NCBI RefSeq assembly: GCF_030848565.1
Contig: NZ_JAVDDV010000019.1
Location: 1 to 61,599 of the forward strand
Direction of reading: 5' to 3'
DNA from: Natronolimnohabitans sp. A-GB9
GTDB lineage: Archaea > Halobacteriota > Halobacteria > Halobacteriales > Natrialbaceae
Length of the DNA stretch: 61,599 nucleotides
This document shows positions 1-61,599 of this stretch, piece after piece. Made by a program: the position numbers and the translations under genes. The number at the start of each line of letters is the position of its first letter. Within the stretch, counting starts at the first letter, position 1. The notes beneath the pieces are model-generated. The model saw nothing but the letters and a program-made list of their open reading frames with translations, was not told the DNA's origin and made no database searches.

Positions 1-241
1 CGGTCACTACATAAGGCCTTCGAACCAATAGTTCAAAGAGAGTGACTACCACCCGCACTTTTGTGATGTTTTCGAAGAACTATCCAACTGGTAGAGTTGA
101 CTCGATACACTCGAGGCATGGACCAACTACGAAGCGGGTCGTAGATTCGAGAACAGCTGATCACTCGACACTCCCTGGCCGCTCGAGCGCCACAGCCAAA
201 AGAAATCAGAGGTCAGTATACGGATCGCAGACGGGCTCTAG
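1..241. other. Left-edge non-coding stretch
   Basis: I see no convincing gene here. The short open frames have arginine/serine-rich translations typical of antisense or random GC-rich frames. The stretch leads directly into a palindromic repeat that abuts the first recognisable gene. Confidence 0.5.
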
Positions 242-350
242 ATACTGTCGGACAGCAGTCAGTGAGCCGTCGGTCGCGAACTCGCGGCCGCCACCGTCGG
301 CAACGGCCGCAGTCGTGCGACCGACGGTGACTCGTGCTGTCCGACAGTAT
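242..350. repeat. Family A palindromic repeat, copy 1 (109 bp)
   Basis: The element starts with ATACTGTCGGACAGCA and ends with the inverse TGCTGTCCGACAGTAT. The inner part is also palindromic (CGGTCGCGAACTCGCGGCCG facing CGGCCGCAGTCGTGCGACCG). It ends 2 nt before the stop codon of the minus-strand regulator. Related copies lie near 13.7, 24.0, 33.5, 40.05 and 40.9 kb. No protein is encoded, so it looks like a miniature transposable element. Confidence 0.85.
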
Positions 351-352
351 AG

Positions 353-925
353 TTAGATTTTCCCGATGCTCTCCTCGAGAAGCGATTCGAGTGTGCGAAT
401 CCGTTCTTTGAGAAACTCGACGTCAGTCTCCGAGCCCGTGTCCGTAGCCGAGGCCGATGGGGCTGTGTCTTCCGACGAAAATGCTGTCTCGTCCGGAACA
501 TCGGCTGCCTGTAAGAGAATGTCCTCGAACGCATCGTCGATCTCCTGGAGTTCGATAGCCATCTGAATTCCGTCGCGAACGAACTCGCTTCGGGTCTGGC
601 CCTGCTGTTCGGCAGCGGAGTCGGCGCTCTCGATCAGTGCGCGTGGGACGCGAACCGTTATCTTTCGCGTCTCTTGGAGGTCGTACTCCGACGACTGCTC
701 CGGGTCGCGATACCGGTTACCGCTCAAAATCGCCGCAACCTGGTAGTGGGTCGCACAGAGAACGATCGTCTCTCCCTCACCCTCCTCTGAGGAGGCAAGC
801 GAGTACTCCGCGAGGGAGTCCGCCGAACCGCAGATCTCACAGCCACCTCGAGCACCCCCATCTTCGTGCTGTTCCTGGTCAGGGTACTCGATGAAATCCT
901 CGGCGTCCGGTTGTTCTGCTGGCAT
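353..925 (-). CDS. Zinc-binding ribbon-helix-helix transcriptional regulator
   Basis: A 190-aa protein with three parts. Residues 29-60 hold Cys29, Cys32, Cys57 and His60, a likely single zinc site. Residues 88-126 look like a ribbon-helix-helix (CopG/Arc-type) DNA-binding domain, with the beta strand RKITVRVPRALIESA followed by SEFVRDGIQMAIEL. Residues about 168-190 (VEFLKERIRTLESLLEES) look like a short coiled coil, probably for oligomerisation. The family binds DNA as dimers and is often autoregulatory. An inverted repeat ACTATTA-N13-TAATAGT lies 29-55 nt upstream of the ATG and is a candidate operator. The target genes are unknown. The gene stands alone and ends beside a palindromic repeat. 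Confidence 0.8.
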   Translation of the reverse strand: MPAEQPDAEDFIEYPDQEQHEDGGARGGCEICGSADSLAEYSLASSEEGEGETIVLCATHYQVAAILSGNRYRDPEQSSEYDLQETRKITVRVPRALIESADSAAEQQGQTRSEFVRDGIQMAIELQEIDDAFEDILLQAADVPDETAFSSEDTAPSASATDTGSETDVEFLKERIRTLESLLEESIGKI

Positions 926-953
926 GTGCGATGGCGTCAGTCCTCGTATGTGT

Positions 954-980
954 ACTATTACAGTCGATCTACATAATAGT
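954..980. promoter_or_regulatory. Inverted repeat upstream of the RHH gene (candidate operator)
   Basis: ACTATTA and TAATAGT are perfect inverse 7-mers separated by 13 nt and centred about 42 nt upstream of the start codon. The AT-rich sequence here is also the likely promoter. Binding by the RHH protein itself is inferred from the habit of the family. Confidence 0.45.
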
Positions 981-1030
981 AGTCACGTTCCGAAATTACT
1001 GGTCGAGAAAACAGTTCGGGTCATGGATTA

Positions 1031-1111
1031 ATACGGTCTCCTGTAGTCAATTACCGCCGATCGCCGACCCCGTCCTGGCGATCGGCGGTAACTAGTTACA
1101 GCAGTCCGTAT
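1031..1111. repeat. Family B palindromic repeat, copy 1 (81 bp)
   Basis: It begins ATACGGTCTCCTGTAGTC and ends with GACTACAGG-like inverse sequence (GTTACAGCAGTCCGTAT). The inner palindrome is ACCGCCGATCGCC facing GGCGATCGGCGGT. Near-identical 81-bp copies occur at 8886-8966 and 13986-14066, and a shortened one at about 43979-44050. It is non-coding. Confidence 0.8.
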
Positions 1112-1189
1112 AAGAGGAACCGAACGAATCAGCAGGCGTCCGATCTCGTTGTATGATCTGTCACGGGTGGCGACGGCTGATCGCGTGCG

Positions 1190-1224
1190 GTCGGTGCATG
1201 GATCGTGTTGTCCGGTAGTAGTAT
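1190..1224. repeat. Family C repeat, partial copy
   Basis: The sequence GGTGCATGGATCGTGTTGTC followed by CGGTAGTAGTAT resembles the inverse of the start of family C elements (ATACTGCCGGACAACACGAT). Only one end is recognisable. The rest of 926-1468 holds no gene that I can support. Confidence 0.5.
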
Positions 1225-1468
1225 CAGAAACGGGCGTAGGGGGCGACCGACGTCTCGGCGTCACGGCTGGCAGGATCCGTTCACGTAACGACCCCGGTAT
1301 CATGCACTCGAGAGCGGTCGAGATAGTCATGCGTTCCCGACGGTCAGCCAGTCGAACGGGCAACGATAACCGCGTCCCGGAGCAACCGCAGTTCCGCTCG
1401 TAGAACCTGAAACGGCGTACAGATCCCCTATCGGACAGTAGCAGCTGCCCCGTTCGAAGCCGATAGGA

Positions 1469-2362
1469 TCACTCGTCGGGTTCGACACGCTCGAGTGCGC
1501 GACGATACGCGTCGACGTATCGGAGTCGCGAAGGGAGCGACGGGACGGTAGCGCGTACGAGTGCGGTCCAGGCGTCAAAGAGCCGTTGTCGCCAGGACGA
1601 CCACGGGAGTCCGTACGCGTCCCGAACCGTGTCCGGGAGCGTCCCGATTCCGACGGTCGCGTACAGTGGGCCGAAGACGTGGCCCTGGCGAAACAACGCT
1701 CGCTGAAGTTCCCGACCGCATGGTCCGACCGCGAGTTCCGCGTCGAGCATCCGCTCGTAGTACTCGAAGAACTCGGCCAGTGTCTCGGGATACGCCGACA
1801 CCGGGATTCCAAACAACTGCCCGAACAGTTTGGACTCCTGGTAGTAGGCAGTACGGTCCCGATTCGAGAGTGGTTCGACGTACGTCTCGTACGCTGTCAG
1901 CGACTGTTCGATCAGGGTGGCGTGAACCCACAGGAGGAGTTCGGGGTCAGTCGCCGTGTAGGAGTCACCGGATTCGAACCGACCGGGATCCTCGTCTATC
2001 GTCCCGGTGACCGCCGTGTGTAGTTCGCGGACTGCGAGTGCGGCCTCGACTGCGGTGTCGACGTCGCCGAAGATGATCGCGTGCACGTAGTCGAACGTGC
2101 GTCTGAATCGACCGACAGGATCCGCATCGAAATCGCTGTGATCGGCGACGCCGGCAGCAACGAGTGGATGAGCGAGCTGAAGCAAGATTGCGCTGAGGCC
2201 GCTCGCAAAGAGCGATCGCTCCCGTCTAACGGACCACATGGTCGAATCGGGGCCGAAAAACCCGTGTTCGGGCACGTCGACGTCCTCGACGAGAGTCGCG
2301 ATATCTCGCGGCAGAGATTGGTGGTCGAGGGTCCCGGTCCCGTCGTACTCGAACCGATCCAT
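1469..2362 (-). CDS. MpaB/rubber-oxygenase-like (DUF2236) family protein
   Basis: A 297-aa protein resembling the DUF2236 family, which includes fungal MpaB and latex-clearing rubber oxygenases. Supporting segments are WSVRRERSLFASGLSAILLQ, then LAHPLVAAGVADHSDF, the FDYVHAIIFG segment and a region with ELLLWVHATLIEQS and YYQESKLFGQLFGIP. In the family these helical segments surround a haem, and the conserved His residues (HP and VHA) fit that role. The substrate here cannot be told. The start MDRFEYDGTG is the only good candidate. It is followed on the same strand by the lyase operon's 3' end, with a 155-nt gap on that side, and seems to be independently transcribed. Confidence 0.8.
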   Translation of the reverse strand: MDRFEYDGTGTLDHQSLPRDIATLVEDVDVPEHGFFGPDSTMWSVRRERSLFASGLSAILLQLAHPLVAAGVADHSDFDADPVGRFRRTFDYVHAIIFGDVDTAVEAALAVRELHTAVTGTIDEDPGRFESGDSYTATDPELLLWVHATLIEQSLTAYETYVEPLSNRDRTAYYQESKLFGQLFGIPVSAYPETLAEFFEYYERMLDAELAVGPCGRELQRALFRQGHVFGPLYATVGIGTLPDTVRDAYGLPWSSWRQRLFDAWTALVRATVPSLPSRLRYVDAYRRALERVEPDE

Positions 2363-2517
2363 GGCGACGTGCTACGAGTTACGGCTACGAATACCCTGTG
2401 TACGCATAATCCGGTATCACGGCTATGTGACGGGCAACGCGCTGCTAGTCGCGGTTGCAGCCGGTGGTGACGAGCCTACTGATAACCGAAGCGCCGATCG
2501 GGAGCGTTTCGACCGGA

Positions 2518-3465
2518 CTACTCCGATTCGAGGTCGTCCCCGAGCGAGCCCTCGTATTTCTCCTGTTCCTCGTCAGGGAGATATCGCTGTTCCCACTCGA
2601 CGACCTCGGGGAACCCGGAGAATTCGTGGAGGCTACCGACCGGTTGGGCGTCGAAGTCGTCGTCGATATCTCGCATCGCCCCGACGGGGTCGTCGGCGAA
2701 GGCGCTGAGATCGGCGTGGACGTTCGCGATCGTCGACAGCGTCGATGCGATGGGGAACAAGACGAGGTCGAACCCCCACTCCTCGAGCGACGACAGGTCG
2801 ACGTACGGCGACGAGCCGAGATCGCCGACGAAGTTGTAGACGATCGGGCCATCGACCTCGCGGCCGATGCGCTCGAGTTCGTCCCCGTCGGTGGGGCCCT
2901 CGACGAACGCGACGTCGGCACCGACCTCGAGGAAGGCGTTGACGCGGTCGATCGCCTCCTCGAGCGAGCCGTCGCCGGTGCCGCGAGCGTCGGTCCGAGC
3001 GATGAGAACGAACTCCTCGGCGCGCTCGTCCCGGACGTCGGCCGCGGCTTCGATCTTGCCAACCGCTTGCGCCCGTGGGATGACCTGACGGCCTTTCGTG
3101 TGCCCGCAGCGTTTGGGGAACGTCTGGTCTTCGATGTGGATGGCGCCGACGCCGGCTTTGATATACTCGCGGACCGTCCGGACGACGTTCGTGGCGTTTC
3201 CGTAGCCGTTGTCGGCGTCGGCGATGAGCGGGACGTCGATCCGTTCCTGGATGTTCGCGGCGTTTTCGATCATCTCCGGCATCGTGATGAAGCCGGCATC
3301 GGGGTAGCCGGTCTTCGACAGCGACGTCCCGTACCCGGTCATGTAGATCGCATCGAAGCCGACGGTGTCGGCGACGGCGGCCGTCAGCGGATCGTGGACG
3401 CCGGGACAGACCAGCAGTTCGTCGCGCTCGAGGAGGTCCCGAAGCGCTGCACCGGTGTCGGTCAT
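2518..3465 (-). CDS. Isocitrate lyase/PEP-mutase family lyase
   Basis: A 315-aa TIM-barrel enzyme of the isocitrate lyase/phosphoenolpyruvate mutase superfamily. It carries the family signature KRCGH at residues 118-122, including the active-site Cys, the Mg-binding ADADNGYG segment at 82-89 and the IHIEDQ strand at 109-114. Members cleave or rearrange C-C or C-P bonds (2-methylisocitrate lyase, oxaloacetate decarboxylase, carboxyphosphonoenolpyruvate mutase). The length fits a 2-methylisocitrate-lyase or carboxyvinyl-carboxyphosphonate-mutase-like member better than true isocitrate lyase, which is longer. It is the last gene of the hyuA-hyuB-amidase operon, 57 nt after the hydrolase gene. 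The exact reaction is unresolved, and the context suggests it handles a carbon skeleton released by the upstream steps. Confidence 0.85.
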   Translation of the reverse strand: MTDTGAALRDLLERDELLVCPGVHDPLTAAVADTVGFDAIYMTGYGTSLSKTGYPDAGFITMPEMIENAANIQERIDVPLIADADNGYGNATNVVRTVREYIKAGVGAIHIEDQTFPKRCGHTKGRQVIPRAQAVGKIEAAADVRDERAEEFVLIARTDARGTGDGSLEEAIDRVNAFLEVGADVAFVEGPTDGDELERIGREVDGPIVYNFVGDLGSSPYVDLSSLEEWGFDLVLFPIASTLSTIANVHADLSAFADDPVGAMRDIDDDFDAQPVGSLHEFSGFPEVVEWEQRYLPDEEQEKYEGSLGDDLESE

Positions 3466-3522
3466 GGTCGATCACACGGCAGGTGTGGGGAAGTCGATGT
3501 CGATACGGTTCGATCGTCGGTT

Positions 3523-4173
3523 TCAGTCGTCATTGACGGAGGTTTCATTGTCGGAGAGATGTTCGAGGACGGCGTCGGTCGTGACCACGTCGCCGTACTT
3601 TGCGTCGATGTCGAAGAGGTTGGCCCGGTGTGGCCCCTCGGCGCGATCGCCGACCGCGTCGGCAGGAACGATCGTTCGGTAGCCGTACTGGAGACTGTCG
3701 ACGGCCGTCGCGCGAACGCAGCCGCTGGTCGTCACGCCAGCGAGAACGAGCGTGTCGACCCGGTTCGTCGTCAGTTCGGTCTGCAAGTCGGTTCCGAAGA
3801 ACGCGCTCGCGTACTTCTTGAGGATCACCCGTTCGTCGTCGACGGGAGCGATGCGGTCGTCGACCGCGACTGCGTCGGTGCCGAGTTGAAGTTCGCGCAA
3901 CGCGGGCACTTTCTCGACGAACCGACCGGCATCGCCGTAGGACTCTTCGTAGGCGACGGTCGTGAAATACCGGGGCAGATCGTGCTCGCGGAAGGTCTCG
4001 AGCAGCCGTTCGGTTTCCGCAAGGACGTCTGTCACGTCCGCGCCGAGGTCGGTGTCGGGGTCGGTAAAGGCGTTTATCAGGTCGATCACGAGCAACGCGG
4101 GACGGTCGCCGAGGCCGACGCTCGAGCCGAAGTCGGACTCGTCGTAGCCGTCGAAGTCGTGTGGCCAGTTCAT
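3523..4173 (-). CDS. Isochorismatase-family hydrolase, N-carbamoylsarcosine-amidase-like
   Basis: A 216-aa cysteine hydrolase. The catalytic triad is visible: Asp31 in ALLVIDLINAF, Lys119 or Lys120 in RVILKKYASAF and the nucleophile Cys152 in LAGVTTSGCVRATAVDS. The tail VGDRAEGPHRANLFDIDAKY strongly resembles N-carbamoylsarcosine amidohydrolase, which converts N-carbamoylsarcosine to sarcosine, CO2 and ammonia. It starts 14 nt after hyuB and is followed by the lyase gene, so it is co-transcribed. With HyuA/HyuB opening a hydantoin-type ring, the product would be an N-carbamoyl amino acid, which is a substrate for this enzyme. The substrate is inferred. Other N-carbamoyl compounds are possible. 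Confidence 0.85.
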   Translation of the reverse strand: MNWPHDFDGYDESDFGSSVGLGDRPALLVIDLINAFTDPDTDLGADVTDVLAETERLLETFREHDLPRYFTTVAYEESYGDAGRFVEKVPALRELQLGTDAVAVDDRIAPVDDERVILKKYASAFFGTDLQTELTTNRVDTLVLAGVTTSGCVRATAVDSLQYGYRTIVPADAVGDRAEGPHRANLFDIDAKYGDVVTTDAVLEHLSDNETSVNDD

Positions 4174-4187
4174 AACGTGTAACCGGG

Positions 4188-6044
4188 TCAGTCGTGGCGC
4201 TCTTCGAACGCTCGGCGTTCTTCAGCGATCCGTGCTTCGAGTTCCTCGTCGTCGGGTAGCGGCCCGTAGTCGAACGACTCGAGGCCCCCACGACTCGAGC
4301 GGATGGCATCGCGTCGCTCGTCGGTCGCCGCGGCGTCGGCGGTGCCGTCGTCGGCGAGGACGACGCCGTACTCCTCTCGAGCGGCCGATTCGGAGACGAG
4401 GCCGCGTTCTACTTCCGTAGCGACGACTGCCGGGTCACGCTCGAGTGGGTCGCCGAGTCCGCCACCGCCGGCAGTACGGAAGACGAGTTTGTCGCCGGCC
4501 TCGACGGGAACGTTCTCGACCTTCGAGGGCAGTTCCTCCTCGGTGCCGTCGGTTCGGACGAGTTTCTTCTCGCTGGTCTGGGCGTGTTTCCCGCCGTCGA
4601 CGCCCCACGGGTAGGTGTGTGCGCGGTCGTCCTGGAACGTGATCGCGCCTGGTTCCTCGAACGTGTAGACCTTCGTGATGCCGTGGCCGCCGCGGAACTC
4701 GCCGGCGCCGCCGGTGTCGGTTCGAGTGCTGTACTCGTCGATCGAAAGCGGATAGTAGGCTTCCTGGTACTCCGCGGGAACGGTCCGGAACAGCGGCCAC
4801 CACGAGTGGCCATCGAGTCCGTCACCGCCCGGACGGGCCGGAATGCCACCGTAGAGGATCTCGAGCATCTGGAAGTCGTTACCTTCCGAGTCGGTCCCCG
4901 CGTAGACGAGGTTCGGCGACGTCCCGTAGCTGCCCGCGACCGAGAAGTCGTCGATGAGCTTCGAGAACGTGGCCTGCAGGACGTCGAACTGACGGGCCAT
5001 CATCGGCAGGCGGTTGCCAAGCGCCGCCGGGAACTCCGGCTGAACGACGGTCCCCTCGGGAAGGGTCACCTCGAAGAGGTCGTAGTAGCCGTCGTTGAAC
5101 GTCAGCAGGGGGTCGAAGGCCATGATGAGGAAGACCCCAGTGAACATTTTGAACATCTGCTCGTTCAGCAGGAAGTTCACCGTTCCTGGCACCTGCTCGT
5201 CCGTCCCGGTCCAGTCGAGGTAGACGGTGTCGCCCTCCCGGTAGATCTCGAGGTGGAGTTTGATCGGCCCGTTGCCCATCCCGTCGTCGTCGACGTAGTC
5301 CTCGAAGGTGTACCGCTCCCCTTCGGGGATGAACTCGTGGATGAGGTCGATCATCCCGTCGCGGGTGCGATCGAGGATGGCGTCGCAGGCGTCGACGTAC
5401 GTCTCCTTGCCGAAGCGATCGCAGAGTTCGTGGACGCGGGTCTCCGCGGCTTTCGTCCCCGCCGCCAGCGCCTTGATGTCGGCTTCGGCGTGTTCGGGAA
5501 GTCGGGTGTTGTGCGCGAACGTCTCGAGCAGTTCGCTGTCGAAGGTGCCCTCCTTGTAGAGTTTGACTGGCGGTAGTCGCATCCCCTCCTCGAAGATCGT
5601 CGTCGCCTGAACGGGCATGCTGCCCGGCGTCTTGCCGCCGACGTCCATCAGGTTCCCCCACTGGCTCGAAAAGCCCACGAGGTCGTCCTCGTAGAAGATC
5701 GGCCGCAACAGGAGCATGTCAGGGGTGTGTGAGACGGCGCCGGCGCACATGTAGGGGTCGTTCGTCGCGATCACGTCGCCCTCGGCGAGATCCTCGCGGT
5801 CGAACGGTGAGTTCTCGAGGATGGTGTCGATGGCCGAACCGAACTGTCCCATGACCATCCGCCCCTCGGCGTCCGCGATGAGTGGGAACTGATCGGACTG
5901 TTCGCGGATGACGGGGCTGATCGCCGTCGTTTCGACGACCCGGTCCATCTCGTGGCGGGTGTTCGAAAGCGTGCTCTCGATGATGTCCAGCGTGGTCTGG
6001 TCGACGTCGTGTTCGCCGACGAAATCAGGTGTCTCGGTGCTCAT
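4188..6044 (-). CDS. hyuB: Hydantoinase/oxoprolinase subunit B (HyuB)
   Basis: A 618-aa protein of the hydantoinase B/oxoprolinase family. The family signature lies near residues 95-110 (TNDPYMCAGAVSHTPDM), where Asp and His residues are likely metal ligands. Other family-like segments are QGSMPVQATTIFEEG-type sequence and, near the C-terminus, GGAGEFRGGHGITKVY and RTAGGGGLGDPLERDP. With HyuA it forms ATP-dependent amidohydrolases acting on hydantoins or 5-oxoproline. It overlaps the end of hyuA by 4 nt (ATGA), showing translational coupling and probably a 1:1 complex. It is clearly different from the two acetone-carboxylase alpha paralogues near 54.5 and 59 kb, which are more than 200 aa longer. 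Confidence 0.9.
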   Translation of the reverse strand: MSTETPDFVGEHDVDQTTLDIIESTLSNTRHEMDRVVETTAISPVIREQSDQFPLIADAEGRMVMGQFGSAIDTILENSPFDREDLAEGDVIATNDPYMCAGAVSHTPDMLLLRPIFYEDDLVGFSSQWGNLMDVGGKTPGSMPVQATTIFEEGMRLPPVKLYKEGTFDSELLETFAHNTRLPEHAEADIKALAAGTKAAETRVHELCDRFGKETYVDACDAILDRTRDGMIDLIHEFIPEGERYTFEDYVDDDGMGNGPIKLHLEIYREGDTVYLDWTGTDEQVPGTVNFLLNEQMFKMFTGVFLIMAFDPLLTFNDGYYDLFEVTLPEGTVVQPEFPAALGNRLPMMARQFDVLQATFSKLIDDFSVAGSYGTSPNLVYAGTDSEGNDFQMLEILYGGIPARPGGDGLDGHSWWPLFRTVPAEYQEAYYPLSIDEYSTRTDTGGAGEFRGGHGITKVYTFEEPGAITFQDDRAHTYPWGVDGGKHAQTSEKKLVRTDGTEEELPSKVENVPVEAGDKLVFRTAGGGGLGDPLERDPAVVATEVERGLVSESAAREEYGVVLADDGTADAAATDERRDAIRSSRGGLESFDYGPLPDDEELEARIAEERRAFEERHD

Positions 6045-8101
6045 TGGCGCTTCCCTCTGTTGATCTCGATGTTTCCATAGCGGTCGATAGTCGCGGTGTG
6101 ATCCGGCTGGACGACGACAGTCGAGTCGTCGTCGGTGACGATAGCCGGACCGTCGAGTTCGTTGCCCGGCCGCAGTTCGGTTCGGTCGTAGATCGGCGTC
6201 TCGTGGTGGTCACCGTCGAAGTAGATGTCGTTGGTGTCGATCTCGGCGTTGCTTGGGTCGGGGTCGGTCAGTTCCTCCTCTTCGATGGTCACGCCCTGGA
6301 CCGATCCTTTGCCGATGACCCGGAGGTTCGCGATCTCGAGCGGCGCATCGAGCGAAAACCCGAACTGGCGGTCGTGACGGGCCTCGAAGTCGTCTTTGAT
6401 CTCCGCGAGACCGGCCTCCCGAAGGTTCTCGATCGCGACCGGGATCGACATCTGGATGTCCTGTCGGAAGTACCGACACTCGGCGACGTAGTCGAACGAC
6501 TGATCGGTGTCGTCGACGCCTTCGGCGGCGAGCCACTCACTGGCCTCCGTTTCGAGTTCCTGTAGCTTCTCGTAGACGTCTTCCCCGTCGACGTCTGCCT
6601 CGGTCTCGAGGTAGGTCTCCGAGAACTCGTTTTGGACGTCCGAGGTGAGAAAGCCGAACGCGGACATAACGCCCGGTCCGGGCGGGACGATCAGTGGATA
6701 GGCATCCATCACATCCGCGAGGGCGGTGGCGTGCATCGGGCCGGCGCCGCCGAAGGCGACGAGTCCGAACTCGCGAGGGTCGTAGCCCCGTTCGACGGAA
6801 ACGACGCGAAGCGCGCCGTGCATGTTCTCGTTGACAATATCGAGGATAGCCTGTGCGGCCTCCTCGACTGTGCTCCCGCGCTCGTCGGCGATCGTCGCCA
6901 CGGCGTCGCGGGCGGCCTCCCGGTCGAGTTCCATTCGTCCGCCGAGGCGAACCGTCGGCGGGATCCGACCGAGGACGACGTTCGCGTCGGTGACAGTGGG
7001 TTCCTCCCCGCCCTGGCCGTAACACGCGGGTCCCGGATCCGCCCCGGCGCTTTCGGGCCCGACCTGCAGGGAGCCGTTCAGTTGGACGCGGGCAATCGAG
7101 CCGCCGCCGGCGCCGACCGTGTTCACGTCGACCGCCCGCGATTTGAACTCCCGGTAGCCGACTTTCGTCTGGCGGGTCGTCTCGGGCGTGCCGCCCTCGA
7201 CGAGCGACACGTCGGTCGAGGTGCCGCCCATATCGAGGGTCAACACGTCGGGAACGCCCTTCTTCGAGGCGATAGTCGCCGCCCCGACGACGCCGCCGCT
7301 CGGTCCGGATAGGGCGAGTTCGACCGGTCGGCGCTTGGCAGCCTCGGAACTCATCAGTCCGCCGTCGGACCGAACGACGTTCATCGTGGCCGTCGAGCCG
7401 GCCGCGGCGAGCGACTCGTCTAACTCCTCGAGATACTCGATGACCGTCGGCCGCGCGTAGTCGTTGATGACGGTCGTCAGCGTCCGTTCGTACTCGCCGT
7501 ACTCCGGAACGATCTCCGAGGAGATGGAGACGGGCAGCTCCGGGGCTTCCTCGGCGACGATTTCGCGGACGCGCTCCTCGTGGCAGGGGTTGAGATACGA
7601 GTTCAACAGCGCGACAGTCAACGACTCGACGCCGGCCGCCTCGAGGTCCCGAACCGCGTCTCTGACGGCCGCTTCGTCGAGTGGTTCCGTCTCTACACCG
7701 TCGGGTGCACTGATCGTGCCGGCGACGCCTCGTGTATCCACGAGGTCGGCGAGGGGCTCCGGTTTCTCCATATCCATCCACCCATAGAGCGGGCCGGGTG
7801 TCCACGCCCGTGCGAGGTGGAGGACGTCCTCGTGGCCTGCCGTCGTGATGAGTCCGACGCGCGCGCCCGTCTCCTCTAAGAGCATGTTCGTCACGACCGT
7901 CGTCCCGTGAAACAGGAGGTCGAGGTCGGAGACCGACGTCCCTGCCTTCTCCGTCGCCTCCTCGACGCCGCGTATCACCCCTTCCGAAGGGTTTGCGGGC
8001 GTCGAGAGGACCTTGTCGATCGTAAGTTCGTGTGTCGCTTCGTCGAAGACGATGACGTCCGTGAACGTCCCACCGACGTCGACGCCGAGATTATGTGTCA
8101 T
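6041..8101 (-). CDS. hyuA: Hydantoinase/oxoprolinase subunit A (HyuA)
   Basis: A 686-aa protein with the HyuA ASKHA-type ATPase fold. The N-terminal phosphate loop is DVGGTFTDV at residues 8-16, the second is LTLDMGGTSTDVSLVEGG and the third is LVAFGGAGPMHATALA. It couples ATP hydrolysis (substrate phosphorylation) to ring opening by the HyuB subunit. The length is standard for the family. It is the first gene of a four-gene operon. A TATA-like box and a perfect 16-bp palindrome lie within 80 nt upstream. A divergent HTH_10 regulator pseudogene lies beyond. The cluster may degrade N-methylhydantoin or another cyclic ureide. Specificity cannot be read from sequence. Confidence 0.9.
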   Translation of the reverse strand: MTHNLGVDVGGTFTDVIVFDEATHELTIDKVLSTPANPSEGVIRGVEEATEKAGTSVSDLDLLFHGTTVVTNMLLEETGARVGLITTAGHEDVLHLARAWTPGPLYGWMDMEKPEPLADLVDTRGVAGTISAPDGVETEPLDEAAVRDAVRDLEAAGVESLTVALLNSYLNPCHEERVREIVAEEAPELPVSISSEIVPEYGEYERTLTTVINDYARPTVIEYLEELDESLAAAGSTATMNVVRSDGGLMSSEAAKRRPVELALSGPSGGVVGAATIASKKGVPDVLTLDMGGTSTDVSLVEGGTPETTRQTKVGYREFKSRAVDVNTVGAGGGSIARVQLNGSLQVGPESAGADPGPACYGQGGEEPTVTDANVVLGRIPPTVRLGGRMELDREAARDAVATIADERGSTVEEAAQAILDIVNENMHGALRVVSVERGYDPREFGLVAFGGAGPMHATALADVMDAYPLIVPPGPGVMSAFGFLTSDVQNEFSETYLETEADVDGEDVYEKLQELETEASEWLAAEGVDDTDQSFDYVAECRYFRQDIQMSIPVAIENLREAGLAEIKDDFEARHDRQFGFSLDAPLEIANLRVIGKGSVQGVTIEEEELTDPDPSNAEIDTNDIYFDGDHHETPIYDRTELRPGNELDGPAIVTDDDSTVVVQPDHTATIDRYGNIEINRGKRQ

Positions 8102-8149
8102 ACGGTATCGTGCAGTATGATAGAGACTGCGTTGGGGAGTAAGGATTCC

Positions 8150-8165
8150 CCCAACACGTGTTGGG
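8150..8165. promoter_or_regulatory. Perfect 16-bp palindrome in the hyuA promoter
   Basis: CCCAACACGTGTTGGG reads identically on both strands and lies 49-64 nt upstream of the hyuA ATG. It sits just downstream of the TATA-like box, where a bound protein would block the initiation complex. This is a likely repressor operator (inference). Confidence 0.6.
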
Positions 8166-8167
8166 AG

Positions 8168-8178
8168 ATTATATAAAA
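8168..8178 (-). promoter_or_regulatory. TATA-like box of the hyuA operon
   Basis: On the minus strand the sequence reads TTTTATATAAT, about 70 nt upstream of the hyuA start. Archaeal initiation about 25 nt downstream would fall near 8147, next to the palindrome at 8150-8165. Confidence 0.5.
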
Positions 8179-8333
8179 TTGAGTTCGAAGGATCGACGAC
8201 GGACGGGTGGAGAACGGACGTTCTGACTCGGCAGCGAGTCGTCTCTCGGTTGCGCCGGAACCGCGATGGGAGTCCAACTCGAGTGCTGCTAGAGCGTTAT
8301 GAGTGGGGGTTGTGTTGGCACCGCAAAGAGTCG

Positions 8334-9081
8334 ATGTTCACCGCGACGCTTCACTGTACACAGCACCGGGAGTGTATCCTCCGGCGGCTCACGGCGGATC
8401 TCGACGCGCCGGTCCCGATCGAGATCGAGGAGATCCAGAACGGGTTCGTGACCTTCGTGCTCCGTGCCGGTCCCCACGCTGATTCCTTCCAGTCGACACT
8501 CGAGGAGGCAACACACGTCGAACACGTCGACCGGCTCGACGACGAGAACCTGCTTGTGACCAAACCGTCGTGTGATGCCTACTCGGCGATCTACCAGAAT
8601 CACGGGATGCTCCGGCGATCGAATACGGTCTCGGGCCGACAGCGGGAGTACAACGTCCTCGTCTTCCGCCGTGAGGATCTCAAGGACATCATCGACGACT
8701 TAGCGGAGTTCGGAACGGTGACACTCGGGAGCCCGAGAAGTTCGGCGCCGAAACCGACTCACAACTGACCGAGCGACAGCGCGAAGTCGTCAGCGACGCG
8801 CTTGCACGTGGCTACTACGACTGGCCACGGGAGATCACGAACGAGAGACTCGCCGAGGAGTTGGGGATCAGTCGTGCGACGCTTCATACGGTCTCCTGTA
8901 GTCAATTACCACCGATCGCCAGGACAGGGTCGGCGACCGGCGGTACATAGTTACAGCAGTCCGTATCAGGAACACCCGAAAGGCCGAACGGAGACTGTTG
9001 TCGTCGGCGCTTTCGGACGGCCACAGACGAACCGGGAGAGGTCGGTTCGTGCGTATCGACCGCGAGGGAGGAAACGGGTGA
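8334..9081 (+). pseudogene. HTH_10 (bacterio-opsin-activator type) regulator, broken
   Basis: The first part (from MFTATLHCTQHREC) reads as an N-terminal sensor domain like that of the intact regulator at 9300. After TVTLG, near 8725, the frame shifts. The next frame reads REPEKFGAETDSQLTERQRE, then SDALARGYYDWPREIT and LAEELGISRATLH, a clear HTH_10 helix-turn-helix. At ATLH a family B repeat (8886-8966) is inserted. The motif resumes beyond it as RNTRKAERRLLSSAL and stops near 9081. The gene therefore carries at least two lesions. The intact ancestor was divergent to hyuA and probably controlled that operon. Sequencing error could explain the frameshift but not the insertion. Confidence 0.8.
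8886..8966. repeat. Family B palindromic repeat, copy 2 (81 bp), inside a gene
   Basis: The same 81-bp element as at 1031 and 13986 (ATACGGTCTCCTGTAGTC to CAGCAGTCCGTAT). It interrupts the helix-turn-helix of the regulator pseudogene. TCA occurs at both junctions (8884-8886 and 8966-8968), a possible short target duplication. Confidence 0.85.
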
Positions 9082-9108
9082 ATACTACAAGACAGGTCAC
9101 ACCGGAGC

Positions 9109-9130
9109 TGACGGATAGCGGTCCGTATCA
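9109..9130. repeat. 22-bp repeat E, copy 1
   Basis: A 22-bp string containing GGATAGCGGTCCGTATC, itself nearly palindromic, occurs identically at 40988-41009. It resembles an end of the family B element (GTCCGTAT). Confidence 0.6.
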
Positions 9131-9299
9131 GGTCCGAGAGTTTCTCGTGGGGGCCGGCGACGGACCGGCCATCCATGCGTACCGAGACGACGTCGTCGAG
9201 TTGTACGAGGACCAGACGAAGTGTGGTATATAATTACAACAAAGGTATCAACAATCGTGACCAATGCTATTTGTATCTCGAAGCGAGAACTCGCGTAGT

Positions 9300-9998
9300 A
9301 TGCTAACAGCGGAGTTACGGGTCAAATACGAGGGGGACTGGACGGCCGAGCTCGCGAAGTACGACGCCTTCGGAGAGTTCCTGGCGTCGACGTTTCGAAA
9401 CCGAGAGTATATCGGAATTATCGCCCTCGAGACGTCCGATCTCGACGCCTCGATCGAGGTGATCCGCGATCACCAGATGACCGAGACGGTCGACGTGGTC
9501 GAACGCTACTCGCCGGAACCGGGCGATCGAATGGCTGCGACGCTGTTCATCCGAGGCCAGCTAACCGAGTTCACGCCGCTCCAGACGCTGATGTACGAGG
9601 GGTATCTCCCGATCGGCCCGACGACGCTCGAGGACGGCCGGGAGTGTTTCGATCTGCTCCTCTCTGATCGCGAGGAACTCTCGAAAGCCGTCGAAATGCT
9701 CAGGGATTTCGGTACCGTTCAGGTCGAGCGGATCTCACAGGATTTCAGTCGACAGGTGCTCCCGAGCGCTGCGGGATGGCAAGAGCTACTCTCGTCGTTT
9801 CCGCCGCGCCAGCGCCAGATACTCAAGGTCGCGTACGAACGTGGCTACTACGAGATTCCCAGAGAGACGACTCTCGAAGAGATCGCAGACGAGATCGGGA
9901 TTACGAAAACGACGGCGTCGAACCACTTGCGAAAGGCCGAGCGTCGCGTCATCGAGTTCCTCGTGACCTACCTCAATCTCGCCGCAACCGATACCTAA
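9300..9998 (+). CDS. HTH_10 (Bat-type) transcriptional regulator
   Basis: A protein of about 232 aa. Residues about 1-155 are an N-terminal sensor-like region of the kind that accompanies haloarchaeal HTH_10 domains. The C-terminus carries the HTH_10 domain: WQELLSSFPPRQRQILKVA, then GYYEIPRETTLEEIADEIG, ITKTTASNHLRKAERR. I chose MLTAELRVKYEG at 9300 rather than the upstream in-frame ATG at 9264. Its start matches the neighbouring broken homologue (MFTATLHC), and the extra residues look non-native. It is probably a paralogue of the pseudogene at 8334 and may have taken over its role. Ligand and targets are unknown. Confidence 0.9.
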   Translation: MLTAELRVKYEGDWTAELAKYDAFGEFLASTFRNREYIGIIALETSDLDASIEVIRDHQMTETVDVVERYSPEPGDRMAATLFIRGQLTEFTPLQTLMYEGYLPIGPTTLEDGRECFDLLLSDREELSKAVEMLRDFGTVQVERISQDFSRQVLPSAAGWQELLSSFPPRQRQILKVAYERGYYEIPRETTLEEIADEIGITKTTASNHLRKAERRVIEFLVTYLNLAATDT

Positions 9999-10244
9999 TC
10001 GGATTCGCGTGCCGGCACCGCCTCGGCGACCGATCCGGACTGTCCGTCCGGATACGTCGACCCCGATGCAGACCTCCGTTCGCGGCTCGAGCGTATATAC
10101 CACGCCAACAGTTGGTGTCAGATTTTACGGGCTCACCAGTCACCTACCGTAGACGATGGAACAGGGTATCTCGTGTTCCGGCGACGGAGTGTCAGTCGAC
10201 GTATTCACACTGTCTGCAGCAAGACACGACGGGGGCCGATAACG

Positions 10245-11363
10245 ATGCGGGAGTTCGTTCCCCCGCCACGAACGTACACGGGACCGGGATCGATAACGGC
10301 GCTGGCGGACAGTATCGAGGGAGAAAACGTCCACGTTATAACTGACGACGGGATCGTCGAAGCGGGAGTGCTCGACGACGTCCTCGATCATCTCCCCGTC
10401 GAGCCGACGGTCCACACCGATGTGTCCGCCAATCCGACCCGAGAGACCGTACTGGAGCTGGCAACACGGGTTTCGGACGCCGATTACGTCGTCGGGGTCG
10501 GCGGCGGAAGTGCGATGGACGCCACTAAAGCCGCGTGTACGCTCCCCGCGTTCCCCGACGACGTCGCACGTACCCTCGAGGTATCACCGGAGACACGCGT
10601 TACGAAGTCGGACCGTGCGACGCCGTTCGTTCTCGTTCCCACTACCGCAGGTACCGGAACGGAGACCGGCTACTGGGCGGTCATCTCCGATCACGATCGC
10701 GGCGAGAAGCGCAGTATCGGCCATCCATCGATGCTGGCGGACGTGGCGGTGCTCGATCCAGAATGTACGGAATCACTGCCACCGAAAGTGACGGCTGCGA
10801 CCGGGTTCGACGTCGTCACACACGCAGTCGAATCACTCGTCGCCAACGGGGCGTCGACGATAACGATTCCGTACAGTCGTCGCGCGTACGCACTCGCGAC
10901 GGCGTCACTTCGGACGGCCGTACTCGAGGGGGACGATCTGGCCGCCCGGACGCGGATGCTCGAGGCCAGCTATCTGGCCGGCGTCGCGATGAACAACGCG
11001 GGCCTCGGCGCCGTTCACGCGATCAGCCACGCGATCGGGGGCGAATACGATCTCCCACACGGTCACGTAAACGCCGTCCTTCTCCCCACCGTCGTCCGGG
11101 AAAACGGAAACCGATCGGCGCGGGTCCGTGAGCAGTTCGCGTCGATCGTCGAGTCGACAGGCCCCGCTCACGAGTTGCTGGCCGATCAGTTGAGACGGCT
11201 ACGACGTGACGTAGGGCTAGACGAACTACCGGCCGAAACACCTGCTGAGTGGGCGTGGGACGACATTTCCTCGTTCGCTGTCGACAACATCAATATGCAA
11301 ACGAACCCGATCCAATACACCGAGTCCGAGATCACGGATCTCTGTCGAGACGTGTTCGAGTAA
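10245..11363 (+). CDS. Iron-containing alcohol dehydrogenase family protein
   Basis: A 372-aa group III (iron-type) dehydrogenase. The nucleotide-binding region carries VVGVGGGSAMDATKA near residues 83-97 and the LVPTTAGTGTETG segment. Metal ligands are seen in TGFDVVTHAVES (Asp, His), AVHAISHAIGG (His) and LPHGHVNAVLLP (His). The start MREFVPPPRTYTGPG at 10245 gives the usual N-terminus (strand plus GPG turn). Upstream in-frame codons from 10173 translate to arginine-rich non-native sequence. Family members reduce aldehydes, butanol/lactaldehyde, glycerol or maleylacetate. Substrate cannot be assigned. It stands alone, with an IS1341 derivative immediately after it. Confidence 0.88.
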   Translation: MREFVPPPRTYTGPGSITALADSIEGENVHVITDDGIVEAGVLDDVLDHLPVEPTVHTDVSANPTRETVLELATRVSDADYVVGVGGGSAMDATKAACTLPAFPDDVARTLEVSPETRVTKSDRATPFVLVPTTAGTGTETGYWAVISDHDRGEKRSIGHPSMLADVAVLDPECTESLPPKVTAATGFDVVTHAVESLVANGASTITIPYSRRAYALATASLRTAVLEGDDLAARTRMLEASYLAGVAMNNAGLGAVHAISHAIGGEYDLPHGHVNAVLLPTVVRENGNRSARVREQFASIVESTGPAHELLADQLRRLRRDVGLDELPAETPAEWAWDDISSFAVDNINMQTNPIQYTESEITDLCRDVFE

Positions 11364-11390
11364 CTCGAAGATCGGTCGAACGAAACGGGA

Positions 11391-11700
11391 TCAACTGCCA
11401 CGGGCGCGGTGGCCCGTGGCTTGTCAGTGGACTTGCCGCGTCGTACCCGAAGGACTTTCGGGCGTTCACGGGTCGGCATCCCTGACTTCGGGGCCGGTTG
11501 ACTGCGGCCCGTGGCCGACGACAACTGTGGGCCGCCGACCACTACCAGATTAGTGGGATGCCATCCACTGAAAGACTGGTGTGGTGCAGCGAGTGTCGGC
11601 TTCCTCCCCGCCTACGGTGTTGACGCAAATCGAAGATTTGCGAAAGCCGAAAACCGCGGGTTTTCGGAAGGGCGGGAAATCCGCCTTGGTTTTCTTTTGG
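11391..11700 (-). mobile_element. Internally deleted IS1341/IS605-type element (310 bp)
   Basis: Read on the minus strand, the left end CAAAAGAAAACCAAGGCGG matches the left end of the full element at 37.7 kb. The right end (CACTGACAAGCC, then GCCACCGCGCCCG and GGCAGTTGA) matches the sequence after its tnpB. A translated remnant GRSQPAPKSGMPT aligns with the tnpB C-terminus GDSQLALKSGTVT. Most of tnpB is missing. Inside are two perfect hairpins, CGCAAATC-GAA-GATTTGCG (11624-11642) and CCGAAAACC-GCG-GGTTTTCGG (11647-11667). It is non-autonomous and may keep the part that encodes the right-end guide RNA. Confidence 0.8.
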
Positions 11701-11928
11701 ATCGCCGTGATGAGTTGTATTGTTCAAAAATAGTTACTGTATCGTTACTTTTTCCGAGGGTATTTAGTGTCTGCACTATGTTCTACAGTATCACTATACT
11801 AGTTCACCCACGATTTATCATGTGATGTTTGCGTATCCACGGCACGAACACTGGGATGGAGACGTCGGCACGGACGTTCGCTCTCGAGTACGGCAGCGTG
11901 TTCGAGTGGATCTGGGTGGGTTCAACGT

Positions 11929-13563
11929 ATGAACGATCGACTACGGACGCAACTTCGGCAGTTTCGGGACGAAACCGATACGCTCATTTTCGGGCTTTCG
12001 GTAGCAGTAACGTCGCTGTTGATCGGGGTTTTCTGGCTGTTTCCCGACGGAGCGACCGCCGGACTGAATTACGCAAACGAGTACGTGATTCAGAACCTCG
12101 GCTGGGTCTACATGGTCGTCGTTTTCTCCGCAGTCGTGTTCGTTCTCTTCTTGCTGTTTAGCCCCTGGGGTCGAATCAAGCTGGGGACCGAGGAGACGGA
12201 GCCGGAATTTTCGTTCGTCCAGTTGTTTGCGATGATGTTCTCCGCAGGGATGGCCGTCGGATTGGTGTTCTGGGGGCCAACGGAGGCCCTCGTTCACTAC
12301 GATACGGGGCCGTCGCTGTTTAGTACGGAGTCGGGAACGAGCGAAATCATGCCCCAGGCAGTCCAGTATACGTTCTTCCACCAGGGAATCTCACCCTGGG
12401 CGACGTATCTGGTCTTTGGCATCGCGATTGGGTACTTCTCCCACCGGCTCGGGTATCCGACCCGACCCGCGACGATGCTGGCGCCGCTTTTCGGAACCGA
12501 CGCCCTAGATAGTCTCTGGGCAAAGCTCGTCGACGTCGCGGTCGTCGTCATCTCCGTCGGTGGAATTACGGTGTCGCTTGGATTCGGTGTGGTCCAGTTC
12601 CTCGCGGGGGCGGATTACGCCTTCGGGGTCGGTACGGGGAACCTCGAGACGGTACTGTTTACGCTCGGGTTGACGGTCGTCATTACGCTGATCGCAGCGC
12701 TTCCCATCAGCGCAGGGATCCAGCGGGTGTCCGACTTCAACGTCGTTCTCTTCTGCCTGCTGCTTGCGGCTGCACTCGTCGTCGCACCGCTTTCGTTCGT
12801 CTTCGGCCTGGGATCGGAGGCGTTCGCCGGCTACATCTCTGATTTCTTCGCGATGAGTTTCCACACCAACTTCGCCGACGATAGCGCCTGGGTCGGTGGC
12901 TGGACCATGTTCTTCTGGGCCTGGTGGCTCGCCTTCGCCCCCATGATCGGGATCTTCATCGCCCGCATCTCGAAGGGCCGAACGATCCGAGAGGTCATCC
13001 TCGTCGGCACTGTTGGCCCGATCTCGGCGGCCTTCCCGTGGTTCGCGACGCTCGGTGGCTCCGCACTGTGGATCGAGTCGACCGGGCAGGCGGAGTTGAC
13101 TGCGATCTACAACGAACACGGCGTGGAAGCGGTCGGCTTCGCCCTGTTCGAACAACTCGTTCCGTTCAGTGAACTCTTCTCTTTGCTTTTCCTCCTGCTC
13201 GTGTTGACCTTCCTCGTCACGACCGTCGACTCGTCGATCGTGAGTGTCGCGATTCAGACGGTCGAAGGCGACCACGACCAGCATCCGGGTACTCTCAACC
13301 GGATCATCTGGGGAGTCCTCGTCGGTGGGCTCACCAGCCTGCTGATCGTCCTGAACGGACTCGACGCACTCGAGTCGTTCGTCGTCATCGTCGGCTTCCC
13401 GATCGCGATCATGACCGTCGCAACGATGGCCGGGCTGGCACTGGCTTTGGAACGACGGTACTCGCTTCTTTCCACGCCGGGCGAGACGGACACACCCGTA
13501 GTCGAGACGACGTCGGACTCGACGGAGACGAGGAGTGGGGCGGCATCGAGCGCAGAAGACTGA
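11929..13563 (+). CDS. BCCT family (betaine/choline/carnitine) transporter
   Basis: A 544-aa integral membrane protein with about 12 hydrophobic segments. Family signatures include FAMMFSAGMAVGLVFWGPTE near residues 103-122 and the tryptophan-rich GWTMFFWAWWLAFAPMIGIF with ARISKGRTIREVI after it. BCCT carriers bring in quaternary-ammonium compounds (betaine, choline, carnitine) driven by Na+ or H+, for osmoprotection or as nutrients. The glycine-rich FSAGMAVGLVFWG stretch fits a Na+-type or uniport member. The C-terminal tail after the last helix is acidic and Ser/Thr-rich. Substrate is unassigned. It stands alone, flanked by repeats on both sides. Confidence 0.92.
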   Translation: MNDRLRTQLRQFRDETDTLIFGLSVAVTSLLIGVFWLFPDGATAGLNYANEYVIQNLGWVYMVVVFSAVVFVLFLLFSPWGRIKLGTEETEPEFSFVQLFAMMFSAGMAVGLVFWGPTEALVHYDTGPSLFSTESGTSEIMPQAVQYTFFHQGISPWATYLVFGIAIGYFSHRLGYPTRPATMLAPLFGTDALDSLWAKLVDVAVVVISVGGITVSLGFGVVQFLAGADYAFGVGTGNLETVLFTLGLTVVITLIAALPISAGIQRVSDFNVVLFCLLLAAALVVAPLSFVFGLGSEAFAGYISDFFAMSFHTNFADDSAWVGGWTMFFWAWWLAFAPMIGIFIARISKGRTIREVILVGTVGPISAAFPWFATLGGSALWIESTGQAELTAIYNEHGVEAVGFALFEQLVPFSELFSLLFLLLVLTFLVTTVDSSIVSVAIQTVEGDHDQHPGTLNRIIWGVLVGGLTSLLIVLNGLDALESFVVIVGFPIAIMTVATMAGLALALERRYSLLSTPGETDTPVVETTSDSTETRSGAASSAED

Positions 13564-13716
13564 TCACCTTCCGCGTCCGTAACTCGGCGACTCCGCTTCG
13601 TGCTGAACGTGGGATTTCCTCGAGCGATGCGAAAGCGCCGACGGCCTCGCGGACCGACTGGAATCGCGAGCGGAGCTCTCGAGTAGTTCGATGCCAGCGG
13701 CCTTCGAACGACAGTG

Positions 13717-13826
13717 ATACTGCCGGACAGCAGTCAGTAAAACGTCGGTCGCGAACTCGCGGCCGTCACCCGTTGGGACGGCCGCAGTAGCGCGACCGAT
13801 CGGTGAATAGTTCTGTCCGGCAGTAT
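13717..13826. repeat. Family A palindromic repeat, copy 2 (110 bp)
   Basis: Starts ATACTGCCGGACAGCAGTC and ends CTGTCCGGCAGTAT, with the same inner palindrome around GGTCGCGAACTCGCGGCCG. It lies between the BCCT gene and the minus-strand hydrolase operon. Confidence 0.85.
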
Positions 13827-13985
13827 GAGTCGGTTCGCTACTCCCGAAGACGTCCACTCGAGCGTACGGGAGTCCGGTCGTGGGCCTGGCCAGGGCGTCG
13901 GATCGCGGAGAGTGACGGATACACGAGTCCCGTGTCTTACGGAACGTATCGGCAGTCCGATTCTCGGAGAAGGGACAGACGAGTC

Positions 13986-14066
13986 AGACGGTCTACTGTA
14001 GTCAATTACCACCGATCGCCGACCCCGTCCTGGCGATCGGTGGGAACTAGTTACAGCAGTCCGTAT
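13986..14066. repeat. Family B palindromic repeat, copy 3 (81 bp)
   Basis: Nearly identical to the copy at 1031-1111, including GTAGTCAATTACC and GTTACAGCAGTCCGTAT ends. The rest of 13564-14156 shows no gene. Confidence 0.85.
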
Positions 14067-14127
14067 CAGACGACGATCTGTGTTACCGGCGACGGCTCCC
14101 GCTCGAGTCCGGTTTTCGTCCGGCAAC

Positions 14128-14157
14128 CAGTGTGCGAATCGTGTTATCCGACGGTAT
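14128..14157. repeat. Partial family C-like end
   Basis: GCGAATCGTGTTATCCGACG followed by GTAT resembles the right end of family C (GTTGTCCGGTAGTAT). It touches the stop codon of the following minus-strand gene. Confidence 0.4.
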
Positions 14158-14972
14158 CAGTCGTCGGCGGTCACGGGCTCTTCGAAGGACTGCTTCTCGA
14201 CGTCGAGATCGTAGAAGTCGACGGCAGTTCCGCCGAGAATCTTCGCTTTCTGTTCCTCGCTGGCGCCGATACAGTCGACCTTGGTGAGCGCAACGGGGAT
14301 GTTCGAGGAGTGTTCGGCGGCCATCATGATGCGATCGGCACCGACGGACTCCATCGCGCGTTTGAGGTACATGTTCAGGACGAGCGTGGTGTCGAGGTAG
14401 ATATTGTCGTACCGCTCGGCCATGAAGATCGCCTCCTGAGCGAGCGTGTACGCGCCGCCCATGTGAGCGAAGACGATGTCGAGGTCGGGGTAGTCCTCGG
14501 CGACGGGCATGTACATTCCGGGAACCGAGAACGGCATGCCGTGTGGGCCAGTGTGGACCATCACGGGAACGTCGTTCTCGACACAGGCGTCGAAGACGTC
14601 GTAAGCGATGTCCGTCGTCGGGTCGACACCCCACGCGAGCGTGTGGAGTTTGACGTACTTGAAGTCGAGTTCCTGCACACAGCGGGTGATCTCGTCGTGG
14701 ACGAACTCCGTCCCCAGGTGAGGGTTGACCGCTGCGGTACCGAAGATACGTCCCTCGTACTCCTGGGAGGCCTCGTAGATCTGGTCGTGGGTCTCGGTCA
14801 CCGACTTGTCGTTGTCGCCACCGAGGGGCTGGAGGATCGTCGCGTCGACGCCGTGTTCGTCCATCGCGTCGATGACGTTTTCGACGGTTTCGTTCCACTC
14901 GAACGTACGGTCTTTCTCTTCGTTCTCGTTTCCGATGTGGTGGTGCGCGTTGACGACTGGTGTGTCGCTCAT
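14157..14972 (-). CDS. Amidohydrolase family (amidohydrolase-2) protein
   Basis: A 271-aa TIM-barrel metal-dependent hydrolase. The N-terminal metal motif is NAHHHIG at residues 8-14. Later barrel segments include FKYVKLHTLAWGVDPT, a VMVHTGPHGMP strand with a metal-type His, DIVFAHMGGAYTLAQEA and DNIYLDTTLVLNMY. This pattern fits the amidohydrolase-2 group (ACMSD-like decarboxylases and lactonases). It ends the same-strand run that includes the DUF6282-like hydrolase and the flavin/Fe-S dehydrogenase, though a 98-nt gap separates it from the neighbour. The substrate is unknown. Confidence 0.85.
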   Translation of the reverse strand: MSDTPVVNAHHHIGNENEEKDRTFEWNETVENVIDAMDEHGVDATILQPLGGDNDKSVTETHDQIYEASQEYEGRIFGTAAVNPHLGTEFVHDEITRCVQELDFKYVKLHTLAWGVDPTTDIAYDVFDACVENDVPVMVHTGPHGMPFSVPGMYMPVAEDYPDLDIVFAHMGGAYTLAQEAIFMAERYDNIYLDTTLVLNMYLKRAMESVGADRIMMAAEHSSNIPVALTKVDCIGASEEQKAKILGGTAVDFYDLDVEKQSFEEPVTADD

Positions 14973-15070
14973 TACAGTACATGCTTGAGAGAAGAAGGCT
15001 ATCAGCGTTCACTGAGACTCGTGATACGGTTTAAGTACGGGCGGTTGTCGGGGCCGACAGCTCGAGCGAG

Positions 15071-15928
15071 TCAGGACTCGAGCAGCGAAGCCGGTGTCGC
15101 GGTGAGTGACTGTGTGACGGACTCGACGGACGCACCCGCGTCGACGACTGCCTGCGCGTAGTCGCCGAGTCCGGGGACCGCAGGGTTGCCGGCCTGTCCG
15201 TAATCGGTCGCAAGCACACAGTGGTCCGGCCCCAGTCGCTCGAGGGCGTCGGCGACGTCGGCGGCCGTATGTCCAGGGGTGCTCTCGATCGCGTACGCAC
15301 AGTACTCCATGATCGCACCGCGCTCGGCGAGTGCCGCTTGCGTGTCGATCGAGAGATCGGTCACGCGGAAAAAGGGGTGGTTGATGAGACACGTGGCACC
15401 CGCGCTGGCCGACGCGTCGACGACCGCCTCGATCTCGGCCGGCGAGACGTGGCCCGTCGCGATCACCGCGTCGTGCTCCGCGACGAGTTCGATGATTCGT
15501 CGCGTGGGAGGAGTCACTTCGCCGTCTTCGGCCACGATCAGGTCCTCTTCGGCCGTCGGGACCCGCTGGCCGACGAACGTCGATTCACCGGCTGCCCTCG
15601 CCCGTGACGCGTGGTTTCGCGCCCACGTCGTCGGGAGCCAGACGATCGCAGCGCCCAGTTCGAGGGCCGTCTCGACGGCCTCGAGGTTGAGCCCGCCGAC
15701 GCTCCCATTGAGCGTGATGCCACCGTAGAGCACACGTTCGCCCACCGCGTCGTTGACGGCGTCGACCCGGCCGACAGTCGGGACGACGTGACTCTTGACC
15801 ACCACGCCCGCCATCCCGGCCTCTAAGGCGTCGCGCGCGAGGGCGGCGTCGGCCTGTTCGCGGTCGACCATCGCCGGCGCCGTGTGAACGTGGCAGTCGA
15901 TCGCCCCCTCGAGCCAGTCGCGAGTCAT
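15071..15928 (-). CDS. DUF6282-like amidohydrolase-fold protein
   Basis: A 285-aa protein with amidohydrolase-type motifs: DCHVHTAP at residues 11-18, GVVVKSHVVPTVGR, the ITLNGSVGGLN segment, ATGHVSPAEI, CLINHPFF and the late VLATDYGQ aspartate motif. It resembles a DUF6282-like group of TIM-barrel metal hydrolases whose reactions are mostly unknown. The start codon overlaps the stop of the upstream 960-aa dehydrogenase by 4 nt (ATGA), so the two are translationally coupled and probably act in one pathway: oxidation of a hydroxyacid followed or preceded by hydrolysis. Confidence 0.8.
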   Translation of the reverse strand: MTRDWLEGAIDCHVHTAPAMVDREQADAALARDALEAGMAGVVVKSHVVPTVGRVDAVNDAVGERVLYGGITLNGSVGGLNLEAVETALELGAAIVWLPTTWARNHASRARAAGESTFVGQRVPTAEEDLIVAEDGEVTPPTRRIIELVAEHDAVIATGHVSPAEIEAVVDASASAGATCLINHPFFRVTDLSIDTQAALAERGAIMEYCAYAIESTPGHTAADVADALERLGPDHCVLATDYGQAGNPAVPGLGDYAQAVVDAGASVESVTQSLTATPASLLES

Positions 15929-18807
15929 TCGACCCCCTCCGCGAGCAACACGAGCGGATGAACCGGCTCCCGGTCGAGATCCGTCAACTGCTGTCTACAG
16001 GACGACCCCGTCGCGGCCACGACGTCGGGATCGACGGCGTCGATCTTCGCGGCCAGGTCGTCGCCGAGCGATCTCGAGAGGTCGTAGTGTTCGGTTTCGT
16101 AGCCGAACGCGCCGGCCATGCCACAGCAGGTCGCGTCGACGACGTCGACATCGTATCCGGCACGCTCGAGCAAGGCGACCGGTTCCTGATCGAACCCCCT
16201 CGCCGTCGAGTGACAGTGCGTGTGAACGGCGACGTGTGTCGACGTCTCCGGACCAACGGTTTCGTCGAGGTCGTCGACGGCGTTTCGGAGGAACGCCGAG
16301 ACGCTCGCGACGGCATCAGAAACGCCGGCGGTATCGGCGAGTAGATCGTCGTACTCCTGGAACGCGCTGACACAGGACGGTTCTCCCGCGAGGATCGGCA
16401 CGTCGGCTTCGACGTAGTCGGCGAGGACGTCGACGTTCGTCTCGGCGTCCGCTCGAGCGTGGTCGACCATCCCCTGGGAGAGCGCCGGTCGACCACAGCA
16501 GGCGGTGTCTGGGACCTCGACCGCGTACCCACAGCGCTCGAGGAGGGAGACGGCAGCACGACCGACCGCCGGATGGTTGTACGCCATATAGCAGTCGGGG
16601 ACGAGCGCGACCCGGCCCTGCTTGCCGGCGCTTGGGTGTGGGTCGTGGTCCTCGAACCACGCCTCGAACGACTCGGAGGCGAACGACGGTAACTCGCGTC
16701 GCCGGTCGATCCCGACGACCCGCTCGAGGAGTGTGCGGCCGGGCCCGAACGAGGCAAGCCGGTTCGCCACCGGTGCGAGTACGCTACCGAGGCGATTGAG
16801 TGTTCTGACGTTCGCAAAGAGGCGTGCGCGGAGGGGGACTCCCTCCCGCTGGTGTCGCTGGTGTTTGAACTCGGTCTTGAGCTTGGCCATGTCGACGCCG
16901 GTCGGACACTCCGTCTCACAGGCCTTGCAGGCCAGACAGCGATCGAGAACCTCCTCCTGGAACCACTCGCTCGTCATCGCATCCTCGTCGAGGCGGCCAT
17001 CGATCGCCGCTCTGAGCGCGTTCGCCCGACCGCGCGTGCTCGTCACCTCGCTTTCCTCGCCGCGATAGGAGGGACACATCACCCCGCCGTCCATCGTCCG
17101 ACACTTCGAGCAGCCGTTACACTGCTCGATCACGGACTCGACGCCGCCTTCGTCGGCGAAGTCCAACGCGTTGTCGATCGTGGCTGGGTCGTACCCCTCG
17201 AACCGGAGCTGGTCGTCGACCGACGCCAGTCGACCGTCGGAGTCGGGAACGACCTTCGCCGGGTTGAAGACGTCCCACGGATCCGCCCCACGTTTGAGTT
17301 CCTGAAACGTCTCGTAGAGGTCCTCGCCGTACATCTCCTCGAGATAGGCCGATCGGAGGCGACCGTCACCGTGCTCGCCACTGACACAGCCGCCGAGTTC
17401 GAGGACGATCTCGTGGATCTCCTCGCTGACCGTCCGCAGAAGCTCCCGATCCCGTTCCGTTTTGAGGTTCAGAAACGGTTTGACGTGTAACACGCCCTGG
17501 CCTGCGTGGCCGAACACGCTCGCGTCAAGATCGTACTCGAGCAAGACGTCGCGAACCCGCTCGAGGTAGTCGGGGAGCCGTTCGGGCGGGATAGCGGCGT
17601 CTTCGACGAACGAGAGCGCCTGCTCGTCGCCCTGTCGCCGGTTGAGCAACGGGTTCGACGCCTTCCGTATCGTCCAGAGCGTCTCGAGATCGACGTCGGT
17701 CGCAACGTCGGAGCCGACCCCGGCTCGCTCGAGACCGATCGAGCCATCCGTTTCAGCCGCCGCGATCGCCGCGTCGAGGCGCTCGTCGATCGTCGCCGCG
17801 TCACCCTCGACCTCGACGAGCAGCGCCGCGCCAGCATCGTCGGGGACGAGATCGAACCCCCACGCGTCGCGAGCGTATCCCAGCACGTCGGCATCGACGA
17901 GTTCGACTGCGCTGGGATCGGCTGTCAGCGTCGGTTCGACGGCGGCGGCCGCGGCGATCACGTCCTCGTAGAAGACGAGCGCTCCGGCACGTTGCTCCGG
18001 TCGTTCGGTCACGGCAAGCGTGACCTCGGTGATGACGCCGAGTGTCCCTTCGCTCCCGACGAACAGCTTCGATAGATCGACCCAGGAGCCGTCTGCGGCG
18101 ACGCTTTCGACGAGGTCGTACCCACTCGAGTTCCGCTCGACGTCCGGATACTGCCGTTCGATCGCGTCGGCGTGCTCTTGTCCGATCGACCGGAGAGTCC
18201 GTGCGAGCGTGCCGGCTCGATCCTCGCGCGAACAGAGCGACTCGAGCCGATCGCCTTCCCGCCGATCGAGAGTGACGACGGTCCCGTCCGCGAGCACGCA
18301 CTCGATCGCGACTACGTTGTCACGGGTCGTCCCGTGACGGACGGAGTGAGCGCCAGCGGCGTCGTTCGCGACCATCCCGCCGATAGTACAGGTACTCGAC
18401 GTGCTGGGATCCGGCGGGAAGTACAGTCCGTCGGCCGCGAGTCGATCGTTCAATCGATCGAGAACGACACCTGGTTCGACGGTCGCCGTCTTCGCCTCGG
18501 GATCGACGTCGACGATCCCGTCCATGTGGCGCTCACAGTCGAGGACGATTCCTTCGCCGATGGCGTTTCCCGTGAGGCTGCTGCCCGCCCCCCGGGGTGT
18601 GATGCTCACACCGTGTTCGCGAGCGTAGTCGACGACTCGGCGAACGTCCTCCCGATCGGCCGGAAAAACGACGCCCGCGGGAGGGACTTCGTAGATACTC
18701 GCGTCGGTCGCATACAGCGTCCGTGTCGGTTCACCGAAGTCGACCTCGCCCTCGAGCGTGGCCTCGAGCCGATCCGGTGGCTCTTCCTGGTTCGATTGGA
18801 CTGCCAT
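15925..18807 (-). CDS. Fused FAD-linked oxidase / Fe-S (GlcD-GlcF type) dehydrogenase
   Basis: A 960-aa fusion. The first half is a PCMH-type FAD domain (GVVFPADREDVRRVVDYA, then SITPRGAGSSLTGNA and STCTIGGMVANDAAG) plus the FAD-oxidase C-terminal region (VFGHAGQGVLHVKPFL, CVSGEHGDGRLR). Around residues 560 and 625 are two ferredoxin-type clusters, CNGCSKC and CLACKACETECPTG. The C-terminal part has two CCG domains (ACCGRPALSQG and TCCGMAGAFGYETEHYD), as in GlcF and heterodisulfide-reductase-like subunits. Such enzymes oxidise D-lactate, glycolate or D-2-hydroxyglutarate and pass electrons through Fe-S clusters to quinone. The length fits known fusions. First gene of a coupled operon. Exact hydroxyacid unknown. 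Confidence 0.9.
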   Translation of the reverse strand: MAVQSNQEEPPDRLEATLEGEVDFGEPTRTLYATDASIYEVPPAGVVFPADREDVRRVVDYAREHGVSITPRGAGSSLTGNAIGEGIVLDCERHMDGIVDVDPEAKTATVEPGVVLDRLNDRLAADGLYFPPDPSTSSTCTIGGMVANDAAGAHSVRHGTTRDNVVAIECVLADGTVVTLDRREGDRLESLCSREDRAGTLARTLRSIGQEHADAIERQYPDVERNSSGYDLVESVAADGSWVDLSKLFVGSEGTLGVITEVTLAVTERPEQRAGALVFYEDVIAAAAAVEPTLTADPSAVELVDADVLGYARDAWGFDLVPDDAGAALLVEVEGDAATIDERLDAAIAAAETDGSIGLERAGVGSDVATDVDLETLWTIRKASNPLLNRRQGDEQALSFVEDAAIPPERLPDYLERVRDVLLEYDLDASVFGHAGQGVLHVKPFLNLKTERDRELLRTVSEEIHEIVLELGGCVSGEHGDGRLRSAYLEEMYGEDLYETFQELKRGADPWDVFNPAKVVPDSDGRLASVDDQLRFEGYDPATIDNALDFADEGGVESVIEQCNGCSKCRTMDGGVMCPSYRGEESEVTSTRGRANALRAAIDGRLDEDAMTSEWFQEEVLDRCLACKACETECPTGVDMAKLKTEFKHQRHQREGVPLRARLFANVRTLNRLGSVLAPVANRLASFGPGRTLLERVVGIDRRRELPSFASESFEAWFEDHDPHPSAGKQGRVALVPDCYMAYNHPAVGRAAVSLLERCGYAVEVPDTACCGRPALSQGMVDHARADAETNVDVLADYVEADVPILAGEPSCVSAFQEYDDLLADTAGVSDAVASVSAFLRNAVDDLDETVGPETSTHVAVHTHCHSTARGFDQEPVALLERAGYDVDVVDATCCGMAGAFGYETEHYDLSRSLGDDLAAKIDAVDPDVVAATGSSCRQQLTDLDREPVHPLVLLAEGVE

Positions 18808-19049
18808 TACGCGTTCGGTTCACACGCCGGCCGGTTAACCCTCGAGTCGTACAGACGGCACCTTTTTTGGCCAGTCGGCGGCAGGGTCCCGCGAGGATCA
18901 CACGAGGAGGGATATCAAGAGCGTCGAGATATGTTCGACCGAACCCTCATAGTCGGTCGTCGTCGAGAACGGGGTATGACTGGAGAGACGCGTTCGGTGG
19001 ACGGGCCACGGCCCCCCGTGGCGCCCCGGTCCGAACGAGCGGTGATACC

Positions 19050-19823
19050 ATGACCGAGCAGTTCGCGGCGTGTCAGTTCGAACCGACGATCGGCGACGTG
19101 GACGCGAACCTCGAGACGATACGGGCCGTCGGCGAGGACCTTCCGGCAGCCGTCACGTTCGCCGTCTTCCCCGAACTCTGCGTGACCGGGTACGATCTAC
19201 CGGTCGTCCCGTATCTCGGGGAGCCGATACCCGGACCCACGACCGACTCGCTCGTCGATATCGCGGCCGAACTCGACTGTCAGCTCGCGGTCGGCCTTCC
19301 GGAACGGGATGGTAACCGATACTTCAACACGACGGTCGTCGTCTCCGAGCACGGAGTCGAAGCGACGTACAGAAAACGGTACCTGTGGGGCGACGAGACG
19401 AACGTATTCGAACCGGGGGACGGTCCGACGACCGTCGAGACACCGCTCGGTCGCGTCGGTCTCTGTTGTTGTTACGAGCTCAACTTTCCCGAAGTCGGAC
19501 TCGAGTACGCTCGCCGGTCGTGTGACGCCCTCGCGGTGAACGCGGCATGGCGGGAGTCGTTTCTCGACGATTGGAACCTGCTCTGTCGAGCACGCGCCCG
19601 CGACGGGCCGTACTACGTCGTCGCGTCGAACCACACCGGCGACCAGGACGGTCGCGAACACGCGGGACATAGCCTCGTCGCGACACCGCAAGGAGAGATC
19701 GAAACGAGCGTGGGAACTGAGCCCGACGCCGCGAGCGCGCCGGTCACGGAAGCCGCTCTCGAGCGGGCACGCAAACGAAACCCTGTTCGACGGACGCGGA
19801 TCGCCCGCGGAGAGTGGCAGTGA
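19050..19823 (+). CDS. Nitrilase-superfamily carbon-nitrogen hydrolase
   Basis: A 257-aa amidase. The Glu-Lys-Cys triad is visible: Glu42 in VFPELCVTGYD, Lys109 in ATYRKRYLWG and Cys141 in VGLCCCYELNFPE. The length is typical for single-domain amidases. I place the start at MTEQFAACQFEPTIGD because the in-frame sequence upstream from 18723 is antisense to the dehydrogenase 5' end and has shadow-like composition. The enzyme hydrolyses C-N bonds of amides or N-carbamoyl compounds. It is divergent from the dehydrogenase operon and ends 34 nt before the convergent ABC transporter operon. Confidence 0.88.
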   Translation: MTEQFAACQFEPTIGDVDANLETIRAVGEDLPAAVTFAVFPELCVTGYDLPVVPYLGEPIPGPTTDSLVDIAAELDCQLAVGLPERDGNRYFNTTVVVSEHGVEATYRKRYLWGDETNVFEPGDGPTTVETPLGRVGLCCCYELNFPEVGLEYARRSCDALAVNAAWRESFLDDWNLLCRARARDGPYYVVASNHTGDQDGREHAGHSLVATPQGEIETSVGTEPDAASAPVTEAALERARKRNPVRRTRIARGEWQ

Positions 19824-19857
19824 ACCGATCGCCGGTTAGTGACGACAGGAGACCGTA

Positions 19858-20523
19858 TTAGGCCGCGACCGTCGTGTCGTCGATTCCACCGTCGCCACCG
19901 AGATATCGCTCGATCCGGGACAGCGAGAGGTCGGCACCGATCGCGAGCAGTGCACCGGGAATCGCACCGGCGATCACCTGCGCCCAGTCGTAGGCCTGAA
20001 TCCCGCCGACGACCATGACGCCGAGGCCCGGACCGCCGATGAACATCGCGAGATAGGCGGTCCCGATGACGAGGACGATACTCGTACGCACCCCTGCGAA
20101 GATCACCGGCAGCGCAAGCGGGAGCTGGATCGAGCGCAGGATCTCCCAGTCGGTCATCCCCATCCCGCGTGCGGCCTCGACCATCTCCTCGTCGACGTTC
20201 TCGATCCCTTTGACCGTGTTGACGATAATCGGCAAAATCGCGTACGCCCACAGGCCGAGTATCGAGGGCCAGAAGCCGAGCCCGAGCAACGGAAGAGCGA
20301 GCGCGAGGATCGCAAGCGTCGGGATCGTCTGTCCGACGTTCCCGAGTCCGAGGACGACCTTTTTGATCCGGTCGTGTCGAACCGCCAGAATCGACGCAGG
20401 AATCGCGAACGCGAGCGCTGCGAGCTCCGCGACGACGACGAGCTCGAGGTGGCCACGGAAGTGATAGAGGACTTCATCGCTGTTTTCGACGAGGTAGATG
20501 AGTCCCTCGACGAAGTCGCTCAC
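19858..20523 (-). CDS. OpuC-type ABC transporter permease (second)
   Basis: A 221-aa membrane protein with about five hydrophobic segments and the binding-protein-dependent permease signature: VEAARGMGMTDWEILRSIQL followed by PLALPVIFAGVRTSIVLVIG. This fits the OpuCB/OpuCD (ProW-like) group for quaternary amines. It is the last of four genes in a tight operon and overlaps the ATPase gene by 4 nt. Two different permeases in one operon imply a heterodimeric membrane channel. Confidence 0.9.
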   Translation of the reverse strand: MSDFVEGLIYLVENSDEVLYHFRGHLELVVVAELAALAFAIPASILAVRHDRIKKVVLGLGNVGQTIPTLAILALALPLLGLGFWPSILGLWAYAILPIIVNTVKGIENVDEEMVEAARGMGMTDWEILRSIQLPLALPVIFAGVRTSIVLVIGTAYLAMFIGGPGLGVMVVGGIQAYDWAQVIAGAIPGALLAIGADLSLSRIERYLGGDGGIDDTTVAA

Positions 20524-21521
20524 GGCTTATCACCCGCGTTACTCCGACGGATATCCTCGTCGGAGACCGTCCCGACGACGTCACCGTCCTCGACGACCGG
20601 AAGCCGTCCGTCCTCGCTCGCGACGAGACGAGACAACGCAGAGAGCGCCGTGTCCGTCGGCTCGAGCGGTGAGACGGTGCTCCCTCCGTCGCTCTGAACC
20701 GGTGCGGTAGCGTCCGCGACACCGCCGGCGGTCGCAACCTCTTCCGTCGGCGGGCTCATCACGTCCTCGACCTGCGTCACCTTGAGCTTCTTCAACGGTC
20801 GGTCCGAACCGATGAAGTCCTCGACGAACTCGTTTTTCGGTTCGTCGAGGATCGCCTGTGGCGTGTCGTACTGGACGACTTCGCCGACGTCGAAGATGGC
20901 GATCCGGTCACCCATCTTCAACGCTTCGTCGATACTGTGGGTGACAAAGAGGATGGTCGTATCCAGTTCCGCCTGAATCTTCAGGAACTCGTCTTGAAGA
21001 CTCTCGCGAGTGATCGGATCGAGCGCGCCGAAGGGCTCGTCCATCAACAGGACGTCCGGATCCGAGGCGAGCGCGCGGGCGACGCCGACGCGCTGACGCT
21101 GGCCGCCCGAGAGCTCGGGTGGGTGTTGCTCGCGGTAGCTCTCCGGCGGGAGATCCATCAACTCGAGCAGTTCGTCGATACGGGCGTCGATCTCGTCCTC
21201 GTCCCAGCCGTTGAGCCTCGGGACCGTCGCGATGTTCTCGCCGACGGTCATGTGATCGAACAGACCGATCTCCTGGATGACGTAACCCGTGTTTCGGCGG
21301 AGGTCGATCCGATCGAACTCCGACAGTGGCGTCCCATCCCGGTAGACCGTCCCCTCGGTGGGATCCTCGAGTCGGTTGACGAGCTTCATCGTCGTCGTTT
21401 TCCCACACCCGGAGGGCCCGACAAGAACGGTCGTCGTTCCCTCCTCGACGGTAAAGGAGACGTCTTCGATAGCGACGGTGCCATCTGCGTACTGTTTCGT
21501 GACGTGTTCGAACGTAATCAT
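20520..21521 (-). CDS. OpuC/ProV-type ABC transporter ATPase with CBS domain
   Basis: A 333-aa ATPase. Walker A GPSGCGKTTTMKLVN is near residues 38-52, the signature is LSGGQRQRVGVARALASDPD and Walker B is VLLMDEPFGALDP. Residues about 245-330 carry a CBS-type region (DTALSALSRLVASEDGRLPV, then DGDVVGTVSDEDIRRS). In osmoprotectant importers these modules sense ionic strength or nucleotides. It overlaps both flanking permease genes by 4 nt. Substrate likely betaine, choline, carnitine or a similar amine, by family. Confidence 0.92.
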   Translation of the reverse strand: MITFEHVTKQYADGTVAIEDVSFTVEEGTTTVLVGPSGCGKTTTMKLVNRLEDPTEGTVYRDGTPLSEFDRIDLRRNTGYVIQEIGLFDHMTVGENIATVPRLNGWDEDEIDARIDELLELMDLPPESYREQHPPELSGGQRQRVGVARALASDPDVLLMDEPFGALDPITRESLQDEFLKIQAELDTTILFVTHSIDEALKMGDRIAIFDVGEVVQYDTPQAILDEPKNEFVEDFIGSDRPLKKLKVTQVEDVMSPPTEEVATAGGVADATAPVQSDGGSTVSPLEPTDTALSALSRLVASEDGRLPVVEDGDVVGTVSDEDIRRSNAGDKP

Positions 21522-22222
21522 GATATCACCCGCTGGAGGAGACGCATAGTTGCCGAAGATTCGACCTGTTCACCGTTGTTGAGACGGAAGAGCTGTTCAC
21601 TGATGCTGAACGCGTAGTCGACCGCGAGTGCGAGCAGCGACAGGATCACCGTGGTGACGACGATCATCTCGGTGCGTACGTACGAGATGCCGTCGAACAG
21701 CAGATCGCCGAGTCCGCCGGCACCGATGAACGCACCGATCGTCGCGATACCGATGAGAATAACGACCGCGTTGCGGACGCCGGCCATAATAACCGGCAGC
21801 GCGATTGGGAGCTGTACCCGCCTGAGCAGTTGCAGTCGCGTCATCCCCATCGCCTCGCCAGCCTCGAGTGCCGCCGGATCGACGTCGTTCAGCCCAACGT
21901 ACGTGTTCCGAATAACGGGAAGTTGAGTGTACAACACGAGTGCGACGATGACCGACGGCGCGCCGATACCGAAATACGGTATCAACAGCCCGAACAGTGC
22001 GATGCTCGGCACCGTCATCATCACGCCGGCGAGCCAGATGACGGCCGTCGCGAGTCGATCGTCGAACGTGATCAAAAAACCAAGTCCCACGCCGATGGGT
22101 ACCGCGATCGCGATCGCGAACGCGATGATCTCGATGTGCTCAAGCGTCGCGACGAGGAGTCGGTCGGAGTGTTCGACCGCGAAATCCACGTACGCGAGCC
22201 AGTTGTGGACTGACGAAAGCAT
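21518..22222 (-). CDS. OpuC-type ABC transporter permease (first)
   Basis: A 234-aa membrane protein, with FAIAIAVPIGVGLGFLIT and other hydrophobic helices. The permease loop LEAGEAMGMTRLQLLRRVQL is followed by PIALPVIMAGVRNAVVILIG. It is the ProW/OpuCB-like half of the importer. Its stop codon overlaps the ATPase start by 4 nt, and its start follows the binding-protein stop by 2 nt, so the operon is tightly coupled. Confidence 0.9.
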   Translation of the reverse strand: MLSSVHNWLAYVDFAVEHSDRLLVATLEHIEIIAFAIAIAVPIGVGLGFLITFDDRLATAVIWLAGVMMTVPSIALFGLLIPYFGIGAPSVIVALVLYTQLPVIRNTYVGLNDVDPAALEAGEAMGMTRLQLLRRVQLPIALPVIMAGVRNAVVILIGIATIGAFIGAGGLGDLLFDGISYVRTEMIVVTTVILSLLALAVDYAFSISEQLFRLNNGEQVESSATMRLLQRVIS

Positions 22223-22224
22223 CG

Positions 22225-23184
22225 TCAGACGAGTCCTTCGTCCTCAAGGAATTCTGACGCGACGTTGGCCGCGTCGCGTTCCTCGTTTGCCACTTCGTCG
22301 TTCATTTCACGGATCGTCTCGTCGGTCAGCTGTGGTGTAATCTCGTTTAGGACGTCGGCGATCTCCGGGTGTTTGTCGAGCGTCTCGTTGTGGACCATCG
22401 GGGAAGCGTTGTACGCCGGGAAAAAGCCCTCGTCGTCCTCGAAAACGTGGAGGTCGAACATGAGAATACGCGGGTCCGTGTTGAACCCCATGCCGATGTC
22501 TCCCTCGTCCTCGTCGAGAGCCTGATAGACGATGTCTTCGTCGACGGTTCGGACGTTGTCGTCGAGCGTTGCCGCGGCGTCGTCGTCGAACTCGTAGTGG
22601 TCGAGCAGACCGGGCCACCCGTCGTCCTCGCGTTCCTGGAACTCGGGACCCAACACGGGGTCGATGTCTTCGGCGTTACCGTCGTTGGCGTACTCGGCGA
22701 GTTCGCCGAGCGTGTCGACCCCGGTATCCGCGTGCCAGTCCGGGCTCGCAGTGATCACGTAGGCGTTGTCGAGCGGAGCGTAGTCGAGAATGCTGATGTC
22801 GTGTTCCGACTCGAACTCCTGGGCCACCTGGTCGTGGAGTTCGTCGGAGTCCGCGATCACTTCGTCTCGCTCCGGCGGGAGCGTGATCCAGGCTGTTCCG
22901 GTGTATTCCCAGTAGAGATCCACCTCTCGCTCTCGGAGCGCTTCGAAGTTCGGCACAGTCCCACCCAGACCGGTCTCGTCGACGATGTCGAGATCGGTGT
23001 TCGCCTCGAGCGCTTCGATAGCGATCTGTCCGAGAACGCGCTGTTCGGTGAACCGTTTCGAACTGATGGCGACGCCGTCCTCACCGAGAACGCCGGTACA
23101 TCCAGCGATTCCGGCGAGGCCGGCCGTACTGGCAATCGCACCACCCGTCCGCAAAAGCTGTCTCCGTGATGTATGGCTCTTCAT
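22225..23184 (-). CDS. OpuC-type substrate-binding lipoprotein
   Basis: A 319-aa secreted binding protein when started at MKSHTSRRQLLRTGG (23184). An in-frame codon 9 residues upstream is possible but adds nothing typical. The N-terminus has a Tat-like twin arginine (SRRQLL), a hydrophobic stretch and a lipobox (LAGIAGCTG), so it is exported and lipid-anchored on the cell surface. The mature part matches glycine-betaine-binding OpuAC-type proteins (VAISSKRFTEQRVLGQIAIE, then VDLYWEYTGTAW and IGMGFNTDPRI). First gene of the four-gene importer operon. The ligand is not determined. Confidence 0.88.
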   Translation of the reverse strand: MKSHTSRRQLLRTGGAIASTAGLAGIAGCTGVLGEDGVAISSKRFTEQRVLGQIAIEALEANTDLDIVDETGLGGTVPNFEALREREVDLYWEYTGTAWITLPPERDEVIADSDELHDQVAQEFESEHDISILDYAPLDNAYVITASPDWHADTGVDTLGELAEYANDGNAEDIDPVLGPEFQEREDDGWPGLLDHYEFDDDAAATLDDNVRTVDEDIVYQALDEDEGDIGMGFNTDPRILMFDLHVFEDDEGFFPAYNASPMVHNETLDKHPEIADVLNEITPQLTDETIREMNDEVANEERDAANVASEFLEDEGLV

Positions 23185-23321
23185 TACACGGACCACGTTG
23201 GAGCATGCCACAATAACGATTCACACCAACTGTTCGCGGGGTTTATACCAGTTGTTCATGATTCCGGACGGCGGGAGCGCACACACCACAGACATCGAAT
23301 CGTTCGACACGAACAGTGGGA

Positions 23322-23822
23322 CTATTTCTCACCGAACCCCGTCGTCTCCCCTGACTCTACCGCCCGTGAATCAGTGTCGTTAGGGGGCGACACGACGACG
23401 GGACAGGAAGCGTTGAGCAGGACGCGCTGAAGGACGCTCCCGAAAACCGCCTTTCCTGCTGGACTTCGCTTGCGACTGTACAGATAGATACGGTCGACGT
23501 CCTCGTCTTCGGCCGTCGAAACGATCGTCTCGGCGGGGTCACCGTCGGATCGCCGTCCACAGACCTGGGTCGGGATTCCTGCTGCCTCGAGGGTATCGGC
23601 CGTTACGGAGACGTCCCGTTTCCGAGCGGCGAGTTCGTCGAGGGAGTACTCCTCGTTCGTCTCGAGGTCGAGGTTCGCTCGCGTCGTCTCGATCTCTTCG
23701 GGCTCGAAGACGTGTAGAACGATCGCCATCGTTTCCGTACCGGATTCGGTTTCGATCGCCGAACGAGCGACGTCACGCGTCCAACTGCTCTGGCCGGTCG
23801 ATGGAACGAGAATTCTGTCCAT
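23322..23822 (-). CDS. Universal stress protein (UspA-like)
   Basis: A 166-aa single-domain UspA-like protein, started at MDRILVPSTGQSSWTRDVA. An in-frame ATG 15 codons upstream (23867) precedes a non-family extension. The nucleotide-binding loop is degraded: instead of G-x2-G-x9-GS/T it reads YLYSRKRSPAGKAVFGSVLQ, followed by RVLLNASCPVVVSPP. UspA proteins respond to stress, and many bind ATP or AMP. It follows the importer operon on the same strand (113 nt upstream of it in coordinate order, but transcribed separately). The role is unknown. Confidence 0.8.
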   Translation of the reverse strand: MDRILVPSTGQSSWTRDVARSAIETESGTETMAIVLHVFEPEEIETTRANLDLETNEEYSLDELAARKRDVSVTADTLEAAGIPTQVCGRRSDGDPAETIVSTAEDEDVDRIYLYSRKRSPAGKAVFGSVLQRVLLNASCPVVVSPPNDTDSRAVESGETTGFGEK

Positions 23823-24044
23823 ATCAGTTCGCCCACCCCACACGACAGTAATCCCACGGGGGGACACGTTGGAGGGATTTTATATGCCGGTGTCCGACTC
23901 ACACGAGCCAACCGACTCGTATCTTAAGTGAAACGCGCGTGCGCGTGTGTCTACGACGGACTGACCGGAAAACGCTGACGTCGCTGTCGTCGGCAGTATC
24001 GAAGAGTCGAATCTCGACACCCATTCTGCCGGTCAGAGAAGCGT

Positions 24045-24154
24045 ATACTGTCGGACAGCAGTCAGTGGGGAGTCGGTCGCGGAATCGGGGCCGTCAGCCC
24101 CAGAAACAGCCACAATACCCCGATCGAGCGTCGAATCGTTCTGTCTAACAGTAT
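24045..24154. repeat. Family A palindromic repeat, copy 3 (110 bp)
   Basis: Starts ATACTGTCGGACAGCAGTCA and ends CTGTCTAACAGTAT. The inner part has diverged (GGGGCCGTCAGCCCC) but remains palindromic. It ends 46 nt before the start of the flavoprotein gene, so it may lie in that gene's promoter region. Confidence 0.8.
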
Positions 24155-24200
24155 GAACAGGTTAACGAAGATTTTTCTCCGGACGAATCCGAGAAGGAGT

Positions 24201-25601
24201 ATGAGTACAACGGAGCAGTCCACCGACGCCACGACGGGCGACACGTGGGACGTCGTCGTCGTTGGTGCGGGGACCGCCGGTTGTTACGCCTCCGCGACGC
24301 TCGCGAACGCGGGGTACGACGTCGTCGTTCTCGAGCGAAAAGCCGAGGAAGAAGCCGGTCACATCGCGTGTGGAGACGCCCTGAAAGGGGCCGACGGGTT
24401 TCCCGACGCGATCCCCAAATCGAAGATCGAACCGGCGTTTACGAACACCGACGTCGATCACGGGCGGTTCGAGATTCCCCAGGAGGAGACCGTCCTCGAG
24501 ATCCCGATTCCGGGAGAGCTCGCCGTCATCGATCGACTGGAGTACGGCAAGCGAATCATCGACGGGACCCTCGAGGCGGGCACGGAGATCCATTACGAGA
24601 CCGTCGTCACGGACGTACTCCAGGACGACGAGGGGCGGGTGACGGGCGTCGAGGCGATCCGAAACGGGGAGCCACGAACCTACGACGCGACCGTCGTCGT
24701 CGACGGCGCGGGATCGCTGTCGATTCTCCAGGACATGGTCGATTTCTCCACGTCGACGTTCGATACGAACGTCGACTACTCGCAGTTCTCCTCGGCCTAC
24801 CGCGAAATCGTCCGCGTCGACGAGCCGGTCGAGTGGGACGACGCGCTGGTCTTCAAGCCGACCGAACGGTCTGCAGGCTATCTCTGGTACTTCCCGCGGA
24901 CTGAGACGGAGATCAACGTCGGACTGGGCTTTCAGATGACGGAGGAGCCGATGGAACTCGTCGAAGACCTCAAACGCGACCTGCGAAATCGACCCGAGTT
25001 CGACGGCGCACACGTCGAGGACAAACTCGGTGCAGCGCTGCCGACCAAACGGCCCCACGACTCGGCAGTCCACCCCGGCTTCGTCGCCGTCGGCGACGCC
25101 GCAGGTCACGTCAACCCGACGACCGGCGGCGGGATCGCGGGTGCGGCCTACGCCGGCGCGTACGCCGGCGAACAGATCATCGAGGCGATCGAGCAAAACG
25201 ACGTCAGCGAGGAGCTCCTCTGGCGGTACAACGAACGCGTCATGGACCACTACGGCGGCCGGTTCGCCGCCTTAGACGTCTACAACATTCTGGTCGGCGC
25301 CGTCGACCTCGAGGACCTCACGAGCCTGATCGCAGCGATGCCCGGCGACAAACTCGCCGAAGGGCTGTATTCGGGCAGTACCGATCTGGACTGGAAGTTC
25401 AAACTCGAGACCTTACTCAAGACCCGCGGCCACTGGAAGACGCTCTGGACCGTCTATCGGACGAAACAACACGCCGACGACCTCCTCGCCCACTACGAGA
25501 ACTACCCCTCGAGTCCCGCTGGACTGTCGGCCTGGCAACGAAAGCGCGACGAGTTGCTAGAGGCGGTCTACGAGACGACCGGTGCGGATCCCAAGTACTG
25601 A
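24201..25601 (+). CDS. Geranylgeranyl-reductase-family FAD protein
   Basis: A 466-aa flavoprotein. The dinucleotide-binding motif VVVVGAGTAGCYASATLANA is at residues 19-38 and the second FAD motif is FVAVGDAAGHVNPTTGGGIA. These are hallmarks of the geranylgeranyl reductase family, which saturates archaeal membrane lipid or quinone prenyl chains. Family members also include other flavin hydroxylases, so the lipid role is an inference. I chose MSTTEQSTD at 24201 because of the AAGGAGT ribosome-binding site just upstream. The in-frame codon at 24153 overlaps the palindromic repeat. The stop codon is followed at once by a family C repeat. Confidence 0.88.
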   Translation: MSTTEQSTDATTGDTWDVVVVGAGTAGCYASATLANAGYDVVVLERKAEEEAGHIACGDALKGADGFPDAIPKSKIEPAFTNTDVDHGRFEIPQEETVLEIPIPGELAVIDRLEYGKRIIDGTLEAGTEIHYETVVTDVLQDDEGRVTGVEAIRNGEPRTYDATVVVDGAGSLSILQDMVDFSTSTFDTNVDYSQFSSAYREIVRVDEPVEWDDALVFKPTERSAGYLWYFPRTETEINVGLGFQMTEEPMELVEDLKRDLRNRPEFDGAHVEDKLGAALPTKRPHDSAVHPGFVAVGDAAGHVNPTTGGGIAGAAYAGAYAGEQIIEAIEQNDVSEELLWRYNERVMDHYGGRFAALDVYNILVGAVDLEDLTSLIAAMPGDKLAEGLYSGSTDLDWKFKLETLLKTRGHWKTLWTVYRTKQHADDLLAHYENYPSSPAGLSAWQRKRDELLEAVYETTGADPKY

Positions 25602-25690
25602 TACTGCCGGACAACACACTGCAGACACCAACCACACTCGAGACGTCGCACGGGACACGGCAGGTGTCGAGACGCAATCGAGTGTGTACT
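25601..25690. repeat. Family C repeat, degenerate copy
   Basis: It starts ATACTGCCGGACAACACACT directly at the preceding stop codon and contains CCACACTCGAGACG facing ATCGAGTGTGT. The right terminus is not recognisable. Confidence 0.6.
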
Positions 25691-25794
25691 GATCGTCATC
25701 CGTAGGATGAGCCAGGAGTCGATCGGCAGTCGTAGCGACGGCTGGATGGCCGGGTGGGACACCCCCTCGAGTGCAACACTCACGAGTGAACTGC

Positions 25795-25820
25795 GGGGCT
25801 CGCTCCGGTAGTCGCATCGA
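25795..25820. repeat. 26-bp repeat D, copy 1
   Basis: GGGGCTCGCTCCGGTAGTCG followed by CATCGA occurs again with one change at 44104-44129. Both copies are intergenic and lie within about 200 bp of other palindromic elements. Confidence 0.55.
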
Positions 25821-25942
25821 CCCGCGCTCCCGTCGGGCGATCAGGTGCGCACTGCCGGTCAGTGACTACTATAGACGAACGTCACTGGGCCGGATAGCAC
25901 TATAACGCTCGTTGCGGTACCACGTCGTAGGGAGTGAGATGG

Positions 25943-26794
25943 ATGTATCAGGTTTTAGACCCGATCGACGGATCGGACGAAGCGTTCGACGCCTTGGCGT
26001 ACAGTTTCGGAACGTTCCCCGACGCGGCCCACGTGCCGATTCACGTGATTAATCCGACCAAGAAACGCTACGAAGGGCCGGGTCGGACCGAAGGGTGGTT
26101 GACGAAAGCCAAGCGAGAGGCCGAAGCACTACACGAAACGGCCCGCGAGATGGCTGAGGACCACGGAGTGACGATCGCGGAGACGGTGACCGAACGGGGG
26201 CCGCCAGCCCGAGAGATCGTCGCGTACGCCGATCGAAACGACATCGATCACGTCGTTCTCGGAAGCAGAGGCCGCTCGAGCATCGACACCGTCGTGGTCG
26301 GAAGCGTCGCAGAGACCGTTACTCGGCGGGCTCCGACGCCGGTCACGGTAGTTCGAAACGTCGACGGTGACGAAGACACTCCACCCGAACGCATACTCGT
26401 CGCCATCGATGGGTCCGACCGGTCCTACGATGCGTTGGCGCTCGTCCTGAGCAAGTTCCCGGCCGGGGAGGTCACCGCGATATACGTCAGCGAGACGTCG
26501 TGGCGAACGGGCGACGGCGAGGAGAGCTCCGAGGACGAGACGTCGGAACGCGATGCCGACGCGATTCTAGACGAGGCTCGAGAGCGCGCAGACGAGTACG
26601 GAGCGACGATTCGGACGGACGTAGAACACGGCGATCCGTCGCAAACGATCGCCGAGTACGTCACCGAACGCGAGTTCGATCACCTCGTCGTCGGCCGGTC
26701 GGGCCGTTCGGGGTGGCCACGGATACTGCTCGGCAGCGTGGCCGAATCCCTCGTACACCGAGCCCCAGTTCCCGTCACCGTCGGCAACGGATGA
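25943..26794 (+). CDS. Tandem universal stress protein (two UspA domains)
   Basis: A 283-aa protein with two UspA modules. The first runs from MYQVLDPIDGSDEAFDAL to VLGSRGRSSIDTVVVGSVAE and TPVTVVR. The second runs from RILVAIDGSDRSYDALALVL to VVGRSGRSGWPRILLGSVAE and VPVTVGNG. Both keep the G-x2-G-x9-GS nucleotide-binding loop, so it probably binds ATP or AMP. I used the ATG at 25943 with a GGAG upstream. A GTG at 25934 would add three residues. It stands alone. Confidence 0.88.
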   Translation: MYQVLDPIDGSDEAFDALAYSFGTFPDAAHVPIHVINPTKKRYEGPGRTEGWLTKAKREAEALHETAREMAEDHGVTIAETVTERGPPAREIVAYADRNDIDHVVLGSRGRSSIDTVVVGSVAETVTRRAPTPVTVVRNVDGDEDTPPERILVAIDGSDRSYDALALVLSKFPAGEVTAIYVSETSWRTGDGEESSEDETSERDADAILDEARERADEYGATIRTDVEHGDPSQTIAEYVTEREFDHLVVGRSGRSGWPRILLGSVAESLVHRAPVPVTVGNG

Positions 26795-27137
26795 CGGTGC
26801 CGGATGAAGAATCGCCGCCACGCCGGCAGCTAACGGACCGCTCGATAGACGGTATTCGACCGGTTTCGGTACGAATCACCGCTTTTGGAATTACTCCCCT
26901 GTAGCATGATATCTGGACGGGATAAAGATAGTCAGAGCCCCAAATATATTCTATCAATATATTAGTTTTAATTATATATGTACTAAATATACCCTGGGCA
27001 TACCACCCATACATTGACAAACAATTATTATGCACGCATAGTGGTTGACATTGTCAATGGTGCACGGCCATAGACCGACAGTATGATTACAACCCCGTCG
27101 CTAGCAGCTGCAACGCCAAGCCGAGCCAGAAGCAACC
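26795..27137. other. AT-rich intergenic region with a 9-bp inverted repeat
   Basis: No gene is seen. The stretch near 26940-27000 is strongly AT-rich. CATTGACAA (27012-27020) and TTGTCAATG (27051-27059) are perfect inverse 9-mers 30 nt apart. They lie 78-126 nt upstream of the small zinc-finger gene and could be an operator. Confidence 0.45.
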
Positions 27138-27302
27138 ATGACTTCGAATGATCTCCTCGTCGACAAATGTGCTGTCTGTGAAACGTATTTCGTCGTTCGC
27201 TCGAGTGCCGATCTACAGCGACGACTCAACGCACACGAGCTCGAAGAGCACGGAAAAGTCAAGCCATCGCGAGTCGACCACAGCGCGACCGACTACCAGT
27301 AA
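27138..27302 (+). CDS. Small zinc-finger protein (54 aa)
   Basis: A 54-aa protein from MTSNDLLVDKCAVC. It has a C2H2-like set: Cys-x2-Cys in KCAVCETYF and His-x4-His in NAHELEEHGK. Such one-finger proteins are common in haloarchaea and may bind nucleic acid or protein, but no function is known for this one. The tail is charged (KVKPSRVDHSATDYQ). The start has no strong ribosome-binding site, so it may be leaderless. It is convergent with the asparaginase gene, 20 nt away. Confidence 0.65.
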   Translation: MTSNDLLVDKCAVCETYFVVRSSADLQRRLNAHELEEHGKVKPSRVDHSATDYQ

Positions 27303-27322
27303 CGAAAACGAACCAGTTCTCA

Positions 27323-28312
27323 TCAATCGATCGTCACGACACCGCGCTGTCGTTCGAACGCCGATCGCACGCGCTCGCGGTCGTCGAACGCCGACAGTGC
27401 CAATCCGAGTTTGATCCGTGCCTTCCAGGGTGGAAGGTCGCCCGCCGGAATCGTCCCGTGCTCACGGAGTGTCCGGCTACCGCCGGGACCGCCGTACCGG
27501 GCTGCAACGGCGCCGTCGAAACAGCGCGTCGCGACGACGACCGGAACGCCCGCGTCGACCGCGTCGGCGACGGCGTCGCCGATTTCGGGTGTCGTGTTCC
27601 CGATACCACTCGCCGCCAAGACGAGCCCGTCGACACCGTCGGCGACAGCTCGCTCGAGTTGCCGACCGTCGACGGCCAGTCCACTGGGAATTAGTTCGAC
27701 TCGAGCCGTCGTCTCGGTAACAGGCAGCGACACGGACTCGCTGCGTGGCTCGCGTCGAAGCGCCACTCCGTCGGCCGTGACTTCCGCGACGGGACCGGCG
27801 TCGGGAGACGCGTAGCCGTCCGGACGGCCTGCCCGCGCCTTCGTCACCCACCTGGCCGCGTGGACGAGATCCCCGAAGGCGACGTACGTGCCGTCGGTAA
27901 ATCGCTCGTCGGCCGCGACACGGACCGCCTGCAAGAGATTCTCCGGTCCGTCTGCACTCGGGTGATCGGCCGGTCGCTGCGCACCGGTGAACACGATCGG
28001 CACCGGTGTGTCGACCACGAGGTCGAGGTAGTACGCCGACTCCTCCATCGTGTCAGTGCCGTGGGTAACGACGATTCCATCGACACCGTCGCTGGCCGCC
28101 CGTTCGACGGCTCGTACCAACGACGTGACCTGGCAAACGGAGAGATGAAAACTGAGTTCGTCACAGACAGAGTCGACGTCGACAGTCGCTACCTCCTCGA
28201 GTTCGGGAACGGCAGCGACGAGGTTGGCACCGTCTTTCGACGGCGTCGCTCCGTCCGGACCGTCCGTCGACGCGATCGTTCCACCGGTGCTCAATACGCG
28301 AACGTGGGCCAT
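27323..28312 (-). CDS. L-asparaginase
   Basis: A 329-aa amidohydrolase of the bacterial-type asparaginase family, hydrolysing asparagine to aspartate and ammonia. Active-site motif 1 is VLSTGGTIASTDGP with Thr12, and motif 2 is VVTHGTDTMEESAYYLDL with Thr86 and Asp87. A Lys follows in the WVTKARAGR segment. I start at MAHVRVLSTGG (28312) because the 89 in-frame residues upstream look like intergenic translation. The length fits cytoplasmic type I enzymes, and there is no signal peptide. A TATA-like stretch (TTTTTATATAG on the minus strand) lies about 90-100 nt upstream. Confidence 0.9.
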   Translation of the reverse strand: MAHVRVLSTGGTIASTDGPDGATPSKDGANLVAAVPELEEVATVDVDSVCDELSFHLSVCQVTSLVRAVERAASDGVDGIVVTHGTDTMEESAYYLDLVVDTPVPIVFTGAQRPADHPSADGPENLLQAVRVAADERFTDGTYVAFGDLVHAARWVTKARAGRPDGYASPDAGPVAEVTADGVALRREPRSESVSLPVTETTARVELIPSGLAVDGRQLERAVADGVDGLVLAASGIGNTTPEIGDAVADAVDAGVPVVVATRCFDGAVAARYGGPGGSRTLREHGTIPAGDLPPWKARIKLGLALSAFDDRERVRSAFERQRGVVTID

Positions 28313-28779
28313 GCGCTGGTGTTTCAAGCGGAGCCACTTGGCTTCTCGGCCCGTCGCTCGAACCATACCAATCAAAGAAACTAGACGGTAGTTTCTATAC
28401 ACTATATAAAAATGTTTCAGGTACGAGGGCATCCGAAACCTATCATACAATATATTTATTAGTGTATTTCGACTTCGACGCCGCTTGGCTCTGGAACAGA
28501 AGTCGTACGATCGATAGGAGTATCCGCAATCGGCCGCCACTGACCTAAAACACGGAGTACCGAGTCGGTCTCGAGTCAAGATAGATACGATCGGCCGTCG
28601 AGATACGACACTAATATTACATATTTTCTAGATATATTCGAATCCGGTAGTTCGATCAGATAGCTCCGATACTGCAGTCTATCAACGGACAGAGAGTTTA
28701 CTCTTCTGTCGTTCGAGTGGAACACCGTCGTCGGCCCGGCAAAACAGTTATATCGCAGTATGGTGTGTTAATAGACAGC
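28313..28779. other. AT-rich intergenic region
   Basis: I see no gene. Several AT-rich stretches (near 28390-28410, 28440-28460 and 28615-28640) look like promoter DNA, serving the asparaginase gene leftward and the small membrane-protein gene rightward. Confidence 0.4.
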
Positions 28780-28863
28780 ATGACCCATGTAAGTGGTTCT
28801 GGACTCGAGTCAGCGGTCCGAACAGCAACCTATTCGAGTCACATGGCAGGTGGTCAGCGATGA
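28780..28863 (+). CDS. Short coupled upstream open frame (27 aa)
   Basis: ATG to TGA encodes MTHVSGSGLESAVRTATYSS plus HMAGGQR. The stop overlaps the start of the next small gene as ATGA, a typical sign of translational coupling. A TATA-like AGTTATAT lies about 30 nt upstream, so the transcript could be leaderless. It may be a leader peptide or a tiny real protein. Confidence 0.4.
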   Translation: MTHVSGSGLESAVRTATYSSHMAGGQR

Positions 28864-29051
28864 GATCGACGGCACTCTATGCCGGTACGGCAGTCACGCT
28901 CGCTCTCCTTACGATGATCGTACTCGCAACCCACGGGAGCGGCTCGTACATGTTCGTGCTGTACGGTGGGATTCTGGCCGTGGTCTTCGCAGGCTTCGCC
29001 TACGACGACTATACCGCCGACTCCGGATCGGTGACCGCTCGAGCACGGTAG
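28860..29051 (+). CDS. Small membrane protein (63 aa)
   Basis: A 63-aa protein with two hydrophobic helices: ALYAGTAVTLALLTMIVLAT (about residues 5-24) and YMFVLYGGILAVVFAGFAY (30-48). They are joined by a short HGSGS turn, with a polar acidic-to-basic tail. It looks like a genuine small integral membrane protein. I do not recognise a family with a known role. Translation is probably coupled to the 27-aa frame that overlaps it by 4 nt. A lone repeat end, CTGTCCGGCAGTATGA, follows at about 29108-29123. Confidence 0.6.
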   Translation: MRSTALYAGTAVTLALLTMIVLATHGSGSYMFVLYGGILAVVFAGFAYDDYTADSGSVTARAR

Positions 29052-29298
29052 CGGGACGACCACACGCTACTCGCCACCCACGCACGAGAAAAACGAACTA
29101 CTGACTTCTGTCCGGCAGTATGAAGACAGATATGAAATCATCGTGGATCTGCCAATAGATCGGCCTGATATATCCCAACGGCTAAGCGACGACCTCGACG
29201 ACTTTCGATAGACGAGTATCCGCCTCTCGGGCAGTTCACGATTCGGGCCGTCGTCGGCCCCGTCCCATTTCAAGGGAGAAGAGGTAGACCGGAAGCGT

Positions 29299-30168
29299 AT
29301 GTTCGAAGACTTCGAGGAGAAGCGACTCGACGTTGGTGAGGCAGAGATTTATCTCCGGCACGGTGGTGACGGACCGCCGCTTCTGTTGTTACACGGCTTC
29401 CCCCAGACCCATGCAACGTGGCACAAAATCGCACCCGACCTGGCGAAGGACTACACCGTCGTTGCGCCCGATCTCCGGGGATACGGCGACAGTGTCGGCC
29501 CACCGGATCCCGAAGCGACGGATTACTCCAACCGGAGACTGGCAGCGGATGTGGTGACGGTCATGGAGACACTTGGCTTCTCTCGGTACCGAGTCGCGGG
29601 TCACGACCGAGGGGCTCGAGTCGGGTATCGACTCGCGTTGGACCATCCAACCTGCGTGGAAAAGCTGGCCGTTCTCGACATCGTTCCAACACTCGAGACG
29701 GTCGAACTGATGGACTACCAGTACGCCCACGAGATGTACCACTGGCTGTTCCTGGCACAGCCACACCCACTACCGGAGACGTTGCTGAACAACGAGCCGA
29801 CGTTTTACGTCGATCAGCTGATCGAGAGCTGGGCGGCAGACCCGAACCGGCTCGCCCCGGAGGCGATTGCTGAATACCACCGCTGCTTCGAGAACGAACG
29901 GGTCGTTCGGGCGAGTTGCGAGGATTATCGGGCCGGATTGAGCGTCGACCTCGATCACGACCGCGCCTCACGTGCGGCGGGCGATCAAATCGAGTGTCCG
30001 GTACTGGCTCTCTGGGGCAGTGCTTCGGGGACCGTCGATTTCGATCCACTCGAGATCTGGACGCAGTGGGCTACGTCTATCGACGGTCGGGGGCTGTCGT
30101 GTGGTCACTTCCTGATGGAGGAAGCCCCCGAGACGACGCTCGCTGAACTCGAGTCGTTTCTCACGTAA
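29299..30168 (+). CDS. Fluoroacetate-dehalogenase-like alpha/beta hydrolase
   Basis: A 289-aa alpha/beta hydrolase. It has the oxyanion segment LLHGFPQTHATW and a nucleophile elbow VAGHDRGARVGYRLALDHP, where Asp103 replaces the usual Ser. The set Asp103, Arg104, Arg107, Asp127, His148, Trp149, Tyr210 and His270 matches the catalytic and fluoride-binding residues of known fluoroacetate dehalogenases (Asp104, Arg105, Arg108, Asp128, His149, Trp150, Tyr212, His271) with an offset of one or two. The enzyme would cleave haloacetates to glycolate. Epoxide hydrolases also use an Asp nucleophile but lack this His-Trp pair. It stands alone, so the natural substrate is open. Confidence 0.8.
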   Translation: MFEDFEEKRLDVGEAEIYLRHGGDGPPLLLLHGFPQTHATWHKIAPDLAKDYTVVAPDLRGYGDSVGPPDPEATDYSNRRLAADVVTVMETLGFSRYRVAGHDRGARVGYRLALDHPTCVEKLAVLDIVPTLETVELMDYQYAHEMYHWLFLAQPHPLPETLLNNEPTFYVDQLIESWAADPNRLAPEAIAEYHRCFENERVVRASCEDYRAGLSVDLDHDRASRAAGDQIECPVLALWGSASGTVDFDPLEIWTQWATSIDGRGLSCGHFLMEEAPETTLAELESFLT

Positions 30169-30319
30169 GCGGGCGAGACTCGAGTTCGACGACGGGAGCT
30201 GTGTCCGATCGTCGAACTCGAAGTGTCGTCTACGGCCTCGATCAGTGACTCGAACACCCAGGTCAGACGGCAAACGTTTCCCTCCGACCGTTATGTGTAC
30301 CTATGACATATGAGAGAGT

Positions 30320-30907
30320 ATGTCTCGAATCGATCCGATCGAACCGGGTGACGCAGACGACGAAGACGTCGACAGGATCCTCCGCGAGAGCGAAAACGGC
30401 TGGTACAAGGATTCGGCGTACTTCGGGGCGGTGGCACATCAACCCCGGATTCTGAAACGGCTGGTCGAAACGTTCCGGCTCTTCCCGCGCAGCGACTCGA
30501 TCGATGGAGAGACACTCGAGTTGATGCGACTGCGAGTCGCCGCGGTTCACGGCTGTGCGTACTGTGGAACCGTTCGCACCTGGGAAGTAAAAGACGACGT
30601 CGAACCCAAAGAGGAGGCGATATTCGGCGACGAGATCGACTCGAGTGTGCTCACTCGGCGCGAGGAACTCGCCGTCCGTGTCGCCGACTACATGTCCCGT
30701 GATCCACAGGACATCCCCGACGCGTTCTTCGAAGAACTGAGCGAGGAGTACACCGACGAGGCGATCATCGAACTCCTGTTGTTTGCCGGCCTCGAGGTCG
30801 GACTCGACAGGTTCTGTATCGCGCTTCGGCTCGACACGACCGAGGAGAGTCCGTATCCGACCGGCCTCGAGTATCCACTCGATCGCGAGTCGTCGCGAAA
30901 CACCTGA
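30320..30907 (+). CDS. Carboxymuconolactone decarboxylase / AhpD-like family protein
   Basis: A 195-aa all-helical protein. The CxxC motif is VHGCAYCGTVRTW near residues 74-86, followed by a helix pair LTRREELAVRVADYM and EAIIELLLFAGLEVGLDRF. The family includes the AhpD peroxidase partner and carboxymuconolactone decarboxylase. With an intact CxxC, a thiol redox role is plausible. It lies 151 nt after the dehalogenase-like gene on the same strand and may be co-expressed with it, though no direct coupling is seen. Confidence 0.8.
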   Translation: MSRIDPIEPGDADDEDVDRILRESENGWYKDSAYFGAVAHQPRILKRLVETFRLFPRSDSIDGETLELMRLRVAAVHGCAYCGTVRTWEVKDDVEPKEEAIFGDEIDSSVLTRREELAVRVADYMSRDPQDIPDAFFEELSEEYTDEAIIELLLFAGLEVGLDRFCIALRLDTTEESPYPTGLEYPLDRESSRNT

Positions 30908-31000
30908 TCGCCAGCGTCCCGCTTGGTTGCGACGGCTGGATAGCCTAGACTGGTGTCACGTCCAACGGTTATATGCCGGGACGTGGTTGGCCCGCCTACG

Positions 31001-31270
31001 ATGGCAGAAAACGAGCGGGAAACGACCGCTGATCGGGAATCGCTCCCACCGACGGCGATCACCGAGCGATTCGAGAGCCTCGAGGTCGGCGACGAGATCA
31101 CGTTCAACAACCGGGACAGGCCACACGAAGTCGTCGAGACGGACACGTACTCGGTTACAGTCACCGATCCGGACGGCAATCGTATCACATTGTCACAAAA
31201 CCTCCAGACAGGCGGCTGGAACGTCCACGAGGAAATCTGGTGGGTCAGTTCCGAACGAACCGACGAGTGA
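31001..31270 (+). CDS. Conserved-looking hypothetical protein (89 aa)
   Basis: An 89-aa acidic protein from MAENERETTADRESLPPT. Its middle (FESLEVGDEITFNNRDRPHE, then VVETDTYSVTVTDPDGNRIT) looks like a small beta-barrel fold with a Trp-rich end (GGWNVHEEIWWVS). The composition is typical of haloarchaeal cytoplasmic proteins. I do not recognise its function. An in-frame codon 16 residues upstream (30953) is less likely. Confidence 0.6.
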   Translation: MAENERETTADRESLPPTAITERFESLEVGDEITFNNRDRPHEVVETDTYSVTVTDPDGNRITLSQNLQTGGWNVHEEIWWVSSERTDE

Positions 31271-31339
31271 CGTCGACCCCGGATTAGTTCCGCGTATCCA
31301 TTATCGAACTAATTACGTTGTTCCGTAGTTCAAAACAGG

Positions 31340-31348
31340 TATAAATAT
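31340..31348 (+). promoter_or_regulatory. TATA box of the formamidase gene
   Basis: TATAAATAT lies 27-35 nt before the ATG at 31375. With archaeal spacing, transcription would start almost at the ATG, predicting a leaderless mRNA. Confidence 0.55.
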
Positions 31349-31374
31349 TGCCACGTTGCAAGTTACCACGAATC

Positions 31375-32634
31375 ATGCCTGAAACGATATTCGAGGTCGA
31401 CGTGGATTCCGACATCGACGAACAGCCGGATCCGATCGTCAACCGATGGCATCCGGACGTCCCGCCAGCGGCGACGATCGAACCCGGTGAGAAAGTCCGG
31501 ATCGAGTGTCTCGACTGGACTGGAAACCAGGTGAACAACGACGACAGCGCAAACGACATTCGGGACATGCGACTGGATCCCAACCACCATCTGAGCGGTC
31601 CCTTCGAGGTCGAAGGCGCCGAACCCGGCGATATGCTCGTGATCGACATCCTCGATCTCGGGCCGTTCCCGGACAATGAGTGGGGCTTTACCGGTATTTT
31701 CGAGTTGGACAACGGCGGCGGATTCCTGACCGACCACTTTCCAGAGGCTCGAAAGGCCATCTGGGACGTCGACGGCGTGATGACACACTCCCGTCATATC
31801 GACGACGTCAGGTTCCCGGGCTGTGTCCACCCGGGGATCATCGGCACCGCACCGTCACACGAACTGCTCGAGGAGTGGAACGAACGAGAGCAGGCACTGA
31901 TCGAGCGAGGGCCCGAGGCCGAAGCCGCCGTCAATCACGAGACGAGAGACGAGGATCCACCACTCGCTCTCCCGCCGGAGCCGAACGAGGTGTTACTCGG
32001 GGAGATGGACGAAGACGACGTCGAGGAGGCCGCCGAGGAAGCAGCGCGAACGATCCCGCCTCGAGAGAACGCCGGAAACTGCGACATCAAGAACCTGGGT
32101 CGTGGTTCGCGGGTCTATCTCCCGGTTTTCGTCGAGGGTGCGAACTTCATCACCGGCGACCTGCATTTCTCCCAGGGCGACGGCGAGATCACGTTCTGTG
32201 GAGCGATCGAGATCGCCGGATGGGTCGATATGAAAGTCGACGTCATCAAAGACGGGGTAGAGAAGATGGGGACCGATCACGCGATGTTCAAACCGGGCTA
32301 CCAGGATCCCGACTTCTCGAACTACGTCGTCTTCGAGGGGTACTCCGTCGACGAAGACGGGACCCAACATTACAAGAACGCCAACGTCGGGATGCGCCGC
32401 GCGTGTCTCGACGCCATCGACTATCTGACGAACTTCGGGTACACCGAAGAACAGGCGTACATCCTCCTCAGTACGATCCCGGTCGAAAGCCGGATCGCCG
32501 GTATCGTCGACCTACCGAACACCTGTGTGACGGTGTCGGTCCCCAACGAAGCCTTCGACATCGATATCGATCCGGACACGCTCACCGGTGAGTACGACTC
32601 GAGCGACAAAGGCGACGTCGCCAAACCATCGTAA
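31375..32634 (+). CDS. Acetamidase/formamidase family protein
   Basis: A 419-aa protein of the FmdA/AmdA family, which hydrolyses formamide or short amides to the acid and ammonia. Family segments include RWHPDVPPAATIEPGEKVRI near residues 22-41, VEGAEPGDMLVIDILD, GCVHPGIIGTAPSHEL, a GNCDIKNLGRGSRVYLPVFV segment and FSQGDGEITFCGAIE with the family Cys. Unusually for shorter members, it keeps a charged helical insert near residues 165-235. The ATG at 31375 sits at the leaderless position after the TATA box. It stands alone. It adds to the window's amide/nitrogen catabolism set. Confidence 0.88.
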   Translation: MPETIFEVDVDSDIDEQPDPIVNRWHPDVPPAATIEPGEKVRIECLDWTGNQVNNDDSANDIRDMRLDPNHHLSGPFEVEGAEPGDMLVIDILDLGPFPDNEWGFTGIFELDNGGGFLTDHFPEARKAIWDVDGVMTHSRHIDDVRFPGCVHPGIIGTAPSHELLEEWNEREQALIERGPEAEAAVNHETRDEDPPLALPPEPNEVLLGEMDEDDVEEAAEEAARTIPPRENAGNCDIKNLGRGSRVYLPVFVEGANFITGDLHFSQGDGEITFCGAIEIAGWVDMKVDVIKDGVEKMGTDHAMFKPGYQDPDFSNYVVFEGYSVDEDGTQHYKNANVGMRRACLDAIDYLTNFGYTEEQAYILLSTIPVESRIAGIVDLPNTCVTVSVPNEAFDIDIDPDTLTGEYDSSDKGDVAKPS

Positions 32635-32996
32635 ACTCCAAAATACGTTCGGTGGATTAGGCGACGTATACGGATCCCGATGAGATGCAACAGTACAGCG
32701 CAACCGAAATCAGGCCCTTCTGGGACATATTGCGAGACGATAGCCGTCCGTTAGACGGCAGATTGGGATACCGAGAGAAAGCGGACGTATCATTAGAACT
32801 ATCGCTTCGCTGTACCGAATCGATAACGAACGTTTCGAACGCGACCCGTCTCGATTGGCCAGTCGTTTCCAATAGTTGGACTTTCTTTCTTCGATCTCGG
32901 TGCGCTAAACTCGTCCAAATATAGAACAATTCGTGCGGAGAGTCTGTACAGTCTGTAGTCACTATATCCTCCACACTGTGAGCGTAAACTCGCAGT
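32635..32996. other. Intergenic region upstream of the acidic lipoprotein
   Basis: A 79-codon open frame at 32685-32924 has no family-like features, and I do not call it a gene. The sequence is less GC-rich than the neighbouring genes and probably carries the lipoprotein promoter. Confidence 0.35.
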
Positions 32997-33329
32997 ATGA
33001 CAGATCGACTACTTTCCCGACGGAAATTGCTGGGTCTTACGGGCGCGAGTGTAGCGATCGGCCTGGCTGGCTGTGCCGACGAGGACGACGAGATGAACGG
33101 TGACGAAGAGGACGATGGGAACGATGCGGACGACGGGATGAACGGCGACGACGAGGACGATGGGGTCAACGGCGACGAAGACGATGACGACGAGGAGATG
33201 AACGGCGACGACGAGGAGATGAACGGTGCTGAAGGCGATGACGATGGAGACGACGAGGAAGAAGAGTTGGATCTCGACGACCGGGAAGGCGACGAAAGCG
33301 ATGAGATAGACGAAATCGAAATCGGGTAA
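32997..33329 (+). CDS. Extremely acidic Tat lipoprotein (110 aa)
   Basis: The first 26 residues are a Tat lipoprotein signal: SRRKLLGLTGASVAIGLAG with the lipobox LAGC and Cys23 to Cys25. The rest is almost only Asp, Glu, Asn, Gly and Met, with repeats of EMNGDEEDD and DGMNGDDEDDG type. The mature protein is probably disordered, membrane-anchored and exposed on the cell surface. Divalent-cation binding is one possibility (inference). The repeat DNA could contract or expand. The opposite strand has a long Ser-rich open frame that is only a shadow of this repeat. Confidence 0.75.
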   Translation: MTDRLLSRRKLLGLTGASVAIGLAGCADEDDEMNGDEEDDGNDADDGMNGDDEDDGVNGDEDDDDEEMNGDDEEMNGAEGDDDGDDEEEELDLDDREGDESDEIDEIEIG

Positions 33330-33499
33330 TCAGTCACCTTCGGACCGCATTCCGGACGACGTATTCCGGTGAGTAATAGCTGCTATCTGCCCCTCGTCCG
33401 GATTCATTTGAGATATTCGGTACTACGTACAGTCGGGACAGACAGTCATCGCTGGCGATGGATTCCGCCGAACGGCCCTCGAGTCGTGGATATCGATTC

Positions 33500-33608
33500 A
33501 TACTGTTGGACAGAACTATTCGACGATCGGTCGCGCTACTGCGGCCGTCCCAAGGGTGACGGCCGCGATTTCGCGACCGACGTCTCACTGACTGCTGTCC
33601 GACAGTAT
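33500..33608. repeat. Family A palindromic repeat, copy 4 (109 bp), reverse orientation
   Basis: ATACTGTTGGACAGAACT to CTGACTGCTGTCCGACAGTAT-type end, with CGGCCGTCCCAAGGGTGACGG inside. The arm with GACTGCTGTCC is on the right here, so this copy is inverted relative to the one at 242. Confidence 0.85.
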
Positions 33609-33769
33609 CAGGAACGGCCGAACCACCGCGGGGACGACACGGCAGGAGCGACCGACCTTCACGGAGCCAGGTTGGCTTCGGGTTTGAGCGACACGGAGTC
33701 GACGCGAGCGTCTAGGGAGGCGCAAGCGCGGAGGAAATCAGAGTCCATTGCCTCGGCGCTGCGAGCGTA

Positions 33770-33849
33770 ATACTTCCGGACAACACGATGCACACACCGA
33801 TCGTACTCGAGACGCGATCGGGTGTGTATTGACTGTTGTCCGGTAGTAT
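33770..33849. repeat. Family C palindromic repeat (80 bp), best copy
   Basis: ATACTTCCGGACAACACGAT on the left faces TTGTCCGGTAGTAT on the right. The inner palindrome is CACACCGATCGTACTCGAGA facing CGATCGGGTGTG. Same terminal motif as family A but a different core. The rest of 33330-33886 has no supportable gene. Confidence 0.75.
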
Positions 33850-33886
33850 AAACACGGACGCCCCGAGTCACTCGACCCGGGCTAGT

Positions 33887-34804
33887 TCACTGCATCGCCT
33901 TGACCCAGCCGGGAACGTGTGCGGGTTCGTCGGTACCGCCCTCCCATCCGTTCTCACGGAGGTACTCCTCGAGCGTCTGGGGTGTGAATCCGAAGTCCCG
34001 TTCGATCCGGCGGATGTTCGCCGGGAACGACGTGTGACCGCCCTCGTTGATGAAGTGGTCGCACATGACCGCAAACTCCTCGCCGAAGGCGTCTTCGGCC
34101 TCGTCGAGCGGCATGTGATACGGTTCGACGGTCTCACCGATCACGTCGCTGATGACCTCGGCGGTCTCGCGTAGCGTGAGGAGGTCGCTTGCGATGTTGT
34201 ACTCGGTCCCCGCGAAGTCGTCCGTGTTATCCAGTGCAACGGCGGACGCGCGAGCAGTGTCGTAGTAGGTCGTCTGGAAGTGGTGGGTCTCCTCGTCGAG
34301 TGGGAAGGCGAGGACCCCGTCTTCGACGCCGATCGCCTCCCAGTTCTCCATGAAGTATACGGGTTTGATCGCGGTGTATGGAACGCCCGTCTCACGGAGT
34401 CGTTCCGAGACGAGATAATGCGACCGCAGATGCGGGACGTCCGTGTCTTCCCGTTGATCGCCGGCACCGCTGTAGACGAGATGCTCGAGGTCACCTACCG
34501 CTTCGATCGCCGCTGCGAGGTTGTCACCGAGTTCGATGTGGGTATCGTAGCCGACCGCCCAGAAGTTGATCGTCGCCCAGACCTTGTCAGCGCGTTCCAC
34601 GTGTGGACGAAGGGTGTCCGGCCGAGACAGATCGCCCTCGACGAGTTCAACACCGAGGGCAGCGGTCGCCTGTGCGTGCTCTGTCGAGGCGTCGCGCGTC
34701 AGCGCGAGTATTTCGTAGTCCGTCTCGAGTGTCGCGAGTCGCTCGATAACGGCGCGCCCCTGATTACCGGTTCCACCGACGACGAGAATCGTATCAGTCG
34801 ACAT
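33887..34804 (-). CDS. NmrA-like NAD(P)-binding protein
   Basis: A 305-aa atypical short-chain dehydrogenase. The Rossmann motif is ILVVGGTGNQGRAVIERLA at residues 6-24, followed by VELVEGDLSRPDTLRPHVE, LVYSGAGDQR and the YTAIKPVYFMENW strand typical of NmrA/HSCARG proteins. Such proteins sense NADPH redox state or act as quinone-type reductases. The catalytic Tyr-x3-Lys is not obvious, so a sensor role is possible. The promoter region has multiple TACTACT/AGTAGTA half-sites. It stands alone. Confidence 0.85.
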   Translation of the reverse strand: MSTDTILVVGGTGNQGRAVIERLATLETDYEILALTRDASTEHAQATAALGVELVEGDLSRPDTLRPHVERADKVWATINFWAVGYDTHIELGDNLAAAIEAVGDLEHLVYSGAGDQREDTDVPHLRSHYLVSERLRETGVPYTAIKPVYFMENWEAIGVEDGVLAFPLDEETHHFQTTYYDTARASAVALDNTDDFAGTEYNIASDLLTLRETAEVISDVIGETVEPYHMPLDEAEDAFGEEFAVMCDHFINEGGHTSFPANIRRIERDFGFTPQTLEEYLRENGWEGGTDEPAHVPGWVKAMQ

Positions 34805-34813
34805 GAATCAAGT

Positions 34814-34875
34814 TCTAATAGTAGCAGTGTACTACTAAAAGATGACTTACAGTACTACCACACTATCAGTAGTAT
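34814..34875. promoter_or_regulatory. Clustered AGTAGTA/TACTACT half-sites
   Basis: The 62 bp just upstream of the NmrA-like gene hold TAGTAGCAGTGTACTACTA and AGTACTACC with AGTAGTATT. These are inverse half-sites that could bind a dimeric regulator. The rest of 34876-35242 is AT-rich and has no gene that I can support. Confidence 0.4.
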
Positions 34876-35242
34876 TGTATAGAGAGCGATCGTGGTGTCC
34901 GTTCGCGTCCCAGAATACGAACGTCGACCTGTGTCAACATATTACTATTATTTCTATACGAAGATATTCGCTCCTGATTTATGCACGGAAACGTCGGTGA
35001 TCGACTACGGACGTTCGCACTGGATGAATTATCAGCCGGCATCTAATATTATACAGGTGTTTTTTAATAATTGAAATAGTATTCAAAAGATCTATACTAT
35101 TACACTGGAAACGTTCGGGCGCTGGTCGTTCCAGCAATTCCACCGACCAAGTCAGAGGCACACCGGAACCTACCGGTCTTCTTCGCGTATCCGACGGTAT
35201 CAGATACCAATCGTTCGAAACGGCCGTCCCGGTTTTCGGTCA

Positions 35243-35524
35243 TCATACGGGCGCCCTGACGTTCCGTGCGTCGATCGCCGGCGGACGAACGTGGTTCCGT
35301 GGTACCACGAGATGACACTCACTCGAGGCGTCGATGAGGAACCCACGACCGAGTAGGACCCTCGATCCAGTCCCCGTGTATTCGGTGAGCGGTTTCCAAG
35401 ACTGGCTACCGACCTCGAGGTTCTGTAGGCGCCAGAGAGTCGTAGACGCATACACCTCGAGAGAAGAACCCGCCACCACGGCTTTCGTGGCTCGATCGGA
35501 CGCCGGTTCCGCGGAGGTAGGCAT
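35243..35524 (-). CDS. Hypothetical protein (93 aa) after the DHH gene
   Basis: A 93-aa open frame whose start codon directly follows the stop codon of the DHH gene. The sequence (VYASTTLWRLQNLEVGSQSW, then SRVLLGRGFLIDASSECHLV) is mixed beta-strand-like and not of obvious shadow composition. Position suggests co-transcription. I recognise no family, and it could be spurious. Confidence 0.4.
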   Translation of the reverse strand: MPTSAEPASDRATKAVVAGSSLEVYASTTLWRLQNLEVGSQSWKPLTEYTGTGSRVLLGRGFLIDASSECHLVVPRNHVRPPAIDARNVRAPV

Positions 35525-36541
35525 TCAGCCGGCCGTTCCACCGCTATCGTTCGGGATAGCGTCGAAGAATCGATCTTCCATTCGACGACGGAGCTGATCG
35601 ACGAGTTCGTCGCCGTCGATATCGGCGTCTACGACCTCCTCGAGCGGAATCTGTCCGCCAGCCATCGACGGGTGGCCGCCGGCACTGCCGGCATCCCCAA
35701 ACCCTCGCTCGAGACACGTCCCCAGATCGAGATCCGTCCTGATCGTCCGCGCACTCGCGTGTACCTCGTCGCGAACGATGCCACAGACGAGAACTGTATC
35801 GACGCCGTCGATGGTAAGCAGGAAATCAGCCGCCTGTGCGATCGCCACTTGGTTCTCCAGCCAACCCATACAGGAGACGATGCGGGACCCGCGACGGACG
35901 CGATTGACGATCGCGACGCCGAACGCGTCGACGGTCGCCGGCGTAAAGGACTCACTGTACAGTTTCCGAAGCAGTGTGGCGTCAGCGCGTGCGTGTAGGT
36001 AATTTGCAAGGTCGTACTCGGCGTCCGTCGGCTGTCGGTAGAAATCGAGTCGCTCCCGATGAATAGCGAACAAAAGCCCTGTCGTGATCCGTGCGGTGGG
36101 TTCGACGTCACTCTCGCGGAAGTACTCCGCGAGAATCGTTGCCGTCGCACCGTACTCCTCACGGATATCGGTGAACTCGGCTGTAACCCGTCGATCGGGC
36201 GGATGATGATCGATGACGATGTCGAGGTCGGTTCCCTCCTGGACGGGGTTGTGCTCTCCCGGAACCGAGTGATCGACGAACGCAAGGAGACCGTCTCGCT
36301 CGTGGACGTCGTCCACGTAGCGGCGCAGTTCTACGTCGAAGACGTCCACGAACGCACGGTTTTGTCCGGGTGAGACCGTTCCACCGTGGCGGATGTCGAC
36401 GGTTTCGGCGCCGCTTCGTTTCGCGAATAACTCGAGGGCGATCGCCGACGCGATCGAGTCCGGATCCGGATCGTCGTGACAGACGATGGTAAGCGTAGAC
36501 GCCGACCGCAACCGATCGAGTAGCGCTTCGGCGCTTGACAT
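35525..36541 (-). CDS. DHH/DHHA1 family phosphoesterase
   Basis: A 338-aa phosphoesterase of the RecJ/NrnA superfamily. Metal motifs are CHDDPDPDSIASA near residues 20-32, FVDHSVPGEHN and DIVIDHHPPDRR (the DHH motif). The C-terminal DHHA1 nucleic-acid-binding region ends with GSAGGHPSMAGGQIP. Members degrade short oligoribonucleotides, cyclic dinucleotides or single-stranded DNA. The length fits NrnA-like haloarchaeal members. The substrate cannot be told. It starts at MSSAEALLDRLRSA. Confidence 0.88.
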   Translation of the reverse strand: MSSAEALLDRLRSASTLTIVCHDDPDPDSIASAIALELFAKRSGAETVDIRHGGTVSPGQNRAFVDVFDVELRRYVDDVHERDGLLAFVDHSVPGEHNPVQEGTDLDIVIDHHPPDRRVTAEFTDIREEYGATATILAEYFRESDVEPTARITTGLLFAIHRERLDFYRQPTDAEYDLANYLHARADATLLRKLYSESFTPATVDAFGVAIVNRVRRGSRIVSCMGWLENQVAIAQAADFLLTIDGVDTVLVCGIVRDEVHASARTIRTDLDLGTCLERGFGDAGSAGGHPSMAGGQIPLEEVVDADIDGDELVDQLRRRMEDRFFDAIPNDSGGTAG

Positions 36542-36657
36542 ACCAGTAGTTCGGTTCCATCTCTGTTAACGGTTCGTCCAGTCGCAAGCGACCGTCACGG
36601 TTCCCGACGAAAGGGGCCATTCGACTCCGATCCCGTTACGTGTTAGCCCTCGAGCGA

Positions 36658-36999
36658 TCACCCTGGACGCTCGGTGCTCGTATCGGAGTCCGCAAACACC
36701 TTGAGGACGATAAGTTCCTCGTCGACCTCGACGATATCGTGAGACACTCCCTCCTCGACGGAGAGGAGATCACCTGCAGCGACCGAGTAGGTCTTTTCTC
36801 CGACCATAATCGTTCCCGCTCCCGTCAGGACGTAGTAGAGTTCGTCTTGGGTGTGTTTTCGAGACCCTTTCTGCCCGGCCGTCGTCTCTCGGTATCGTTT
36901 GAGTCCGACAGTCAGCGATTCAGTGTCGAGTACGCGAACCGAGTCCTCGTTCATCGCTTCGAGTTCGCTCAGCAAGTCGTCGCTAGGGATATGCGTCAT
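36658..36999 (-). CDS. Cupin-domain protein
   Basis: A 113-aa single cupin. The two metal-site motifs are partly kept: ELYYVLTGAGTIMVGEKTYS with a Glu and no clear first His pair, and DLLSVEEGVSHDIVEVDEEL with one His. Such small cupins can be isomerases, dioxygenases or sugar/metal-binding proteins. The weak metal motif argues against assigning a dioxygenase role. It stands alone between the DHH gene and a repeat. Confidence 0.75.
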   Translation of the reverse strand: MTHIPSDDLLSELEAMNEDSVRVLDTESLTVGLKRYRETTAGQKGSRKHTQDELYYVLTGAGTIMVGEKTYSVAAGDLLSVEEGVSHDIVEVDEELIVLKVFADSDTSTERPG

Positions 37000-37100
37000 G
37001 GTCCTACCTAACTACCGTTTCACCTTATATCGCTCTCCCGACTTTCCACTCACACTCCACGGGGAACTCCGATCGTGTTCGCAGTTGGGTCCGGATCACT

Positions 37101-37165
37101 GATACTGCCGGACAACACGATGCACACACCGATCGCACTCGAGATGCTGTCGTGTTCCGCGGTAA
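37101..37165. repeat. Family C repeat, left half
   Basis: ATACTGCCGGACAACACGAT, followed by GCACACACCGATCGCACTCG, matches the left half of the copy at 33770. The right half is lost or diverged. It sits just upstream of the rtcB pseudogene promoter. Confidence 0.6.
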
Positions 37166-37798
37166 ACGTGTACCCGTAGCTCGACGTACCACACGCTAAA
37201 TAGGGAGCGAGACGACATTCGGGTGTGACGCTCACACTCGAGGGCGAGTACACAACCGCCCGAATCATGGTCGACGACGAGTCGCTCGTCGAGGCGAACT
37301 GCCGCGAGCAGATTCGCGAACTCATCGACCATCCGGCGTTTACCGAGCCGGTCAGGGTGATGCCGGACGCCCACTGGGGTGCAGGCGCGCCCGTCGGGTT
37401 CACGATGGAACTCCCCGACAAAATCGTGCCGAACATCGTCGGTGTCGACGTCGGCTGTGGAATGGCCGCCACCGACATCGGGACCGAAACGCGAACGACG
37501 CATCCGCGAGCGCGTGCCGATGGGCCGAGACGTCCACGACTACGACGACGCCCCCCATCTCGTCGACGAGTTCCCCTTCGAGCGAGCAAACGACGTCTTC
37601 GACCGGTTCGCCGCCGCCTACGAGGAACGTTTCGGTCGGACGATCGATCCGCTCGAGTTCGACTTCGACGGCTACGGCGGCGACTACTTCAAAAGAAAAC
37701 CAAGGCGGGTTCCCCGGGCCACCGTGCCCGGGGTTGAAGCCGACACCCGCTGCCGCTAACCACGAATCATTAAGTACCTATACAAGATATTGAAATTC

Positions 37799-39016
37799 GT
37801 GGCAGACGGCTACCTGAGACGCACCGCAATCACCCGCCCCATCCTCACTGACGAGCAACAGGACTTGCTCGATGCCACCATCAACGAGTGGAAAGCTGCC
37901 TGCAACATCAGTAGCCGCATCGGATGGGAACACGGTGAAACGCGGAAAACCTACCTCCAAGACCTCGCCTACGACACGGTACTGGGAGAGACACGGCTCG
38001 GGAGTCAACACGTAATCCTCGCCACCCATCAGGCCGCAGCCGCGCTCGATGGTGTCGAAGCAATCGAAGACCTTGATGAACACTACAAAACGTCTCGACC
38101 GGAATTTACCAGTAACACGGTGAAATACGATACCCGGACGATGACGCTGTTCGATGACGGGTCTGTTTCGCTTTCCACCGTCGATGGCCGGATCCAGTGT
38201 GACCTGAATCTCCCCGACGAAGAAGACGGGTATCAACACGAATACCTCAACGATGACGAGTGGGAAGTAACAGAATCTACGCTGTCGAAGCGTGATGGCG
38301 AATACTACCTCCACATCGGGTTTCGTAAAGACAAACCCGAGAAACAGGTCGAAATACAGGATGACGACGAGGACAGGACAGTTCTCGGCGTTGACCTCGG
38401 CATCGTCAACATCGCCACCACCAGTACGGCCTACTTCGCATCGGGAAGGGAACTCAGGCACCGCCACCGGGAGTTCGAGCGGATCCGTGGAAACCTTCAG
38501 CAGACTGGGACACAATCTGCCCATCGAACGATTCAGCAGATGAGCGGGAGAGAATCACGGTATCTCCGTGACCAACTTCATCAAGTCGCCAATCAGATTT
38601 TCGAAGAAGCACGAACACACGACTGCGAATACATCGTCTTCGAGAACCTGAAGCACATCCGAGAGCGTGCGCCACCTGTCAAGGAGTTCCACCAGTGGGC
38701 ACACCGGCAACTCGTTGACCTTGTGGAGTACAAGGCTGAAGCCCACGGGATTAGTGTCGAGTTTGTAAGTCCGAAGAACACGAGTCGTCGGTGTCCCGAG
38801 TGTGGGCATACGAGCGAAGGGAATAGGGTGCAACAGGCGGAGTTTGAGTGTGAGTCCTGCGGTGCAACACAGAATGCGGATTATGTGGGTGCAAAGAATG
38901 TTGGGTGGCGGTTTGTCCGTCGGGGCCTACAGTCGTCTCGGCGGATGGGCGACAGTCAACTCGCCCTGAAGTCAGGAACGGTGACACCAAACCGGGGATT
39001 TATCCCGTCCGACTAA
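37799..39016 (+). CDS. tnpB: TnpB (IS1341-type) RNA-guided endonuclease
   Basis: A TnpB of about 405 aa. Start is GTG at 37799 (VADGYLRRTAIT) or TTG at 37790. The RuvC residues are in VLGVDLGIVNIATTS (Asp), YIVFENLKHI (Glu) and NADYVGAKNVGW (Asp). The zinc ribbon is CPECGHTSEGNR with CESCG. TnpB proteins bind a right-end RNA and cut DNA matching the guide next to a transposon-associated motif, favouring retention of the element. The reading frame is complete with all catalytic residues, so it may be active. It ends 64 nt before the right end of the element. Confidence 0.92.
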   Translation: MADGYLRRTAITRPILTDEQQDLLDATINEWKAACNISSRIGWEHGETRKTYLQDLAYDTVLGETRLGSQHVILATHQAAAALDGVEAIEDLDEHYKTSRPEFTSNTVKYDTRTMTLFDDGSVSLSTVDGRIQCDLNLPDEEDGYQHEYLNDDEWEVTESTLSKRDGEYYLHIGFRKDKPEKQVEIQDDDEDRTVLGVDLGIVNIATTSTAYFASGRELRHRHREFERIRGNLQQTGTQSAHRTIQQMSGRESRYLRDQLHQVANQIFEEARTHDCEYIVFENLKHIRERAPPVKEFHQWAHRQLVDLVEYKAEAHGISVEFVSPKNTSRRCPECGHTSEGNRVQQAEFECESCGATQNADYVGAKNVGWRFVRRGLQSSRRMGDSQLALKSGTVTPNRGFIPSD

Positions 39017-39080
39017 CCACGGTCGGCAGAGGCCGAGTTCACTGACAAGCCCCGCGCCACCGTGCGCGGGGCAGTTGACA
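38940..39080 (+). ncRNA. Possible TnpB guide (omega/re) RNA scaffold
   Basis: In related elements the 3' end of tnpB plus the right end encodes the scaffold of the guide RNA, and the guide is the flanking DNA. Here the tnpB tail and hairpin-forming right end (CCCCGCGCCACCGTGCGCGGGG) are present. The guide would start near 39081 in rtcB sequence. This is inferred from family knowledge only. Confidence 0.4.
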
Positions 39081-40052
39081 CAGTTGTGTCGGCGCGTCCT
39101 CGCTCGACAGCGCCAAGGGATCGGACACGTCATTCGGAGCGCTGGCACCCTCGGCGGCGGCAACCACTTCATCGAGTTCGCGAAGGCACGCGAGACGGAC
39201 CACTACTGGCTGGTCGTCCACAGCGGCTCGCGCTATCTGGGGAAATCCATCGCCGAGTACTGGCAACACAGGGCAAGTCAGTATCGCCACGCCGACGCCA
39301 TCCGTGACGCTATCCCCGAACGGTACGAGGAGTACCTCGAGTTCGACCTCGAGACGGTAAGCGATCACGACCTCTACGAATGGGTCACCGGCGGGAAAGG
39401 CGAGTCCCACCTCGACAAGGAGCATCTCCGGGCGGATTTCGAGGACGAGGACCTCGAGGACGCGTTCGACGTCCTCTCGCGACCACAGGACGCGGTCGAA
39501 GAGCGCAACGAGGATCTCGACTGGCTCGAGGGCAGGGAAGCCCACGGCTACTACGTCGATATGCTCTTCGCTCAGCAGTACGCCCGGTGGAACCGCGAGT
39601 TGATGAGTGAGGCTATCTGTGACGAACTGGACGTCGACCCAGTCGATCGGATCGAGTCGATCCACAACTACATCGATTTTCGGGATCTGACGATTCGAAA
39701 GGGCGCGACGCCGGCACGCGAGGACCAACGACTGATCATCCCGTTCAATATGGCCGAGGGATCGATCCTGGCCCGCGAAAAGGGCAACGAGGAGTGGAAC
39801 CGGACAGCACCCCACGGAGCCGGCCGCATCATGGGCCGAGGAGAGGCCCACGAGAAACTAAGCGTCGAGGCGTTCGAAGCGGCGATGACAGACGTCTACT
39901 CGGAGTCGGTCGTCGAGGCCGTCGTCGACGAAGCACCGATGGCGTACAAGCCGACCGAGGCGATCGCAGACGCCATCGAACCGACCGCGGAGATCGTCGA
40001 CTGGCTCGAGGTCGTGCACAATCTCAAGGCCAAAGAGTGATCGCCGTCGGAC

Positions 40053-40128
40053 ATACTGTCGGTCAGCACGATTGGGTGACGGCCGCAAGTTCGCGACCGA
40101 CGGGTCACTGACTGCTGTCCGGCAGTAT
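40053..40128. repeat. Family A repeat, shortened copy (76 bp), left of the toxin-antitoxin pair
   Basis: ATACTGTCGGTCAGCACGAT on the left and CACTGACTGCTGTCCGGCAG then TAT on the right. One internal arm is missing compared with the 109-bp copies. It begins 13 nt after the rtcB stop. Confidence 0.8.
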
Positions 40129-40196
40129 CACTATCCCAACCGAGCTAGTGTGAGCACACACTATACTTTATGAGTGGGGATCTCGTAGGCACGGAT

Positions 40197-40448
40197 ATGA
40201 GTAGTGAGAGTGTCGACTCCGAAAGCAAGGTGTCGGGGAACCAGGCGAACATTCCCGCCCGCATTCGGCGGGTACTCGATATCGACGACGGCGACAAACT
40301 CCGCTGGCATATCGAAGACGACGGCACGCTCCGCGTGCAGGTCGTCCAGCAGCGCAGCGGTACGTTCGGTGACTTCGGTGGCTACGACGGGGATCGGACG
40401 ACGGACGTCGAGAGCGAACACGACACGTGGGGCGTCGACGTCGAATAG
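40197..40448 (+). CDS. AbrB/MazE-type antitoxin
   Basis: An 83-aa protein. Residues about 10-45 (SGNQANIPARIRRVLDIDDG, then DKLRWHIEDDGTLRVQVVQ) look like a swapped-hairpin AbrB/SpoVT DNA-binding domain. The acidic tail is the likely toxin-binding part. Its TAG stop is followed directly by the ATG of the PIN-domain gene, so the two form a toxin-antitoxin operon. I chose the ATG at 40197. An in-frame start at 40170 would add nine residues. AbrB-type antitoxins bind and autoregulate their own promoter. Confidence 0.82.
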   Translation: MSSESVDSESKVSGNQANIPARIRRVLDIDDGDKLRWHIEDDGTLRVQVVQQRSGTFGDFGGYDGDRTTDVESEHDTWGVDVE

Positions 40449-40883
40449 ATGCCACGCGCGCTCGTCGATACGACTGTTCTCTTTGCGGCAGCGTACCGCC
40501 GTGACAGTGCACACGATGCTGCCCTCCCGATCCTCAGCGGAATCGACACCGCTGAGCTTCCGGAAGCGGTGATTCTCGATTACGTCCTCGCAGAGACGCT
40601 AAACGGGCTGACGACACACGCAGGTCACGAGGCTGCTGTCGACTTTCTCACTCGAGTAGAAGAGAATACGCGATTCCACATCGACTCCCTGACAGCGGAC
40701 GAGTTCGCCACGGCAAAAGCGCTCTTCCGACAGCACGAGTGTTTCTCGTTCGTCGATGCCTGTATCGTCGCGTACATGCAGGTGGAGGGACTCGGGTATC
40801 TCTACGCCTTCGACGACGATTTCGACGCCGCAGCGGATGTCTACCGTCTCGACACCGCAACTAACCCATATCAGCCAGAGTGA
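40449..40883 (+). CDS. vapC: PIN-domain ribonuclease toxin (VapC-like)
   Basis: A 144-aa PIN-domain protein. The acidic site includes Asp7 in ALVDTTVLF, Glu49 in YVLAETLNG, Asp103 in SFVDACIVAYM and Asp residues in YAFDDDFDAA. PIN toxins cut tRNA or rRNA. The preceding AbrB-type protein is the expected antitoxin. The pair is flanked by family A-type repeats at 40053-40128 and 40901-40980. Toxin activity is inferred from family and context. Some PIN proteins act in rRNA processing instead. Confidence 0.88.
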   Translation: MPRALVDTTVLFAAAYRRDSAHDAALPILSGIDTAELPEAVILDYVLAETLNGLTTHAGHEAAVDFLTRVEENTRFHIDSLTADEFATAKALFRQHECFSFVDACIVAYMQVEGLGYLYAFDDDFDAAADVYRLDTATNPYQPE

Positions 40884-40900
40884 GCGAGACACGCTCCTGT

Positions 40901-40980
40901 ATACTGCCGGATAACAGTCACTGAAGGCGTTCGCCGGGCAGGTGCGGCAACTGTGCACACTCGTGCTGTCCGGCAGAGTA
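40901..40980. repeat. Family A/C-type repeat (80 bp), right of the toxin-antitoxin pair
   Basis: ATACTGCCGGATAACAGTCA on the left and GTGCTGTCCGGCAGAGTA on the right. The core differs from both full families. It starts 17 nt after the toxin stop codon. Confidence 0.65.
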
Positions 40981-40987
40981 GCGACAG

Positions 40988-41009
40988 TGACGGATAGCGG
41001 TCCGTATCA
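40988..41009. repeat. 22-bp repeat E, copy 2
   Basis: Identical to 9109-9130. It includes the stop codon of the thermosome gene, so this repeat has become part of a gene end. Confidence 0.6.
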
Positions 41010-42704
41010 ATGCCCCATCGAGTGACCGACCGCCCACGGGTATCCGTCGGTGCTTTCGACGACACCGTTCGGGCCGTGGTCGTGGTCGTGACCGTGGCCG
41101 TGGTCGTCGTCACGCGTCACGGCCACGACCTCGTCGATGCGAACGAGCAGGTTTGCGGCTTCGGTCGCACTGGCGATCGCCCGGTCAGTGACCGCAAGCG
41201 GCTCGAGAATCCCGGCGTCGACGACGTCGCCGAGTTCAGCGGACTCGCCTTCGAGACGGATACCCGTCGCGTGATCGCCCTCGTGGTGTCTGGCGCGTAA
41301 CTCGACGACGGTGTCGATCGGGTCCAGCCCCGCCGACGTAGCGAGCGTTCGCGGGATCACCTCGAGGGCGTCGGCGAACGCCTCGACGGCGAGTTGTTCC
41401 CGATCGGAGACGGTCGTCGCGTACTCGCGGAGATCACTCGCGACTGCGATCGGCGTTGCACCGCCGCCGGGGACGACGACGCCGTCCTCGATCGCCCGCG
41501 ACAGGACGTGAAAACAGCCGTCGACGACGCGTTTCGTCTCGTCGGCCACCTGTTGGGTTCCCCCGCGGAGGAGCAACGACACCTGTTCGACGTCCGTCCC
41601 GCCGTCGACGATCGCCACGCTGGTCGCCCCGAGGTCGCGTCGCTCGACTCGGCGGGCGACGCCGGTGTCCGCCGCCGACAGATCGTCGATCGTACCGACC
41701 GGCGTCGCCCCCGTGGCCCGGCCGAGTTTCTCGAGTTCGTCCCGACGAGTCCGTTCGATCGCGAGCACACCGGCTTTCCCGAGGAGAGAGCGGACCGTCT
41801 CGTCGATCGACTGCTGGCAGAAGACGACGTCCGCCCCGGCGTCGACGATGCGATCGACGTGTCGTTCGTAGACCGCCCGTTCGTACTCCCGCAAGTCGTG
41901 GACGTCCGTCGGCGATTCGAGGCTGACCGCCCCCTGTCCGGTCGCCGTTTCGACCGTGAGCTGGTCGTCGACGAGCGCGACAGTCGCGTCTTCGTACGCG
42001 TCGGGGAGATCCGGCTCGAGCGGAACTGGTGTCGTCGACGAGGAGTCGATATCGATGACCAGTCCCTCGACGAGTTCCGAGTCGTAGTAGGAACTGCCCG
42101 GGATCGCCTTGCGCGTGATTCGTTTCAGGTCGACCGTTCCGTCACGTTCGATCGCCCGGACCGCATCGACCGTCTGCTCCGCTAGAAAGTCGCTTGCGGT
42201 TTGGTTCCACTTACCTGTAATCGCTGTGCGAGCGATCGTTCGAAGGCGGTCGCGATCGTACGGATCGACCGGGATCGCCCGTTCGTACAGGCGCTCCCGT
42301 GTTCGTTCGGCAGCGAGGGTGTACCCGCGTGCGATCGTCGTCCGATGAACTCCCGTCTCGAGGAGTGTCTCGGCCTCGGCAAGCAGTTCGCCCGTCAGGA
42401 CGATCGCCGACGTCGTTCCGTCACCGACTCGTGAGTCCTGGTGTGTCGCAACGTCGACGATCGCGCTGGCGGCGGGATGGCTAATGTCCATCCGATCGAC
42501 GATACTCGCCCCGTCGTTGGTGACGACGACGGTTCCATCCGAACTCACGAGCAGTTTGTCCAGTCCCTTCGGGCCGAGCGTCGTCTTGATCGCGTCCGAA
42601 AGCGCCCTCGCGGCGGCGACGTTGTCTTCCCAGACGTCGTCGCCATCGAGTCGGTGGACGTCGTCTTCGGTCGAGAGTGCGTGGATGTTGCTACCGACTG
42701 TCAT
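41007..42704 (-). CDS. Divergent thermosome (group II chaperonin) subunit
   Basis: A 565-aa CCT/thermosome subunit. ATP-site motifs are kept: ALSDAIKTTLGPKGLDKLLV, then VTNDGASIVDRMDI, SRVGDGTTSAIVLTGELL and VVPGGGATPIAVASDL. Other regions are diverged from the standard alpha and beta subunits. The C-terminus is rich in His and Asp (DDDHGHGHDHDHG, and SMGH at the end) in place of the Gly-Met tail typical of thermosomes. Haloarchaea commonly have three such genes, and this resembles the third, accessory type (inference). The start MTVGSNIHAL at 42704 is preferred. Longer in-frame starts add non-family sequence. Confidence 0.88.
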   Translation of the reverse strand: MTVGSNIHALSTEDDVHRLDGDDVWEDNVAAARALSDAIKTTLGPKGLDKLLVSSDGTVVVTNDGASIVDRMDISHPAASAIVDVATHQDSRVGDGTTSAIVLTGELLAEAETLLETGVHRTTIARGYTLAAERTRERLYERAIPVDPYDRDRLRTIARTAITGKWNQTASDFLAEQTVDAVRAIERDGTVDLKRITRKAIPGSSYYDSELVEGLVIDIDSSSTTPVPLEPDLPDAYEDATVALVDDQLTVETATGQGAVSLESPTDVHDLREYERAVYERHVDRIVDAGADVVFCQQSIDETVRSLLGKAGVLAIERTRRDELEKLGRATGATPVGTIDDLSAADTGVARRVERRDLGATSVAIVDGGTDVEQVSLLLRGGTQQVADETKRVVDGCFHVLSRAIEDGVVVPGGGATPIAVASDLREYATTVSDREQLAVEAFADALEVIPRTLATSAGLDPIDTVVELRARHHEGDHATGIRLEGESAELGDVVDAGILEPLAVTDRAIASATEAANLLVRIDEVVAVTRDDDHGHGHDHDHGPNGVVESTDGYPWAVGHSMGH

Positions 42705-42918
42705 GGGTGTTCGGATATGCCTCTCACCAAGTATCAGTAAAAAGGTGCTGTAGACTCTCAGAATACGTGTTAACGCGTTCGAACGGTCCGGATCTCCAAT
42801 CAGAAAGCGATAAACGGACGACACCTCGAGGCCGTGGCGATGTCGTCCGACGTCCGGTAACCGATCGCGTCCGGGTCGACCGAACAGCATAACTATCACT
42901 GCTTCGAGCGGCGATACG

Positions 42919-43857
42919 ATGGGAACTGATCGAGGCAAACGATCGGTATCTACCGACGATTCCAGCGAGATGACAGCACGTATCGGGATTCTAACGGACG
43001 ATTCGGCCCCCGAACTGACGGACGACGGACGCGCGATAGTGACGCGACTCGAGCGGCGAGGGTTCAGTGTCGAACCGATCGTCTGGACGGACGACGCCGT
43101 CGACTGGGACGAATACGATGCGATCGTGTTCCGATCGTGCTGGGACTATCACACGGCTCCCGAGCGTTTCCAGTCGCTGCTAGCGGCCCTCGAAGGCGCC
43201 GACACGGTCGTCTACAACCCCGTTTCGGTGATCGAGTGGAACGTCCACAAATCGTACCTCTTCGAACTCGAGGCGGCGGGGGTCCAGACCGTGCCGACAG
43301 TCCTTCTCGAACCGGGCGACGACCGAACCCTCGAGAGCGTCCTCCGTGATCGGGGCTGGGAAGACGCCGTCGTCAAACCGGCGATCGGGGCGAGTTCAAC
43401 AGGAGTGTGGCGCACGTCACTCGAGGCAATCTCACGCGGTGAGCAGCGACTCGAGGCCGAACGGTCGGACGACGTACTCGTCCAGCCGTTTCTCCCGGCG
43501 ATCCGTGACGGCGAACGGTCTATCGTGTTCGTCCGCGGTGAGTACAGCCACGCCTGGAACGACGTCCCGCAGGCAGACGAGTTCAGCGCGTTCGACGAGA
43601 CGGATCTCTCGTACGAACCCGACGACTCCGTCCGCGAAGCGGCGGCTGCCACACTCGAGACCGCATGCGAACTCGTCGGTGTCGGATCCGAAGAGTTGGC
43701 GTACGCCCGTGTCGATTACCTCGAGCGCAACGGCGAGTTCGTCCTGATGGAACTCGAGCTCATCGAACCGTATCTCGGCCTCGACCGGACGGAAAACGGG
43801 ATCGAACGGTTCGTCGAGGGAGTGACGACGCTCCTGGATCAGTCGAGCAGGCTATAG
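42919..43857 (+). CDS. ATP-grasp ligase-like protein
   Basis: A 312-aa protein resembling the RimK/DcsG-like ATP-grasp group. Segments are YDAIVFRSCWDYHTAPERF, SVIEWNVHKSYLFELEAAGV, EDAVVKPAIGASSTGVWRT (lysine and Gly-loop ATP contacts) and ARVDYLERNGEFVLMELELI (metal ligands). ATP-grasp enzymes join a carboxylate to an amine through an acyl phosphate. The substrate is unknown. A start at 42919 fits a leaderless transcript after an AT-rich stretch near 42888. MTARIGILTDDS at 42970 is the alternative. It is divergent from the thermosome gene. Confidence 0.85.
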   Translation: MGTDRGKRSVSTDDSSEMTARIGILTDDSAPELTDDGRAIVTRLERRGFSVEPIVWTDDAVDWDEYDAIVFRSCWDYHTAPERFQSLLAALEGADTVVYNPVSVIEWNVHKSYLFELEAAGVQTVPTVLLEPGDDRTLESVLRDRGWEDAVVKPAIGASSTGVWRTSLEAISRGEQRLEAERSDDVLVQPFLPAIRDGERSIVFVRGEYSHAWNDVPQADEFSAFDETDLSYEPDDSVREAAAATLETACELVGVGSEELAYARVDYLERNGEFVLMELELIEPYLGLDRTENGIERFVEGVTTLLDQSSRL

Positions 43858-43866
43858 TAACAACTG

Positions 43867-43967
43867 ATAGGGATTATCGTAGCCAACCGCAGAATCTAAC
43901 GCCCGTCTGTCGATGTCGTGTCACCGTTCGTCGGAGAGAAACTATGGACTCCTACGATAATCCCTAT
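43867..43967. repeat. Long inverted repeat element (101 bp)
   Basis: ATAGGGATTATCGTAG (43867-43882) and CTACGATAATCCCTAT (43952-43967) are perfect inverse 16-mers separated by 69 nt. The ends differ from families A to C. It begins just after the ATP-grasp stop codon. Confidence 0.7.
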
Positions 43968-43978
43968 GAAACGACTTA

Positions 43979-44050
43979 TCCGGTCTCCTGTCGTCACTGC
44001 CCGCCGATCGCCAGACGGTGTCGGCGGGACAGCGGGACGGCAGTCCGTAT
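43979..44050. repeat. Family B repeat, shortened copy (about 72 bp)
   Basis: TCGGTCTCCTGTCGTCACTG on the left and GGCAGTCCGTAT on the right, with GCCGATCGCC and an incomplete inner arm. The rest of 43858-44450 carries no gene that I can support. Confidence 0.65.
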
Positions 44051-44103
44051 TCACACCGATCGCACGGCACACGGCGCACGTCGGTCCCCGCCCGCCAGTT
44101 CGT

Positions 44104-44129
44104 GGGGCTCGCTCCGGTGGTCGCATCGA
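44104..44129. repeat. 26-bp repeat D, copy 2
   Basis: GGGGCTCGCTCCGGTGGTCG followed by CATCGA, one change from the copy at 25795-25820. Confidence 0.55.
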
Positions 44130-44450
44130 ACCACCACAGCGGTGTGACGAGAATAGAACGATCGTACCGTATAATAGAAATTATTAACTCCAACCCCCCT
44201 ATTGTTAATCAAGATGTCTGAGGGTTCGCGAGACGGTACTCGTGAGAAAGCGGAGCGGATTCGGAGGGTTTACAATATTGTTTTCACTAACTCAATCTGA
44301 GTTTCACGAAACGATGATCGCACACACAAGAGACTCCCCATCCCGGGCACGGAGTTCCAAACCGGTGCTTGCACCAGTGCAGCGATCTTCGGCCACGACT
44401 GGGAACGCCAGTCACTCGAGACGGGACGAGTCGGGCGTCGAAATCGACCG

Positions 44451-45398
44451 ATGAAAGCGGTACGCGCCGGGTTGCGACGATTGGGATCGATGTCGATAGT
44501 CATGGCTGGCGTGTCGCTTCTCACCTACGGTCTCGTTTTCGTGACACCCGGCGATCCCGCGTACACGATTCTCCACGAGCGGCGTGGAAGTCCGCCGTCG
44601 GATGCCGAAGTCGCTGCGTTCCGTGCCGAACACGGCCTCGACGAACCGTTCGTCTCACAGTATCTCTCGTGGCTCTCCGGCGTCCTCCGTGGCGACCTCG
44701 GGACGTCGTACTTCCGTTCGGAATCGGTCAGCACGCTACTGCTCCAGTATCTCCCGAACACGCTCGAGCTCGCGGTCGCAGCGATGATCGTTTCGCTGGC
44801 GCTTGCCGTTCCAGTGGGTGTGGTGAGTGCCGTCCACCGGGACACCTGGATCGACCGGACGAGCCAGATCGCCGCGTTGCTCGGCGTCTCGATGCCGAAC
44901 TTCTGGCTCGGCTATCTGTTGATCCTCGTCGTGTCGCTTCAGCTCGGACTCACCCCGACCTCGGGCTCGGGAACGCTCTCACATCTCGTGTTGCCGGCGA
45001 TCACGCTGGGGACCGGCCTGGCAGCGATCGTTACCCGGCTCGTCCGGACCTCGATGCTCGAGGTCTTAGAGGCCGAGTACGTAGACACCGCCCGCTCGAA
45101 AGGCGTCCGTGAGCGGCTCGTGGTGTACAAACACGCCCTGCGAAACGCCTTGATTCCGGTCGTGACGATCGTCGGTCTCCAGTTTGGCTTCGTCCTGAGT
45201 GGTGCGGTGGTTGTGGAAGTCGTCTTCCAGCGGCCCGGACTCGGTACCCTGCTGGTGGACGCCGTCTTCGCCCGTGACTACCCGGTCGTGCAGGGAGTCG
45301 TGCTCGTGACGGCCGTCGCGTTCGTGATCACGAACCAGCTGGTCGATCTGGCCTACGTCGCCCTCGACCCACGGATCGAACGGGGTGAGCGCGCGTGA
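44451..45398 (+). CDS. Peptide/nickel-type ABC permease 1 (DppB/NikB-like)
   Basis: A 315-aa membrane protein with about six hydrophobic segments. The first permease of the Dpp/Opp/Nik family starts near LLTYGLVFVTPGDPAYTIL and has the cytoplasmic loop YVDTARSKGVRERLVVYKHA followed by LRNALIPVVTIVG. It moves peptides, nickel or similar solutes. It overlaps the next permease by 4 nt. First of four genes in an operon. Substrate is unassigned. Confidence 0.92.
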   Translation: MKAVRAGLRRLGSMSIVMAGVSLLTYGLVFVTPGDPAYTILHERRGSPPSDAEVAAFRAEHGLDEPFVSQYLSWLSGVLRGDLGTSYFRSESVSTLLLQYLPNTLELAVAAMIVSLALAVPVGVVSAVHRDTWIDRTSQIAALLGVSMPNFWLGYLLILVVSLQLGLTPTSGSGTLSHLVLPAITLGTGLAAIVTRLVRTSMLEVLEAEYVDTARSKGVRERLVVYKHALRNALIPVVTIVGLQFGFVLSGAVVVEVVFQRPGLGTLLVDAVFARDYPVVQGVVLVTAVAFVITNQLVDLAYVALDPRIERGERA

Positions 45399-46321
45399 GC
45401 GAGCGCCACGCTGACGAACACACGTGGCGGTCACCGGACGCCGTCCTCGAATGGCTTCGCGAGCGAACCCGTTCACAGTTCGCGTGGTCGCTCCGGACGA
45501 ACCCGGGGGTTCGATTCGGCGGGACGCTCGTCTGCCTGCTCGCCGTCGTCGCCGTCTTCGGGCCACTCCTCTCCCCGTACGATCCGACGGCACAGGCCCT
45601 CGAGGCCCGCCTCGAGGCCCCCTCGCTCGCTCACCCGCTCGGGACCGACGCGCTCGGGCGTGACGTGGCGACCCGGATCGTCCACGGTGCGCGGGTCTCG
45701 CTCGCGCTGGCGGTCGCCGCGACCGCCGTCCGCGTCGTCATCGGGACGACGATCGGACTGGTCGCGGGCTATCTCGGCGGACTCGTCGACGCCGCGTTGA
45801 TGCGGCTGGTCGACATTCAACTGGCGTTCCCGGGTCTCGTGCTCGCGCTCGTGATCGCAGGCGTGCTCGGGCCGAGCCTTCGGAACGTGATGATCGCGCT
45901 CTCGGTCGTCGGCTGGGCCTCTTACGCACGTGTCGTGCGGGGGAACGTCCTCGAGGTGAAAGACCGGCCGTTCGTCGAGGCCGCCCGCCTCTATGGCACG
46001 CCACGACGGCGGATCGCCCGGCGGCACCTGTTGCCGAACGTGATAAACCCCGTCGTCGTGCTGGCGACGATGAACCTCGGGACGATCGTGCTCACCGCCG
46101 CCGGACTCTCCTTTCTCGGACTGGGTGCACAGCCACCCACGCCCGAGTGGGGGACGATGATCGCGGGCGGGCGCGAGTACTTGCGCTCGGCCCCGTGGCT
46201 CGTCACCGCGCCGGGGATCGCCATCATGGCGACCGTGATCGGCTTCAACGTCCTCGGCGACGGCCTGCGGGACGTCCTGGATCCCGACCACCTCGAGGAA
46301 CGAGAACGGAGGCGATCCTGA
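45395..46321 (+). CDS. Peptide/nickel-type ABC permease 2 (DppC/NikC-like)
   Basis: A 308-aa membrane protein. The loop EAARLYGTPRRRIARRHLLP and the SFLGLGAQPPTPEWGTMIAG segment are hallmarks of the DppC/OppC group. The N-terminus has the GPLLSPYDPTAQALEARLEA type extracellular stretch. The start overlaps the first permease by 4 nt, and the stop is 0 nt from the ATPase start, showing one coupled transcript. Confidence 0.92.
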   Translation: MSERHADEHTWRSPDAVLEWLRERTRSQFAWSLRTNPGVRFGGTLVCLLAVVAVFGPLLSPYDPTAQALEARLEAPSLAHPLGTDALGRDVATRIVHGARVSLALAVAATAVRVVIGTTIGLVAGYLGGLVDAALMRLVDIQLAFPGLVLALVIAGVLGPSLRNVMIALSVVGWASYARVVRGNVLEVKDRPFVEAARLYGTPRRRIARRHLLPNVINPVVVLATMNLGTIVLTAAGLSFLGLGAQPPTPEWGTMIAGGREYLRSAPWLVTAPGIAIMATVIGFNVLGDGLRDVLDPDHLEERERRRS

Positions 46322-48487
46322 ATGCGTCTGGACGTCTCCGACCTCCACGTCCGGTTTCGAACCCGTTCGGGAGCCGTCCACGCGGTCAACGGGGCCTCCT
46401 TTGCGGTCGATTCGGGCGAGATCGTCGGGCTGGTCGGCGAAAGCGGCTGTGGCAAGTCCGTCACGGCCCGCTCGATCGTCCGCCTCGAGGACCCGGGCGA
46501 GATCACAGGCGGCAGTATCGAGTTCGGTGGGACGGACCTGACGGGTGCCGACGACCGGACGCTCCGACGGCTTCGCGGGCGCGAACTCGCGATGGTGTTC
46601 CAGGACCCCGAGACGACGCTCAACCCGACCTACACCGTCGGCGAACAGATCGCCGAGGCCCTGCGGGTCCGTCGCGATCCCGACGATCAGCCGTTCCTCC
46701 GAGAACTGTTCGCCGGCGTGCGCTCGCGGGTTGGTTCGAAGCGGACCCGAAAACGAGTTCTCGAGTTGCTCGGCGAGGTCGGTATCCCCCGGCCCGAAGA
46801 CCGAATCGACGACTATCCCCACCAGTTCAGCGGCGGCATGCGCCAGCGGGTGATGCTCGCGATCGCACTCGCCCGCCGCCCCTCACTGCTCATTGCCGAC
46901 GAGCCGACGACGGCACTCGATACGACCACGCAGGCGGCGATCTTGGAGCGACTCGCAACGCTCAACGACGAGTACGGGATGGGGCTCTTGCTTATCAGCC
47001 ACGACCTGGGCGTCGTCTCCCAGCTGTGTGACCGGATCGTCGTCATGTACGACGGGGTCGTCGTCGAGTCCGGGCCGACTCGAGAACTGCTCTCGAGTCC
47101 CGCCCACCCCTACACGAAGGCGTTGCTCGGCTGTCTCCCCGGCCGATCCGAACCGGGCGAGACCCTGCCGACGGTCGGCGGGAGCCCACCTGACGGCTCC
47201 CCGCCGCCGGCCGGCTGCGTCTTCGTCGACCGGTGTCCGTTCGCCCGCAAGGACTGTCGGGAGGACAGCCAGCCGACCCTCAACCTCGAGGACGGTCGAA
47301 CCGTTCGCTGTGACGTGTCCGACGCACGGGAGGCCGACCTCGAGACCATGCGTGTGGCCACGGCTGCCGACCCGATCGACGGTCCGGGTCCGGATCTGAA
47401 TCCGGGAGATCGCGGACGGACGGCGGCCGTGGCGGTCGACGGCGGCGTCGAGACCGACTCGCCGACGGACTCCACGGCCGACCCGTCAGGAAGCGCCGTC
47501 GACAACCCCATCCTCGAACTCGAGGGCGTCACGAAGTCCTTCCGGACCACCGACGCGCTGGTCGACCGACTCCTCGGGACGGCCGAGCGACTGACCGCGG
47601 TCGACGACGTCAGCCTCGAGCTCCGGGCCGGCGAGACGCTGGGGCTGGTCGGCGAATCGGGCTGTGGAAAGTCGACGCTCGCCCGCGTGATCGCCGGCCT
47701 TGAGTCGCCGACGGCGGGCACGGTCAGGCTCGACGGCGAACCCGTCGACGACGTCGACTCGAGACGGGACGACCAGCTCGCGGACGTCGGCGTCGTCTTC
47801 CAGAACCCGGGGACGAGTCTCAATCCGAAGCGAACGGTCGGGGAGTCACTTGCCGAGCCGCTCCTCGAGGCCGGCTGGGGGGAGCGCCGTCGAGACGAGC
47901 GGGTCGAAGAGCTACTCTCGCTGGTCGAACTCTCACCGGAGTACGCCGGTCGGTACCCTCGCCAGCTCTCGGGTGGACAGCTCCAGCGGGTGGCGATCGC
48001 CCGTGCGCTGGCCGTCGAACCCGCCGTCCTGGTGCTCGACGAGCCGACGGCCGCCCTGGACGTCTCGGTCCAGGCGACCGTTCTCAACCTGCTCGAGCGA
48101 CTCCAGAGACAACTCGATCTGGCGTACCTGTTCGTCTCCCACGACCTCGAGGTCGTCCGTCATGTCGCGGACCGCGTCGCGACGATGTACCTGGGGCGAC
48201 TGCTGGAGGTCGGCCCGGCGAGCCAGGTCCTCTCGGAGCCGGCCCATCCCTACACGGCGGCGTTGCTCGAGGCGATTCCGGACAGCGAGGCGACGGCCGG
48301 CGGAGCCGGGCTGGCGGGCGAGCCACCGAGCCCAACCGATCCGCCGTCGGGCTGTGCGTTCCATCCGCGGTGTCCGATGGCCGACGACGACTGCGCGACG
48401 GTCGAACCGACCTGGGAGACCGTCGGGGACGCCAGCTCTCGGTGTCACTACGCGGACGAACGTGCTGACGAACACGACGAGAACTAA
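46322..48487 (+). CDS. Fused DppD-DppF-type ABC ATPase
   Basis: A 721-aa protein holding two full ATPase domains. The first has Walker A VGESGCGKSVTARSIV and signature FSGGMRQRVMLAIALARRPS, with ADEPTTALDT. The second, after an acidic linker near residues 350-400, has VGESGCGKSTLARVIAG, LSGGQLQRVAIARALAVEPA and LDEPTAALDV. Each ends with the Cys-rich oligopeptide-type motif (CVFVDRCPFARKDCRE and CAFHPRCPMADDDCAT). Most relatives encode two proteins, so the fusion fixes a 1:1 ratio. It directly follows the permeases. Confidence 0.93.
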   Translation: MRLDVSDLHVRFRTRSGAVHAVNGASFAVDSGEIVGLVGESGCGKSVTARSIVRLEDPGEITGGSIEFGGTDLTGADDRTLRRLRGRELAMVFQDPETTLNPTYTVGEQIAEALRVRRDPDDQPFLRELFAGVRSRVGSKRTRKRVLELLGEVGIPRPEDRIDDYPHQFSGGMRQRVMLAIALARRPSLLIADEPTTALDTTTQAAILERLATLNDEYGMGLLLISHDLGVVSQLCDRIVVMYDGVVVESGPTRELLSSPAHPYTKALLGCLPGRSEPGETLPTVGGSPPDGSPPPAGCVFVDRCPFARKDCREDSQPTLNLEDGRTVRCDVSDAREADLETMRVATAADPIDGPGPDLNPGDRGRTAAVAVDGGVETDSPTDSTADPSGSAVDNPILELEGVTKSFRTTDALVDRLLGTAERLTAVDDVSLELRAGETLGLVGESGCGKSTLARVIAGLESPTAGTVRLDGEPVDDVDSRRDDQLADVGVVFQNPGTSLNPKRTVGESLAEPLLEAGWGERRRDERVEELLSLVELSPEYAGRYPRQLSGGQLQRVAIARALAVEPAVLVLDEPTAALDVSVQATVLNLLERLQRQLDLAYLFVSHDLEVVRHVADRVATMYLGRLLEVGPASQVLSEPAHPYTAALLEAIPDSEATAGGAGLAGEPPSPTDPPSGCAFHPRCPMADDDCATVEPTWETVGDASSRCHYADERADEHDEN

Positions 48488-48500
48488 TCGATACTCAAAC

Positions 48501-50033
48501 ATGCCGGAAAAACACGTCACGATGGATCGACGCACCGCACTGAAAACCACCCTCGGCGCTGGCACGCTCGCGCTCGCGGGCTGTCTCGCCGGCGACGACG
48601 ACACCGACTTCCGCATCGGCTCGCCGTGGGACGTCGGCCGGGATCCCCTCGAGGATGGCTCCCCGCTCAGGCGACTCGGCATTACCGAGGCCCTCGTGAG
48701 CGTCGACTACGACGCCGAACCGGCCCCCGGGCTGGCGACCGACTGGGAGCGCGTCGAGAACACTCGCTGGGAGTTCTCGTTGCGCGACGACGTCGTCTTC
48801 CACGACGGCGAGGAACTCACCGCAGACGTCGTCGTCGACTCCCTCGAGCGTACCGTCGAGTCGGAAGCGTTCGCCGGGGTGCCGATCACGGCCATCGAGG
48901 CCGTCGACGACTCGACGGTCGCCGTCGAGACCGACACGCCGTTTTCCCCGCTTCCGGCCCACCTCTCCCGTAACGATGCGGTTATCCTGAGCCCCGGCTC
49001 GTTCGAGGACGGCGAACTCGTCGAGCCGATCAGTACCGGCCCGTTCGTCTTCGAGTCGGTACAGCCGGGTACGGAACTCCGTGCGATCCGCAACGACGAC
49101 TACTACGGCGAGGTTCCCACGATCGAGTCCGTCCGCTACGAGGTCGTCGAGGACGACCAGACCCGCCGGATGAAACTCGAGAACAGCGAACTCGAGATGG
49201 CCCGTATCCTGCCCCAGGAGACCGTAAGCGACCTCGAGGAAACGGACGGGATCGACGTCTACACGCCGGAGATTCCCCGGATCAGATTCCTGACCTTCGA
49301 CACACAGTCCGAGCCATTCGACGACGAGCGGGTTCGGCGGGCGGTGAGCTACGCCGTCGACCGGGAGACGCTCACCGAGTCGGTCCTCGAGGGCGTCGAC
49401 GACCCCGCCGTCGGTCCCATCTCTCCGGAGATGACCGACTGGGCCGACCCCGACCTCGAGGAATCGCTGTACGATCCCGACCGGGCCCGCCAGTTGCTCG
49501 ACGAGGCCGGCTGGACGACCGGTTCTGAGGAGGTCCGGACCCGCGACGGCGAGGATTTCGAGATCGAGGTCGTCGCCTTCGACGCGCGGAGCCTCCCGAT
49601 GATCGCCAAGGTGCTCCAGGGACAACTCGCCGACGTCGGAATCGACCTCGAGATCACCGTCGTCGAGTACGGCACGATGCTCGATCAGGTCTCCCAGGAC
49701 TCCTTCGACGCTTACCTCACCTCCTGGGGAACGCTGTGGTATCCCGACCCCGACAGACTCGCCGACATGTTCCACTCCGACGGCGACCTCCACCACGGCT
49801 ACGAGAACGAGGAGGTCGACGCCTTACTCGAGGAGGCCCGCGAACTCGACGACCGCGAAAAACGACGGGAGCGCTATCACGAGGTCCAGTCGATCGTCGT
49901 GGAGGACGCTCCGATCTCCGTACTGACGGGGTATACGAACGTCATCGCGACGGCAGCCGAGGTCGACGGCTACGAGCCACACCCGACCGAGATCACGTAC
50001 GGGCTCGAGACGGTCGATCTCGAGGGCGAATAA
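48501..50033 (+). CDS. Peptide/nickel-type ABC substrate-binding lipoprotein
   Basis: A 510-aa binding protein. The N-terminus is a Tat lipoprotein signal (MDRRTALKTTLGAGTLALAG with the Cys lipobox AGC), so it is surface-anchored. The mature part shows SBP_bac_5 features: ALVSVDYDAEPAPGLATDWE, then WEFSLRDDVVFHDGEELTAD and later PEEV-like TSWGTLWYPDPDRLADMFH. I start at MPEKHVTMDRR at 48501 (13 nt after the ATPase stop). MDRRTALK at 48522 is also possible. Ligand could be a peptide or nickel chelate. Last gene of the operon. Confidence 0.9.
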   Translation: MPEKHVTMDRRTALKTTLGAGTLALAGCLAGDDDTDFRIGSPWDVGRDPLEDGSPLRRLGITEALVSVDYDAEPAPGLATDWERVENTRWEFSLRDDVVFHDGEELTADVVVDSLERTVESEAFAGVPITAIEAVDDSTVAVETDTPFSPLPAHLSRNDAVILSPGSFEDGELVEPISTGPFVFESVQPGTELRAIRNDDYYGEVPTIESVRYEVVEDDQTRRMKLENSELEMARILPQETVSDLEETDGIDVYTPEIPRIRFLTFDTQSEPFDDERVRRAVSYAVDRETLTESVLEGVDDPAVGPISPEMTDWADPDLEESLYDPDRARQLLDEAGWTTGSEEVRTRDGEDFEIEVVAFDARSLPMIAKVLQGQLADVGIDLEITVVEYGTMLDQVSQDSFDAYLTSWGTLWYPDPDRLADMFHSDGDLHHGYENEEVDALLEEARELDDREKRRERYHEVQSIVVEDAPISVLTGYTNVIATAAEVDGYEPHPTEITYGLETVDLEGE

Positions 50034-50065
50034 GGGACGGCAGCCGGTGCCAACGGTACCGACCG

Positions 50066-50899
50066 TCAGCGAACGCGCTCGATTCGATCCGCCGGCTCGA
50101 GGTCCGCCGCGACCTCCGGAGTGAGCCCGGCGATACTGTCGATGAAGTTCACCCGGTAGCTGGCCGGACCGTTGTACTCGAGGTCGGTTGCACGCTCGCC
50201 TGCGAGCCCGTAGGCGAGGGTTCCGTGTACGGCAGCGGTGAGGTCGTCCTCGATGCTTCCGGTAAAGGCCGCAAGCGTCGCCCCGAGCATACAGCCCGTA
50301 CCGACGACAGTCGAGAGCATCTCGTGACCGGCGCTTACGCGGTAGACACTGTCGGGACCGGCGACGACATCCTCGGCCCCCGACGCGACGACCGCCGCGC
50401 CGGTCGTCGCCGCGAGTGCCAGCGCCGACTCCGTGATCTCGTCGTACTCGCCGACGGACTCGACGCCTTTCACTTCGGCCTCCGCACCGGCCAGATGCGT
50501 GATCTCACCGTAGTTGCCCTTGATAGCGGCGAAGTCGATCTCGTCGAGTAAACTGGCGTGGACCTCCTCTCGAGTCGGTGTCGTCCCGGCGCCGACGGGG
50601 TCGAGGACGACCGGGACGCCCAGTTCGTTGGCCGTCCGACCCGCGGCGTGTAACGCCTCGACGTTCGAGTCGGTCATCCGACCGGTGTTGAGCAAGATCG
50701 CACCCGCGAGTTCGGCCATCTCGGGGGCCTCGCCGGGAGCGTCCGCCATTACCGGTAACGCCCCCCAGCTGAGGGTGACGTTCGCCAGGTCGTTTTTCGT
50801 CACCTCGTTCGTCAACTGCTGGACCAGCGGCTCGCAGTCGCGGACCGCCGCGATCGATTCCGACAGCGCCTCGCCGGTGCCGTCGATCTCCTCACTCAT
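50066..50899 (-). CDS. thiM: Hydroxyethylthiazole kinase
   Basis: A 277-aa kinase that phosphorylates the thiazole alcohol for thiamine salvage. Family motifs are QQLTNEVTKNDLANVTLSWG near residues 30-49, GAILLNTGRMTDSN, VVLDPVGAGTTPTREEVHAS and the catalytic VVGTGCMLGATLAAF near residues 200-214. It is part of a two-gene operon in which it follows thiE with an 8-nt overlap. The pair makes thiamine phosphate from salvaged thiazole and pyrimidine. Confidence 0.95.
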   Translation of the reverse strand: MSEEIDGTGEALSESIAAVRDCEPLVQQLTNEVTKNDLANVTLSWGALPVMADAPGEAPEMAELAGAILLNTGRMTDSNVEALHAAGRTANELGVPVVLDPVGAGTTPTREEVHASLLDEIDFAAIKGNYGEITHLAGAEAEVKGVESVGEYDEITESALALAATTGAAVVASGAEDVVAGPDSVYRVSAGHEMLSTVVGTGCMLGATLAAFTGSIEDDLTAAVHGTLAYGLAGERATDLEYNGPASYRVNFIDSIAGLTPEVAADLEPADRIERVR

Positions 50900-51542
50900 C
50901 GTCCACCACCTCCTCGGTGGCGGCCTCGAGGTCGCTCGTCGCAGCCGCCGGATCCTCGGCGGCGGTAATCTCGCTGATCACGGCGACGCCGGTCGCACCC
51001 GCCTCGAGAACGGGGGCCGCGTTCGCGGCGGTGATCCCCCCGATCCCGATGACGGGAATCGAGACGGCCTCGGTGATCTCGGAGATCAACTCGAGGCCCG
51101 TGCCGTCTTTCTCCTCGGGGACGTCTTTCTTCGAGTCGGTCCCGTAGATCGCGCCCACGCCGAGGTAGTCCGCGCCGGCGTCCTCGGCCTCGAGCGCCTC
51201 CTCGACCGTTGACGTCGAACAGCCGATCACGGCATCGGGACCGAGCAGTTCGCGGGCGACTGCGACGGGAAGGTCGGATTGACCGAGATGCACCCCGTCG
51301 GCGTCGATCGCCTGCGCGATATCGACTCGATCGTTGACGAGCAAGGCGACGTCCGCCTCGGCGGTGCGTTCACGCAGTTCACGGCCGAGTTCGTAGCGCC
51401 AGCGGGCGTCGGTGTCTTTCTCCCGAAGCTGGACGACGTCGATCCCGCCGTCGATCGCAGCCTCGACGATCTCGGTGGTACGCCGGCCCTCGGAGAGCGA
51501 TTCCTGTGTCACCAGATACGTCCGCCAGTTCTCCGGATTCAT
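50892..51542 (-). CDS. thiE: Thiamine-phosphate synthase
   Basis: A 216-aa TIM-barrel enzyme joining hydroxymethylpyrimidine diphosphate and thiazole phosphate into thiamine phosphate. Motifs include DVVQLREKDTDARW near residues 35-48, LLVNDRVDIAQAIDADGVHL, GQSDLPVAVARELLG, VIGCSTSTVEEA and IPVIGIGGITAANA. First gene of the thiE-thiM pair and overlapping thiM. No TPP riboswitch is obvious upstream, as is usual in haloarchaea. Confidence 0.95.
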   Translation of the reverse strand: MNPENWRTYLVTQESLSEGRRTTEIVEAAIDGGIDVVQLREKDTDARWRYELGRELRERTAEADVALLVNDRVDIAQAIDADGVHLGQSDLPVAVARELLGPDAVIGCSTSTVEEALEAEDAGADYLGVGAIYGTDSKKDVPEEKDGTGLELISEITEAVSIPVIGIGGITAANAAPVLEAGATGVAVISEITAAEDPAAATSDLEAATEEVVDDE

Positions 51543-52198
51543 AGGCGGTACCAGCGGGTGATCGGACTAAGCCGCTTCGGTCGGGGACGCGGCACGTGAG
51601 ATGTAGCGTCGTGCTGTTTGGCACGCATTCGTCACAACTTGGCCACGTTAGCCCCAGTTGTTGAGTGATCGAAGAGCGATCAATCTCGTCCATGCGGTCA
51701 TCGATGCGTCGATCATCGTAATCCCGAACCAACGAGAGAGGATTGTAAATCGCCTCGGGGTCAAGCCCCGGGCATTCTCCTAGACCGGTTGTAATACCGA
51801 CGTATTCTGACATAAAGCCACGGCTTCGAGTGTTACGACTGTTGCAAGTGTCACACCCTCACACCACCGTTTCAACTGTCGGCCTCAAACGAGGGTGAAC
51901 AGAACTGATTATCACACCCCACTGTTTCAAGTGTTAAGGTTCCGCTGCACTGAGAGTGTAAATTGCATGCAGCCAAATGGAGAATGGTGAAAGGTACCCG
52001 TTGCACGTCACCCCACACTCCTTCTCACGACGATCGTTGCAGTCGTTTTCGATCTGCCTCTGACCGCCAACTCAGGCGGTCGGGTAAATACGTTGTGCCT
52101 TAAAGCGCAACATATGTCACATACTGTCATGATATGTCGTACTCGTTCGTCAGTATTCGTGGTAATCACTAACTTGTAACACAGTATCAAAGGAAGTG
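51543..52198. other. Intergenic region with TTTCAA-type repeats and dyads
   Basis: No gene is well supported. A minus-strand frame from 51813 (MSEYVGITTGLGECPGLDPE onward) has non-shadow composition and may be a remnant, but it runs into thiE antisense and I do not call it. Three motifs, ACTGTTGCAAGTGTC, CCGTTTCAACTGT and CACTGTTTCAAGTGTTAA, lie at 51838-51939. A dyad ACATAT-N16-ATATGT lies at 52110-52137. Confidence 0.45.
52110..52137. promoter_or_regulatory. Dyad upstream of the acetone carboxylase operon
   Basis: ACATATGT (itself a perfect 8-bp palindrome) is followed by ATGATATGT, giving an ACATAT/ATATGT inverse pair with 16 nt between. It lies 62-89 nt before the beta-subunit ATG and may be a binding site for the local HTH_10 regulator. 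Confidence 0.4.
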
Positions 52199-54370
52199 AT
52201 GGCAAGTTCAGAAGACGACCCCGCAGAACGCCACAACGCAGAGATCCTGTCGATCGATGCCGGTGGGACGATGACGGACACGTTCCTCATGGACTCGGAC
52301 GGCGAGTTCACGGTGGGGAAGGCCAAGACGACGCCTGACGACGAGTCTCGAGGCTTCATCAGGTCCTCCCAGGACGCACTCGAGGACTGGAATCTGAGCG
52401 TGGAAGAAGGATTCCCGGACCTCGTGTCGACGGTCTACTCCGGGACCGCGATGCTCAACCGACTGGTCGAACGGGAAAGCGAAGTCGACGTCGGGATCCT
52501 CATCACTGGTGGGATGGAGGATACGCTCCGAATGGGGCGGGGCCGACAGTCCTACACCGGCTACTCCTACTCGGATCGGCTCCACGTCAACACGCACAAA
52601 CACCCCGAACCGCTGATCCCCCGCAATCGGATCCGCGGGGTGCGAGAGCGGATCGACGTCAAGGGCAACACGCTGGTTCCACTGTACGAAGACGGCGTCC
52701 GCGACGGTGTCAACGACCTGCTCGACCAGGGGGTCGACCACATCGTCGTGATGTTTCTCCACTCGTACAAAAACGAAGACCACGAACACCGGACCAAGGA
52801 GATCGCCGAGGAGATCATCGATGAGCGAGACGCCGACACGACGGTGATGCTTTCAAGCGAGTACTACCCGACGCTGAAAGAGTCCGAACGGTTGAACACG
52901 GTCACGGCGGAGGCGTTCGCCGCGGAGCCATCACGCGATCAGCTGTCGAACATCCAGGAGGCCGTCGACGAACAGGGCGGTGACGTCGGCGTTCGCGTAA
53001 TGGCGAGTCACGGCGGAACGATCGACATCCACGCGAACGAACTCGCGCGGACGCTGATCTCCGGTCCGATCGGCGGGATGATCGGTGCCAACTACTTCGG
53101 ACAGAAACTCGACTACGAGAACCTGGTCTGTACCGACATCGGTGGGACCAGTTTCGACATGGGCATCATCATCGACAACGACTGGCAGATCGATTACAGC
53201 CCGGAGATGGCACGCCTGCTCCTGTCGCTGCCGATGGTAAACATGGAGAGCGTCGGGGCCGGAACGGGCAGTTACGTCAGGGTGAACCCGACGTTCGACA
53301 AGATCGAACTCGGTCCGGAGAGCGCAGGTGACCAGGTCGGCGTCAGCGCGGTCGAAACCGACGTCGAGACGGTCACCGTAACGGACTGTCACGTCGCGAT
53401 GGGGTGGATCAACCCGGACAACTTCCTGGGCGGCGATATGCCGATCGACCGCGACGTCGCCGAGCAGGAGATCGAAGCACAGGTCGCCGAGCCACTCGAC
53501 ATGGGCGTCTACGAGGCCGCCCAAGGCGTCATCGACATCCTCGAGAGCAAACTTCGTAACGACCTCGAGGCCGTCGTGACCGGCGAAGGGTACGCCCCAT
53601 CGAACTTCAAGTGTCTCTCCTACGGCGGCGGCGGACCGGTGCATACGGCCGGTTACACCAAGGACCTGGGTTTCGACGAGGTGCTGATCCCCGAGTGGGC
53701 AGCCGCGTTCTCGGCGTTTGGCTGTGGGGCTGCCGACTACGAGTACCGCTACGATCAGACGACCAGTATCGACATCGACCCGGACCTCTCGATGCGAGAG
53801 GCGGCCGAAACCGCCGGCGCGGAGCTGACCGAAGTCTGGAAACGCCTCGAGCAGAAGGTCGTCAACGAGTTCGAAAACAGCAACATCGGCCGGGACGAGA
53901 TCGATTTCCAGTACCACATCCTCGGTCAGTACCAGGGACAGCTCAACAGCATCGACATCGAGTCGCCGGTCGGCCGCGCCGACACACCGGAGAAACTCGA
54001 GCGAGTGCTCGACACCTTCGAAGCAGGCTACCGGCGCCAGTACTCCGAGGAGGCCCGGTCGCCAGAGCTCGGACACACCATTACACAGGCGTCGGTCCGC
54101 GGCGTCCGGGACGTCGTCAAGCCGGAGATTCCGACTGAACAACTACAGGACACCGAGCCGCCCGAGGATGCATACAAGGGAAGCCGGGAAGCCTACTGGG
54201 ACGGCGAGTGGATGGAGACGGAGATCTACGATCTCCACGCTCTCCAGCCCGGAAACGAACTCAGCGGGCCGGCAGTCATGGAGGGCGCTGCCACGACGTA
54301 CACGCTGCCACCGGACTGTGAAACGAGACTCGACGAGCATCGCGTCCATCACCTCACGAGAACCGAGTGA
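52199..54370 (+). CDS. acxA: Acetone-carboxylase-type beta subunit (HyuA family)
   Basis: A 723-aa HyuA-family ATPase subunit. ATP loops are SIDAGGTMTDTFLM near residues 18-31, VCTDIGGTSFDMGIIIDN and CLSYGGGGPVHTAGYTKDLG. Compared with HyuA at 6041-8101 the loops and length differ, and the following alpha and gamma genes identify it as the beta subunit of an acetone-carboxylase-like complex. In bacteria this complex turns acetone, bicarbonate and ATP into acetoacetate and AMP. The start is ATG at 52199, preceded by AGGAAG. A GTG directly upstream is also possible. The substrate (acetone or another small ketone) is inferred. Confidence 0.85.
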   Translation: MASSEDDPAERHNAEILSIDAGGTMTDTFLMDSDGEFTVGKAKTTPDDESRGFIRSSQDALEDWNLSVEEGFPDLVSTVYSGTAMLNRLVERESEVDVGILITGGMEDTLRMGRGRQSYTGYSYSDRLHVNTHKHPEPLIPRNRIRGVRERIDVKGNTLVPLYEDGVRDGVNDLLDQGVDHIVVMFLHSYKNEDHEHRTKEIAEEIIDERDADTTVMLSSEYYPTLKESERLNTVTAEAFAAEPSRDQLSNIQEAVDEQGGDVGVRVMASHGGTIDIHANELARTLISGPIGGMIGANYFGQKLDYENLVCTDIGGTSFDMGIIIDNDWQIDYSPEMARLLLSLPMVNMESVGAGTGSYVRVNPTFDKIELGPESAGDQVGVSAVETDVETVTVTDCHVAMGWINPDNFLGGDMPIDRDVAEQEIEAQVAEPLDMGVYEAAQGVIDILESKLRNDLEAVVTGEGYAPSNFKCLSYGGGGPVHTAGYTKDLGFDEVLIPEWAAAFSAFGCGAADYEYRYDQTTSIDIDPDLSMREAAETAGAELTEVWKRLEQKVVNEFENSNIGRDEIDFQYHILGQYQGQLNSIDIESPVGRADTPEKLERVLDTFEAGYRRQYSEEARSPELGHTITQASVRGVRDVVKPEIPTEQLQDTEPPEDAYKGSREAYWDGEWMETEIYDLHALQPGNELSGPAVMEGAATTYTLPPDCETRLDEHRVHHLTRTE

Positions 54371-54372
54371 TC

Positions 54373-54471
54373 GAGAGCGGGCGACCGCTCTCGTACGGAG
54401 ATGCATCCGCTCTCACCGATTCCGTTCCCGAGGAACGATATCGGGATCGGAGGGCGGATGCACCGTACGAG
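54373..54471 (+). promoter_or_regulatory. Alternative RNA hairpins between beta and alpha genes
   Basis: GAGAGCGG (54373-54380) can pair with CCGCTCTC at 54385-54392 as a tight hairpin or with a second CCGCTCTC at 54407-54414. A second stem pairs CTCGTACGG plus TGCATCCGC (54390-54411) with GCGGATGCA plus CCGTACGAG (54454-54471). The first hairpin's 3' arm overlaps the start of this long stem, so the structures compete. Function inferred: processing, attenuation or subunit-ratio control. Confidence 0.5.
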
Positions 54472-54525
54472 CCCGCATCTGGCTCGAAACAGATGACGAC
54501 GGAACCCACGGATACCGACCAAACT

Positions 54526-57048
54526 ATGAGTTCACAACATCAGCAGGAGGAAAGCTACCCACGAATGCGACGCGAGAAGGAGCAGGTTCGCGAGCAACAA
54601 AAAGAGGGTGAAGGGATCGGCTGGGATGGCCAAACGCTTCGCGAACAGTTCGAAGCCCTCGAGAAGAGGACGGAAGAGACGGGCCACTACGCCGGGTTCG
54701 ATCGCCTCGAGCTAAAAGAAGAGCGGCCGATCGAGTACGAGCAGATGTTCGCCCAGCTCCGTGGTGACCTCGTTACGGCGCGTGAAACGTCGAAAGAGGT
54801 CGCCGCGACGCCGATCGTCGAGCAGGAAGGCGAGCTCTGTTATGGCCTCTTTACCCCCGAGGGAGACTCCATCGCTGTCTCGACGGGGATCATCGTCCAC
54901 ATTCACACGATGAGCGAGGCCATCAAGTACATGATCAACCACGATTACGAGGAAAGCCCCGGAATCGAACCCGGGGACGTCTTCGTCAACAACGACACCC
55001 ACGTCGGCGACGTCCATGCCTGTGACATCATGACACTCATCCCCATCTTCCACGATGGGGAGCTCGTCGCCTGGGCCGGTGGGGTAAACCACGTCATCGA
55101 CACCGGCGCCATCGGTCCCGGGAGTATGAACGTCTCGCAGGCCTCCCGCTTCGGTGACGGCGCCCAGTATACGGCCCGCAAGATCGGCGAAGACCTGACG
55201 CTGTACAACTCCTGGAAGAACGACTACCCGGACAAGACTCGAACGCCAGACTTCCTGAAACTCGACGAACGGACGCGGATGACCGGCTGTCTGATGATTC
55301 GAGACGCCGTCAAAGACATCATCGACGAGTACGGCGTCGAGCAGTTCAAACAGCTCTCGCGGGAGGCGATCGAGGACGGCCGCCGCGGGTTCAGAAACCG
55401 TATCGAGAAGACGATGCTCCCGGGTACGTATCGGGGCGCGTCGTTCGTCGACGCCCTCTACGAAGGGCAAGATAACCTGACCCGTGCGTACGCCGACGAG
55501 AACCACCTCATGCACGCGCCGTCGGAACTCCACGTCCGGGAGGACGGGTCGTTCCAGGTCTCGTTCGAGGGCGCCAACAAGTGGGGCTGGCACCCCTACA
55601 ACTGTACGCCGGCGGCGATCCAGGGCGGGATCTGGGTGATGCTCACCCAGACCGTCATCCCCAACTCGAACGTCAACGACGGCGCCTACTACAGCTGTGA
55701 CTTCCACCTCCCGGTCGGCTCGTGGGCCAACACCCAGAACACAGAGACGGCCCACGCCTACGCGTGGCACTTCCTGGTGTCGGCGTGGGCCCCGCTCTGG
55801 CAACACCTCTCTCGAGGCTACTACGCCCGGGGCTTCTGGGAAGAGATCAACGCCGGCAACGCAAACACCTCGAACTGGCTGCAAGGCGGCGGCATCGATC
55901 AGTTCGACAAACTCCACGCCGTCAACTCATTCGAATCGGCCTGTGAGGGCGTCGGCGCCCGCTACGTCGAGGACGGCGAACCCCACGCCGCAGCGATCTG
56001 GAACCCAGAAGGCGACATGGGTGACGCCGAAGTGTGGGAGATGACCGAACCGCTCCCGTTCCTGGGTCGCGCGGTCAAACCCAACACCGGAGGGGCGGGC
56101 CGGCGTTCGGGCGGTGCCGGCTTCGAGTCGATGCGGACGGTCAAAGACGTCAGCAGGTGGTTGCTCTACGAGATGGGCAACGGATACATGACGAGCGACG
56201 GCGGCCTCTTCGGCGGTTATCCCGCTGCTTCGGGATACATCCTCAACGCTCACGACACCGACCTGAAAGAGCGCTTCGAGAACCAGGACGACTACCCACA
56301 ACACGACCTCGATCCCGAGAGCGGCGAGTTCGAATCCAAGATCGACGGCGAGATCACCCGCGAACCGAAGGGGATCAGCACGCCCAAGGAGTTCGACGAC
56401 TACGACATGTACCTGAACTACCTCCGCGGTGGGTCGGGACTGGGCGATCCCCTCGAGCGCGATCCCGAGGACGTCCTCGAGGACATCCACGACGGTTACG
56501 TGTTGCCACGCCACGCCGAAGCCGCCTACGCAGTCGTCGTCGAGAAAGTCGACGACGAGGCACAGCACAACTCCGCCGTCCACGGGGAGTTCGAGGTCGA
56601 CGAAGAAGCGACGGCCGAACTCCGCGGTGAGCGTCGCGCCGAGCGGGCGAAGAAGGCCCAGCCGGTTTCCGAGTGGTACGAAGAAGAACGCGACCGCATC
56701 CGCAACGAAGAAGCCCTCATCGACGACGTCAAAAAGACCTACGAGAGCAGTATGCGAATGAGCGCGCAGTTCGCCGCGTTCTACCGGGAGTTCTGGGAGC
56801 TTCCGGAGGAGTTCTCGTTCACGCTGAGCGAGAAAGCAGAGAAATCGCTCACGAACCGCTTCGACACCGGTCTCAAGCAAAAGTGGAAGAACCCGACGAA
56901 AAGCCACGAGACGTGGCTCGGCGTCGGCCGCGACGACGAACCCCAGGTTCCTTACACCTGGACGAGCGATCGCTCGATTCGAGACCTCGAGACCCCCGAT
57001 GCAACGTTCAGCGAGCCACCACGAGAAACGGCAACGGACGACGACTGA
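54526..57048 (+). CDS. acxB: Acetone-carboxylase-type alpha subunit, copy 1 (HyuB family)
   Basis: An 840-aa alpha subunit. Its HyuB-type core includes GELCYGLFTPEGDSIAVSTG, the likely metal segment FVNNDTHVGDVHACDIMTLI and a C-terminal GGSGLGDPLERDPEDVLEDI. Such subunits carry Mn and carboxylate the activated ketone. I place the start at MSSQHQQEESYPR to match the second copy (MSSTDQTKAE). MTTEPTDTDQ at 54493 and a GTG at 54367 overlapping the beta stop are alternatives. It follows beta after 155 nt and precedes gamma by 17 nt. By eye most residues match the copy at 58937. Confidence 0.87.
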   Translation: MSSQHQQEESYPRMRREKEQVREQQKEGEGIGWDGQTLREQFEALEKRTEETGHYAGFDRLELKEERPIEYEQMFAQLRGDLVTARETSKEVAATPIVEQEGELCYGLFTPEGDSIAVSTGIIVHIHTMSEAIKYMINHDYEESPGIEPGDVFVNNDTHVGDVHACDIMTLIPIFHDGELVAWAGGVNHVIDTGAIGPGSMNVSQASRFGDGAQYTARKIGEDLTLYNSWKNDYPDKTRTPDFLKLDERTRMTGCLMIRDAVKDIIDEYGVEQFKQLSREAIEDGRRGFRNRIEKTMLPGTYRGASFVDALYEGQDNLTRAYADENHLMHAPSELHVREDGSFQVSFEGANKWGWHPYNCTPAAIQGGIWVMLTQTVIPNSNVNDGAYYSCDFHLPVGSWANTQNTETAHAYAWHFLVSAWAPLWQHLSRGYYARGFWEEINAGNANTSNWLQGGGIDQFDKLHAVNSFESACEGVGARYVEDGEPHAAAIWNPEGDMGDAEVWEMTEPLPFLGRAVKPNTGGAGRRSGGAGFESMRTVKDVSRWLLYEMGNGYMTSDGGLFGGYPAASGYILNAHDTDLKERFENQDDYPQHDLDPESGEFESKIDGEITREPKGISTPKEFDDYDMYLNYLRGGSGLGDPLERDPEDVLEDIHDGYVLPRHAEAAYAVVVEKVDDEAQHNSAVHGEFEVDEEATAELRGERRAERAKKAQPVSEWYEEERDRIRNEEALIDDVKKTYESSMRMSAQFAAFYREFWELPEEFSFTLSEKAEKSLTNRFDTGLKQKWKNPTKSHETWLGVGRDDEPQVPYTWTSDRSIRDLETPDATFSEPPRETATDDD

Positions 57049-57065
57049 CACGGAGGTGACCGACA

Positions 57066-57566
57066 ATGCCAGAATCATACCCACGCGAACACATCGAAGA
57101 CCTCGTCGACGACAACCTGGAGTGGAATCAGCTACACGACATGATGAGCGACTACAAGGACGCGGACCGATTCCAGAAGGTCCGTGACGTCCTGCAAGAA
57201 CGGGTCGACTGGGACGACCCGATCATCATCCCGTACGCGGAACACCTGTACGTCGTCGCCAAGCCCGACGACCGATGGGTGATCAAGTGTGACTGCGGCC
57301 ACGAGTTCTGCGAGCACGACGAGAACTGGAAGGCGGACGCACTGATCAACGTCCGCGATTCGGAGGAAGAGTACCTCGAGATCTACCCGGAGGACATGCA
57401 CCCACACCCAGACTACATGGAGCTTCGAGAGTTCTTCTGTCCGGGTTGTAACACCTTGCTCGAGGTGACGAACGTCATGCCGGGCTATCCGCTCATCCAC
57501 GAGTTCGAACCCGACATCGAGACGTTCTACAACGAGTGGATCGAAGAGCCGATCCCGACGGCGTAA
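57066..57566 (+). CDS. acxC: Acetone-carboxylase-type gamma subunit
   Basis: A 166-aa protein. It carries a probable zinc site: Cys75, Cys77 and Cys82 in IKCDCGHEFCEHDENW, and Cys125 and Cys128 in FFCPGCNTLLEV. The rest fits the small gamma subunit of acetone and acetophenone carboxylases (NVRDSEEEYLEIYPEDMHPH, PDYMELREFFC). It starts 17 nt after the alpha stop codon. Its presence, with an order of beta, alpha, gamma, is the best evidence that the operon is a ketone carboxylase and not a hydantoinase. Confidence 0.88.
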   Translation: MPESYPREHIEDLVDDNLEWNQLHDMMSDYKDADRFQKVRDVLQERVDWDDPIIIPYAEHLYVVAKPDDRWVIKCDCGHEFCEHDENWKADALINVRDSEEEYLEIYPEDMHPHPDYMELREFFCPGCNTLLEVTNVMPGYPLIHEFEPDIETFYNEWIEEPIPTA

Positions 57567-57794
57567 TCACCCACGGTCGATCCCACGTTCCGGTTTCGAA
57601 TCGCGTCTCCACATTATGTCAAATGCCCGTTTTAGGTGGCAGGTCTAACGTGTGACCTCCTGGACCCAACGAGAACGACATACGGTCACGATCGCTTACC
57701 GAACGGGACGTCACCGACAGTTCATCCGGAGCGACCGTGACCGGGGAATGAGTTAATGACTAGCATGCAGAAACAGGTGATGCCGGGCTAACTC

Positions 57795-58475
57795 ATGCTC
57801 AGAATCGAATTCCGAATCGATCTCGCAGGTGTTCTCTCACGGCTATTTACCGTCGACGAGCGGATCGAAAGCGCCGAGATCGATAACGCACTTCCGGTCG
57901 CCGGCGACTCCGTCTTTCTCTTCTTGAGCGCACAGTTCGGTTCGAGTATCTCCGACGAGCGTCTCTCGGAACAGCTGCCCGACATCCGAATCGTCGATAT
58001 AACACAGGCGGACGTCGCCCAACACACGTACTATCTTCGCGTGCTCGCGGACGTTTCGGACGCCTCCGTACTCTCGCTGTTGACTGAGAACCTGGCGATT
58101 CCACACCGGATCGTCGGGAAAGACGCCACTCTCGATATCGTCGCCTCGGTTCGGGACTGGAACCACCTCAAGGAAGTCGCCAGCAGCATCGAGGCGGAAC
58201 ACGGCTCGCTGGAGTTGATCGGGACGACCCAGACGGAGGGAATGGGGTTCCCGCTTGGCAGCAACAAGATCAAACACAGTATGTCCGGGAAGTTGTCCGA
58301 AGAGCAGTTGGAAGTGCTCGAGACGGCCTATCAGATGGGGTATTTCAAAGTGCCACAGGAAGTGACCGCAGAAGAGATCGCAAGCGAACTGGACATCAGC
58401 AGATCGACACTGAGCGCACGACTTCGCCGCGTCGAACACAACTTCTGTGCGCTGCTGTTTGGACCACAAGAATGA
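57795..58475 (+). CDS. HTH_10 regulator linked to the carboxylase genes
   Basis: A 226-aa regulator. The N-terminal 165 residues form a sensor-like region of the type seen with HTH_10 domains. The C-terminus is the HTH_10 domain: LSEEQLEVLETAYQMGYFKV, PQEVTAEEIASELDISRST, LSARLRRVEHNF. It lies 228 nt after gamma and overlaps the next gene by 4 nt. By position it is a good candidate to activate the carboxylase operon in response to the ketone (inference). It differs from the HTH_10 protein at 9300 in its N-terminus. Confidence 0.88.
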   Translation: MLRIEFRIDLAGVLSRLFTVDERIESAEIDNALPVAGDSVFLFLSAQFGSSISDERLSEQLPDIRIVDITQADVAQHTYYLRVLADVSDASVLSLLTENLAIPHRIVGKDATLDIVASVRDWNHLKEVASSIEAEHGSLELIGTTQTEGMGFPLGSNKIKHSMSGKLSEEQLEVLETAYQMGYFKVPQEVTAEEIASELDISRSTLSARLRRVEHNFCALLFGPQE

Positions 58476-58870
58476 CGACCGTTATCATCGTCAACGCCGA
58501 TGACCAACAGCCCGCTATCAGGGAAATCCTCGAGTCAGTCGTAGACGACGGCGAAACGGTCTATTTCCTTCGCCTCCCGGCTATCCGGTGTCTCGGCTCG
58601 TTGATCCAGGAACTGAATCCGATGTGCAACTACGACGTCGAGTACACCATCGACTGTCTCCCGGAGGGATACGACGTCACCGACCTCGTTCGGTTCGCCA
58701 TGGACGTCGATGCGACCAGGATCTGTATCGGGATCACCGATCGGACGCTTACCGGCAAAGTACAGATCGACGATCTCACCCAGTCGATCCTCCTTCACGA
58801 GTCGATTTCGGGGGACTTCGTCGTCGGCAATCACGCGATTATTCTGGAGGAACTCGAGTATGACAGCTAA
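58472..58870 (+). CDS. UspA-fold small protein
   Basis: A 132-aa protein. It starts with a TVIIVNADDQQPAIREILES strand-helix unit and has a degenerate nucleotide loop RICIGITDRTLTGKVQIDDL, so it looks like a shortened UspA-fold protein. The first codon overlaps the regulator's stop as ATGA, so the two are translationally coupled. It may modulate the regulator or sense nucleotide state. No function is known. Confidence 0.65.
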   Translation: MTTVIIVNADDQQPAIREILESVVDDGETVYFLRLPAIRCLGSLIQELNPMCNYDVEYTIDCLPEGYDVTDLVRFAMDVDATRICIGITDRTLTGKVQIDDLTQSILLHESISGDFVVGNHAIILEELEYDS

Positions 58871-58936
58871 CCCGACCAACGTTCACAGAAACGGATCAGA
58901 TCCGTCGATCAAAACCGAATCACGGAGCACGAATTC

Positions 58937-61447
58937 ATGAGTTCGACCGACCAGACCAAAGCCGAAAAACGACGTGCCGAAGCGAAGCGAGAAAAGGAAA
59001 CAGTGCGAGCGAAACGCCGACGGGGAGTCGGAATCGGCTGGGACGGACGGACGCTGCGCGAACAGTTGGCAGAACTCGAGGATAAGACGGAAGCGACGGA
59101 CCACTACGGTGGCCTGTCGGAACTGGCATTGAAAGACGACGACCCCATCCGATACGAGCAGTTGTACTCGCGCCTCCGTGGCGACCTCGTTACGGCGCGT
59201 GAAATATCGAAAGAGGTCTCCGCGACGCCGATCGTCGAACAGGAAGGCGAACTCTGTTATGGCCTTTTCACCCCCGAAGGCGACTCCATCGCCGTCTCGA
59301 CGGGGATCATCGTCCACGTCCACACGATGAGCGAAGCGATCAAGTTCATGATCAACCACGACTACGAAGAAAATCCCGGGATCGAACCCGGAGACGTCTT
59401 CGTCAACAACGATCCACACGTCGGTGACGTCCATCCGTGTGACCTGATGACACTCATTCCGATCTTCGAAGACGGAGAACTCATCGCCTGGGCCGGTGGA
59501 GTGAATCACGTCATCGATACCGGCGCCGTCGGTCCCGGAAGCATGAACGTCTCACAGGCCTCGCGTTTCGGTGACGGCGCCTATTACACGGCCCGTAAGA
59601 TCGGTGAGAACTTCAGATTATACAACTCCTGGAAGAAAGAATATCCAGCCAAAACGCGAACCCCGAAGTACCTGAAACTCGACGAACGGACGCGGATGAC
59701 CGGCTGTCTGATGATCCGGGATTCCGTAAAAGAGATCATCGAGAAAACCAGCGTCGAGACGTTCAAGCAACTCGCTCGAGAAGCCGTCGAAGACGGCCGT
59801 CGTGGGTTCCGGAACCGAATCAAACGGACGATGTTACCCGGCACGTATCGTGGCGTCTCGTTTGTCGACGCCCTCTACGAGGGCCAAGAGCACGTCACGC
59901 GTGAATACGCAAACGAGAACCACATTATGCACGCGCCGTCGGAACTCCACGTTCGGTCCGACGGGACATTTCAGGTCTCGTTCGAGGGCGCCAACAAGTG
60001 GGGCTGGCACCCGTTCAACTGTACGCCTGCCGCGATTCAAGGCGGAATTTGGGTGTTGCTCACACAGACGGTAATCCCGAACGAGCGGGTCAACGACGGT
60101 GCCTACTACGCCTGTGACTTCCATCTCCCAGTTGGCTCGTGGGCTAACACCCAGAACACGGAGACGGCCCACGCCTACTCGTGGCACTTCCTCGTCTCCG
60201 CCTGGGCCCCGCTCTGGCAACACCTCTCTCGAGGCTACTACGCTCGCGGCTTCTGGGAGGAAATCAACGCCGGCAACGCAAACACCTCGAACTGGCTGCA
60301 AGGCGGCGGTATCGACCAGTTCGATAAGCTCCACGCCGTCAATTCCTTCGAATCGGCCTGCGAAGGCGTCGGCGCTCGCTACGTCGAGGACGGAGAGCCA
60401 CACGCGTCGGCGGTCTGGAATCCGGAAGGTGATATGGGCGACGCCGAAGCCTGGGAACGAGTCGAGCCATTACCGTTCCTCGGGCGTGCGGTCAAACCCA
60501 ATACGGGTGGTGCGGGCCGTCGTGCAGGTGGTGCCGGCTTCGAATCGCTGCGGACGGTCAAAGACGTCAGCAGGTGGTTGCTCTACGAGATGGGCAACGG
60601 CTATATGACCAGCGACAGTGGCCTCTTTGGCGGCTATCCCGCTGCTTCGGGATATATCCTCAACGCTCGAGATACCGATCTCGAGTCGCGTTTCGAAACC
60701 ACCGACGACTATCCACAACACGACCTCGATCCCGAAAGCGGCGCGTTCGAATCCAAAATCGACGGGGAGATCGCCAGACGCCCCGAAGGGATCAGCACAC
60801 CGAAAGCGTTCGACGATTACGACCTATATTTGAACTATCTCCGTGGTGGGTCTGGACTCGGAGACCCACTCGAGCGTGATCCCGAAGCCGTCCTCGAGGA
60901 CATCCACGACGGCTACGTACTGCCACGCCACGCCGAGGATGCGTACGGTGTCATCGTCGAGAAAGTCGACGACGAGGCACGGCACAACTCCGCCGTCCAA
61001 GGCGAGTTCGAACTCGATCGGGAGGCGACTGAGACCCGCCGTCGAGAAGCCCTCGAAGAGCGAGCCGAGACAGCACAACCGGTTTCGGAATGGTACGACG
61101 AGGAACGAGAGCGCATCCGCAACGAAGAAGCCCTCATCGACGACGTTAAAAAGACCTACGAGAGCAGTATGCGGATGAGCGAGGAGTTCGCGACGTTCTT
61201 CCGCTCCTTCTGGGACTTACCGGACGACTTCGAGTTCGACCTTAGCGAGAAGGCAGAACGGTCTCTCGATAATCGATTCGATTCCGGCCTTCGTCCGATG
61301 TGGGACAACTACACTCGAGGACACAAAACGTGGCTCGATGTAGACGACGAACCGTACGTCCCTTACACGTGGTCGAACACTACCATTCGGGATCGTTCTG
61401 TTTCAGAACCCTCCAGTAGCGATCCCGAGCAGGCAGCTAATGATTAA
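58937..61447 (+). CDS. Acetone-carboxylase-type alpha subunit, copy 2 (HyuB family)
   Basis: An 836-aa paralogue of the alpha subunit at 54526. The core is nearly the same: GELCYGLFTPEGDSIAVSTG, FVNNDPHVGDVHPCDLMTLI (Pro for Thr and Pro-Cys for Ala-Cys), then HLPVGSWANTQNTETAHAYS and GGSGLGDPLERDPEAVLEDI. It has no beta or gamma of its own in the window. It starts 66 nt after the UspA-like gene. It may replace copy 1 in the complex to change substrate or expression, or be a recent duplicate. It ends 152 nt before the window edge with no further gene seen. Confidence 0.87.
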   Translation: MSSTDQTKAEKRRAEAKREKETVRAKRRRGVGIGWDGRTLREQLAELEDKTEATDHYGGLSELALKDDDPIRYEQLYSRLRGDLVTAREISKEVSATPIVEQEGELCYGLFTPEGDSIAVSTGIIVHVHTMSEAIKFMINHDYEENPGIEPGDVFVNNDPHVGDVHPCDLMTLIPIFEDGELIAWAGGVNHVIDTGAVGPGSMNVSQASRFGDGAYYTARKIGENFRLYNSWKKEYPAKTRTPKYLKLDERTRMTGCLMIRDSVKEIIEKTSVETFKQLAREAVEDGRRGFRNRIKRTMLPGTYRGVSFVDALYEGQEHVTREYANENHIMHAPSELHVRSDGTFQVSFEGANKWGWHPFNCTPAAIQGGIWVLLTQTVIPNERVNDGAYYACDFHLPVGSWANTQNTETAHAYSWHFLVSAWAPLWQHLSRGYYARGFWEEINAGNANTSNWLQGGGIDQFDKLHAVNSFESACEGVGARYVEDGEPHASAVWNPEGDMGDAEAWERVEPLPFLGRAVKPNTGGAGRRAGGAGFESLRTVKDVSRWLLYEMGNGYMTSDSGLFGGYPAASGYILNARDTDLESRFETTDDYPQHDLDPESGAFESKIDGEIARRPEGISTPKAFDDYDLYLNYLRGGSGLGDPLERDPEAVLEDIHDGYVLPRHAEDAYGVIVEKVDDEARHNSAVQGEFELDREATETRRREALEERAETAQPVSEWYDEERERIRNEEALIDDVKKTYESSMRMSEEFATFFRSFWDLPDDFEFDLSEKAERSLDNRFDSGLRPMWDNYTRGHKTWLDVDDEPYVPYTWSNTTIRDRSVSEPSSSDPEQAAND

Positions 61448-61599
61448 TACGAACGGTCAAAACCCCACGTTTAGTAGGAGTAAAACAAACCACTAGAGCG
61501 AATACGACACGAAACCATTCTTATTGGAATGGGAATGCTTATTATTTGATAGTTGTTGGAGAAATCTCTCGAGGGTATTCAAGAGAGGTAAGCCGACCA
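61448..61599. other. Right-edge AT-rich non-coding end
   Basis: No gene or repeat is seen in the last 152 nt. The sequence is more AT-rich than the preceding gene and could be a terminator or promoter area. Confidence 0.4.

Follow-up and report, generated by a model that had tools for sequence, protein, structure and literature searches.

A predicted haloarchaeal acetone carboxylase locus with a conserved second α-subunit gene

Introduction

The acetone carboxylase of Xanthobacter autotrophicus Py2 (structures 5SVB, 5SVC and 5M45; PMC5543143) is built from three subunits. In its proposed mechanism, a single ATP bound in the β subunit phosphorylates both acetone and bicarbonate, the products pass through a channel that nucleotide binding has opened, and the carbon-carbon bond is formed at a metal site in the α subunit (PMC5543143). 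The acetone carboxylase of Aromatoleum aromaticum is of the Fe type (PMC10865871). Acetophenone carboxylase (5L9W; PMC5214803) also performs ATP-dependent ketone carboxylation and has HyuA-, HyuB- and distant γ-type subunits, but it contains two HyuA-like subunits together with an additional ε subunit. As far as the literature searched shows, acetone carboxylases have been studied in bacteria alone. A search for haloarchaeal acetone carboxylase or growth on acetone, with most subscription journals outside its reach, returned nothing specific; where PMC10547907 mentions archaea, it does so through a generic hydantoinase/acetone carboxylase annotation. Here, we describe a haloarchaeal locus that encodes counterparts of all three acetone carboxylase subunits and compare it with these systems.

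Results

Gene content of the locus

The DNA analyzed here (the window) is an entire 61,599-bp contig from a haloarchaeal genome of 4.3 Mb in 72 contigs. A sequence-only reading of the contig had assigned the β, α and γ subunits of an acetone carboxylase-type enzyme to positions 52199-57566, and three adjacent, co-directional open reading frames on the plus strand do occupy that span. The gene group extends beyond it, however, because positions 57795-61447 encode a regulator, a small protein and another complete α subunit. The reading had overlooked this additional α gene, as well as an acyl-CoA ligase/epimerase pair that is commonly linked to the locus in relatives. The features of the locus are:

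52100..52118, plus strand: upstream block TTAAAG...ACATATGTC, TATA-like with a possible operator, from an alignment of 19 regions
52155..52174, plus strand: upstream block ATTCGTGGTAATCACTAACT, candidate operator or core promoter element, from 19 loci
52199..54370, plus strand: β subunit (AcxA-type, HyuA-like), 723 aa, predicted to bind ATP and phosphorylate the substrates
54493..57048, plus strand: α1 subunit (AcxB-type, HyuB-like) with the predicted Mn/Fe catalytic site, 851 aa, identified by its ligands and its match to 5M45_A
57066..57566, plus strand: γ subunit (AcxC-type, Cys4 zinc), 166 aa, identified by PF08882 and its match to 5SVB_C
57795..58475, plus strand: HTH_10 regulator with a weak Bat-type sensor domain, identified by PF04967, PF15915 and synteny
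58472..58870, plus strand: conserved α/β protein of 132 aa, identified by structural model and synteny; its gene overlaps the regulator gene by 4 bp
58937..61447, plus strand: α2, another full-length α subunit, which shares 81% identity with α1 and retains all metal ligands

The α1 frame is open from a GTG at 54367 to 57048, and the codon-usage score makes the ATG at 54493 its likeliest start. Only 17 bp separate α1 from γ. The β-α-γ order is that of bacteria, as the sequence-only reading had claimed: 50 of 57 fetched bacterial loci have the same arrangement, and each of the remaining seven is short of one outer gene among the matches within the fetched stretch. The genes to the left of β are seemingly unrelated to the carboxylase; they include one for a protein resembling a double-ATPase peptide-type ABC transporter protein (46322-48487) and thiamine genes that read as ThiM- and ThiE-like (50066-51542). 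The contig also carries a second HyuA/HyuB pair of the hydantoinase/oxoprolinase type on the minus strand (4188-8101), which shares about 24-31% identity with acetone carboxylase subunits.

Relationship to acetone carboxylases

Each of the three proteins was most similar to the corresponding acetone carboxylase subunit among solved structures. The best matches were 5SVB_B for β (phmmer, 777 bits, E = 1.8e-232), 5M45_A for α (phmmer, 834 bits, E = 1.5e-249) and 5SVB_C for γ (169 bits, E = 7.9e-49). Acetophenone carboxylase was the runner-up by a large margin, with 362, 134 and 36 bits for β, α and γ, respectively; caprolactamase 6YRA scored 233 bits with β and 45 bits with α, and hydantoinase 7HK5 scored 218 and 79 bits. 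Judged by these scores, the matches to acetone carboxylase are far beyond chance. The β subunit contains the Pfam domains Hydantoinase_A, Hydant_A_N and Hydant_A_C, and α contains Hydantoinase_B. The γ protein scores 146.6 bits with Acetone_carb_G (PF08882), for which the cut-off is 21; this score removes the concern that it might belong to an unrelated zinc family.

The NCBIfam library gave a different picture: none of its acetone carboxylase models matched, and the best matches were to Apc models. These matches, together with the HyuA-, HyuB- and γ-type subunits held in common, could point to an acetophenone carboxylase-type enzyme. However, the Apc models scored 396.6, 165.6 and 37.3 against curated cut-offs of 1500, 1500 and 250, the cluster has one HyuA-like gene rather than two, and ApcC lies outside the acetone carboxylase clade (see below), which makes this assignment very improbable. 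The γ gene had been put forward as the distinguishing feature of the locus. It does set the locus apart from a hydantoinase/oxoprolinase pair, but it cannot by itself separate acetone from acetophenone carboxylases because ApcB is itself a distant relative within the γ family. At the sequence level, the two enzymes are told apart by the single HyuA-like subunit, the match scores and the phylogeny.

We then compared residues of known function. The metal ligands of the Xanthobacter α subunit (E89, H150, D153 and H175; PMC5543143) are invariant in 16 α1, 11 α2 and 13 bacterial α sequences, and so are the gating residue E85 and tryptophans W401, W408, W438 and W479. The first-sphere ligands are also reported to be identical in the Fe-type Aromatoleum enzyme (PMC10865871), and the haloarchaeal metal may be either Mn or Fe. 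The window's γ protein keeps all four zinc cysteines (CxC and CPxC), and thus both sets of ligands that the sequence-only reading had singled out for alignment are intact. In β, F405 and N578 (5SVB; the PDB chain runs 10 above the numbers in the paper) are conserved in 17 haloarchaeal proteins, and S391 is replaced by Thr and M571 by Gly in all haloarchaeal sequences compared. These four residues move on nucleotide binding in the Xanthobacter enzyme, where the M571 contact is made by the backbone carbonyl (PMC5543143).

Phylogenetic analysis of β placed the haloarchaeal proteins in one group with the bacterial acetone carboxylases (SH-aLRT 99). Outside this group lay, in order, a divergent Sinorhizobium protein, ApcC with a Rhodococcus Apc-type protein, and the HyuA/oxoprolinase types. 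The last included the window genome's own two HyuA paralogues, and the HyuA encoded at 4188-8101 grouped with an oxoprolinase. This is a quick tree with long outgroup branches, and its deep order is less sure than its exclusion of the hydrolases. A placement of β with oxoprolinases or hydantoinases, which the sequence-only reading had considered damaging to its proposal, is not observed. The Hydantoinase_A/B domains of β and α, and the public labeling of both as "hydantoinase/oxoprolinase family" proteins, could still be taken to indicate a hydrolase of that type. Given the linked γ gene, the acetone carboxylase metal ligands, the tree, the score margins and the presence of a separate HyuA/HyuB pair on the contig, we consider this interpretation barely tenable.

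Distribution and neighboring genes

The α type found here (at least 76% identity) occurs in about 16 of 391 genomes sampled across the class, and a divergent type with 43-46% identity to α2 occurs in five more (G387, G288, G390, G252 and G230). Some members of this divergent, acetone carboxylase-like group have an in-frame TGA in the matched frame. PF08882 relatives of any kind were found in 38 genomes, and both this α type and PF08882 relatives are absent from the one further genome of the genus in the sample. The distribution is patchy, and several haloarchaeal loci are plasmid-borne. The gene set is neither unique to this genome nor rare in haloarchaea, and NCBI/PGAP already names γ "acetone carboxylase subunit gamma" on plasmids of Natronorubrum and Halococcus.

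A cassette with the order β-α1-γ-[AMP-forming acyl-CoA ligase, epimerase-like VOC protein]-regulator-small protein-α2 is present in Natrinema, Haloterrigena, Natronomonas, Halovenus, Salinibaculum, Halorientalis, Natronorubrum and Halococcus, with the bracketed pair absent from some cassettes. The plasmids of Natronorubrum aibiense (NZ_CP045489.1) and Halococcus dombrowskii (NZ_CP095007.1) carry the regulator, small protein and α2 as in the window; N. aibiense keeps the ligase and VOC genes, unlike the window, and H. dombrowskii has a Zn alcohol dehydrogenase gene immediately before β. This dehydrogenase could yield acetone from 2-propanol. A protein of the TIGR00366 family, the family of AtoE-type short-chain fatty acid transporters, is encoded near three relatives' loci. 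As predicted from sequence, the ligase, transporter and dehydrogenase would fit the use of acetoacetate, the latter two being leads. When the linked ligase was sought elsewhere in the window's genome, all 18 matches were distant paralogues (best, 38% identity); the genome also encodes three CoA-transferase domains.

The ligase and VOC genes that many relatives carry between γ and the regulator also raise the possibility of a related ketone carboxylase that acts mainly on butanone or a higher methyl ketone. Its product would be converted to acetyl-CoA and propionyl-CoA, and α2 would widen or shift the substrate range, given that a pair of diverged α subunits would fit the use of two substrates. 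However, the match of the VOC protein to methylmalonyl-CoA epimerase (96.8 bits) falls under the curated cut-off of 115, the pair is missing from the window, and the nearest characterized enzymes are acetone carboxylases. We regard this substrate assignment as improbable.

The second α subunit

In a tree of 40 α sequences, α2 forms a single clade (81/99) adjoining α1, and both lie within a fully supported haloarchaeal clade. Pairwise dN/dS was about 0.06 (0.071/1.22) and 0.04 (0.088/2.31) for α2 and 0.09 and 0.06 for α1, these being rough values from two comparisons with synonymous sites near saturation. Twenty-five positions separate α1 from α2, none of them a metal ligand; the differences include A79S near the helix over the metal site and I154L beside ligand D153, and several lie in the C-terminal extension. 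A second α gene is absent from all 57 bacterial loci examined. Among the 16 sampled genomes with this α type, 12 carry both α1 and α2 and four carry a single α, and therefore α2 is dispensable for the enzyme. It is nevertheless a maintained gene under strong purifying selection across several families.

The regulator and small-protein genes lie upstream of β in three single-α loci (L053, L056 and L057, from two Haloquadratum genomes and another Haloferacaceae genome). This arrangement suggests that α2 may be the remnant of a second regulator-small protein-β-α-γ copy. It would also be expected if α2 were an unused dosage copy or a decaying leftover of such a tandem duplication, which would be compatible with the enzyme assignment, and the α2 of Halorientalis regularis is indeed truncated to 630 aa (L042:16386-18278). 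Yet every other α2 compared is full length, and the clade-specific character of α2 and the selection acting on it make an idle copy unlikely. The best explanation from the sequences is that α2 is a working catalytic subunit alongside α1 and uses the same β and γ, either in an alternative complex or in a mixed α1/α2 core. We propose more tentatively that α1 and α2 are both competent and compete for or share β and γ, which could provide two ketone specificities or two metal or expression regimes.

A single chimeric α follows β on a Natronorubrum bangense plasmid (L041:10142-12649) and in Natribaculum breve (L046:10148-12655), with α1-specific residues in front and α2-specific residues behind. 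The β and chimeric frames are both open, and the genes between α1 and α2 (γ, regulator and small protein) are gone; no PF08882 protein was found anywhere in either genome. Deletion of the γ region would follow from homologous recombination between α1 and α2 as direct repeats. The crossover sites differ between the two genomes, and thus two separate recombination events are likely. In the halophilic archaeon J07HX64, the β and α frames are broken (L055:5524-12584). The locus has decayed in some lineages, as these broken frames and the truncated H. regularis α2 illustrate.

Regulator and upstream elements

The regulator contains an HTH_10 domain (PF04967, E = 9.3e-17) and a weak match to a Bat-type sensor domain (PF15915, E = 6e-4), and its gene is a conserved neighbor in related loci. 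The small protein has no Pfam match, and its model shows an α/β fold (pLDDT 91.7). Foldseek returned a weak match to 1TQ8 (universal stress protein Rv1636; TM about 0.4-0.5), which is too weak for the protein to be named a universal stress protein.

Upstream of β, the block TTCGTGRYAAYNACTAAC lies 43-44 bp ahead of the start codon in 19 of the 19 loci compared, and alignment of the 19 upstream regions identified a second block, TTAAA...ACATATGTC, farther upstream. Conservation of the two blocks (52100-52174) extends over at least five haloarchaeal families, and one block is roughly palindromic and keeps a fixed distance to the start codon. The exact block at 52155-52174 occurs once in the window's genome. 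This block may serve the regulator as its operator, or it may belong to the core promoter, perhaps of a leaderless transcript. The neighboring HTH_10 protein probably controls expression by acting at the conserved element upstream of β.

Discussion

Our analysis indicates that this locus most probably encodes a haloarchaeal ATP-dependent Mn/Fe acetone carboxylase, with α2 joining the shared β and γ subunits in a complex that would be either an alternative one or a mixed one. If it works like the Xanthobacter enzyme, β would use ATP to phosphorylate first acetone, in its enolate form, and then bicarbonate. Both intermediates would travel along a channel inside the protein to the Mn(II)/Fe(II) site of α, where they would be joined to form acetoacetate; γ would hold a structural Zn. 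Acetoacetate would then be converted to acetoacetyl-CoA and on to acetyl-CoA, with activation by the linked ligase where it is present and by other ligases or CoA transferases elsewhere.

The haloarchaeal and Xanthobacter enzymes agree in their three subunits, in the ligands of the metal, in the cysteines that bind zinc and in the key gating residues. They differ in that the haloarchaeal proteins are only about 46-55% identical to bacterial homologues, the haloarchaeal α has longer ends, and an HTH_10 regulator and a second α adjoin the haloarchaeal locus. The enzyme is a further member of a known family, its γ subunit having already been recognized in public records, and the conserved two-α cassette is the part that sets it apart from described systems. 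We suggest that the β and α genes labeled merely hydantoinase/oxoprolinase in public records be renamed. The two-α clade, the single-α loci and the α1/α2 recombinants form a comparison set for ketone and metal preference, and some haloarchaea are predicted to grow on acetone or 2-propanol.
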